Below, piece by piece: positions 1 to 39,495 of a stretch of 39,495 nt of DNA. Position 1 is the stretch's first letter, and every line of letters starts with the position of its first letter. Made by a program: the position numbers and the translations under genes. Source of the DNA: Alphaproteobacteria bacterium (GTDB taxonomy: Bacteria; Pseudomonadota; Alphaproteobacteria; SMXQ01); the NCBI GenBank assembly GCA_004356985.1, contig SMXQ01000036.1, positions 1-39,495 of the forward strand, given 5' to 3'. A model generated the notes under the pieces. The model was not told the origin of the DNA. It worked only from the letters and a program-made list of their open reading frames with translations, and did no database searches.

Positions 1-33
1 AACGGCGCATAAAGACCGCGGACAGATCAACGG

Positions 34-73
34 TTAATAAAGTCTTAGCGCCAAAACCTTAAACACTGGTTAA
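34..73. promoter_or_regulatory. Tandem CtrA-like boxes
   Basis: The segment holds TTAA-N7-TTAG (34-48) and a full TTAA-N7-TTAA (59-73), the recognition pattern of the alphaproteobacterial cell-cycle regulator CtrA. They lie about 70-100 bases upstream of the purE promoter and may instead serve a gene to the left of the window. The match is seen directly; CtrA binding is inferred. Confidence 0.5.
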
Positions 74-139
74 AACCCGGCCGGCTCAGGGACGCGAAAC
101 CGACGCCTCAAGGCGGTGGCGCGGGGGGTGCATAGCCGG

Positions 140-167
140 TTGCCTTAACCGATTGCCTTCCTATAAT
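140..167 (+). promoter_or_regulatory. Probable sigma70-type promoter of purEK
   Basis: TTGCCT is followed after 16 bases by a perfect TATAAT. The predicted transcript would start near 174 and leave a leader of about 60 bases before the purE ATG at 234. This promoter also argues against the longer ORF start at 153, which would lie upstream of the transcript. Confidence 0.6.
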
Positions 168-233
168 GTGCGCTTTCCCGCGCAGGCGCGCCGCCCCAAG
201 TGCCGCCGTCAGGCGCGATCGAGAGGGGCTCCA

Positions 234-731
234 ATGGCAGAATCCAGGCCAGCCGTCGCCATCATCATGGGCAGCCAGTCCGATTGGGACACCATGCGCC
301 ATGCCGCCGAAACGCTGGGGACGCTGGGCATCGCCCACGCGAAGCGGATCATCTCCGCCCATCGCACGCCCGCCCGCCTGTACGATTTCGCCTCCCAGGC
401 CAGGGAACAGGGCTACAAGGTGATCATCGCCGCCGCCGGCGGCGCCGCCCACCTGCCGGGCATGGCGGCCGCCATGACGCCGCTGCCGGTGTTCGGCGTC
501 CCCATCGAATCGAAGGCGCTGAAAGGCATGGACAGCCTTCTCTCCATCGCCCAGATGCCGGGCGGCGTGCCGGTGGGCACCCTGGCCATCGGCCGGGCCG
601 GCGCCATCAACGCCGCCCTTCTCGCCGCCGCCGTGCTGGCACTCTCCGATGACGCCGTCGCCAAGGCGCTGGACGAATTCCGGGCGGGCCAAACCGCGGC
701 GGTGGCACTCGAGCCCAGCGACGACGACTGA
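234..731 (+). CDS. purE: N5-carboxyaminoimidazole ribonucleotide mutase PurE
   Basis: This 165-residue protein is class I PurE, which moves the carboxyl group of N5-CAIR to give CAIR in cytosolic purine synthesis. The N-terminal GSQSDWDTM signature, the AHRTP motif and the glycine/alanine-rich [10 protein letters not shown] segment all fit the family, and the length is close to the usual 160-170. The ORF track starts at 153, but the ATG at 234 lies just after GAGAGGGG, begins where family similarity begins, and falls downstream of the likely promoter. purK follows 10 bases later, so PurK would supply the unstable N5-CAIR substrate. Confidence 0.95.
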
Positions 732-741
732 TCCCTTATCC

Positions 742-1863
742 GTGACCGACCTGACCTTCCCTGCCATCTATCCGGGCGCCACCATTGGCATCGTCGGCGG
801 CGGCCAGTTGGGCCGCATGACGGCACAGGCGGCGGCGCGTCTGGGCTATCGCGTGCATATCCTGACGCCCGAGAAAGACAGCCCCGCCGCCCAGGTCGCC
901 ACCGAGGCCACGGTCGCCGCCTATGACGATGCCGGCGCCCTTAAATCCTTCGCCAAGGCCATCGATATCGCCACCTTCGAATTCGAAAACATCCCCCTGG
1001 AGGTGGCCGAGGCGCTGGCCGCGCTGGTTCCGCTCCGGCCATCGACGCACTGCTTGGCGATCGCCCAGGACCGGGTCCGGGAAAAATCCTTCCTCAATGC
1101 CCAGGGCGTGCCGACGACGCCGTTCGCCGCCGTCGGCTCGGCCCAAGAACTGGCGCGGGCGCTGGAGACCATCGGCCGGCCGGCGGTCCTCAAGACGGCG
1201 ACGCTGGGCTATGACGGCAAGGGCCAGGTGATGATCGAGGCCGATACCGACGCGGCGGCGGCGTTCGCCCAATTGGGCGCGGCGCGCGGCATGCTCGAGG
1301 CCTTCGTCGACTTCGACAGCGAAATATCGGTGATCCTGGCGCGCCTGGACCGAGACCGCGTGGCGGCCTTCGACCCGGTGGAAAACCGCCACCGCCACCA
1401 CATCTTGGACACCACCATCGCCCCGGCGCCGATCACGGCGGAGCTCGGCCGCCAGGCCATCGCCATGGCCGAGGCCATCGCCGAGGCGCTCGACCTGGTG
1501 GGCCTGTTAGCCGTGGAAATGTTCGTGACCCCGGACCACAAACTGCTGGTCAACGAAATCGCCCCGAGGCCCCACAATTCCGGCCACTGGACCATGGACG
1601 CCTGCATCACCAGCCAGTTCGAGCAGTTCGTACGCGCCATCTGCGGCCTGCCGCTCGGCAACCCGTCGCGCCATTCCAACGCGGTCATGCGCAACCTGAT
1701 CGGCGACGATGTCGAGAAGGTGCAGGAGCTGATGGCCGACCCCGACACCAAGATCCACCTCTACGGCAAGGCCGAGCCCCGCCCCGGCCGCAAGATGGGC
1801 CACGCGACCAAGCTCTATCCGGTGGATACCGGCGCCCCCAAAATACCCTTATTCGGGGCTTAG
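742..1863 (+). CDS. purK: N5-carboxyaminoimidazole ribonucleotide synthase PurK
   Basis: This is the ATP-grasp enzyme that makes N5-CAIR from AIR, bicarbonate and ATP, the step before PurE. The N-terminal nucleotide-binding segment IGIVGGGQLGRM, the central ATP-grasp region (LKTATLGYDGKGQ) and the NEIAPRPHNSGHWT block are typical. I chose the GTG at 742 because the ORF-track start at 649 lies inside purE and encodes unrelated residues; GTG gives 373 residues, a normal length. It forms a two-gene operon with purE and ends 3 bases from the convergent coq9 gene, with a duplicated GGGCTTA at its stop codon. Confidence 0.94.
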   Translation: MTDLTFPAIYPGATIGIVGGGQLGRMTAQAAARLGYRVHILTPEKDSPAAQVATEATVAAYDDAGALKSFAKAIDIATFEFENIPLEVAEALAALVPLRPSTHCLAIAQDRVREKSFLNAQGVPTTPFAAVGSAQELARALETIGRPAVLKTATLGYDGKGQVMIEADTDAAAAFAQLGAARGMLEAFVDFDSEISVILARLDRDRVAAFDPVENRHRHHILDTTIAPAPITAELGRQAIAMAEAIAEALDLVGLLAVEMFVTPDHKLLVNEIAPRPHNSGHWTMDACITSQFEQFVRAICGLPLGNPSRHSNAVMRNLIGDDVEKVQELMADPDTKIHLYGKAEPRPGRKMGHATKLYPVDTGAPKIPLFGA

Positions 1864-1866
1864 GGC

Positions 1867-2574
1867 TTAGGGCTGGGGCCGACCCGGCCCGGCCCCGGGC
1901 GTGTCTTCTCCGCCGCGTTCATCGCGGCGCGCGGTGACGTCGCGCAGGATGCGAAAGGGATCGGGAAGCTCGGCCAGCCATTCCCGGGCCCGGCCCTTGG
2001 CCTTCTCGAAAGCCATCACGTCGGCGATGCGCCGATCGAGGAAGCCGAAGGTCGAAGCCGCGCCCTCGGATTCGTCGCCCAGCCAATAGAGCACCGTGGC
2101 CGCCAGCACGCCCGCCAGGATCGCCCGCTTGGAATAAAAATTGAAATCCGTCGAGGTATCGCCGATGGCGTGCCAGACGGCGTCCACGGTGCGGTAGAGG
2201 CATTGGGCGGCAAGCGCCTGATGAGCGGGAAAGGCGAACCAGGTCATCAAGACCTTCAGGGCCTCGCGTTCATTCTCGGCCTGGGTGAGACGCAGGCGCA
2301 GCGCCGTGATGATGCGCTCGCGGATCGGCAACTTGGCGATGAGCTCGGCATCGAGGCCCGCCTCCATGCGCCGGTCAGCGTCAGCCGAATAGTATTCGGC
2401 GAGCGCCGAAGGGCCGTCGGGGAAGGCGAGGACGCTCAAGCTTTCGCGCTGGCCGGCGTCGGCGATGCCGGCGGCGATGGCCGCCTCGCTCCAGCCGTCG
2501 AAGGGCACGTGAACCAGGGTCGCGCGCAGGATCGCCGCGCGCGCTTGATCCAATTCCGGCGCCTCATTGGCCAT
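1867..2574 (-). CDS. COQ9 family protein, ubiquinone biosynthesis
   Basis: This 235-residue protein resembles the COQ9 family, lipid-binding TetR-fold proteins that present intermediates to the COQ7-type hydroxylase in ubiquinone synthesis. Family features are the early helical segment with FDGWSEAAI, the IRERIITALRLRL stretch, and the DTSTDFNFYSKRAILAGVLAATVLYWL block in the lipid-binding half. It lies 6 bases downstream of def on the same strand, so the two are probably cotranscribed. No other ubiquinone gene is nearby. The family call is strong; the exact role is taken from characterised homologues. Confidence 0.88.
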   Translation of the reverse strand: MANEAPELDQARAAILRATLVHVPFDGWSEAAIAAGIADAGQRESLSVLAFPDGPSALAEYYSADADRRMEAGLDAELIAKLPIRERIITALRLRLTQAENEREALKVLMTWFAFPAHQALAAQCLYRTVDAVWHAIGDTSTDFNFYSKRAILAGVLAATVLYWLGDESEGAASTFGFLDRRIADVMAFEKAKGRAREWLAELPDPFRILRDVTARRDERGGEDTPGAGPGRPQP

Positions 2575-2580
2575 CGCTGC

Positions 2581-3330
2581 TCAGGCGCCCACGGCGCCCG
2601 CTCCTTCCGCCATCGCCGTCTCCGTCTCTGCCGCGCCCGGCTTGGGGTCGCCGTCATCGGCCGGCGCGAATTCGAGGGGATGGCGGTCAAGCTCGTCGTC
2701 GAAACCCAACAGCCGGAGATCGGTCATGCGCTGGGGATAGAGGATGCCGTCGAGATGGTCGCATTCGTGCTGCACCACGCGGGCGTGGAAGCCTTCGGCA
2801 TCGAAGGTGGCCGGCTTGCCGTCCAGCCCCAGCCCGGAACAGCGGATGCGGGTGAAGCGCGGCACCACGCCGCGCATCCCGGGCACCGAAAGGCAGGCCT
2901 CCCAATCGAGCGCGATTTCGTCGGACAAGGTCTCGATCACCGGATTGACGAGGATGCGAAGCGGCCCGGGGGCCTCATTTTCAGGATCGGCGTCTCCGGG
3001 ACCGTCGTCCCCGGGCCCGGCCCGGTTCGCCGCCGTGGCCGCCGCCGCGTCCCCGGGATTCCCGGTATCCTCGGCCCCTGCATCCCCTGGGCCCCCTGCG
3101 TCCTCTGCGTCCTCTGCGTCCTCTTCAGCCTCGGAGGGCTGGCGGAAGATGACGATGCGCAGCGGCACGTGGACCTGGGGCGCGGCCAGGCCCACCCCGC
3201 CGGCGTCCATCAGGGTTTCCACCATGTCGGCGATGAGCGCCCGGATTTGCGGCGCCGTGGGGTCGGGGACCTCCTGGGCGCGCGCGCGCAGCACCGGATC
3301 ACCCATCTTCGCGATCTTGAGAATAGCCAT
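2581..3330 (-). CDS. def: Peptide deformylase with an acidic low-complexity insertion
   Basis: Peptide deformylase removes the formyl group from the initiator methionine of new proteins. All three metal and active-site motifs are present: GVGLAAPQ (residues 45-52), EACLSVPG (144-151, usually EGCLSVP) and QHECDHLDG (187-195, an HExxH-type metal site). The protein is 249 residues against about 170 normally. The excess is mainly an Ala/Asp/Glu/Gly/Pro-rich stretch at about 66-122, between motif 1 and the strand leading to motif 2, plus an Ala-rich tail. The insertion is partly built from 9-base tandem repeats. It is first in an apparent def-coq9 operon. Confidence 0.93.
   Translation of the reverse strand: MAILKIAKMGDPVLRARAQEVPDPTAPQIRALIADMVETLMDAGGVGLAAPQVHVPLRIVIFRQPSEAEEDAEDAEDAGGPGDAGAEDTGNPGDAAAATAANRAGPGDDGPGDADPENEAPGPLRILVNPVIETLSDEIALDWEACLSVPGMRGVVPRFTRIRCSGLGLDGKPATFDAEGFHARVVQHECDHLDGILYPQRMTDLRLLGFDDELDRHPLEFAPADDGDPKPGAAETETAMAEGAGAVGA
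3096..3131 (-). repeat. 9-bp in-frame tandem repeat inside def
   Basis: Three perfect copies of CTGCGTCCT (plus strand) at 3096-3122 are followed by a degenerate fourth. Read on the coding strand they give repeated Glu-Asp-Ala units in the deformylase insertion. Confidence 0.85.
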
Positions 3331-3676
3331 GGGCGCAATATGAGGCCGGGCCCCGGCCCGGTAAAGGGGGCCGAGGCGGAAAATCGCGCTTTTTTGCTTT
3401 TTTACCCCCTGTTAACCGGGGGTTTGCCACTATACTGCCATACTATTGCCGTCCTATGGTTTGTCGGCCCCGCGGTTTCCCGCCGGCCTTTGGCCTTCCC
3501 AAGGCCGGGGAGAAGTGTTAGAAACCGCGGTTCCGGAGGCGCGGCCTCCGGTTGATGACGGGCGGTGGATGACGGGGTTCCAATCGGGCGGCCCCATGGC
3601 GGCCCGGACAAGGCCAGGCTAGGATAAGGCCCGGCGCGGACAAGGCCCGAAGCGAATAAGGAAGGTCGAAGGTAAC
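3331..3676. other. Intergenic region between def and rpsU, hairpin-rich
   Basis: No protein gene is seen in these 346 bases. The first part has T-runs and a -10-like TATACT at 3431 without a convincing -35. The second part is a cluster of inverted repeats: CCGCGGTTTC (3470-3479) pairs with GAAACCGCGG (3521-3530) and encloses CCGGCCTT (3483-3490) pairing with AAGGCCGG (3501-3508). A separate stem CCGGAGGC/GCCTCCGG follows at 3533-3551. It could be the structured leader of rpsU or a cruciform between divergent genes. Confidence 0.6.
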
Positions 3677-3880
3677 GTGCAGGTAACGGTTAGAGACAAC
3701 AACGTCGATCAGGCGCTGCGCGCGCTCAAGAAGAAGATGCAGCGCGAAGGCGTCTACCGCGAAATGAAGATGCGCCGCAGCTACGAGAAGCCCTCGGAGA
3801 AGCGCGCCCGGGAACGGGCCGAGGCGGTGCGCCGCTACCGCAAGCTGATGCGCAAGAGGATGGAGCGCGAAGGCTACTAG
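3677..3880 (+). CDS. rpsU: 30S ribosomal protein bS21
   Basis: This 67-residue, very basic protein matches bS21, the small-subunit protein that helps recruit mRNA. The start [20 protein letters not shown] and the body [20 protein letters not shown] are characteristic. Translation starts at a GTG preceded by AAGGAAGG and GAAGG; no alternative in-frame ATG gives the conserved N-terminus. It stands alone between divergent def and convergent pntB and is followed by a strong intrinsic terminator. Confidence 0.96.
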
Positions 3881-3923
3881 GCATCAAAAAAGAAGGCCGG
3901 CGCAAAAGCCCCGGCCCTTCGCG

Positions 3924-3956
3924 AAGCCGCTTCCCGGACCCGGGCAAGCGGCTTTT
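3924..3956 (+). terminator. Rho-independent terminator after rpsU
   Basis: AAGCCGCTT (3924-3932) and AAGCGGCTT (3946-3954) form a perfect 9-bp stem ending in a T run. The loop contains a further CCCGG/CCGGG pairing. It lies 43 bases after the rpsU stop codon and just before the convergent pntB end. Confidence 0.8.
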
Positions 3957-3990
3957 GTCATGGCCGCGGGGGGCAGCGCCCGTCGCCGCC

Positions 3991-5382
<1,392 letters not shown>

Positions 5383-5391
5383 GGGGCGCCC

Positions 5392-5694
5392 CTAGCCCCG
5401 CTCTTTCTTCTTGTACATGGCCAGCATGCGATGGGTGACGGCAAAGCCGCCGAAGATATTGACCGCCGCCAGGGCGATGGCGATGAGGCCGAATATCTTC
5501 GACAACTCGAACTCGCCGGGACCGGCGGCGATCAGGGCGCCGACGATGATCACCGAGGAAATCGCGTTGGTGACGCTCATCAAGGGCGTGTGCAGCGCCG
5601 GCGTCACCGACCACACCACGTAATAGCCGACGAAGATCGCCAGCACGAAGATGGCAAGCCGGAAAACAAAGGGGTCCACCGCTGTGGCTTCCAT
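5392..5694 (-). CDS. pntAB: NAD(P) transhydrogenase subunit alpha part 2
   Basis: This 100-residue hydrophobic protein corresponds to the membrane end of the E. coli alpha subunit, split off as a separate polypeptide as in Rhodospirillum rubrum. About three membrane helices are visible, and the VTPALHTPLMSVTNAISSVI segment is characteristic. The ATG at 5694 (MEATAVDPF) is preferred over the longer ORF-track form, whose extension runs into pntAA. It begins 2 bases after the pntAA stop, suggesting translational coupling. Confidence 0.94.
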   Translation of the reverse strand: MEATAVDPFVFRLAIFVLAIFVGYYVVWSVTPALHTPLMSVTNAISSVIIVGALIAAGPGEFELSKIFGLIAIALAAVNIFGGFAVTHRMLAMYKKKERG

Positions 5695-5696
5695 GG

Positions 5697-6836
5697 CTAG
5701 GCTTCTCCTTCCCTCGATTGCGGGTGCACCACGGCGCCGTCGCGGGTCAACCCGGTGCCTTTGATGATCTCGTCGTCCCAGTCGATGTCGAGCGCGCCGG
5801 TTTGCTGGTCGACCAAAGGGGTCAGGAAGTTCAACAGGTTGCGCGCGTACAGCAGGCTCGCGTCGCCGGCCACCCGCGAGGCCACGTTGCCATGGCCGAT
5901 GATGGTGACGCCAAAGCAGACCACCACGCGGCCCGGCTCCGAGAGCGCGCAATTGCCGCCCGCCTCGACCGCCAGGTCGTTGATCACCGAACCCGGGCGC
6001 ATGGACTTGACCATTTCCTCGCTGACCAGTTCCGGCGCCGGGCGGCCCGGGATCAGCGCCGTGGTGATGACCATGTCCTGCTTGGCGATGGTCTCGGCGA
6101 TCAGCGCCGCCTGTTGGCGCTTGTAGTCGTCGGACATTTCCTTGGCGTAGCCGCCGGCGGTTTCCGCCTCCCGGGCTTCTTCGCTTTCGACCATGAGGAA
6201 CTTGGCGCCCAGGCTTTCCACCTGTTCCTTGGTGGCCGGACGCACGTCGGTGGCCAACACCACGGCACCGAGCCGGCGCGCCGTGGCGATGGCCTGGAGG
6301 CCGGCGACCCCCACCCCCATGACGAAGACCCGCGCCGGCGCCACCGAGCCCGCCGCCGTCATCATCATCGGCATCATGCGCCGGTATTCATAAGCCGCGT
6401 CCAACACCGCCTTGTATCCCGCGAGGTTGGATTGCGAAGACAGCACGTCCATGCCTTGGGCCCGGGAGATGCGCGGCACCAGTTCCATGGCGAAGGCGGT
6501 GATCCCGGCGGCGGCATAAGCCTCGGCGTCGCCCGACCGGTTAAGAGGATCGAGCATGGCGACCAAAACCGCGCCCCTTTTCATGTGGCCGAGTTGGCCG
6601 TCGTCGGGGCGCTGGACCTTGAAGACGATATCGGCGTCTGCCAGGACGTCGGCCGCCCCGGTGGCGATGGTGGCGCCGGCCGCAATGTAGAGATCATCGG
6701 CCAGGGACGCGCCGGCGCCGGCGCCGGATTCCACGACCACCTCAAAGCCAAGGGTGATGAGTTTCTTCACCGTTTCCGGCGAAGCCGCGACTCGCTCCTC
6801 CCCTTCGGCGGATTCCCTAGGGATCGCTAGTTTCAT
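5697..6836 (-). CDS. pntAA: NAD(P) transhydrogenase subunit alpha part 1
   Basis: PntAA is the soluble domain I that binds NAD(H) and donates hydride to NADP+ bound on PntB. It is related to alanine dehydrogenase. The 379-residue protein starts MKLAIPRESAEGEERVAASP and has the dinucleotide-binding segment VFVMGVGVAGLQAIATARRLGA at about 170-190 and the ATDVRPATKEQVESLGA loop. The ORF track extends to 6890, but the ATG at 6836 matches the family N-terminus. It is first in the pnt operon. Its 5' region carries a hairpin at 6905-6925. Confidence 0.95.
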   Translation of the reverse strand: MKLAIPRESAEGEERVAASPETVKKLITLGFEVVVESGAGAGASLADDLYIAAGATIATGAADVLADADIVFKVQRPDDGQLGHMKRGAVLVAMLDPLNRSGDAEAYAAAGITAFAMELVPRISRAQGMDVLSSQSNLAGYKAVLDAAYEYRRMMPMMMTAAGSVAPARVFVMGVGVAGLQAIATARRLGAVVLATDVRPATKEQVESLGAKFLMVESEEAREAETAGGYAKEMSDDYKRQQAALIAETIAKQDMVITTALIPGRPAPELVSEEMVKSMRPGSVINDLAVEAGGNCALSEPGRVVVCFGVTIIGHGNVASRVAGDASLLYARNLLNFLTPLVDQQTGALDIDWDDEIIKGTGLTRDGAVVHPQSREGEA

Positions 6837-7154
6837 GGTGTTGGGTGGGATCTCCCCTGACGATTGGGTCATGCATCGAAAACGGGGCACACAATGCCCA
6901 ATCGGCGGCCTTTTGCCAAGGCCGCAATCGCTCCTTCACCGGGAATTGATGGGCGCCGGGGAAACAACTGAATTGCAAGGCTCCGGTTGCCTGCTTTCAT
7001 GAGCCCGGTTGCCTGCTTTCATTAGAAGGAGGGAGCCCGTGAACTTCATCACCGCGGATCCGGCGGCTTCAGGGGCATCGAAAAGCGCGTGGTCCGCGTT
7101 CTCGCAGCCTGGATCCACGCGGTGGCGGGCGGCGGACGCTGGGGCACCAGCACC
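6837..7154. other. Intergenic region between pntAA and the oligopeptidase
   Basis: No gene is supported in these 318 bases, the probable promoter region of the pnt operon (minus). Two structures are visible: a hairpin GCGGCCTT/AAGGCCGC at 6905-6925 and an 18-base direct repeat at 6983-7022. A short plus-strand frame opening at a GTG (7039) after AGAAGGAGGG runs antisense into the oligopeptidase gene and is not called. Confidence 0.5.
6983..7022. repeat. 18-bp direct repeat, two copies
   Basis: CCGGTTGCCTGCTTTCAT occurs at 6983-7000 and again at 7005-7022, separated by 4 bases. The spacing of 22 bases is about two helical turns, which would fit a regulator site or a simple local duplication. 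Confidence 0.8.
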
Positions 7155-9020
7155 CTATTCCAATTCGTCGATCAGGCCTTCGATCATGGCCAGGCCGCGG
7201 TCCCAGAAGGCGGGATCGGCGGCGTCCAACCCGAAGGGTTTCAGCAGTTCCCGGTGGCGGAGCGTCCCGCCGGCGCGCAGCATGGCGAGGTATTTTGCCT
7301 CGAACCCGTCCGGCGCCGCCTCATAGGTGGCGGTGAGCGAATTCACCAGGCAATCGCCGAAGGCATAGGCATAGACGTAGAACGGCGAATGGATGAAGTG
7401 CGGGATATAGGTCCAAAACCAGCGGTAATCCCCCGAAAGTTTGATGGCGGGACCCAGGCTTTCGCCCTGCACCGCCAACCAGATCTCCGACAGCTCATGG
7501 GCGGTGAGTTCGCCCTGCCGGCGCGCGCTATGGACGCGCATTTCGAAGTCGAAGAAGGCAACCTGGCGCACCACGGTGTTGAGCATGTCCTCCACCTTTC
7601 CGGCGACCAGCGCCCGGCGCCGGGCGGGATTGGTTTGCCGCGCCAACAGCCGGCGGAAGGTCAACATCTCGCCGAACACCGACGCGGTTTCGGCCAGGGT
7701 CAGGGGCGTGTCCGCCATCAGATGCCCCTGGGGGCCGGCCAGGACTTGATGGACCCCGTGGCCCAATTCGTGGGCCAGGGTCATGACGTCGCGGTTCTTG
7801 CCCTGGTAGTTCATCAGGATATAGGGATGGACCGAGGGCACGGTGGGATGGGAAAAGGCGCCCGATTCCTTGCCCGGGCGGGGCTCGGCGTCGATCCAGC
7901 GGCGGTCGAAGAAGCGCGCAGCGATGCGCTCCATGTCCGGTGAAAAGGCCCCATAGGCCTCCAGCACGATGGACTTGGCCTCGGCCCAGGGGATGGTCGC
8001 GTCCAGGCCCTTGGGCAGCGGCGCGTTGCGGTCCCAATAATCCAGGCGGCGCTTGCCCATCCAGCGCGCCTTGAGCCGGTAATAACGGTGTGAAAGGCGG
8101 GGATAGGCGCGCTTGACCGCCCCCACCAGGGCATCCACCACCTCGTCTTCCACGTAGTTGGAAAGGTTGCGCGCCGAGGCCGGACCCTCGAATCCGCGCC
8201 AGCGGTCCTCGACCTCCTTGTCTTTGGCCAGCGTGTTGGTGATCAGCGCGAAGGTGCGCTGGTGTCGGCCCAGCACCTTGCCGATGGCCAGCGCGGCGGC
8301 GCGGCGGGTGGCGGCGGACCGGTGCGACAGACGGTTGAGCGCCTCGGCCAAGGTCAAGGACGTGCCATTGATGGGAAAGCGCAGGTCGGCCAGGGTCTCG
8401 TCGTAAAGGCGCACCCAGGCGGCGCGCCCCGAGGGCGCCTTTTCATGGAGCAGCTTCTCCATGTCGTCGGCCAACTGGAAGCGCCGCCAGGCCCGGGCAT
8501 CGCGCACCCATGGCGCATAGCGCCTAAGCGCCGGGCTTGCGAGCTTTTTGCGAAGGGCGGGTTCCGGCAGGCGGTTGAGTTCCAGGGTGAAAAACAGCAG
8601 CCTGGTGGCGATGGCGTTCACGCGCTCGACCATGGTCTGGTAAAATTGCGAGATGCGGGGATCGGCGATATCGGCGGCATGGAGCAACTGGGCGTAGGAC
8701 ATGACCTTGCCCAGCGCCTGGTCGATGGCCTCGAACTCGGCGACCGCTTCGCCCAGCCGCTTTCCCGACATGCGGGCAAGCCGCCCTTTGTTCAGTTTCT
8801 CGAAGCGTTGCGCCCGGCGTTGGGCGCGGGCGAGGTCGCCGGTGAGCCGCGCCGAGCCGCGCCCGGAATAGAGGTCTCCGAGGTTCCAGCGCGGCAATCT
8901 GCCGATGCCATTGGCGGCCCTGGTTTTGGCTTTGGGCGTCTTGGACCTGGCCGTCTTGGACCTGGCCGTCTTGGACCTGGGCGTCTTGGACTTGGCGGCT
9001 GGTGGGCGGGGCGGGCTCAT
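7155..9020 (-). CDS. M3 family oligoendopeptidase (PepF type)
   Basis: This is a cytosolic zinc peptidase of family M3, cutting short peptides. The metal site HELGHGVHQ (His417, Glu418, His421) is followed by LAETASVFGEM, whose Glu444 is the likely third ligand. Tyr/His-rich blocks near the C-terminus (FIHSPFYVYAYAFGDCL) are typical of PepF. The protein has 621 residues. The ATG at 9020 follows an ideal AGGAGG at 5 bases and is preferred over the GTG at 9026. The first 40 residues are a Lys/Arg/Ser/Thr-rich pentapeptide repeat (SKTAR type) that is not part of the enzyme fold. It is divergent from the acyl-CoA synthetase gene. Confidence 0.9.
   Translation of the reverse strand: MSPPRPPAAKSKTPRSKTARSKTARSKTPKAKTRAANGIGRLPRWNLGDLYSGRGSARLTGDLARAQRRAQRFEKLNKGRLARMSGKRLGEAVAEFEAIDQALGKVMSYAQLLHAADIADPRISQFYQTMVERVNAIATRLLFFTLELNRLPEPALRKKLASPALRRYAPWVRDARAWRRFQLADDMEKLLHEKAPSGRAAWVRLYDETLADLRFPINGTSLTLAEALNRLSHRSAATRRAAALAIGKVLGRHQRTFALITNTLAKDKEVEDRWRGFEGPASARNLSNYVEDEVVDALVGAVKRAYPRLSHRYYRLKARWMGKRRLDYWDRNAPLPKGLDATIPWAEAKSIVLEAYGAFSPDMERIAARFFDRRWIDAEPRPGKESGAFSHPTVPSVHPYILMNYQGKNRDVMTLAHELGHGVHQVLAGPQGHLMADTPLTLAETASVFGEMLTFRRLLARQTNPARRRALVAGKVEDMLNTVVRQVAFFDFEMRVHSARRQGELTAHELSEIWLAVQGESLGPAIKLSGDYRWFWTYIPHFIHSPFYVYAYAFGDCLVNSLTATYEAAPDGFEAKYLAMLRAGGTLRHRELLKPFGLDAADPAFWDRGLAMIEGLIDELE
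8936..8995 (-). repeat. 15-bp tandem repeat, four copies, encoding SKT[AP]R units
   Basis: Four consecutive 15-base units of the form SCGTCTTGGACYTGG (plus strand) fall at 8936-8950, 8951-8965, 8966-8980 and 8981-8995. They encode a basic pentapeptide repeat at the N-terminus of the oligopeptidase, similar in character to histone H1-like tails. Confidence 0.9.
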
Positions 9021-9075
9021 GGTCACCTCCTTCGATGCTGCGGCTTGGCGCTAAGGGCCGAGGCGCGCATTATAA

Positions 9076-10869
9076 ATGAAAACAGAGACCGGCAGCCAAG
9101 GGACCTTAGCGAACATGGCCGAACCAAGCCGCCAATCCGTCGACCCCGCCAAGGCGGTCATGCTCACCGACCTGTTGTTCACCCAGGCGGAGAGGCTGGG
9201 CAACAAACCCTTTCTCCATGGCCGCGGCGGCGATGGCAAGGAGGCCTGGGGCACCATCACCTGGGCCGAAGCTGCGGACCAGGTTCTGCGCCTGGCCGCG
9301 GGGCTCGCCGGGCTCGGCATCAGGCCCGGCGACCGCGTCGGCATCGTTTCGGAAAACCGGCCGCAATGGCTGATCGCCGATCACGCCATCATGGCCGCCG
9401 GCGCCATCAGCGTGCCGGCCTACACCACCAACACCGAAGACGACCACCACCATGTTCTCGCCGATTCCGGCGCCAGCGCCGTCATCGTCTCGACGGCGGC
9501 CCTGGCGCGAAAGCTGATGCCGGGCGCCGCCCGGGCCGACCGCTGCCGCCATATCATCACCATGGAGCCAGTGGCGGTCGACCAAAACCTGGGCTTCGAG
9601 CTCCATCTCTGGGACGACCTCCTGGCCCGGGAGCCCGCCCGGCCCCATGCCGGCGCGCGCGGCGACACGGCGTGCATCATCTATACCTCGGGGACCGGCG
9701 GCGTGCCCAAGGGGGTGATGCTGAGCCATGGCGCGATCCTCGCCAATTGCCAGGGCATCCAACACCTTTTCCGCGATTCCGTCCTCAAGGATGAAGTGTT
9801 CCTGTCCTGCCTCCCGCTGTCCCATTCCTACGAACATACCGCCGGCCAGTTCTTTCCCATCTCCATCGGCGCGGAGATTTATTACGCCGCCGGGACCGAC
9901 ACCTTGGCCGGCGACATGAGCCAAGCGCGCCCCACCATCATGACCGCGGTGCCGCGCCTCTACGAGGTGTTCAAGAGCCGGGTGACCCTGGGCCTGAAAC
10001 ACGCCTCTCCAGCGCGCCGGTCCCTGTTCCAGCGCACCCTCGAGATCGGCCGCAAACGGCTCGATGCGCCCGGCACCCTGACCTTGTGGGAGCGTCTCTT
10101 CGACGTCTTCCTGGAACGATTGGTGCGCCACAAGGTCCGCGCGCGGTTCGGCGGCCGGCTCAAGTTCATGGTCTCGGGCGGCGCCGCGCTCAACCCGGAT
10201 ATCGGCATGTTCTTCCTGTCGCTCGGCATCAATATCCTCCAGGGCTACGGCCTGACCGAAACGGCGCCGGTGATCAGCTGCAACCCACCGGACAAGATCA
10301 AGATCGCCACCGTCGGCCCGCCCTGCGCCGGCGTCGAGTGCCGCATCGCCGGCGACGGCGAAATCCTGGTCAGGGGGGAATCGGTCATGAAGGGCTATTG
10401 GAACAGGCCCGAGGCCACCCTCGAGGCGGTGCGCGACGGCTGGCTGCATACCGGCGATATCGGCGAATTCGACGCCGACGGGTATCTTCGCATCACCGAC
10501 CGCAAGAAGGACATCATCGTCAATTCGGGCGGCGACAATATCTCGCCCCAAAGGGTGGAGGGCTTCCTGACCCTGGAGCCGGAAATCTCCCAGGCCATGG
10601 TGTTCGGCGACAAGCGCGCCCACCTGGTCGCGGTCATCGTGCCCGAGGCCGCCGCCGAAGGCGAGGAGAAAGCCGCGAGGGAACTCGTCGCCGCGGCCAT
10701 GGAAAGGGTGAACGCGGCCCTCGCCCCCATCGAGCGGGTGCGCCGCTTCATTCTCGCCGATCAACCGTTCACCGTCGAAAACGGCCAAATGACGCCCACC
10801 CTCAAGGTGCGCCGCCACATTCTCATGGGCGTCTACGGCGAACGCCTGGAGGCGCTCTACCGGGCCTAG
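9076..10869 (+). CDS. Long-chain acyl-CoA synthetase (AMP-dependent)
   Basis: A member of the adenylate-forming family that activates a fatty acid with ATP to acyl-AMP and then acyl-CoA. Motifs are the phosphate loop YTSGTGGVPKGVMLSH (starting near residue 203), GYGLTETAPVISC, and the adenylation block LRITDRKKDIIVNSGGDNISP. The DRKKDI form is usual for long-chain FadD-like enzymes. The full ORF is 597 residues. A second in-frame ATG at 9115 (MAEPSRQ) is plausible, because a weak promoter (TTGGCG, 17 bases, CATTAT at 9045-9073) would place transcription start after the first ATG. It is convergent with the epimerase gene, with a repeat element between them. Confidence 0.9.
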   Translation: MKTETGSQGTLANMAEPSRQSVDPAKAVMLTDLLFTQAERLGNKPFLHGRGGDGKEAWGTITWAEAADQVLRLAAGLAGLGIRPGDRVGIVSENRPQWLIADHAIMAAGAISVPAYTTNTEDDHHHVLADSGASAVIVSTAALARKLMPGAARADRCRHIITMEPVAVDQNLGFELHLWDDLLAREPARPHAGARGDTACIIYTSGTGGVPKGVMLSHGAILANCQGIQHLFRDSVLKDEVFLSCLPLSHSYEHTAGQFFPISIGAEIYYAAGTDTLAGDMSQARPTIMTAVPRLYEVFKSRVTLGLKHASPARRSLFQRTLEIGRKRLDAPGTLTLWERLFDVFLERLVRHKVRARFGGRLKFMVSGGAALNPDIGMFFLSLGINILQGYGLTETAPVISCNPPDKIKIATVGPPCAGVECRIAGDGEILVRGESVMKGYWNRPEATLEAVRDGWLHTGDIGEFDADGYLRITDRKKDIIVNSGGDNISPQRVEGFLTLEPEISQAMVFGDKRAHLVAVIVPEAAAEGEEKAARELVAAAMERVNAALAPIERVRRFILADQPFTVENGQMTPTLKVRRHILMGVYGERLEALYRA

Positions 10870-10915
10870 GGCAAATACCTGCCATATGGTTCGATTTGGC
10901 CCGATTATGCCCTAG
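10866..10915. repeat. Repeat element copy A in an inverted repeat between convergent genes
   Basis: CTAGGGCA (10866-10873) and TGCCCTAG (10908-10915) form outer arms. The inner part (10882-10915, minus strand) reads CTAGGGCATAATCGGGCCAAATCGAACC and belongs to the CTAG repeat family described in the findings. Both flanking genes use a TAG stop that lies within or at these arms. It may act as a bidirectional terminator. Confidence 0.65.
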
Positions 10916-11892
10916 CAGCCGTGGTAGTCGCGGTACCACCGAACGAACAGCGGGATGCCGGCGGTCAGCGAAGTGGTGGGCTTGAAACCGAGGTCCCGGC
11001 CGGCAGCGGTAATGTCGGCGTAAGTTTCCTTGACGTCGCCCGGCTGCATCGGCGCCATCTTGAGGTCGGCCTTCCTGCCGGCCGCCTGCTCGATCATTTC
11101 GATGAACCGCAGCAGCTCCACCGGTTGGTTGTTGCCGATGTTGTAAACCCTGTGGGGCGCCGCGCCGTCGGCCGATTCCGGCGGCCGGTCGAGCGCCGCG
11201 AGGACCCCCGCCACCGCATCGTCGATGTAGGTGAAATCGCGGCGCATGTCGCCATGGTTGAAGACATGGATGGTCTCGCCGCGGAAGATGGCCTCGGTGA
11301 AGGCGTAGTACGCCATGTCCGGCCGGCCCCAGGGTCCGTAAACCGTGAAGAAGCGGAGCCCGGTCGCCGGAATCCCGTAAAGATGGCTGTAGGTATGGCT
11401 GATCAGCTCGTCGGCCTTCTTGGAGGCGCCATAGAGAGAGACCGGCCGCTCCACCGGATCTTCTTCCGAATAGGGTTGCTTCTGGTTGGTCCCGTAGACC
11501 GAAGACGACGACGCATAGACCAGGTGGCGGAGATCCTCCATATGGCGGCAGGTCTCCAAGATGTTGAGATGTCCCCCGATATTGTCGCGCACATAGGCTT
11601 GGGGGTTGATCAGGGAATAGCGTATCCCCGCCTGGGCCGCGAGATGGACCACCCCGGTGACGCCGCCGAGGCCGCGCGAAAGGGCCGCCATGGCGCCCTC
11701 ATCGGCGATATCGAGCCGCTTGAAGGTGAACCCGTGATGGGTTTCGAGCCGGTCGAGGCGCGCCTTTTTCAGCGCCACGTCGTAGTATTCGTTCAGGTTA
11801 TCGACGCCGATCACGTCGTCGCCGCGCGCCATCAGCGCCTCGGCGACGTGGTAGCCGATGAAACCGGCGACGCCGGTCACGAGGATGGTCAT
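10912..11892 (-). CDS. NAD-dependent epimerase, UDP-glucuronate 4-epimerase type
   Basis: A 326-residue extended short-chain dehydrogenase. The NAD-binding TGVAGFIG is at residues 6-13 and the catalytic Tyr154-Gly-Ala-Ser-Lys158 follows SVYGTNQKQPYSEEDP. VDNLNEYYDVALKKARL and the HLAAQAGIRYSLINPQAY block match the UDP-glucuronate epimerase (LpsL/CapI) group, which makes UDP-galacturonate for surface polysaccharide; substrate is inferred. The ATG at 11892 begins exactly at the Rossmann strand, with AGGAGG about 12 bases upstream; the longer ORF start is rejected. No polysaccharide genes are adjacent. Confidence 0.88.
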   Translation of the reverse strand: MTILVTGVAGFIGYHVAEALMARGDDVIGVDNLNEYYDVALKKARLDRLETHHGFTFKRLDIADEGAMAALSRGLGGVTGVVHLAAQAGIRYSLINPQAYVRDNIGGHLNILETCRHMEDLRHLVYASSSSVYGTNQKQPYSEEDPVERPVSLYGASKKADELISHTYSHLYGIPATGLRFFTVYGPWGRPDMAYYAFTEAIFRGETIHVFNHGDMRRDFTYIDDAVAGVLAALDRPPESADGAAPHRVYNIGNNQPVELLRFIEMIEQAAGRKADLKMAPMQPGDVKETYADITAAGRDLGFKPTTSLTAGIPLFVRWYRDYHGC

Positions 11893-12025
11893 GGGCGGAT
11901 CGCCCCTCCTTGCCAAATCCCCCACCGTATAGCCTGGTGGGCGGGCAAAATCACCCCTCACGAAGAATCCGGGTCATCGCCTGGCGCCGCCGGGAAGGCC
12001 GGCGACCAGGGCATGCTCCCATGAC

Positions 12026-12244
12026 GACCCCCACCGCAATACGGCCGAGCGCAGGCTTGAGAGGGCGGAGCGGGAAGAGTATGAACAGGACCTGACGCGC
12101 ATTTGCCGGTCTCTCGGCCCTGAGAGTTTCGGCCTTTGCCTTAAACTTGCGGCCCTGCCGCTGGCGGCCCGTGGCTTCGGCCGCGTGAAACAGGCCGCCG
12201 TGGAGAAGATCGCGCCGCGCGGAGATTCGCGCCGCCCTCGATAA
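12026..12244 (+). pseudogene. 3' remnant of an indolepyruvate ferredoxin oxidoreductase-like gene
   Basis: The frame ending in TAA at 12242-12244 reads protein-like from about 12026: NTAERRLERAEREEYEQDL, then LCLKLAALPLAARGFGRVKQ. This resembles the extreme C-terminus (DUF6537 region) of large indolepyruvate oxidoreductases, where a TAERR..ER..IAEYE segment is followed by ..ALP..IRGFGHVK. Upstream in the same frame the sequence loses coding character and meets a stop at 11930. No start codon or remainder of the more than 1,100-residue protein is present, so this looks like a deletion relic. It is absent from the ORF track. Confidence 0.5.
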
Positions 12245-12252
12245 GGAGGACC

Positions 12253-12369
12253 ATGGTCAACTGGCCGCACAATAGGTTTTGGATGACGCCGATCGCGGCC
12301 CCCGAGAGCGGCCCCCTCGCCGCCGACCCCATGGCCAGGTCCTTGCCAGCAGGTGAAACCACGCGGTGA
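12253..12369 (+). CDS. Small ORF (38 aa) coupled to the first MFS gene
   Basis: An ATG at 12253 sits 3 bases after AAGGAGGA, the best Shine-Dalgarno sequence in this region, and opens a 38-codon frame, MVNWPHNRFWMTPIAAPESG and on. Its TGA (12367-12369) overlaps the GTG start of the first MFS gene as GTGA. It could be a leader peptide that couples translation to the transporter. It could also be a chance frame left in relic sequence next to the indolepyruvate oxidoreductase fragment. I recognise no function in the peptide. Confidence 0.4.
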   Translation: MVNWPHNRFWMTPIAAPESGPLAADPMARSLPAGETTR

Positions 12370-13637
12370 GCATGGTCAGCCCCTTGACCGGGTTCACGCG
12401 GGCCATGCGCCATCGCCACTACCGGAACTACACCTGCGGCAGTGTGCTGTCGTTGATCGGCACCTGGACCCACCGGGTGGCGCTCGGCTGGCTAAGCTGG
12501 CAACTGACCGGGTCCTACGCCTGGCTCGGCATCATCGCCTTCGCCGATATGTTCGTGATGATGCTGTTTTCCCCCCTCGCCGGCGACCTCGCCGACCGCA
12601 TGGACCGGCGGAGAGTCGCGTTCTGGTCCCAATTCGCGATGATGTGCCAGGCGATAACCATCGCCGTCCTGGTGTTTGCCGACCTGATGGGCATCTGGCT
12701 GCTGTTGACCATGACCCTTCTGCTCGGCGTGATGCACGCCTATCACACCGCCTCGCGGCTTGCCATGGTGCCCAATTTGGTCCCCTTGGAAGACCTGACG
12801 CCGGCCATCGCCATCAATTCCCTGATCTTCAACGTGGCGCGTTTCCTGGGCCCGGCGGTGGCCGGTTTGATCATCGCCAATTTCGGCGTGGGACCGGCCT
12901 TCGCCTTCAACGCCTTGACCTTCACCGTCTTTCTGGTGGTGCTGGGACGGCTCGAACTGCTGCGCGAAGAACACCGGCCCGGCCCCAGCCAGGGCGTGTT
13001 CTCCAATATCGCCCATGGGGTGCGTTACGCGGTGGGGCACGCCGGGATCGGGCCGCTCTTGGTGATGCTGACCATCACCGCCTTCGCCGGACGGTCGCTG
13101 CCCGACCTGCTGCCCGGATTCGCCGATGCCGTTTTCCGGCGCGGGCCGGAGGGCCTCGCCTGGCTGACCTCGATGATGGGGCTGGGCGCCATGCTGTCTG
13201 GATTCGTGTTCCTGGCCCGCGACGGTGTGGTGGGAATGACCGCCATCGTGCTGCACTGCCTGGTGCTGCTCGGACTTACCATGATCGTGTTCGTGTTGTT
13301 CGATACCTTCTGGGTCGCCTTGGTAATGATCGCGGGGATCGGCTTCTTCATGAACCTCAACTCCATCGGCGTCCTCAATCTCATGCAGAACGTGGTGGAC
13401 GGCCCCCTGCGCGGCCGGGTGATGTCGATCTACACGATCCTCCATCAAGGGGCGCCGGCGGCCGGCACGCTGCTGCTCGGCGCCACCGCCGAATACACCG
13501 GCCTGGCTTGGCCGGTGGCGGCGGCGGGAATGCTGGGGATCGTGTTCTGGCTGGTGATGCTGCCCAGGCTCGGCGCCATGACCGCGGCGCTAGAGGGCGC
13601 GGCCCACGCCGCGCCGCGCGCGGGGACCGGCGCTTGA
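12366..13637 (+). CDS. MFS transporter, first of a tandem pair
   Basis: A 423-residue inner-membrane protein with about 12 hydrophobic segments, of the MFS_3/EntS-like group of exporters. The motif-A type loop GDLADRMDRRRV lies between helices 2 and 3, and LLPGFADAVFRRGPEGLAWL starts the second half. I use the GTG at 12366, which overlaps the stop of the 38-codon ORF; an ATG two codons later (12372) is the alternative. The following gene is clearly paralogous and overlaps by 4 bases, so the two are probably made together. The substrate is unknown. Confidence 0.85.
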   Translation: MSMVSPLTGFTRAMRHRHYRNYTCGSVLSLIGTWTHRVALGWLSWQLTGSYAWLGIIAFADMFVMMLFSPLAGDLADRMDRRRVAFWSQFAMMCQAITIAVLVFADLMGIWLLLTMTLLLGVMHAYHTASRLAMVPNLVPLEDLTPAIAINSLIFNVARFLGPAVAGLIIANFGVGPAFAFNALTFTVFLVVLGRLELLREEHRPGPSQGVFSNIAHGVRYAVGHAGIGPLLVMLTITAFAGRSLPDLLPGFADAVFRRGPEGLAWLTSMMGLGAMLSGFVFLARDGVVGMTAIVLHCLVLLGLTMIVFVLFDTFWVALVMIAGIGFFMNLNSIGVLNLMQNVVDGPLRGRVMSIYTILHQGAPAAGTLLLGATAEYTGLAWPVAAAGMLGIVFWLVMLPRLGAMTAALEGAAHAAPRAGTGA

Positions 13638-14881
13638 TCCGAACCGGCAGCTGGAGCCATGTCGTCCAGGCGCTCCGCCACCGCGACCACAGGCGGTTCA
13701 ACGCGACCCTGTTTCCGGCCCTGATCAGCCTGTGGGGCCAGCGCACCGGAATCGGCTGGCTGACCTGGGAGCTGACCCATTCGCCGACCTGGCTGGGCAT
13801 CGTCGCCGCCGCCGACCTGCTGCCAGGGATTTTTCTTTCGCCCTTCGCCGGGGTGACCGCCGACCGCGCCGTGCCGCTCAAGATGATGCGCCTTACCCAG
13901 GGCATCATCCTGGCGCACGCCCTAATGCTGGCTGTCCTCACGGCTAACGGTTGGATCAATGTCTGGATCCTTTTGGCCCTGTCGTTGCTCACCGGCGTCA
14001 ATCAGCCCTACGCCATAGCCGCCCGCATGGTGTTCTTCCCGCACCTGGTTCCCAGGGATGAGCTCGGCACCGCCGTCACCATCAATTCCACCATCTTCAA
14101 CCTTGGCCGGGCGGTGGGTCCGGCGCTGGCCGGCCTGATGATCGGACCGTTGGGCGTCGCCTCTGTATTTTTCCTGAATTTCGCGGCCTTCCTGGCGCAT
14201 TGGATCAACCTGTTCCGCATCCGCGCGGTCCGCGTCGAGCGCCACGCCGCCCAGCGCCGGGGGATGTTGGCCGAGGTGGCCGAGGGACTGCGCTATACGG
14301 CGCGGCATCCCGGCATCGGGCCGTTGCTTCTGCTTTTGGTGGTGGCATCCATGATGTCGCGCCCGCTTGGCGAATTGCTGCCCGGTTTCGCCGACGAAGT
14401 CTTCGCCCGCGGCCCCCAGGGACTGGGGTGGCTCTTGACCGCCATGGGCGTGGGCGGGCTGCTCGGCGCCATCTGGCTCACCGGCCGCGCGCCGGGGAAG
14501 GGACTGACCAACGTGGTGCTGTCGACGACCCTGGTCATGGGCCTGGCCCTGCCCGCCTTCGCCTTGGTGGAGAATTTCTCCATGGCGCTGGGTTTCCTGG
14601 TGATTCTGGGCTTCATGCTGGTGGTTTCGGGAACCGGCACCCAGGCATTGATGCAGATGGCGGTGGCGAGCGCGTTCCGGGGCCGGGTGATGTCGCTTTA
14701 TTCGGTGGTGTTCCGGGGCATGCCGGCGATCGGCGCCATCGTCCTTGGCCTGGTGGCCGAGGTTTTGGGGTTGGGCCTGGCGGTGGCCGGCGCCGGCGTG
14801 ATCTGCGTGTTGGCCTGGGCCGCCGCCCTGCCCAGGCGCGGAACCCTGCAGGCCGCCCTGGAGGCGCCGCCCGAGGATTGA
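13634..14881 (+). CDS. MFS transporter, second of a tandem pair
   Basis: A 415-residue paralogue of the preceding transporter. Both share GIGPLL, LLPGFAD and RGRVMSLYSV/RGRVMSIYTI blocks. The first in-frame start is a TTG at 13634 that overlaps the preceding TGA as TTGA; no ATG or GTG occurs before the conserved helix 1. The ORF track joins this frame to unrelated antiparallel coding upstream (842 residues); only the part from 13634 is real. The motif-A loop is weaker here (GVTADRAVPLKMM), losing the basic run, so the two copies have diverged. Confidence 0.82.
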   Translation: MIRTGSWSHVVQALRHRDHRRFNATLFPALISLWGQRTGIGWLTWELTHSPTWLGIVAAADLLPGIFLSPFAGVTADRAVPLKMMRLTQGIILAHALMLAVLTANGWINVWILLALSLLTGVNQPYAIAARMVFFPHLVPRDELGTAVTINSTIFNLGRAVGPALAGLMIGPLGVASVFFLNFAAFLAHWINLFRIRAVRVERHAAQRRGMLAEVAEGLRYTARHPGIGPLLLLLVVASMMSRPLGELLPGFADEVFARGPQGLGWLLTAMGVGGLLGAIWLTGRAPGKGLTNVVLSTTLVMGLALPAFALVENFSMALGFLVILGFMLVVSGTGTQALMQMAVASAFRGRVMSLYSVVFRGMPAIGAIVLGLVAEVLGLGLAVAGAGVICVLAWAAALPRRGTLQAALEAPPED

Positions 14882-14888
14882 CGCCCAA

Positions 14889-14910
14889 GGCGGGGACGGC
14901 GCGTCCCGCC
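14889..14910 (+). terminator. Hairpin after the MFS pair
   Basis: GGCGGGGACG (14889-14898) pairs with CGTCCCGCC (14902-14910) with one bulged G, 7 bases after the stop codon. No T run follows, so intrinsic termination is uncertain. Confidence 0.3.
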
Positions 14911-14947
14911 GGGGAAATCCGCTTAAATATATTTCTCTCCCCATCCC

Positions 14948-14977
14948 TTGTCGCGGGTAGGCATCGATCCCTATATT
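14948..14977 (+). promoter_or_regulatory. Probable nadA promoter
   Basis: TTGTCG and TATATT are separated by 18 bases, giving a leader of about 85 bases before the nadA ATG. This fits the AT-rich context between the MFS gene and nadA. Confidence 0.45.
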
Positions 14978-14991
14978 GAGTATCACTTAAC

Positions 14992-15015
14992 GCACGGCCC
15001 CAATGGGGGCCGTGC
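14992..15015 (+). promoter_or_regulatory. Perfect hairpin in the nadA leader
   Basis: GCACGGCCCC (14992-15001) and GGGGCCGTGC (15006-15015) form a perfect 10-bp stem with an AATG loop just downstream of the predicted transcription start. No T run follows. It could be an operator or an mRNA-stabilising structure; no known NAD-responsive motif was recognised. Confidence 0.5.
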
Positions 15016-15067
15016 CGGTCAGGCGGATCACCAAGGACCGATCCCGAAAAGGCGAGGAATTTCCCCC

Positions 15068-16072
15068 ATGAGCACGATGGAAGCCTTTGATTTTACAGAG
15101 GAAATTGCCCGCATCACCGCCCCGCTCTATGAGCGCGTCAAGACGGTCATCCCGGAAGCGGAGTGGCTGGTTCACGCGCCCTATGTGGCGGCCATAAACA
15201 AGCTCAAGGTGGAGCGCAACGCGGTCATCCTGGCGCATAACTACATGACGCCGGAAATCTTTCATTGCGTCGGCGATTTATGCGGGGATTCCCTGGCCCT
15301 CGCCAAGATGGCCCAGGACACCGACGCCGAGGTGATCCTGCTCGCCGGCGTCCATTTCATGGCCGAGACGGCGAAGCTGCTCAACCCGGACAAAACCGTC
15401 CTGATGCCCGACCTGGGCGCCGGCTGCACCCTGGCGTCTTCCATCACCGGTGCCGATGTCCGCGCCCTGAAGGTGGCCCATCCCGGACGCCCGGTGGTGA
15501 CCTATGTCAACACCTCGGCCGAGGTAAAGGCGGAATCAGACATCTGTTGCACCTCGTCCAATGCCGTGAAGGTGGTCGAATCCCTCGGCGTCGACGAAGT
15601 GATCATGATCCCTGACGAATACCTATCGGGGTTCGTCGCCAGCCAGACCAAGGTCAAGATCATCCCCTGGAAGGGCCATTGCGTGGTTCACGAAGCCTTC
15701 ACCGCCGCCGAAATCGCTGAATACCGGGATATGTACGACGACATCGCCGTCATCGCCCATCCCGAATGCCCCGGCGAGGTGCGCGACGCCGCGGATTTCG
15801 TCGGCTCCACCAGTGCCATGATCGATTGGGTCCGGACCCACAAACCCAAACGCGTATTCATGGTCACCGAATGCTCCATGAGCGACAATGTCGCCGCCGA
15901 GGAGCCCGAGGTGGAGTTCATCCGGCCCTGCAACCTGTGCCCCTACATGAAGATGATCACCCTGCCCAAGATCCTGGCCGCGCTCGAGACCCTGGAGCCG
16001 AGGGTGGAAATTCCCGAAGACGTGGCGCGGCGCGCCCGGGTCTCGGTGGAACGCATGGTCGCGGTCGCCTGA
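15068..16072 (+). CDS. nadA: Quinolinate synthase A
   Basis: NadA condenses iminoaspartate with dihydroxyacetone phosphate to quinolinate in de novo NAD synthesis, using an oxygen-sensitive [4Fe-4S] cluster. From the ATG at 15068 the protein has 334 residues. The three expected cluster ligands are Cys120 (LGAGCTL), Cys205 (KGHCVVH) and Cys291 (CNLCPYMK, with Cys288 the alternative). The substrate motifs AHNYM and [10 protein letters not shown] are present. The ORF-track start at 14948 lies in the promoter. nadB and nadC, the usual partners, are not in the window. Confidence 0.96.
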
Positions 16073-16106
16073 CCGGCGGTGGGGTATCCGCCGCGGGCCA
16101 GCGCCC

Positions 16107-16427
16107 TCAGGCGGCCCCGGTTTCCTTCGATGCTTCGGCGTCCGAATGCTCCTTGAAGGCGGCCTTTTGTTCCGCCGTCGCTTCGGTCTGGTACTTGGCC
16201 TTCCACTGGTCGTAGGGCATGCCGTAGATGCTCTCGCGGATGGCTTCGAATTCGACCTCGACGCCGCGTTCGTCGGCCGCCGCCTTCATCCATTTGGACA
16301 AGCAGTTGCGGCAGAACCCGGCCAGGGTCATCAGCTCGATGTTCTGCACCTGGGGTTGGTTGCGCAGGTGTTCCACCAGGGTGCGGAACGCCGCCGCCTC
16401 TAGCTCCGTCCGTGTTTGATCGTCCAT
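16107..16427 (-). CDS. DUF1244 domain protein
   Basis: This 106-residue protein matches the small DUF1244 family common in proteobacteria. The characteristic core is GFCRNCLSKWMKAAADERG (about 42-60) followed by IRESIYGMPYDQWKAKYQ. The two cysteines in FCRNC are conserved in the family and could bind a metal, though that is inference. The start ATG at 16427 follows GAGAGGAG at a good distance. It is convergent with nadA. The molecular function is unknown. Confidence 0.88.
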   Translation of the reverse strand: MDDQTRTELEAAAFRTLVEHLRNQPQVQNIELMTLAGFCRNCLSKWMKAAADERGVEVEFEAIRESIYGMPYDQWKAKYQTEATAEQKAAFKEHSDAEASKETGAA

Positions 16428-16511
16428 GGGGTGCTCCTCTCAAAGGATAGATATGGCACTTTGACTCAGCCTCGCCAAGGGCAAGGTCCAATTTCACCCC
16501 TCCCGCGCCGC

Positions 16512-16526
16512 CTAGAGCATTTTCCG
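16512..16526 (-). repeat. Half copy E of the CTAG repeat at the glcF stop
   Basis: CTAGAGCATTTTCC on the plus strand matches the first half of the repeat family. Its CTAG supplies the TAG stop codon of glcF. The second, AAATTG-containing half is absent. Confidence 0.5.
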
Positions 16527-17816
16527 GGGCGCCGGCCCGCCCTGGGCCCAGTCGATCAGTTCCACCATATGGACCACCGGCGCTTCAAGGCGGGGGGCGA
16601 GTTGCATCATGCAACCGAGATTCGACGATGCCACGGCATCCGCCGCGAGGCGATTGAGGGAGCGCGCCTTGTCGGCGCCCAAAACGGCCGCGGTTTCCGG
16701 CTCGGTGAGGTTGTAAGTGCCGGCCGACCCGCAGCAAACCGGGCCCTCGGCGGGCTCCACCACCTCGAACCCGGCGTCCCGGAGAAGCCCGGAACTGGAC
16801 CCCGCCGCCCCCTGCCCGTTGGCCAGCGAACAGGGCGCCTGCCAAGCGATGCGCCGGGCCGGGCCCGAGGGCGGATACCCGAGCCCGAGCCCGTCGAGGA
16901 ATTCGCCGGCATCACGCACCAAACCCGCCACCCGGCGCGCCGGCGCTTCCCACTCCTGGTCGCCAACGAACAGGCCACCGTAGGCTTTCATCAACGTGCC
17001 GCAGCCCGAGGCGGTCTGGACCACCGCGTCCAAGCCCCCGCCATCGGCCTCCATAAGGACCCGGGCGATCACCTTGCGGGCATGGGCGCGGGCCGCGGAG
17101 CCCTGGCCCAGATGTTCGTTGAGCGCCCCGCAGCAGGCGGCGTCGCCCAACACCACCGCCTCGATGCCGGCGCGGTTGAGGATACGAATCAGGGCGCCGT
17201 TGATCTCCGGCGCCAGGACGGATTGGGCGCAACCGGTGATCATGGCGATGCGCCCCCGGGGAGGCCCTTGGGGCGGATAGGTTCCGGGCACCACCCTTTC
17301 GGTCCGCACCTGGCCGCCGGCGGCCAAGGCCAGCCCGGCGCTCAGCGTGCCTCCCAGCAGGTGGCGCAAGGGGGCCAAGGGCCGGACCATGCGCATGAGG
17401 ATGGTGAAAAGACCGGGATTCGGCAGCACCCGGCCGAGAAGCGCGCGCAGCGATCGCTGCCACGGGCCACGCCGGGTGCGCTCTTCCACCACGTCGCGGG
17501 CGATGCCGATGAGGCTGCGGTAATCGACCCCGGAGGGGCAGGCGGGCATGCAGGCGAGGCATCCCACACAGCGGTCCAAATGGGTCACGATGGAGGGATC
17601 GGGCGGCGGCGGCGGCCCGGCGGTCTCCGCGCCCGCTTCCAGAAGGTCGCGGATCAGCCAGATTCGGCCGCGGGGCCCGTCGAGTTCGTCGCCGGTGAGC
17701 CGGTAAGTGGGGCAGGCCGGTGCGCAGAACCCGCAATGAACGCAATTCCTGAGAATCTCGTCGGCGGCGCGGATGCGGGGATCGGCGCGTTGGCTCTCGG
17801 TGAACCCGGTTCGCAT
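16512..17816 (-). CDS. glcF: Glycolate oxidase iron-sulfur subunit GlcF
   Basis: The electron-transfer subunit of glycolate dehydrogenase, 434 residues. Two ferredoxin-type [4Fe-4S] motifs are at Cys25-28-31-35 (CVHCGFCAPACP) and Cys83-86-89-93 (CVGCLACMPACP). Two CCG-type motifs follow (GDAACCGAL and PVCCGSAGTYN), the hallmark of GlcF and heterodisulfide reductase-like proteins. It is the last gene of glcD-glcE-glcF, 2 bases after glcE, and its last codons overlap a repeat element. Confidence 0.94.
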   Translation of the reverse strand: MRTGFTESQRADPRIRAADEILRNCVHCGFCAPACPTYRLTGDELDGPRGRIWLIRDLLEAGAETAGPPPPPDPSIVTHLDRCVGCLACMPACPSGVDYRSLIGIARDVVEERTRRGPWQRSLRALLGRVLPNPGLFTILMRMVRPLAPLRHLLGGTLSAGLALAAGGQVRTERVVPGTYPPQGPPRGRIAMITGCAQSVLAPEINGALIRILNRAGIEAVVLGDAACCGALNEHLGQGSAARAHARKVIARVLMEADGGGLDAVVQTASGCGTLMKAYGGLFVGDQEWEAPARRVAGLVRDAGEFLDGLGLGYPPSGPARRIAWQAPCSLANGQGAAGSSSGLLRDAGFEVVEPAEGPVCCGSAGTYNLTEPETAAVLGADKARSLNRLAADAVASSNLGCMMQLAPRLEAPVVHMVELIDWAQGGPAPRKML

Positions 17817-17818
17817 GC

Positions 17819-19063
17819 CTAGAGTCCTTCGAACATGCGGCCGGGATTGAGCACGCCACGGGGGTCGAAATTCTCCTTCACCCGCCGCGTCAATGCCGCC
17901 AGGGCGCCCTCTTCCGGCTGGAATACCGGCACCCGGGCGCGCACCGCCTCGGGCGCCCGCATGAGGGTCGCGTGGCCGCCGTGCTCATTGGTGATCCGGC
18001 GCAGCATTGCCGCCCCGGCATCGATCGCCTCGGGAGTTTCCGCCGGCGCCGGAGCACACCAGACCAGCCCGCCCGCCCAATCGAAGGCCACCTCGCCGCC
18101 CAGCGCCTGTTGGATCCTGCCACCGCCGGCGATCCCCTGGGCCGGGGGCAAAGAAAGACGCCAAAGCATGTCCCCGCCGGCGCCCGCTTTGGGCAGCAGC
18201 ACGCCGGCGCCGACCTCGGCCCACAACGCCCGGCTGCGCGTGGCGTGAAGTTCCCCGGTCTCGCCCGACCGGGCCAACGCCGCCCGCAACGCGACCGTCC
18301 GCTCCCGCACGCCTTGGCGGCTTCCTTCCAGGCGCAGCGCCGTCACCGGCCCGCCGGCCTGGGCCACATCATCGACGCCGGAACGCGCGCCCGCCAATTG
18401 AGGCAGGTAGGCGGCGGCGGAAATGTCCCACGGGCCGTCCACCGCGCCCTCCATGGTGGCCGCCGCATCGGCCGGGGTCTCGCCGAACAGAAGAACGGTG
18501 CGGGTCGCCGCGGCCCGGGGCAACACCTTGAAGGTCACAAGGGACAGCACCGCCAAGGTGCCATAGGAGCCCGTCAACAGCTTCGACATGTCGTAACCGG
18601 TGACGTTCTTGACCACCCGCCCGCCCGACGCGAAGACCTCGCCGCGCCCGCTGACGGCCCTGATTCCCAGCACATGATCGCGCGCGGCACCGGCGAAGGG
18701 GCGTCTCGGGCCCGACAGGTTGCAGGCGATGACGCCGCCGATGGTGCCGCCTCCGATTGGCTGCCCGTAGAGCGGCCCCAAATCCGGCGGCTCGAAGGCG
18801 AGTTGCTGGCCGGCTTCGGCCAAGGCCGTCTCGATCTCGGCCATGGGCGTCGCCGCGCCCGCCTCCATCACCAATTCGCCGGGCGCGTAATGATTGATCC
18901 CCGAGAGCCGCGCCACCGACAAATGCGCCTGGGCCTCGACCGGGCGGCCCAGGCCCGCCTTGGTGCCGTGGCCGGAGACCGCCAGGGTCCGCCTGTCCGC
19001 CGCCGCTTCGGCTATGGCGGCCCTCAGCCCATCTTCGTCCAATGGTTCGATCAGCCTGTCCAT
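17819..19063 (-). CDS. glcE: Glycolate oxidase FAD-binding subunit GlcE
   Basis: A 414-residue protein with an FAD-binding PCMH fold, the smaller flavin subunit of glycolate dehydrogenase. Typical blocks are LAVSGHGTKAGLGRPV near the N-terminus, GGTIGGVIACNLSGPRR, and the C-terminal FDPRGVLNPGRMF. The ATG at 19063 (MDRLIEPLDEDGLR) is chosen; the longer ORF runs into glcD. It follows glcD by 7 bases. All three subunits are needed for activity in E. coli. Confidence 0.92.
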   Translation of the reverse strand: MDRLIEPLDEDGLRAAIAEAAADRRTLAVSGHGTKAGLGRPVEAQAHLSVARLSGINHYAPGELVMEAGAATPMAEIETALAEAGQQLAFEPPDLGPLYGQPIGGGTIGGVIACNLSGPRRPFAGAARDHVLGIRAVSGRGEVFASGGRVVKNVTGYDMSKLLTGSYGTLAVLSLVTFKVLPRAAATRTVLLFGETPADAAATMEGAVDGPWDISAAAYLPQLAGARSGVDDVAQAGGPVTALRLEGSRQGVRERTVALRAALARSGETGELHATRSRALWAEVGAGVLLPKAGAGGDMLWRLSLPPAQGIAGGGRIQQALGGEVAFDWAGGLVWCAPAPAETPEAIDAGAAMLRRITNEHGGHATLMRAPEAVRARVPVFQPEEGALAALTRRVKENFDPRGVLNPGRMFEGL

Positions 19064-19070
19064 AGCGCGC

Positions 19071-20558
19071 TCAGAAGCGCTCGAGTTCCGGGTGGGGCAA
19101 TTGCCCCCCATGGACGTGCAGCCGCCCCAGCTCGGCACAACGGTGGAGCGTCGGGAACACCTTGCCGGGGTTGAGCAGGCCGTCGGGATCGAAGGCGCAT
19201 TTCAGCCTCTGCTGGTGCTTGAGGTCGTCCTCGGTAAAGACCTCGGCCATGAGGTGGCGCTTTTCGACGCCCACGCCATGCTCGCCGGTCAGCACGCCGC
19301 CGACCTCGACGCAAAGGCGCAGGATTTCGGTGCCGAATTCCTCGGCCTGGCGCAACTCGCCGTCCTTGTTGGCATCGTACAGGATCAGCGGGTGGAGATT
19401 GCCGTCCCCCGCATGGAACACGTTGGCGACGGCGAGCCCGTAGCGCCGGGACATCTCGGAGATCCGCCCCAGCACCAGGGGCAGGCTGGCCCGGGGGATG
19501 GTGCCGTCCATGCAGTAGTAATCGGGCGCCAGGCGGCCCACCGCAGGGAAGGCGGCCTTGCGTCCGGCCCAGAAGGCGAGCCGTTCGGCTTCCGAGCCGC
19601 TGACCCGGAAGGTGGTGGCGCCGGCCCGCCGGGCGATGGCCTCGATGCGCGCCGAGGCCGCCGCCACCTCGGCCTGGGGCCCGTCGGCCTCGATGATGAG
19701 AAGGGCTTCGGCCTCGGTGGGATAACCGGCGCCGATGTAGGCTTCGGCGGCGCGGATGGCGGGGCCGTCCATCATTTCCATGGCGGCGGGGATGATACCG
19801 GCGGCGATCACCTCGCTAACGCAGCGCGCCGCGTTCTCCAGGGAATCGAAACCGGCGAGAAAGGCGACCGCGCGGGCGGGGGTTTTGAGGATACGAACCG
19901 TGACCTCGGTGACGATGGCGAGCAGCCCTTCGGACCCGGTCATGGCGCCCAGCAGGTCGAGCCCGGCGGCGTCGAACTGCTTGCCGCCGAGGCGCACCAC
20001 CTCGCCCCCCATCAACACCAATTCGAGGGCGAGCAGATTGTTAGTGGTGAGCCCGTATTTCAGGCAGTGCACGCCGCCGGCGTTTTCCGCCACGTTGCCG
20101 CCGATGGTGCAGGCCACCTGGCTGGAGGGGTCCGGCGCGTAATAGTAGCCGCGCCCGCCGACGGCGGTGGAAATGGCGAGATTAGTCACGCCGGACCCGC
20201 AGGTGACGGTGCGGTTGGCGATGTCGATATCGGTGATGCGGTTGAGCCGGGCCAGCCCCAGGGTGATGCCGTCGGCCAGCGGCAGGGCGCCGCCCGACAG
20301 CGACGTGCCCGCCCCCCTGGGAACGATCTTGATGCCTTCATGGGCGCAATACCGCAAGATTGCCGCGACCTCGTCGCGATCGGCGGGCAGAACCGTGATC
20401 AGGGGCATCTGGCGGTAGGCGGTTAAACCGTCGCTCTCATAGGCTGAGAGTTCGGCCGCACGGTCGATCACCGCTTCGCCGCGGACCAGCCGGCGTAAGG
20501 ACCGCGCGATCTGCCGCCGCCGGGAAATGATGCGGTGGTCGGGGGCGGGCATTTCCAT
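19071..20558 (-). CDS. glcD: Glycolate oxidase subunit GlcD
   Basis: The catalytic flavoprotein oxidising glycolate to glyoxylate, 495 residues (about 499 in E. coli). The FAD-binding domain shows VPRGAGTSLSGGALPLADG and GCTIGGNVAENAGGVHC-type glycine motifs. The C-terminal domain has VFHAGDGNLHPLI and GEHGVGVEKR. The ATG at 20558 (MEMPAPDHRI) follows AGGAGAGTTGG and is preferred over the longer ORF start. It is first in glcDEF and has a promoter just upstream. Neither glcB nor glcC is present here. Confidence 0.94.
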   Translation of the reverse strand: MEMPAPDHRIISRRRQIARSLRRLVRGEAVIDRAAELSAYESDGLTAYRQMPLITVLPADRDEVAAILRYCAHEGIKIVPRGAGTSLSGGALPLADGITLGLARLNRITDIDIANRTVTCGSGVTNLAISTAVGGRGYYYAPDPSSQVACTIGGNVAENAGGVHCLKYGLTTNNLLALELVLMGGEVVRLGGKQFDAAGLDLLGAMTGSEGLLAIVTEVTVRILKTPARAVAFLAGFDSLENAARCVSEVIAAGIIPAAMEMMDGPAIRAAEAYIGAGYPTEAEALLIIEADGPQAEVAAASARIEAIARRAGATTFRVSGSEAERLAFWAGRKAAFPAVGRLAPDYYCMDGTIPRASLPLVLGRISEMSRRYGLAVANVFHAGDGNLHPLILYDANKDGELRQAEEFGTEILRLCVEVGGVLTGEHGVGVEKRHLMAEVFTEDDLKHQQRLKCAFDPDGLLNPGKVFPTLHRCAELGRLHVHGGQLPHPELERF

Positions 20559-20594
20559 CCAACTCTCCTCGCCAGGCGCCATGCCCATAGGTGA

Positions 20595-20624
20595 ACTATA
20601 ACCACAGCGGCATCGGCCGATCAA
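20595..20624 (-). promoter_or_regulatory. Probable glcDEF promoter
   Basis: On the minus strand TTGATC is followed after 18 bases by TATAGT, giving a leader of about 30 bases to the glcD ATG. Confidence 0.5.
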
Positions 20625-20656
20625 TCAGGCCGCGCCGGAGTCGATGGCGGGATAAT

Positions 20657-20869
20657 GCACCAGAGCACTTTCCAACCAAATTGAATCAATTTGATGGTGC
20701 TTATCATGCGCAGGCCGGGTGATTTTCCCCCAAGGCGTCGTTGCGTATCTTCGCCGATGCCCCGCATCGCCGTGCGGATGCACGCTTCGCATGACATGCG
20801 ACACGCGCCTAACCTTGGGGGAAAATCATCCCGGTCAAATGGTTCAATTTGGTTAGAAAATGCACTAGC
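20657..20869. repeat. Paired inverted repeat element (copies B and C) between glcD and pyk
   Basis: The 342-base gap between divergent glcD and pyk holds no gene but contains a large imperfect inverted repeat. Left-arm copy B (20660-20696) reads CAGAGCACTTTCCAACCAAA and on. Right-arm copy C (20833-20868), reversed, reads CTAGTGCATTTTCTAACCAA and on. Inside them GGGTGATTTTCCCCCAAGG (20717-20735) pairs with CCTTGGGGGAAAATCATCCC (20813-20832), with one indel. The centre carries shorter palindromes. This is the layout of a REP doublet or a small non-autonomous element. It lies outside the glcD promoter. Confidence 0.75.
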
Positions 20870-20900
20870 GCTTGTCATGCGCGAAGGTTAGTGTGCGGCC

Positions 20901-22319
20901 ATGCGCCGCCGCCGCAACGCCAAGATCATCGCCACCCTGGGGCCGGCCACCCGAACCACGCGCCAGATCGAGACCCTGCACCGGCGGGGCGCCGATGTGT
21001 TTCGGCTCAATTTCAGCCATGGTTCCCATGACGAGTTGAAGGCGTTGATCGGGATCGTCCGCGGAATCGAACGCAAGCACGGCCGGCCCATCGCCATCCT
21101 GACCGACCTGCAGGGACCGAAACTGCGCATCGGCACCTTCCATGGCGGCGAGGCGACCCTGATCAACGGCGAGAAATTCCGGCTCGACATGTCGCGGGCG
21201 ATGGGCGATGAAAGCCGCGTCTCCCTTCCCCACAAAGAGGTGTTCGCGGCGCTCGAACCCAAACACCACATCCTCCTCGATGACGGACGGGTGCGCCTGC
21301 GCGTCGAACACCGGGGCCCCGACTACGCCGAGACCCGGGTGGTGACCGGCGGCGTGCTTTCGGACCACAAGGGGGTCAACCTCCCCGATACGGTCCTGGC
21401 GATGAAAGCGTTGACGCAGAAGGACCGCCGCGATTTACGTTTCGCGCTCGACAACGGCGCCGATTGGGTGGGGCTGAGCTTTATCCAGCGCGCCCAGGAC
21501 GTGGCCGAGGTCCGCAAGATCGTCAAGGGCCGCGCCGGCATCATGGCCAAGCTGGAAAAACCCTCGGCCATCGATGAATTGGATGAAATCATCGCCCTTT
21601 CCGACGCGGTCATGGTGGCCCGCGGCGACCTCGGCGTGGAGATGCCGCCCGAGGACGTGCCCACGGTGCAAAAACAGATCATCCGCCACTGCCGCGAGGC
21701 CGGAAAGCCGGTCGTCGTGGCCACCCAGATGTTGGAATCCATGATCCGGTCGCCGGCGCCGACCCGGGCCGAAGCCTCGGACGTGGCCACCGCCATTTAC
21801 GACGGCGCCGACGCGGTGATGCTGTCGGCGGAAACCGCCATCGGCGCCCACGCCCCGGCCGCCGTCACCATGATGGAACGGATCATCCGCCGGGTCGAAC
21901 GGGACCCCCATTTCCGGAACATCATGGAGGCCAGCCGTGAGGAGGCGCTGGGCAACGATGCCGACGCCATCACCGCGGCGGCCCGAACGGTGGCACATAC
22001 CATCTCGGCGGCCGCCATCGTGACCTACACCACATCGGGTTCGACGACCCTGCGCGCATCGCGCCAGCGGCCCGATGTCCCGGTGATCTGCCTGACCGGC
22101 AACCGCAACACCGCAAGGCGGCTGGCGCTGGCCTGGGGGGTCCACGCCGTGGTCACCGAGGACGTCCGCAGTTTCAACGAGATGGTGCGCCGCGCCGCGC
22201 GGCTCGCCAGCAGCGAAGGCTTCGTGCACAAAGGGCAGAAGGTGGTGGTGACCGCCGGCGTTCCCTTCGGCACGCCCGGCGCCACCAACGTGTTGCGCAT
22301 CCACACCATCCAGGACTGA
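20901..22319 (+). CDS. pyk: Pyruvate kinase
   Basis: Pyruvate kinase converts phosphoenolpyruvate and ADP to pyruvate and ATP at the end of glycolysis. The 472-residue protein has the N-terminal KIIATLGPATRT, the catalytic lysine segment IMAKLEKPSAIDELDEI, the metal and phosphate motif MVARGDLGVEMPPEDVP, and the VATQMLESMIRSPAPTRAEA signature. The C-terminal regulatory domain is complete. The ATG at 20901 gives the conserved start. It is divergent from glcD, with the paired repeat element in its upstream region. Confidence 0.96.
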   Translation: MRRRRNAKIIATLGPATRTTRQIETLHRRGADVFRLNFSHGSHDELKALIGIVRGIERKHGRPIAILTDLQGPKLRIGTFHGGEATLINGEKFRLDMSRAMGDESRVSLPHKEVFAALEPKHHILLDDGRVRLRVEHRGPDYAETRVVTGGVLSDHKGVNLPDTVLAMKALTQKDRRDLRFALDNGADWVGLSFIQRAQDVAEVRKIVKGRAGIMAKLEKPSAIDELDEIIALSDAVMVARGDLGVEMPPEDVPTVQKQIIRHCREAGKPVVVATQMLESMIRSPAPTRAEASDVATAIYDGADAVMLSAETAIGAHAPAAVTMMERIIRRVERDPHFRNIMEASREEALGNDADAITAAARTVAHTISAAAIVTYTTSGSTTLRASRQRPDVPVICLTGNRNTARRLALAWGVHAVVTEDVRSFNEMVRRAARLASSEGFVHKGQKVVVTAGVPFGTPGATNVLRIHTIQD

Positions 22320-22352
22320 TGCCGGGCCAGGACTGAGTCGGGCCGGAGCCAC

Positions 22353-22375
22353 AAAAAAACCGCCCCAATGGGCGG
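22353..22375 (-). terminator. Rho-independent terminator after rpmJ
   Basis: CCGCCC (22360-22365) and GGGCGG (22370-22375) form a stem with a 4-base loop. On the minus strand it is followed by seven T residues. It lies 27 bases beyond the rpmJ stop and also shields the convergent pyk end. Confidence 0.8.
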
Positions 22376-22402
22376 CTTCCCCAGGCCGGCCTTGGAGGCC
22401 AG

Positions 22403-22528
22403 TCAGCCCTGGCGGGCCTTGAAGCGGGGGTTGCGCTTGTTGATCACGTAGACGCGGCCCTTCCGCCGCACGATGCGGCAGTTCTTATCGCGGGTCTTGG
22501 CCGACTTGAGGGAATTGAGAACCTTCAT
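22403..22528 (-). CDS. rpmJ: 50S ribosomal protein bL36, zinc-free form
   Basis: A 41-residue protein starting [20 protein letters not shown] and ending NPRFKARQG, the alphaproteobacterial bL36. It has a single cysteine, so the four-ligand zinc ribbon of the classical form is missing; this is the C-minus type. The ORF track begins at 22603, but family alignment fixes the start at the ATG at 22528. It is flanked by its own promoter and terminator, so it is a single-gene unit. Confidence 0.95.
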
Positions 22529-22574
22529 GATCCTGTCCTTGGGGCGCGGCATCGGTACCGCCGCAGCGGGCGCG

Positions 22575-22603
22575 AACATAGGGTTTGGGACCGGCGCTGT
22601 CAA
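22575..22603 (-). promoter_or_regulatory. Probable rpmJ promoter
   Basis: On the minus strand a perfect TTGACA is followed after 17 bases by TATGTT, about 45 bases upstream of the rpmJ ATG. Confidence 0.65.
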
Positions 22604-22663
22604 CCGGAGTGCTTAGGGCGCACTCCGGCCCAATCGAATCAATTTAACCCGGAAGTACTCTAG
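22604..22663. repeat. Hairpin plus repeat copy D
   Basis: CCGGAGTGC (22604-22612) and GCACTCCGG (22620-22628) form a perfect 9-bp stem. Directly adjoining, 22629-22663 reversed reads CTAGAGTACTTCCGGGTTAA and on, a copy of the CTAG family. The element sits between the methyltransferase stop (22668) and the rpmJ promoter, so it may end transcription of the methyltransferase gene. Confidence 0.65.
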
Positions 22664-22667
22664 CAGA

Positions 22668-23699
22668 TCAAATCTTGAGGGCGACGATCCTGTGCGCCGT
22701 CACGGCGCCGGAATCGAGGGCCGCCACCCGGTGGCCCCAGAGCTCCGCCAGTTCAAGGACCGTCTCCAGCAATTGCGGCGGGATGCCGGTCTTTTCAGAA
22801 TCTTCGACGAAACCGGCCCAGCCGGCGAAGATGTCGGCGCGAACCGTGTCGGATATGTTTTCCACCACCCGCAGTTCGAAATTCGTCTGGCACAGTATTT
22901 CCTGGGCCGCCTCCACGTTCCAGGGATAGACCTTGGCCGGTTCGGCCTCCATCCATTTGCGGACGGTGGGATCGTCTTCGCGCCCTTTGGTGACGAAATA
23001 ATCGGTGAACAACAGGGGACAATGCGCCTTGAGGCCCTCCTGCACGGCCACCAGAAGATCTTCGCGGTCCTCCACGATGTAGAGCACGTCCCTGGAGAAG
23101 GCACAGTCGAAGAGGTCGGCGCGAAGATTCATCTCGCCGAAATTCGCGTGGTGTATTTTCGCCTTCTTGGCGAGCCCCGCCTGTTCCGAACGCGCGATGG
23201 CGGCCGCGGCGAGGTCGGGGTCCTGCTCGTAGCCGGTCACCCAGCCTTGATATTTCCCGGCGATGCGGCGGGCGGCGCCGCCCAGGCCCGATCCGATATT
23301 GAGCACGTTCACCTCGGTGCCGAGACCGAAGGCGCCGATCATTTCCAGGGTTCGTTCCACGCCGCCGGGGGTAATTTGGCTCTCGCCCCACAATTGTTCG
23401 CTGACCGCTATCCGTTTCCTGGTCCAGAAGCGGCCGTCATCGATATCGTCGCTGAAGTCCTCCTCGGCGGCGACGCGACTGATACGGGGCTTGGCTTGGC
23501 TTTGTTCTTCACCGTCAATAGCGCTTTTGGAATCACCGTCATCGCCGTCATTGGGCGCGTCTTTGGCGATGTCCGCGACCGAGCGGCCCTGCCACCAGGC
23601 GACAAGCCGCTCTCGAAGGGGGGCATCGACCTTTTCCAAGGTAAAGGCGCTCCCAAGCTCAGAAGGGAAAATTCGCTTGAGTGATGCCGATATATCCAT
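22668..23699 (-). CDS. Class I SAM-dependent methyltransferase
   Basis: A 343-residue protein whose middle holds a Rossmann-type methyltransferase domain: the SAM motif VNVLNIGSGLGGAARRIA, then VTGYEQDPD and FDCAFSRDVLYIVED. The domain context (a polar N-terminal part with LRERLVAWWQGRSV and an acidic Asp/Glu-rich linker) does not identify a substrate. The ATG at 23699 (MDISASLKRIF) is the best start. The gene is alone, followed by a repeat element. It is not the paralogue of the shorter methyltransferase at 25900. Confidence 0.75.
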   Translation of the reverse strand: MDISASLKRIFPSELGSAFTLEKVDAPLRERLVAWWQGRSVADIAKDAPNDGDDGDSKSAIDGEEQSQAKPRISRVAAEEDFSDDIDDGRFWTRKRIAVSEQLWGESQITPGGVERTLEMIGAFGLGTEVNVLNIGSGLGGAARRIAGKYQGWVTGYEQDPDLAAAAIARSEQAGLAKKAKIHHANFGEMNLRADLFDCAFSRDVLYIVEDREDLLVAVQEGLKAHCPLLFTDYFVTKGREDDPTVRKWMEAEPAKVYPWNVEAAQEILCQTNFELRVVENISDTVRADIFAGWAGFVEDSEKTGIPPQLLETVLELAELWGHRVAALDSGAVTAHRIVALKI

Positions 23700-23943
23700 C
23701 TGCGGCGCTAAATCTTTCCTGCGGCAATGCTTGCCAAACCCACGGACCAATCATCTCCGGCGATAGACGTATAAGATGTCTTATAGATCTTTCACGAGAT
23801 ATAGGCATGAATAGCCAATTCTATTCGCCGGATATTAAAAAAAGTCTAAAATACCAGCCTTCCCAAGGCAGGGAAGACTTGCCTTTGCGGCATATTTCTT
23901 GAATATATATCAATGACTTGTGAAATTTTCCCGGGTACCGCCC
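23700..23943. other. AT-richer intergenic region upstream of the desaturase-like gene
   Basis: This 244-base stretch is clearly less GC-rich than its surroundings. It contains the hairpin CTTCCC/GGGAAG (23859-23876), which can alternatively pair AAGGCA with TGCCTT. The 73-codon frame in the track overlaps the methyltransferase start and is not supported. It probably holds divergent promoters. Confidence 0.4.
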
Positions 23944-24741
23944 ATGGCTGATTTCGTGACTCTCCACGAGCCCTGGCTGCGTTTGGGCGGGTTTCTGGTG
24001 ACGGTGATGGCGATGGCCTGTTGGGAAGGGGTGGCGCCCAGGCGCCTGCGCGCGCTTTCCCGCGCCGTGCGCTGGCCCGCCAATATCGGCATTCTCGCCA
24101 TCAACACGGTGGCGGTCCGCCTTTTGTTTCCGGCCGCCGCTGTCGGCGCGGCCCTATGGGCGGCGGAATCCGATATCGGCCTTTTTAACTGGGTGGTGGT
24201 TCCCCCTTGGGCGGCGATCGGCCTATCGGTGATATTGCTGGATTTGCTGATCTACGGCCAACACGTGGTGATGCACAAAGTGCCCCTGTTTTGGCGCCTG
24301 CACCGCATGCATCACCTGGACCGCGACGTCGATTTCACCACCGGGCTCCGGTTCCATCCGCTGGAGATCATCGCGTCGGCGGGCGTCAAATTCCTCGCCG
24401 TGATCGCCTTGGGGGCACCGGCCGGGGCGGTCATCGCATTTGAAGTCATTCTCAACTCGTCGGCCCTATTCAACCACGGCAACGTGCGCCTGGGGGTGCC
24501 GCTCGACCGCATCTTGAGGACCCTTGTCGTCACCCCCGACATGCACCGGGTGCACCATTCGGTGATAGCCGAGGAGACCAACAGCAATTACGGTTTCGCG
24601 CTCTCCTTTTGGGACCGCCTGTTCGGGACCTACCGGTTATCGCCGGCCCGGGGCCACCATGGTATGACCCTGGGCCTGCCGGAGTTCCGCACCCCCGGCG
24701 ACGCCAGGCTGTTGAGCCTTCTCCTCAATCCCCTCCGCTAA
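23944..24741 (+). CDS. Sterol desaturase / fatty acid hydroxylase superfamily protein
   Basis: A 265-residue integral membrane protein with the di-iron histidine boxes of the superfamily: HVVMH (107-111), HRMHH (120-124), FNHGN (His178) and HRVHH (201-205). About four hydrophobic segments flank these. The family hydroxylates or desaturates lipids at the membrane; the substrate here is unknown. I take the ATG at 23944; a GTG at 23920 would add eight residues. The dioxygenase gene follows in the same direction after about 90 bases. Confidence 0.85.
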   Translation: MADFVTLHEPWLRLGGFLVTVMAMACWEGVAPRRLRALSRAVRWPANIGILAINTVAVRLLFPAAAVGAALWAAESDIGLFNWVVVPPWAAIGLSVILLDLLIYGQHVVMHKVPLFWRLHRMHHLDRDVDFTTGLRFHPLEIIASAGVKFLAVIALGAPAGAVIAFEVILNSSALFNHGNVRLGVPLDRILRTLVVTPDMHRVHHSVIAEETNSNYGFALSFWDRLFGTYRLSPARGHHGMTLGLPEFRTPGDARLLSLLLNPLR

Positions 24742-24785
24742 GTCGCGCCCTATGGCCCTTTTACCAAGCGCCAAATTTAGATTAG

Positions 24786-24799
24786 TATTCGAATGAATA
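24786..24799 (+). promoter_or_regulatory. Possible operator upstream of the dioxygenase gene
   Basis: TATTC-GAAT-GAATA is a perfect 5-bp inverted repeat with a 4-base spacer in an AT-rich patch, 35 bases before the dioxygenase ATG. It could bind a dimeric regulator; no regulator gene is adjacent. Confidence 0.3.
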
Positions 24800-24833
24800 T
24801 GATCCAGGAACGGCATCCTCGGGGGAACACACA

Positions 24834-25784
24834 ATGATCGGACTGGGCATCGCCACGTCGCACGCACCGGCCGTGTTCTGCCCGGCGGAATGGTGGCCGG
24901 CGGTGTATGAAGGGGTTCCCGACTACATGCGGAACTCCCAGCCTCCCACGGCGTCATTGGAAACCCCGCAAGTGGTGGCACAACACGTCGCCCGCATAGA
25001 GACGGCGTTCCAGACGCTGCGGGCGGCGGTAGCCGCCTATGCACCGGACGCCATCATCTATGTCGGCGACGATCAGGGTGATATGTTCAACGAAAGCAAC
25101 AACCCCTCCCTTGCCGTGTTCACCGGCGACGAGGTCTGGGGTGCCAGCAAGCCGCGTTACATCGATCAGCCGCTCGAGGATTCCCACATCACCGTCGCGG
25201 TGCACACCGATCTCGCCAAACGGATTCTCGCCGGCCTGGTGGAGCGCGGCTTCGACCCGGCCAACTTGGGCAAGATGCAGCCGCTGGGGAATGTCTCCCA
25301 GGGCATGTCCCACATGCTGATCCACCCCCATCCCCGGTTGGTGCCCGAACTTGATATTCCCGTGGTCGCCATTTTCATCAACGAGAATTTTCCGCCGCTG
25401 CCGACCGGTCAGAGGTGCTGGGACCTGGGGCTCGCGCTAAGGGATATCTTAGGGGATGCGCCCGAACGGATCGTGCTTTACGCCTCTGGAGGATTGTCCC
25501 ACGACCCCCGGGGACCGCGCGCTGGCTGGGTGGACGAGCCTTTGGACAACTGGGTTCTTGAACGCATCAAGCGCAACGAAGGCGAAAAGCTGATCAACCT
25601 GTTCGCCTTCGATTCCGACACCCTGCGGGGGGGGACCGGAGAAATCCGCGCTTGGATCACGGTCGCCGCGGCGATGGGCCGCGCCGCCACGGTGCTGGAT
25701 TATTTCCCCTCGCACCATGCCAAGTGCGGCCTCGCTTTCGCCTATTGGCCCGAGCAAGGCGACACCCGGGCCGCCGCCCAATAG
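24834..25784 (+). CDS. Class III extradiol ring-cleavage dioxygenase (LigB family)
   Basis: A 316-residue protein of the LigB superfamily, iron(II) enzymes that open protocatechuate- or gallate-like rings. Candidate metal ligands are His10 (GIATSHAPAV) and a later acidic residue; the catalytic His223 lies in ASGGLSHDPRGP. The start has GGGGGA at a good distance. No LigA partner subunit or other catabolic gene is nearby, so it may be a single-subunit form acting on an unknown catechol. A strong hairpin follows the stop codon. Confidence 0.85.
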   Translation: MIGLGIATSHAPAVFCPAEWWPAVYEGVPDYMRNSQPPTASLETPQVVAQHVARIETAFQTLRAAVAAYAPDAIIYVGDDQGDMFNESNNPSLAVFTGDEVWGASKPRYIDQPLEDSHITVAVHTDLAKRILAGLVERGFDPANLGKMQPLGNVSQGMSHMLIHPHPRLVPELDIPVVAIFINENFPPLPTGQRCWDLGLALRDILGDAPERIVLYASGGLSHDPRGPRAGWVDEPLDNWVLERIKRNEGEKLINLFAFDSDTLRGGTGEIRAWITVAAAMGRAATVLDYFPSHHAKCGLAFAYWPEQGDTRAAAQ

Positions 25785-25789
25785 CCCAC

Positions 25790-25815
25790 GGCGCCGGGCG
25801 TTTGCCCCCGGCGCC
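25790..25815 (+). terminator. Strong GC hairpin after the dioxygenase gene
   Basis: GGCGCCGGG (25790-25798) and CCCGGCGCC (25807-25815) form a perfect 9-bp stem with an 8-base loop, 5 bases after the stop. No T run follows, so it may pause or protect rather than terminate. Confidence 0.4.
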
Positions 25816-25899
25816 CGACCCCGGGAGAAAAACCGCCGCGCCATCGGCGTTGTTTCGCCGCACCCGTGGGCACCGCGGGAGAAACCGGTCACCAGTCCC

Positions 25900-26496
25900 A
25901 TGAAGCACCAAGCCCCGCCATCGGAAGCCCCGCCATGCGACGGCCCGGGAACCCTATGGCGGGCGCGGGGTCCGATCCCCTCCCCTTGGGTCGCGGCGGC
26001 CATCAAAGAAATCCAAGGGCCCGGCACGGGCCGGCGCGTTCTCGACCTTGCCTGTGGTGGCGGAAGGCATAGCCGGCTGCTTGTGGACGCGGGGCACCGG
26101 GTCCTCGCCGTCGACCGCGACGTGGCCCGGGTGACGGCCCTGGGCCGGCCACCGGGGCTCGAAATCCTCGCCTTCGATCTCGAGGGCGGCCAGCCCTGGC
26201 CCTTCGCCGCCGAGCGTTTCAAGGGGGTGGTTGTCACCAATTACCTCTACCGTCCAAAGCTGGCGGCGGTCCTCGATCTGGTCGCGCCGGGCGGCCTTCT
26301 CATCTATGAGACCTTCGGGGTCGGCAACGCGGCTTTTGGCCGACCGTCCAACCCCGATTATCTGGTGCGGCCAGGGGAAATCGCGGATATGGCGCGGGCA
26401 TCGGGATTCAGCGTCGCCGCCGATTCACACATCAAAATCGAGATCCCCCGCCGCGCGGTGGTCCAGCGGGTTATGGCAAGAAAGCGCGCGAATTAA
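25900..26496 (+). CDS. Small class I SAM-dependent methyltransferase
   Basis: A 198-residue protein with the SAM-binding motif RVLDLACGGGRHSRLLVDAG near residue 45, then VLAVDRDVARV and the GVVVTNYLYRP block in place of the usual catalytic motif. It resembles the TehB-like group of short methyltransferases. The ORF track starts at 25717, but that part lies within the dioxygenase gene and hairpin and is not protein-like; the ATG at 25900 is the likely start. The substrate is unknown. Confidence 0.8.
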   Translation: MKHQAPPSEAPPCDGPGTLWRARGPIPSPWVAAAIKEIQGPGTGRRVLDLACGGGRHSRLLVDAGHRVLAVDRDVARVTALGRPPGLEILAFDLEGGQPWPFAAERFKGVVVTNYLYRPKLAAVLDLVAPGGLLIYETFGVGNAAFGRPSNPDYLVRPGEIADMARASGFSVAADSHIKIEIPRRAVVQRVMARKRAN

Positions 26497-26590
26497 GCCG
26501 TCTTCATTCAATTATGCCGAGACTGGCGGTAATGGGGGGAGGCGCAGGACACCGGTCCCGTTGGTGAGCGTCGCCCGGGGCCTCCGGCCG

Positions 26591-26605
26591 TTAATACATT
26601 GTTGA
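26591..26605 (+). promoter_or_regulatory. CtrA-like near-match upstream of the kinase-HerA pair
   Basis: TTAA-N7-TTGA differs from the CtrA pattern by one base and lies 61 bases before the kinase ATG. It is a weak candidate alone. Confidence 0.25.
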
Positions 26606-26666
26606 GCATTCGCCCATACTTTTTGTCCCCACGGACCACCGAACCTGGGGTAGGGCACCGAATTTT

Positions 26667-27566
26667 ATGTGGAATATTCACGCAAGACGGCAAAGAAAAA
26701 CCTCGCTGCTGCAGAGGTATGGCGACCAGCTGGGGCATCTGGCGACGCGCGAGCTGACGGAACAGGCCCTGATCGCCGCCAAGCAGGAGGCCGAGCAGTC
26801 GGCCAAGGCGGCCCGCGAATCCATGAAGACCGCCGAGGCGGCCAGCCGCGCCAAGACCGAATTTCTCGCCAATATGAGCCACGAGTTGCGCACGCCGCTC
26901 AACGCCATCATTGGATTCTCCGAGGTGATCCACAACGAGCTACTGGGCCCTACCGCCGAAACGCCCCGCTATCGGACCTATGCCAAGGACATCAACGACG
27001 CCGGCGCCCATCTTCTCGCCGTGATCAACGACATCCTCGACATCGCCAAGATCGAATCCGGCGAACTGGGGCTGGATACCAATATTTTCGACAGCTCCAA
27101 GAGCATCAGGGCGTGTATCCAAATGCTCAACGAGCAGGCGGAATCGTCCGGACTACAGGCCCTTAGATTCGACCATGACGGATCCATAGTGCTCGACGCC
27201 GACGAGAAGAAATTCCGCCAGATCGTGATCAACCTGATTTCGAACTCGATCAAATTTACCCTTGAGGAAGGATGCGTGTCGGTGGAGACCGGCATTACCG
27301 AAGATGGCCGTTTCCGCATGGTGGTGGCCGATACCGGGATCGGAATCGAACCCGAAAATATTGCCAAGGCACTCGAGCCCTTTACCCAGGTGGACAGTAC
27401 GCTGGCCCGCAAATTCGAAGGCACGGGCCTGGGGCTTCCCATCACAAAGGCCCTGGTGGAACTCCATGACGGCACCCTGGAAATCACATCCGAGGTCGGC
27501 GTCGGAACCCGCGTCATCATCCATTTTCCGGCTGAGCGCGTCGCCAAGACCGAAGTGGATGCTTAA
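26667..27566 (+). CDS. Soluble histidine kinase, PleC/DivJ-like
   Basis: A 299-residue kinase without membrane segments or a recognisable sensor domain. A coiled-coil-like Ala/Glu/Lys-rich N-terminus (residues 30-65) leads into the HisKA domain [20 protein letters not shown], with phospho-acceptor His72. The ATPase domain has the N box QIVINLISNSIKF, the G1 box VADTGIGIEPEN and the G2 box GTGLGLPITKAL. The HisKA sequence is the type seen in alphaproteobacterial PleC/DivJ kinases. No response regulator is adjacent. The HerA-like gene begins 3 bases after the stop, so the two are almost certainly cotranscribed. Confidence 0.9.
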   Translation: MWNIHARRQRKTSLLQRYGDQLGHLATRELTEQALIAAKQEAEQSAKAARESMKTAEAASRAKTEFLANMSHELRTPLNAIIGFSEVIHNELLGPTAETPRYRTYAKDINDAGAHLLAVINDILDIAKIESGELGLDTNIFDSSKSIRACIQMLNEQAESSGLQALRFDHDGSIVLDADEKKFRQIVINLISNSIKFTLEEGCVSVETGITEDGRFRMVVADTGIGIEPENIAKALEPFTQVDSTLARKFEGTGLGLPITKALVELHDGTLEITSEVGVGTRVIIHFPAERVAKTEVDA

Positions 27567-27569
27567 ACC

Positions 27570-29282
27570 ATGACCTATCAGGATTACGCAGAGAAAATCG
27601 AGTCCTTCGCCAAGGAGGAACAAGCCCGCACCGCAGACGCGGCCGCCGGCAAGATCGGTGCGGTTGAGGCCACCCGTGCGGCGGGGGCCGCGGAAAAGAT
27701 CGGCCGCGTGGTATCCGTGGCGGGTTCCCAGGTCATTGCCCTGCTGGCGGCGGAGGACACGCCGGACCACGCCGAGCACCCCGGCACCCTTCAAATCGGC
27801 GCATTGGTGAAAATGCGCACCCCCGAAACCATGGTCTTCGGCATGGTGAGCGGCCTTTCCATCCCCATTCCCGGGCAATCCCCCGACGAAACGGAAATGC
27901 GCATCGTCGAGCTTGAAATGGTTGGCGAAGCGGTGGAGGGAGCCGACGGCAAAGCCATACCTTTCCGCCGTGGGGTGTCTTTCTGCCCCGCGCTCGGCGA
28001 CGACGTCTACGCGACCAACCAAGAGGACCTGAGGCACGTCTACGCCCGGCCCGATGTCGCCAGCGCCAGGATCGGCACCATATACCAGGATCAAAGCCTG
28101 CCCGCCTTCATCGCCATCGATGACCTTCTCGGCAAGCATTTCGCGATCCTGGGGACCACCGGGTCGGGCAAATCCTGCGCCGTCGCCACCATATTGCGGG
28201 CGATCCTGAGCCAACACCCCGAAGGCCACGTCTTGCTTCTTGACATCCACAACGAATATGGCCACGCCTTCGCCGACTGCGCCGAGCTCCTTGGACCAAG
28301 CACGTTGAAGCTCCCCTATTGGCTTCTTAGTTTCGACGAATTGCGGGAAATCGTGGTCGAGCGGGTGGAGAATCGCGAGGCCGACGTCAGCATCCTCAAG
28401 GCCGCCGTGATTCATGCCAAACAAGATTTCAACAAAGACGGTGACGGCGAAGAATTTTTCTTCAGTGGCGACTCGCCGATCCCCTATCGCTTGTCGGACG
28501 TTGTCCGGCACATCGAGGAATCCCTCGGCAAGCTCGAAAGGGCGACCGATTCGGCGCCTTATTTGCGCTTGCGGGACCGCATCAACACGCTTCAGGCAGA
28601 CCGCCGATTCAAATTCATGTTCGAAGAAGGATTGACCATCAAGGACACCATGGTCGATATCCTCTCCCTGCTTTTCCGCATCCCCGCCGACGGCAAGCCG
28701 ATCACCATTCTCGATCTCTCCGCGATTCCCTCGGACATCTTGAACGTGGTGATATCCCTGGTGTGCCGGTTGACCTTCGATTTCGCGCTGTGGGCGGAGC
28801 GCGACGTGCCCATGCTTCTGGTCTGCGAAGAAGCCCACCGTTACGCGTCGCAAAACGACGAATCCGGCTTCGAGACGACCAAGCGGGCGCTGTCCAGGAT
28901 CGCCAAGGAAGGCCGCAAATACGGCGTTTCCATGTGCATCGTCAGCCAGCGGCCGTCGGAACTCGCGGTCGGTATTCTCTCTCAGTGCAACACCATTTTC
29001 GCCATGCGCATGAGCAACCAGAAGGACCACGAATTCGTCCGTGGCACGCTTTCGGAATCGGCCCTTGGGCTGATGGAATCGCTCCCCTCGCTGCGCACCG
29101 GCGAAGCCATAGCTGTGGGCGAAGGCCTCACGGTGCCGGTGCGCCTGTGTTTCGACCTGCTGCCCGAAAACCAGCGGCCCCTGAGTGGAACCGCGTCATT
29201 CTCCAGCGCTTGGAAAAAGGGCGACAAGGACAGGGCTTTCGTTGCCGAGATCATCGCTCGCTGGCGCCGCCAGCGCCGCTGA
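27570..29282 (+). CDS. HerA-type ATPase (DUF87, HAS-barrel)
   Basis: A 570-residue P-loop ATPase of the HerA/FtsK superfamily. A leading charged region (1-45) is followed by a HAS-barrel-like domain starting IGRVVSVAGSQVIALL. Walker A is GTTGSGKS (195-202) and Walker B LLVCEEAH (416-423). The downstream VSQRPSELAVGILSQCNTIF block matches the arginine-containing sensor region of HerA. HerA rings pump DNA with the nuclease NurA in archaea and occur with SIR2 or other effectors in phage defence. Here no nuclease is adjacent; the partner is a histidine kinase 3 bases upstream. Confidence 0.88.
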   Translation: MTYQDYAEKIESFAKEEQARTADAAAGKIGAVEATRAAGAAEKIGRVVSVAGSQVIALLAAEDTPDHAEHPGTLQIGALVKMRTPETMVFGMVSGLSIPIPGQSPDETEMRIVELEMVGEAVEGADGKAIPFRRGVSFCPALGDDVYATNQEDLRHVYARPDVASARIGTIYQDQSLPAFIAIDDLLGKHFAILGTTGSGKSCAVATILRAILSQHPEGHVLLLDIHNEYGHAFADCAELLGPSTLKLPYWLLSFDELREIVVERVENREADVSILKAAVIHAKQDFNKDGDGEEFFFSGDSPIPYRLSDVVRHIEESLGKLERATDSAPYLRLRDRINTLQADRRFKFMFEEGLTIKDTMVDILSLLFRIPADGKPITILDLSAIPSDILNVVISLVCRLTFDFALWAERDVPMLLVCEEAHRYASQNDESGFETTKRALSRIAKEGRKYGVSMCIVSQRPSELAVGILSQCNTIFAMRMSNQKDHEFVRGTLSESALGLMESLPSLRTGEAIAVGEGLTVPVRLCFDLLPENQRPLSGTASFSSAWKKGDKDRAFVAEIIARWRRQRR

Positions 29283-29357
29283 TCCACCCCCGTCCCCGGC
29301 CGCCGGTGGCATGGTTGCGGCGGACAATCCTATAGCGTGAGGTAAGGGAGAACGCCT

Positions 29358-29843
29358 TCAGGCGTCTTCTTGAACGACCCGGCAACGGGCGCCGGCCAGG
29401 TATTGCACGACCCGGCCCTGTTCGTCGCCCAAGGGCAGCAGGATGGAGCGAAACAGCGTGCGGCGGCCCTTTTCGTCCTGGGCTTCGCCTTCATCCAGGA
29501 TCGGGGCGCCGGTTCGATGCGCGTCCTTTAATCCACGAATCGAGGCGGCCAGGAGCGATTGCGGCGGCAGGTCGGCGACCGGCACCGACGCGGCGCGCAC
29601 GCCGGAGCGCCGCGCCATGGCCTCGCCGACACGGCAAATCTGCCAACCGCCGTCGGCCGCCATCTCCACGACACAACAATCGGTCCACAGGTTTTCGGGC
29701 AGGGTGGTGAAGAATTCCTTGGCCGGCGCGCAAGCCCCGGTGTCAAGGCGTAAACCCTGCCAAAGCCCCATCAGGTAGATGGTCAGGCGGCGATCGCCAG
29801 CGATGATCTTGGTGCGCTGCTCGAGCCCTTGTCGCTCTACCAT
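29358..29843 (-). CDS. PAS domain protein (PF07310 type)
   Basis: A 161-residue protein resembling the single-PAS-domain family frequent in Rhodospirillales: an N-terminal helix with LTIYLMGLWQGLR, a middle WQICRVGEAMARRSG, and the C-terminal strand pair LFRSILLPLGDEQGRVVQYL. No output domain is present, so it may be a signalling partner or c-di-GMP-related module, which is inference. The ATG at 29843 follows GGAGA and is preferred over the GTG at 29855. It is convergent with the HerA-like gene. Confidence 0.7.
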   Translation of the reverse strand: MVERQGLEQRTKIIAGDRRLTIYLMGLWQGLRLDTGACAPAKEFFTTLPENLWTDCCVVEMAADGGWQICRVGEAMARRSGVRAASVPVADLPPQSLLAASIRGLKDAHRTGAPILDEGEAQDEKGRRTLFRSILLPLGDEQGRVVQYLAGARCRVVQEDA

Positions 29844-30243
29844 GACTGTCTCCACGACCGAGGGTGGCCCTTGGGGCGCCGACCCGGGTTGACCTGTTCT
29901 TGGAACGGACGATCAGGCTTTGAGGGTACCGGTTATAGAGGCTATGGGCTATTCATTAACAAATTCTCGTGAATATTCCCTGGCCATTGGGTTCAAAGGC
30001 GCCGGCTGGCGGCCGTGTCTATGCCCTCGCCGGGCCGCGGACGGCGGCGGCACGCATTGCACCAGGGCCCGCCCGAGTGGCACTTGCCCGCGGCCCGGCG
30101 CTGGACTAGGCATTGCCGGTCGGGGCGGAAGACGAAGACGGAAAAGGCCCAGTGCGGGAGGCCGCGGGCGCGCCGTGCTAGTCTCCCTGGACGGGACGGC
30201 GCATCCTCAGGGGAGCCTGGGCGCGCAGCCGGGAGGCCGTATC
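29844..30243. other. Intergenic region, no gene recognised
   Basis: These 400 bases separate the PAS gene (minus) from the small membrane protein (plus). The part around 29930-29995 is AT-richer. The ORF-track frames covering 29920-30429 lack conserved character before the ATG at 30244. I see no RNA gene or remnant. Confidence 0.4.
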
Positions 30244-30429
30244 ATGACACCTAGCAACCGCCGCATGATGGTGCTCGGTGTTGCCGCCTTGGCACTTGGC
30301 GGCGTCGTCTTCGCTGCCGTTTCCTGGGATCGGGGACCGCGCCACGGCGGTCGCTATGATGAAATCGCCCGGCTGATCACGAAGAACCTGGACCGGACGC
30401 TCTGTCCGGTCCCGGCCAAGAATCCCTGA
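30244..30429 (+). CDS. Small single-pass membrane protein, hypothetical
   Basis: A 61-residue protein with one hydrophobic segment (MVLGVAALALGGVVFAAVSW, about 9-28) followed by a short basic and polar tail ending TLCPVPAKNP. The ATG at 30244 has GGGAGG 7 bases upstream, the main reason to call it. The ORF track extends upstream without support. I recognise no family. It is convergent with the VOC genes. Confidence 0.55.
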   Translation: MTPSNRRMMVLGVAALALGGVVFAAVSWDRGPRHGGRYDEIARLITKNLDRTLCPVPAKNP

Positions 30430-30446
30430 GCATTGCGGCGGCCGCT

Positions 30447-30938
30447 TCAGCCCGCCTTGCCCGCTAGCCGGTCGTCGAGATCGCCGAGGGAACCATAGGG
30501 GTGGTCCATGTGTCCGGCGAACCTTTCGCGCGGGGCGTTGAGGTAGATCTCGATCATGTTGCGGTCGGGATCGAGGAAATAGATGCTCTCGGTCACCCGG
30601 TGATCGACGGTGTGGTGGATCTCGGCGCCGATCTCCTTCAGCCGCCGATAGACCGCCTGAAGGGTGGCGAAATCGTCGGAGTCGAGCTCGAAGGCCCAAT
30701 GCTCCATGCCGATATAGGGTTCGGGATCGACCGGGCGCGGCGCCGCGCCGGCGTCGGCGGCCTGTTCCAGGACCAACAGGGGCTGGACGTCTTCCGGGTC
30801 GGCCGCCAGGTAGAGCCGGCCCAAAGGATCGTCGCCGATGACGTGGAGGTTGAGCGCCTTTTCGTAGAACCCGCGCGAGCGCGCCAAGTCGGTGACCCGG
30901 AGCGTCAGGTGGCTGGTCCGCACCATGGGGCCGGTCAT
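30447..30938 (-). CDS. VOC-fold protein, extradiol dioxygenase/glyoxalase-like
   Basis: A 163-residue protein of the vicinal oxygen chelate superfamily. The expected metal triad is present: a His in TSHLTLRVTDL, a His in GMEHWAFEL, and a Glu in NMIEIYL. It is therefore a plausible metal enzyme of the catechol 2,3-dioxygenase or glyoxalase type, with unknown substrate. The ATG at 30938 (MTGPMVRTSHL) is chosen. It follows the second VOC gene by 10 bases and shares its promoter. Confidence 0.82.
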   Translation of the reverse strand: MTGPMVRTSHLTLRVTDLARSRGFYEKALNLHVIGDDPLGRLYLAADPEDVQPLLVLEQAADAGAAPRPVDPEPYIGMEHWAFELDSDDFATLQAVYRRLKEIGAEIHHTVDHRVTESIYFLDPDRNMIEIYLNAPRERFAGHMDHPYGSLGDLDDRLAGKAG

Positions 30939-30948
30939 GGCCGCCGCC

Positions 30949-31416
30949 TCAGGCCGGGGCCGCAAGGGCGGCATCGAGATCGCCGCGCACGGTGAAATGA
31001 TCGGTGAGCCGTGGCGCGTCATTCCCCTCGCGGCAATAGAATTGGAACAGGTTGCCGTCGGGATCGTAGGCGAACAGCGCCTTGACGCCGCCGCGGTCCT
31101 CGCTGCGGTCGATGCGCGCGCCGAATTCCCGAAGCCGCCCGTGGAGCGCCTTCAGTTCGGCAAACGACCCCACCTCGAAGGAGGCCTGGGCCATGCCGAT
31201 CGGCGCCCCGGCATCGGCCGGCGGCGCGCCGGGCTTGGCCGGGCGCACCAGCACCATATGGTGGTTGGCCTCGAAATCCGCGGTCAGGAAAATCATCTTC
31301 CGCGCGGTGCTGCCGATGACCGTGAGGCCCACCACCTCGGTGAAGAACCGGGCCGCGCGGTCCACGTCGGCGACCCGGATGACGACGTGACCGGCCCGTC
31401 TGACCTTGAAGTCCAT
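30949..31416 (-). CDS. VOC-fold protein lacking two metal ligands
   Basis: A 155-residue VOC protein, first of the pair. The first ligand position is kept (GHVVIRVADV), but the second His is replaced by Gln (GMAQASFEV, against GMEHWAFEL next door) and the final Glu by Gln (NLFQFYC against NMIEIYL). It may be non-catalytic, bind ligand only, or use other residues such as the His pair in NHHMVLV. The ATG at 31416 follows GGAGGG. The promoter is at 31480-31508. Confidence 0.8.
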   Translation of the reverse strand: MDFKVRRAGHVVIRVADVDRAARFFTEVVGLTVIGSTARKMIFLTADFEANHHMVLVRPAKPGAPPADAGAPIGMAQASFEVGSFAELKALHGRLREFGARIDRSEDRGGVKALFAYDPDGNLFQFYCREGNDAPRLTDHFTVRGDLDAALAAPA

Positions 31417-31769
31417 GACACCCTCCTGTTTCCGCGAGCCGCCCTTGACGGGCGGTCTCAGGCCCGGCTGGGCGGCCCCAGTATAGCGAAACCCGCGCCT
31501 GGGGTCAGGCCGACCTGACCGAAGGCGAAACAGCCGGGATTTAGCGCCACCGCCGGTCCATCCTCGGTGGCGGGTCCAGGGCGCCAAATCCTCCCTGAAC
31601 ACCCGGACCACGCGCCGGATCACCGGATGGCGGCGGGCCGCCGGGCGGCGATGAAGGTCGCGCGTTCGCCGAAAATGAAGCCACCAAAACAGGCCCGGCA
31701 ATGGAAAAGACCGCCGCCGCCGCCCGAAAGTAAATTCTCAGGGCGCGGCCGCGCCGTGAAGGGGTGGGC
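31417..31769. other. Intergenic region upstream of the VOC pair
   Basis: No gene is supported in these 353 bases. The part near the VOC start carries a hairpin CCGCCC/GGGCGG (31439-31455) in the leader and the promoter. A 14-base perfect palindrome GGCGCGGCCGCGCC lies at 31742-31755, just past the phytase-like gene stop. The 190-codon plus-strand frame is a shadow of the phytase-like gene. Confidence 0.5.
31480..31508 (-). promoter_or_regulatory. Probable promoter of the VOC pair
   Basis: On the minus strand CTGACC is followed after 17 bases by TATACT, about 65 bases before the ATG at 31416. Confidence 0.5.
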
Positions 31770-33140
31770 CTATTTCCCGTCCGGCACCTTGATCACGGTG
31801 ATCAGGGTGCGTTCGCCCTCAAGACCGAAATCGTTATCGTTGATCAGCGCCAGGGTGCCGTCGCCCAGCAGCGCCATGGCTTCTATCTTGGCGGGGATTT
31901 CGGGATGGGCATCGCTGTCGAAGCGCAGCGCCTTGGACACCGGCCGGATTCCGGACTCGGACACAGGCGTCTGCTCAAGGCTGGGCCGGGTGGATACCGC
32001 GTCCCAGCGGGACCCCAGGATATTTGTCGCACCCCCAAGATCGACGGCAAAAAGCTTCATGGATTTCCGCACGCGTTCCAGAACAAGAAGCCGGTCAGGG
32101 CCGATCGCCATCATCTCGCTGATTTTCACGTCACGCTGATTTTGGGAATCGTCGCGACGGAAACCTTCCGGCCTGTCCAGCACGTAGACAAATTCCGCGA
32201 TCACCTTCCCGGCTTTGCGGTCGAACTTGAAAAGTCGAACATTGCGGCCCCTCTTGAAGGCCCTGGTGTCGGGGTTTGCTAGGGGGCTTTGCAGCGCAAA
32301 ATAGAGGAACCGCTCATCGGGGCTGAGCGCCAGCGATTCAATCCCCCGGTTTGTCCGGCGCTTGGAGAGTATTGCAGGCAGCCCCCCCGATACAGGGTAC
32401 CTGGCCGCCCGCAAGTCATTTTCCATGCCTTGCGGTACCATACGCAACAAGACGCGCCCGGCCGCCGAAACGTGGAGGATGGACGGCGCGCCTTCATCGG
32501 CGATCCAGTAGCTGCCATCGGCCAGCCTGACCATGGCTTCCGGATCGACGGCGCCGGCGTCCTGCTGGAGACGCCTTCCCTTGGCATCGAAGGGAATACC
32601 CGCCTTTCCCTTGCCCAATGGGTTGGGGAGCCCGGTCAGCGCCTTGCCGTCCCTGTCCCGCAAGGCAATCACATCGAGGACGCGGAATCGTCCGTTCGCT
32701 TCAAGCCTGATGGTGTAGATGGACGGCGCGTAGGCCGGAAGTGGATAGATACGGGCCCCTTTGGTCCCCGAACACAGTTCATCCCGCGACAGGCCGGTCC
32801 ATTTTTGGCCCTTCTTGCAACTGAACCGAGGGCCACGATCGGTCACCGTCTGCAACACCATGGGCGGCAGGGACGGATGCCGGTACGCACCGGACCCCAG
32901 CCCCGCACTGAAATGCAGACTGTTTCCACCGGCAAAATGAACGACACCCAAATCCAGCTTGCGGTCCGTGCTCGAATAGATTTTCGGCGATACGGCGGGC
33001 CGTTCCGCGCCCGCCACGACCGGCGCGAGAAACACGGCCGGGGTGGCCGCCAATAAAAACGCCAGCCCGATCTTTCCGGGAAGAATCGCCTCCCCGCGTT
33101 CGCAAGCACCAAGAAACAGCATTGCTTTCAAATATTCCAT
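31770..33140 (-). CDS. Secreted esterase-like phytase-family protein (PF13449 type)
   Basis: A 456-residue protein with a signal-type hydrophobic stretch (IGLAFLLAATPAVFLAPVVAGA, about 24-45), so probably periplasmic. The beta-propeller-like body has SLHFSAGLGSGAY, QTVTDRGPRF, AVDPEAMVRLADGSYWIADEGAPSIL, NRGIESLALSPDERFLYFALQSPL and KIEAMALLGDGTLALINDNDFG, the succession typical of the esterase-like domain found in phytase-related proteins. The ORF track start at 33761 runs through the divergent PhnD-like gene and is not real; the ATG at 33140 is used. The substrate is not proven. Confidence 0.82.
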   Translation of the reverse strand: MEYLKAMLFLGACERGEAILPGKIGLAFLLAATPAVFLAPVVAGAERPAVSPKIYSSTDRKLDLGVVHFAGGNSLHFSAGLGSGAYRHPSLPPMVLQTVTDRGPRFSCKKGQKWTGLSRDELCSGTKGARIYPLPAYAPSIYTIRLEANGRFRVLDVIALRDRDGKALTGLPNPLGKGKAGIPFDAKGRRLQQDAGAVDPEAMVRLADGSYWIADEGAPSILHVSAAGRVLLRMVPQGMENDLRAARYPVSGGLPAILSKRRTNRGIESLALSPDERFLYFALQSPLANPDTRAFKRGRNVRLFKFDRKAGKVIAEFVYVLDRPEGFRRDDSQNQRDVKISEMMAIGPDRLLVLERVRKSMKLFAVDLGGATNILGSRWDAVSTRPSLEQTPVSESGIRPVSKALRFDSDAHPEIPAKIEAMALLGDGTLALINDNDFGLEGERTLITVIKVPDGK

Positions 33141-33326
33141 GACCCCGACCCCGGGGGAAAACGCTGTCGGCACCCTAGCATGCGAGCCGACCGAAACGTT
33201 GTGAAGGCGGTTTAACGCCCGGGTTGTAACGCCATTATTAATAATTTGGTAACCATTTTCGCCTCTTATTTGAGAACACATTCTAGCTGCGGAATAAGTC
33301 CAAAAACTCAGAAAGTGGGGATAGTC
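33141..33326. promoter_or_regulatory. Divergent promoter region with CtrA-like site
   Basis: Between the phytase-like gene (minus) and the PhnD-like gene (plus) lie a hairpin GTCGGC/GCCGAC (33167-33192), a 12-base perfect palindrome ATTATTAATAAT (33233-33244) and an overlapping TTAA-N7-GTAACCAT (33238-33256), one base off the CtrA pattern. TTGAGA with AATAAG 17 bases on (33270-33298) is a plausible promoter for the PhnD-like gene. Confidence 0.45.
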
Positions 33327-34271
33327 ATGAGTAATGGAAATACTGCCTTGATTTCTGCTGCGGTCCACCGTACGAAAAATGCGAAAAAATTGACACTCGT
33401 TGGTGCACTTTGCGCTTTCGTTCTTTCCTTCGGCGCCTTCGGTGCCGCCGCCGAGACCAAGATCGTCTTCGGCGCCTATTCGTCGGACAAGCCTTCGGCG
33501 ATGATCGCCCAGGTTCAACCGACGCTTAAGGCCATTTCCAAAAAAATAGCGGAGATGTATGGCGTAAAAGTGACCTTCCGCATGCAGATCGTGCGGGGCT
33601 ACAAGAAGGGTGTCGATCACCTGATAGCTAAGAAGTTCGACATCATGCGGCTTGGTCCGGCGTCCTACGTCATGGCCAAGAAACGCGCGCCGAATATTTC
33701 CATTCTCGCCATGGAAAACAAGAGGGGCCGCAAAATCTTCGATGGGGTTATTGCCGTCCATAAGGACAGCGCCCTTTCAGAGCTCACCCAATTGCGCGGC
33801 CGGACCTTCGCTTTCGGTTCAAAGCGCTCGACCCTGGGCCGCTTCTTCGCGCAACTGACCCTGACGCGGGCCGGCATCCTGGCCAAGGACCTGCACAGCT
33901 TCAAATACCTTGGGCGTCACGACAAGGTCGGCCGGGCGGTGGGCGCCAAGCTGTTCGAAGCCGGCGCCCTGGAAGGAACAACTTTCGCGAAACTCGTCCG
34001 CAAGGGCGTTCCCATCCGCGCCCTGGCCAAGTATTCCAATGCGACCCGGCCCTGGATCGCCCGGGAAGGGCTTGCCCCCGGCATCGTCGCCAAAATCCGC
34101 AAAGCCATGCTTGCCGTCACCGACAAGAAAGCCACGCGGGCGTTGCGGTTCAACGGCTTCCTGCCGGGTAGCGACGCCGACTACGGCGCCACGCGACAAG
34201 CCATCGAAGAAAACCACCTTTTCTTCGAAGGATTCGTCGGTTTCAAGCCCCAACAGCAAAGCCGGCGCTGA
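33327..34271 (+). CDS. PhnD-like periplasmic phosphate/phosphonate-binding protein
   Basis: A 314-residue protein with a signal peptide (LTLVGALCAFVLSFGAFGAAAET) and the PhnD-type fold: IVFGAYSSDKPSAMIAQVQP at the mature N-terminus, a KKFDIMRLGPASYVMAKKR segment lining the ligand cleft, then FAFGSKRSTLGRF and YLGRHDKVGRAVGAKLFEAGAL. Such proteins bind phosphite, phosphonates or related anions. The ATG at 33327 follows GTGGGG. No ABC permease or ATPase gene is nearby; instead a histidine kinase follows after 58 bases, suggesting that this protein is a sensory receptor rather than a transport component. Confidence 0.85.
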   Translation: MSNGNTALISAAVHRTKNAKKLTLVGALCAFVLSFGAFGAAAETKIVFGAYSSDKPSAMIAQVQPTLKAISKKIAEMYGVKVTFRMQIVRGYKKGVDHLIAKKFDIMRLGPASYVMAKKRAPNISILAMENKRGRKIFDGVIAVHKDSALSELTQLRGRTFAFGSKRSTLGRFFAQLTLTRAGILAKDLHSFKYLGRHDKVGRAVGAKLFEAGALEGTTFAKLVRKGVPIRALAKYSNATRPWIAREGLAPGIVAKIRKAMLAVTDKKATRALRFNGFLPGSDADYGATRQAIEENHLFFEGFVGFKPQQQSRR

Positions 34272-34329
34272 TCCGGGGTTCGGAAGGGACAGTCACTTTT
34301 CCCGAGGATCCTGACTGGGGGAGGCCAGG

Positions 34330-35790
34330 GTGCTGAGCTTTAAACTCAGTTCGCAACTACTGTTTGCTCTGGTCCTGGTGGCGGTCGTCACCGCCCTTGG
34401 GACCGGGGTTGCGATTCAGTGGTTCGAGCGATCCTATCTTGAAAAGCAGATTTACGAACACGCACAGGATAAGCTGCAGACCCTCATCGCGTCCTCGCTG
34501 GATGATCTCATCAGCGAGGATGTTCCCCGCCTGGAAACCACGGTTCAGCAATTGGCCAAGAAGGACCAGGAGCTGGCTGGGATCATCATTCACAATGAAG
34601 ATGGGGTTGAACTGTTAGCGTGGCGGCAAAAGCGTTATCCACCCGAACAAGACATCCATCGATTTTCAAAGCGTGTTGTATTTCTCAACCAGCGCTTTGG
34701 CACCATTGAGATCCAGTGGAACAAAAAGAACACCGAAATAGCCTTCGTCCGCCATTCGTACCGAATTGCCCTGTTCATCGGTTTTACCTGCCTGTTCTTG
34801 GGGCTCGTGGTCTTCCTGGTCATAAATGTCCTGGTGGTGCGGCCGGTCAATACCATCGCCCGGCGCGCGCTGAAATTCCGGCATAACGAATTTGGCCGAG
34901 GCGACCAGATTCCATCCTATGCCTCCTCCGAACTGAGGCGCCTTGACATGGCGGTGGAATCGCTCGGCGCCCTGCTGCAATCGAATGAAATCCGTGAACA
35001 GGAACTCAACACCGCGAAAGAATGGGCGGAGGCCGCCAACCGGGCGAAATCAAATTTCCTTGCCAACATGAGCCACGAATTGCGCACCCCGCTGAATGCC
35101 ATTTTAGGGTTTTCCCAGGTCATGGAAGCCGAAGTTTTCGGCCCCATGCAGAATGATAAATATTTGGAATACGCGGGAGACATCAGAAAATCCGGCGATC
35201 ATCTACTCGGTATCATCAGCGAAATTCTCGACATGTCGAAAATCGAGGCCGGCAAGTTCGATCTGAACCTAGGCGCCGTGGATTTGCGCCAGACCATCGA
35301 ATACGGCCTCAACCTGCTGACCGCCGAAATGGAAAAGGCCGAGTTGGACCTTTCGGTCGACATTCCCCATGAATTGCCCCTGATCCATGCCGATGAACTG
35401 CGCATGCGCCAGATCATCATCAATATCTTGTCCAACGCGATCAAGTTCACGCCGAAGAATGGAACCATCACGGTTGCCGTGAACTGGGCCCCCGGCAAGG
35501 GTACGAAACTGCGCATCAAAGATTCCGGCATCGGCATCCCGGAAAACAATATTCACCGCGTCCTGATGCCCTTCGAACAGGTGGACAGCGTCATGTCCAG
35601 CACCAGGCAAGGATCCGGGCTGGGGCTGCCTCTGGCCAAGGCATTGGTCGAACTTCAGGGCGGAACCCTTGCGATCACAAGCACCGTCGGCAAGGGGACG
35701 GAAGTCATCATCTCCCTGCCCGACGAATTGTTCCTGTCAGAGGCGGACTATTATCCCCCCGGCGACACCACGCCCCTCAAGATCGCATAG
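34330..35790 (+). CDS. Membrane sensor histidine kinase, PleC/DivJ-like
   Basis: A 486-residue kinase with an N-terminal membrane helix (about 8-30), a periplasmic domain of about 110 residues, a second helix (about 145-170, [25 protein letters not shown]) and a HAMP-like linker. HisKA has [20 protein letters not shown], and the ATPase domain has [26 protein letters not shown] and [12 protein letters not shown]. Translation starts at a GTG after GGGGGAGG. The preceding PhnD-like protein may present a phosphorus ligand to the periplasmic domain. No response regulator is adjacent. It converges with the phosphatase-like gene 4 bases away. Confidence 0.9.
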
Positions 35791-35794
35791 GCGA

Positions 35795-37057
35795 TTATCC
35801 GCCAAACAGTCCCCGGGACTTTTTGATAGCGCACTCGGCCCGCCAGTTGCGCGGAATCGCATCCGCAACCACCTTGCGGAAGCGATCGATGGGACAGTAT
35901 TCCCCCCCGCAGCCGGGAATTTTGATGGTTTGTTCGCCTTCATCAGATACGAATCGCAGCCGCACCGAATATTTCTTTTCGGCACGTTCGTGCAATTCAA
36001 ACGCATAGCGCGAACCAAGCGGCGGGACGCGGCCCTTGAACAGCGGCCCTTCGGTGCGGGCGGTTTCGATTCCAAGCGCCGCCTCGAGTCCCAGCACCGT
36101 GCGCTGATGCCCGGAATAGATGAAGAGCTTGCGCCCGCGCTGAGGATCTTTCACGAACCTTAAAAAGTTGCGCAACACCTCGCCGACCAGCGGTCCGCCT
36201 GTCAGGCGGCCCATCTTCTTGCCGAGAAACTGGTGGTGGTAATTCCAGTCTGACAGCTCACGCAAGAGCTCCATGTCCTTGTTGGTGATTTCCTTGCTCA
36301 AGGGCTTTTTATGGACGATGAAAGCGGTCAGCGGTTCGTAGATTTCGTTGATACCGTACAGAATTTTTGCCGGTGTCTTGCCTTCGTTGATGCCCGTGAT
36401 CGCCGCCATGCGCAGAAGGAAGGGCGAATAACGCTTGGCCTGGGCCCGGTACAGCTTGCTTTTGGGAAGCGCCTTCACGAATTGCCGGTAGCGCTTGCAG
36501 TTGGCTTGGCCGGTCCAGGGGCGCATCACGGCATCGTTCCTGAGGGCCACCGCGTGGATCGGCACCGGCGTGAAAGCGAGGCCGGGCGCCGGCACCGCCT
36601 TCAGGGAACTATCATAGACCGCCGGGTCGGCACCGGTTCCAAGGGGAAAAAGGCCGAGCGCCAGCACCTGCGCGGTCTGCAGCGCGCGGTCCGCGTTAGA
36701 GGACCGGAAATACACTTCCCGGAGGTTATAGCGCCCGGATATCAGGCCCAGCTTATCCACATATTTCGCGCGCAGGGCCTGGCCATAGGCGTAGGTGCGC
36801 TGCACCCCGATAGCCGTAAGCTGGCGGTAGCCCATGGGCCATTCGGCCTTGATCTTGGGCGGGCTGTATTTGGGCGAGATGACGCTGTGCCGGAAGACCA
36901 TGCTTACCGAACGAAGGGTCGAACGGCCGTCCGCGGCAACCGCGGTCTGGCTGGACTGGGCGAGGGCGTCGCCGATCAACGCCGCCGAGACCAAGGCCGC
37001 CGCGAGGGGCCCTGTGAACTTAGCTGGCGGTGAGAAAACTCGTACGCATCTGGTCAT
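35795..37057 (-). CDS. Secreted histidine acid phosphatase-like protein with altered active site
   Basis: A 420-residue protein of the branch 2 histidine phosphatase family (acid phosphatases, phytases). A signal peptide is likely (KFTGPLAAALVSAALIGDALAQ). The nucleophile motif is FRHSVISP (Arg56-His57) rather than RHGxRxP, so the second Arg is gone. The distal HD motif, SGHDTT in relatives, reads SGHQRT (His317-Gln318), losing the acid. VYFRSSNADRALQTAQ and the C-terminal GGEYCPIDRF are family-like. It may be slow, altered in specificity, or non-catalytic. Its start overlaps the end of the VTC gene by 38 bases, indicating coupled expression. Confidence 0.8.
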   Translation of the reverse strand: MTRCVRVFSPPAKFTGPLAAALVSAALIGDALAQSSQTAVAADGRSTLRSVSMVFRHSVISPKYSPPKIKAEWPMGYRQLTAIGVQRTYAYGQALRAKYVDKLGLISGRYNLREVYFRSSNADRALQTAQVLALGLFPLGTGADPAVYDSSLKAVPAPGLAFTPVPIHAVALRNDAVMRPWTGQANCKRYRQFVKALPKSKLYRAQAKRYSPFLLRMAAITGINEGKTPAKILYGINEIYEPLTAFIVHKKPLSKEITNKDMELLRELSDWNYHHQFLGKKMGRLTGGPLVGEVLRNFLRFVKDPQRGRKLFIYSGHQRTVLGLEAALGIETARTEGPLFKGRVPPLGSRYAFELHERAEKKYSVRLRFVSDEGEQTIKIPGCGGEYCPIDRFRKVVADAIPRNWRAECAIKKSRGLFGG

Positions 37058-37760
37058 GGGATTTCTCCATTGCTAACGCGAATTTGGACAGGGTTTGCTG
37101 CTCGAGACCGAGACAACGCAACTTGTCCATGAGCAAACCGGAAATCTTGCCGTTGTATTTCAATTCCATGATGAAATGGGTCGGCGGCACGACCTCCAGC
37201 AGGCTGCCGGGGGGAACGGCCATGGTGGTCGACATGGAACAGTGGAGTTCTTCATCGAACGTCATGCGGAGATCGTGCTGGAATCGCCCGTTGAACGCGG
37301 TCCGGAAATAAACCACGGTCACCACCGGGCTCAGGGCGAAACGGTCGGACAGGTAATTGAATTCGGCCAGAACCGAATTTTCCAGTTCGCGCGGGGAAAG
37401 GTTCAAAGGCCCAGGCGCAAGAAGGCGCCGGGCAAGGCCGGCGTCGATCTGGACACGCCTTTTCTCGACGATGCGATCGTATCGGGCCTTCAGTTCCAGG
37501 TAGATGGCCGATGGCGGCGCGGTCGGTGTGGAACGATAAAGCCGAATACGCGGCTTGATGCGGATCAGTTCGCCTTCGCGCTTTTCACCGTAAAAACGGT
37601 AATAGGGCGAATCGAAATAGATCGAATAATTGACGTAGGCCCCCTGGGGGCCACCGTTGGGATCACACTCGAAGTAGCCGCCAAGTGTCTGGCGCAATTC
37701 CGGTATCTGCGCCGTTTCGACCAAGTACTTGATCTCGTACCTGTTGGTGAAGGCGACCAT
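37020..37760 (-). CDS. VTC domain polyphosphate polymerase-like protein
   Basis: A 246-residue protein resembling the VTC domain, a triphosphate tunnel enzyme fold that in yeast Vtc4 makes polyphosphate from ATP. The tunnel's alternating acidic and basic strands are visible: RYEIKYLV near the N-terminus, IYFDSPYYRFYGEK, IRIKPRIRLYR, IYLELKARYDRIVEKRRVQI, VVYFRTAFNGRFQHDLRMTFDEEL and FIMELKYNGKI. I use the ATG at 37760; a GTG at 37793 would add 11 residues. It lies in an operon DUF4956-VTC-phosphatase, the usual bacterial VTC neighbour being DUF4956. Activity is inferred. Confidence 0.85.
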   Translation of the reverse strand: MVAFTNRYEIKYLVETAQIPELRQTLGGYFECDPNGGPQGAYVNYSIYFDSPYYRFYGEKREGELIRIKPRIRLYRSTPTAPPSAIYLELKARYDRIVEKRRVQIDAGLARRLLAPGPLNLSPRELENSVLAEFNYLSDRFALSPVVTVVYFRTAFNGRFQHDLRMTFDEELHCSMSTTMAVPPGSLLEVVPPTHFIMELKYNGKISGLLMDKLRCLGLEQQTLSKFALAMEKSHDQMRTSFLTAS

Positions 37761-37833
37761 CTCTATGCAAAGCGGACAGCGCCCGCCATGCACCGAACGA
37801 CGGCATGCCGCCGCTCATGGGCGAACGGATGCG

Positions 37834-38526
37834 TCATGCGTTCACCGTGCCTTCGCCAACCAGCAGGCTTATGGACAATGGATCGACCGCCTTGGAAAGC
37901 GTGTCCACCAACTGGTCGTACTTGATGCCGCGCTTGAGGTGCACCTCGTAGACGATGTCTTCCATGTTATCGCCGCTTTCCATGCGGCTGACGGAAACAA
38001 CGGAAAAACGCTCGCACATGTCCTGGCAAAGTTTGGAAATGTATTCCCGGTCGCCCGTCCGCATGCGCATTTTCAGGACGTAGCCTTCTTCCTTGACGTC
38101 GCCGAATCGCCCATAATGCATGGCCAGAACGATGATCAACATGAAGCCTACGAAGATACCCGCGAACTCATAGAATTGGGTCCCGCAGGCCATCCCCACG
38201 GCAATGCTGGCGAACAGGAAAACCAGATCCTTGGTATCCTTGACCGGGGTGCGAAACCTAACGATCGACATGGCGCCCACCAGTGCGAAAGCACGGGCGA
38301 TGTCGGACCCGATAATGACCATGATCAGGGCGACGGTGATGCCGACGAGAATAAGGGCCTGGACGAATGACTTGGAATACGAATACCCGCCGTGGGTCAT
38401 CATATAGAGTTTCGCCAGAATGCCATTGAAAACGGTGGTCAGAAGCAGGGCAAGGCCAATATCGATCACTGTCACCGACGCAAGCATCGCCGTCTCGTTC
38501 AATATCAAATCACTAAAATCTTCCAT
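37834..38526 (-). CDS. DUF4956 membrane protein
   Basis: A 230-residue protein with several membrane helices in its first two thirds (IDIGLALLLTTVFNGILAKLY; ALILVGITVALIMVIIG; FAGIFVGFMLIIVLAMHYG) and a soluble alpha/beta C-terminal domain. The core FALVGAMSIVRFRTPVKDTKDLVFLFASIAVGMACG is the hallmark of DUF4956, a family regularly next to VTC-domain genes. It could anchor the polymerase or form an exit path for polymer, which is inference. The ATG at 38526 follows GAGGTG. It is first in the operon, about 280 bases from a CtrA-like box. Confidence 0.88.
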   Translation of the reverse strand: MEDFSDLILNETAMLASVTVIDIGLALLLTTVFNGILAKLYMMTHGGYSYSKSFVQALILVGITVALIMVIIGSDIARAFALVGAMSIVRFRTPVKDTKDLVFLFASIAVGMACGTQFYEFAGIFVGFMLIIVLAMHYGRFGDVKEEGYVLKMRMRTGDREYISKLCQDMCERFSVVSVSRMESGDNMEDIVYEVHLKRGIKYDQLVDTLSKAVDPLSISLLVGEGTVNA

Positions 38527-38580
38527 CACTGCACCTCGTTGCCGGAAACCTTTACCGGCATCTCCCTGATAAAAGCCACC

Positions 38581-38620
38581 GCAACGCCCAAGTGCCGGAC
38601 GCAACGCCCAAGGGCCGGAC
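38581..38620. repeat. 20-bp tandem duplication
   Basis: GCAACGCCCAAGTGCCGGAC (38581-38600) is repeated at 38601-38620 with one change (T to G), in the leader of the DUF4956 operon. Confidence 0.9.
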
Positions 38621-38817
38621 CATGGCCCCGAGGAGGGCGGCGGTAAACCAATGCGGGGGATGGACGCCCCCTGAATTTTCAAGAACCCCTGATCCGGACC
38701 TTCTCCAGGGGCCCCAAGTAACCTCCCCCAGCCAGTGGCTTCACGACAGGCGCGAAACCGATCTCCCTTCTCGGCCTGCCGAGACGGCGTTCAATCTGGC
38801 CTAGTTAATAAAGATGG

Positions 38818-38832
38818 TTAATTGATTATTAA
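38818..38832. promoter_or_regulatory. CtrA-like box upstream of the DUF4956-VTC-phosphatase operon
   Basis: TTAA-N7-TTAA is perfect. On the minus strand the box reads TTAATAATCAATTAACCAT, including the extended AACCAT. It overlaps a possible -35 (TTAATA) placed 16 bases before TATTAA, the arrangement of CtrA-activated promoters. Confidence 0.5.
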
Positions 38833-38890
38833 GATTGTAGGGGGAATTGCAAGAACAATATATTTGAGGGACTTAGGAGCGATACCGGAA

Positions 38891-38921
38891 CAAACGCTTA
38901 GATGATGCTTCTAAGCGTTTG
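38891..38921. other. Perfect 12-bp hairpin
   Basis: CAAACGCTTAGA (38891-38902) and TCTAAGCGTTTG (38910-38921) pair perfectly with a 7-base loop. T-rich sequence follows only after some 30 bases. It may be a terminator-like structure, an operator or part of an unannotated RNA. Confidence 0.6.
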
Positions 38922-39066
38922 ATAATCAGTGATTCCTGAAAATTTAATTTTTTCGCAGTCGCAAAACGCACCGGCGCGTGCGGTCATCCCGATGTTTCGG
39001 GAAACCCATCACGAGGTGTTTTTGGTGAGCCCCGGAGTTGCCGGAGGGCGGCGGCGGGCGCGGGCG

Positions 39067-39444
39067 CTAGCGTCCGATATTCAGGAGCCCGCCGACCCAC
39101 CATTGGGGACGGCCGGGTGCTCTTTTCATCACTTCGCGACGATATTTTTCCGGCAGGGGATGCCGCGAAATGAGGCTGTCGCGCAAGGTCGGAGAAACCA
39201 ACGCAACCAATCTCATGATCACCGCTTCGGATAGATAAGGCCGCGCGATGATCGCCGCATGCACCGATACGTGATGGGGAAATTCATCCAGAATATCCAT
39301 CAGTTGGCTCTCTGGAATTTCACTGGCGCCATCGGCCAGCCGGTCGATCAAGGATGTCACGTTCGCCCCCGGCGCCAAACTTTCGGCGCGCGCCAGGGCG
39401 CCCGGCGTCCCCGGCGTCGATGAATTTTCTAGCAAGGTATTCAT
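39067..39444 (-). CDS. Short DUF2336-like protein
   Basis: A 125-residue protein whose middle and end, IARPYLSEAVIMRLVALVSP followed by LRDSLISRHPLPEKYRREVM, resemble the C-terminal helical repeats of DUF2336 proteins, which are normally 350 or more residues. It is therefore either a short family member or a truncated one, but it has its own ATG at 39444 and a clean stop. It might be a soluble signalling helper; the function is unknown. A perfect CtrA-like box lies 37 bases upstream. Confidence 0.6.
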   Translation of the reverse strand: MNTLLENSSTPGTPGALARAESLAPGANVTSLIDRLADGASEIPESQLMDILDEFPHHVSVHAAIIARPYLSEAVIMRLVALVSPTLRDSLISRHPLPEKYRREVMKRAPGRPQWWVGGLLNIGR

Positions 39445-39480
39445 GGCAACTACCCCCGGCGCTAGTGTCGGGGCAGTGGG

Positions 39481-39495
39481 TTAAAGAAGTGTTAA
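39481..39495. promoter_or_regulatory. CtrA-like box at the window edge
   Basis: A perfect TTAA-N7-TTAA ends exactly at the last base of the window, 37 bases upstream of the DUF2336-like ATG (minus strand). It may serve that gene or a divergent gene beyond the window. Confidence 0.5.

Follow-up and report, generated by a model that had tools for sequence, protein, structure and literature searches.

Polyphosphate in bacteria is commonly ascribed to PPK1 and PPK2. The locus described here raises the question of whether a VTC-type polyphosphate polymerase gene, placed among genes for a receptor, a kinase, a membrane protein and phosphatase-like proteins, belongs to one system, and which of its neighbours belong with it. 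The window (the whole stretch of DNA analysed, 39,495 nucleotides) is one contig (C116) of an alphaproteobacterial genome of 2.69 Mb in 169 contigs. Neither PPK1 (PF02503) nor PPK2 (PF03976) was found in this genome, which is 90% complete, so that a tenth may be missing. The features of the locus are as follows.

31770–33140, minus strand: secreted phytase-like/esterase-like protein, divergent neighbour; PF13449 (Phytase-like), E 9.5e-49.
33327–34271, plus strand: PhnD/PtxB/AioX-like periplasmic binding protein (sensor SBP) with a signal peptide; PF12974, E 1.5e-41; start ATG taken from the sequence.
34330–35790, plus strand: membrane sensor histidine kinase (HK) without a receiver domain; HisKA and HATPase_c.
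35795–37057, minus strand: exported histidine-phosphatase branch 2 protein (HAP) with an altered active site; PF00328 (His_Phos_2), E 1.7e-26.
37020–37793, minus strand, probable start ATG at 37760: VTC-type polyphosphate polymerase domain protein; PF09359, E 3.4e-30.
37834–38526, minus strand: DUF4956 membrane protein; PF16316, E 2.3e-14.
39067–39444, minus strand: short DUF2336 protein, upstream of the DUF4956 arm; PF10098, E 5.8e-9.

The original prediction had named six genes (all of those above except DUF2336) and had described them as two facing arms, with a receptor lacking both an ABC transporter and a response regulator. Each of the six has a Pfam match to its family in place, and the layout was confirmed. 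On the plus strand the SBP gene is followed 58 bp downstream by the kinase gene, and this pair converges on a minus-strand arm that reads, from the right end leftwards, DUF2336, DUF4956, VTC and HAP. The convergent arms end 4 bp apart (kinase stop at 35790, HAP stop at 35795), and the start of HAP (37057) overlaps the end of VTC (37020) by 38 bp. Neither an ABC transporter gene nor a response regulator gene lies inside the block. The remainder of the window is housekeeping in character (pyruvate kinase, transhydrogenase, glycolate-oxidase-type genes, nadA and others), and no further polyphosphate genes were seen there.

Relatives of the block were sought by contig scans. A scan with the window VTC as a single sequence gave no relatives and an alignment query was required; with a three-sequence VTC alignment 80 loci were obtained, of which 73 contain CotH, five contain HAP and two are cut at a contig end, CotH and HAP being found together in none. 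The five HAP loci (L029, L030, L031, L034 and L075) are alphaproteobacterial contigs from Pelagibius and other Rhodospirillales, and the nearest relatives of the block are Rhodospirillales-type alphaproteobacteria. All five carry VTC and HAP in the order of the window, convergent with an HK–SBP pair, and their block proteins are 41–60% identical to those of the window. DUF4956 lies directly upstream of VTC in four of them; L029 has no adjacent DUF4956 gene and carries an extra SBP copy between HK and HAP. A swap of kinase and receptor order in L029 was rejected, as this copy is a second SBP and the first lies upstream of the kinase at the locus end. A DUF2336 gene is found near the block in all five loci, and a homologue of the phytase-like gene in none. 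The phytase-like gene, which had been counted as a member of the unit, was therefore rejected as part of the cassette; it is the DUF2336 gene that travels with the block.

When all open frames were compared with one another, the block proved to be the only part common to the window, L029 and the Pelagibius-type loci. L030, L031, L034 and L075 are closely related and agree in their wider surroundings, and so count as about one lineage, which leaves about three independent lineages. Five other contigs, differing in their flanks, carry the block minus the phytase-like gene, so its co-localisation is more than a chance neighbourhood; loss of this conservation in related genomes had been named beforehand as grounds for refutation. 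The predicted joint unit thus stands in part: a sensor-linked VTC cassette is conserved, the phytase-like gene is outside it and the phosphatase-like protein is non-standard (see below). VTC and DUF4956 were absent from ten other genomes of the same family in a family-level search, searches of plasmids gave distant copies, all of them CotH-type or orphan, and no HAP-like protein, and a phylum scan for further HAP-like proteins gave a single weak match.

The window VTC protein scores 105.8 bits against PF09359 (cut-off 23), and a PDB search with a profile built from 24 bacterial VTC proteins recovers yeast Vtc4 (3g3q, E 3.9e-18). The best fold match of its AlphaFold model (pLDDT 88.8) is Vtc4 (5iiq/3g3r, E 1.5e-13), ranked ahead of tripolyphosphatases and CyaB-type proteins. 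A lack of the catalytic basic residues of Vtc4 had also been named as grounds for refutation, and they are there: all residues examined (Vtc4 R196, K200, D243, R264, R266, E279, K281, K294, R361, R373, D377, E426, K428 and K458) are present in the window VTC, and K200, R264, R266, K281, K294, R361, R373, E426, K428 and K458 are invariant or nearly so among the 24 bacterial sequences. K458 has been described as a catalytic residue of Vtc4, and a plant tripolyphosphatase can nearly dispense with the corresponding residue (PMC4641920). At the TTM triphosphatase acidic patch, three positions are basic as in Vtc4, and the Glu of the RYEIK motif stands where Vtc4 has Thr198 and tripolyphosphatases have Glu (residue names from PMC4641920); the VTC protein may therefore retain some capacity for hydrolysis. 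In its TTM fold and at every tunnel residue tested, the window protein agrees with the Vtc4 tunnel domain of the yeast VTC complex. It differs in having no SPX domain and no fused membrane helices, and in its presumed membrane partner, DUF4956, for which no homology to Vtc1 could be detected.

An RFR...K motif is invariant across 27 DUF4956 sequences. The DUF4956 model (pLDDT 79) combines hydrophobic helices with an ACT/ferredoxin-like domain at the C-terminus. Its sole family pointer is a weak Pfam match to MgtC (E 0.008), and the C-terminal domain is weakly similar to the MgtC C-terminal domain (2lqj; fold-search rank 7, E 0.019). No relation to Vtc1 or to any solved membrane protein was found. 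By analogy with the yeast VTC arrangement, DUF4956 may have a role in transport.

HAP belongs to the PF00328 fold family; among solved structures it is closest to prostatic acid phosphatase (profile E 3e-45) and to the major acid phosphatases of bacteria. It has the fold, the nucleophile motif, R79 and the second His in common with the branch 2 histidine acid phosphatases (prostatic, Legionella major acid phosphatase and AppA), and differs from them at two sites. The residue map is R11 = R56, H12 = H57, R15 = I60, R79 = R124, H257 = H317 and D258 = Q318. The nucleophile H57 is thus kept with R56, R124 and H317, while the second Arg of RHxxR (now I60) and the proton donor D258 (now Q318) are lost. 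The RHGxRxP motif reads RHSVISP in the window and RH(G/S)xxSP in all orthologues; the HD/HAE proton-donor motif is replaced, with HQ for HD, by GHQRT in six of six. Both changes are fixed in the window HAP and its five orthologues (55–57% identical to it), which marks them as a conserved property and not as decay. Without the second Arg, and with HQ for HD, HAP is not a standard phosphatase; as all six orthologues have the altered site, the proposed action of a phosphatase outside the cell is open to doubt.

Two precedents bear on what such a site might do. The PPIP5K phosphatase, which cleaves a phosphoanhydride, is activated when the Glu at the proton-donor position is removed, and its activity is greatly reduced when the second Arg of RHxxR is mutated (PMC11836120). 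As HAP has lost this Arg, it may be catalytically dead. For the phosphohistidine of AppA, water is not the only acceptor to which it can be discharged (PMC9181005). The residue pattern would fit a role on phosphoanhydrides better than hydrolysis of simple esters, and together with these analogies we read it as favouring a HAP that takes phosphate from polyphosphate-like donors, by binding or by transfer, or one that is a dead enzyme binding polyphosphate.

HAP takes the place that CotH holds elsewhere. VTC is accompanied by a CotH kinase gene in the 73 loci mentioned above, nearly always together with DUF4956; the CotH Pfam match was confirmed in L015 and L035, and CotH is also found with VTC in other proteobacterial and actinobacterial loci. 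A grouping of CotH, polyphosphate polymerase and DUF4956 has been noted beside Pel operons, with no function tested (PMC7112168), and no test of the functional activity of bacterial VTC/DUF4956 modules was found in the literature searched. This module, including its copies beside Gram-positive Pel operons (PMC7112168), is close to the window cassette: the DUF4956 and VTC genes are homologous (approximately 31–61% identity), and both combine a polymerase domain, a membrane protein and a third protein. The cassette differs in that HAP replaces CotH, a sensor pair faces the operon and Pel genes are lacking. CotH was not detected in the block or in the genome of the window. In a VTC tree (branch support 93/91) the CotH-type proteins are separated from those of the window, the two cut loci and the five HAP loci; given the long branches, this is moderate evidence at most for a single replacement of CotH.

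These observations bear on two rival explanations. VTC and DUF4956 could replace PPK to build an intracellular phosphate store, switched on by the sensor when phosphate is plentiful, with HAP an ordinary scavenging phosphatase that tolerates its changes. The failure to find PPK1 or PPK2 in the genome and the intact Vtc4 residues are in keeping with such a store. It nevertheless seems unlikely to us, since the HAP site is conserved in its altered, non-standard form, the gene stands in the CotH position of the module, and VTC is missing from the ten other genomes of the family. Alternatively, VTC and DUF4956 could supply an activated phosphate donor for the envelope or matrix, with HAP as a phosphotransferase in the role of CotH and a phosphorylated surface polymer or protein as the product. 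The mutual exclusion of HAP and CotH (73 CotH, five HAP, none with both), the retention of the phosphohistidine nucleophile with loss of the proton donor, and the Pel operons that adjoin CotH–polyphosphate polymerase–DUF4956 genes (PMC7112168) all speak for this. The window, however, contains no polysaccharide cluster and no acceptor is known, and we regard this explanation, too, as improbable. The CotH modules beside Pel clusters may likewise yield a phosphorylated surface product.

The profile matches of the SBP are to PtxB (5lv1, E 7e-30), AioX (6esk, E 5e-11) and ArrX (6x6b, E 7e-9), and also to phosphonate-binding proteins. AioX, ArxX and ArrX are sensor versions of the SBP fold that work with a kinase, and AioX/AioS is a solved precedent (PMC5908839), which supports the prediction that a receptor–kinase pair without a transporter acts as a sensor. 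As in AioX–AioS, ArxX and ArrX, a gene for a PhnD-fold SBP lies beside that for a sensor kinase with no ABC transporter; the window pair differs in lacking the arsenite Cys, a linked response regulator and arsenic genes, and in its neighbouring operon. There is no Cys in the mature SBP, so that AioX Cys106, which binds arsenite, is missing and the sequence rules out arsenite sensing of the AioX kind. A transporter role like that of PtxB/PhnD was rejected because the permease and ATPase genes are missing. The SBP motif LGPASY resembles FGPLSY of PtxB, and the conserved Lys/Arg residues of the ligand-loop stretches GSKRSTLGR, LGRHDKVGR and RLGPASY would suit a strongly charged anion. A phosphorus compound is a plausible predicted ligand. 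The kinase is 41–42% identical to those of the five other loci, and an extracytoplasmic SED(V/L)PRLETT segment and the H-box SHELR(T/S)PL are conserved. A search for Pho boxes gave none close to the two arms (the one match in the window, at 22522, has three mismatches, with a chance expectation of 1.28), and the idea of control through a Pho box was rejected.

Synteny is what ties the sensor to this output, and it alone. In Phaeobacter and Leisingera, related SBP–kinase pairs contain hybrid kinases and have a PPDK_N/rhodanese/60KD_IMP protein as neighbour, and in G338 they lie beside other genes; the occurrence beside other genes in Phaeobacter and Leisingera indicates that this type of sensor serves other outputs too. 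That a mobile AioX/S-type sensor cassette and a DUF4956–VTC–HAP operon are separate units sharing the locus by descent only is quite unlikely: related pairs do occur alone in these genomes and with other neighbours, and convergent arms have no common promoter, but the tail-to-tail pairing is conserved among lineages (those of the window, of the Pelagibius type and of L029) that have nothing in common in their flanks, and the sensor pair is in none of the 73 CotH-type loci.

The reading that we tentatively prefer, giving it not quite an even chance, is a sensor-linked DUF4956–VTC variant in which polyphosphate is synthesized at the membrane and an exported HAP binds, transfers or trims the product. 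The VTC protein, judged by its residues, would polymerize polyphosphate from ATP on the cytoplasmic side. DUF4956 would be the membrane partner that hands the chain on or anchors it at the inner membrane, much as the membrane helices do in yeast VTC. Outside, in the place of CotH, HAP may bind or trim a phosphoanhydride such as polyphosphate or accept a phosphoryl group from it. The SBP and kinase would respond to an oxyanion outside the cell, phosphate, phosphite or some other compound of phosphorus being the likeliest candidates, and by analogy with AioX–AioS–AioR the cassette may be controlled through an unlinked response regulator. A more specific form, in which an externally regulated VTC system replaces PPK, exports polyphosphate through DUF4956 and delivers it to an exported protein whose phosphohistidine serves phosphate transfer and not hydrolysis, seems unlikely at present.

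The DUF4956–VTC module is known already; what is new is its sensor-linked form, with HAP in place of CotH. The cassette suggests that a few alphaproteobacteria make and export polyphosphate in a regulated manner without the usual bacterial enzymes. As it is compact and conserved, with a sensor attached, in a genome without a detectable PPK, the ligand, the regulator, the polymerase, the membrane partner and the outside protein can be tested together, and the variant could reveal the purpose of the third partner, which is CotH elsewhere and phosphatase-like here.

The block formed by the SBP–kinase pair and the convergent DUF4956–VTC–HAP arm is adjoined by the following genes.

30447-31701, minus strand: two glyoxalase/VOC-family genes, side by side

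Elsewhere in the window (26667-29282), a gene for a 299-residue kinase (HisKA and HATPase_c), in which no sensor domain was found with Pfam, is followed directly on the same strand by a gene for a 570-residue protein that resembles a HerA/DUF87-type ATPase as judged by eye.

Relatives of the SBP–kinase pair were observed in other contexts. On Phaeobacter and Leisingera plasmids (L111 2704-10128; L112), the SBP relative is paired with a hybrid kinase, and divergent from this pair is the gene for a 1300-residue protein in which rhodanese, 60KD_IMP, PPDK_N and PEP-utiliser domains are fused. A similar pair in genome G338 (locus L110) adjoins apparent rhodanese domains. In L029 (10831-13920), one of the five other alphaproteobacterial loci with VTC and HAP facing the pair, a second SBP copy lies between the kinase and the HAP-like gene, and VTC has no adjacent DUF4956 gene.

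No VTC was seen near the DUF4956 gene of Sinorhizobium meliloti psymA (L028 4920-5609), which adjoins a gene for an apparently caspase-like protein. No DUF4956 homologue was detectable near the VTC genes of another alphaproteobacterial family (L018, L019 and L021; one genome has two).

Neither PPK1 nor PPK2 was found in the 90% complete genome that holds the window (G000); VTC may be the sole basis of polyphosphate synthesis in this organism.
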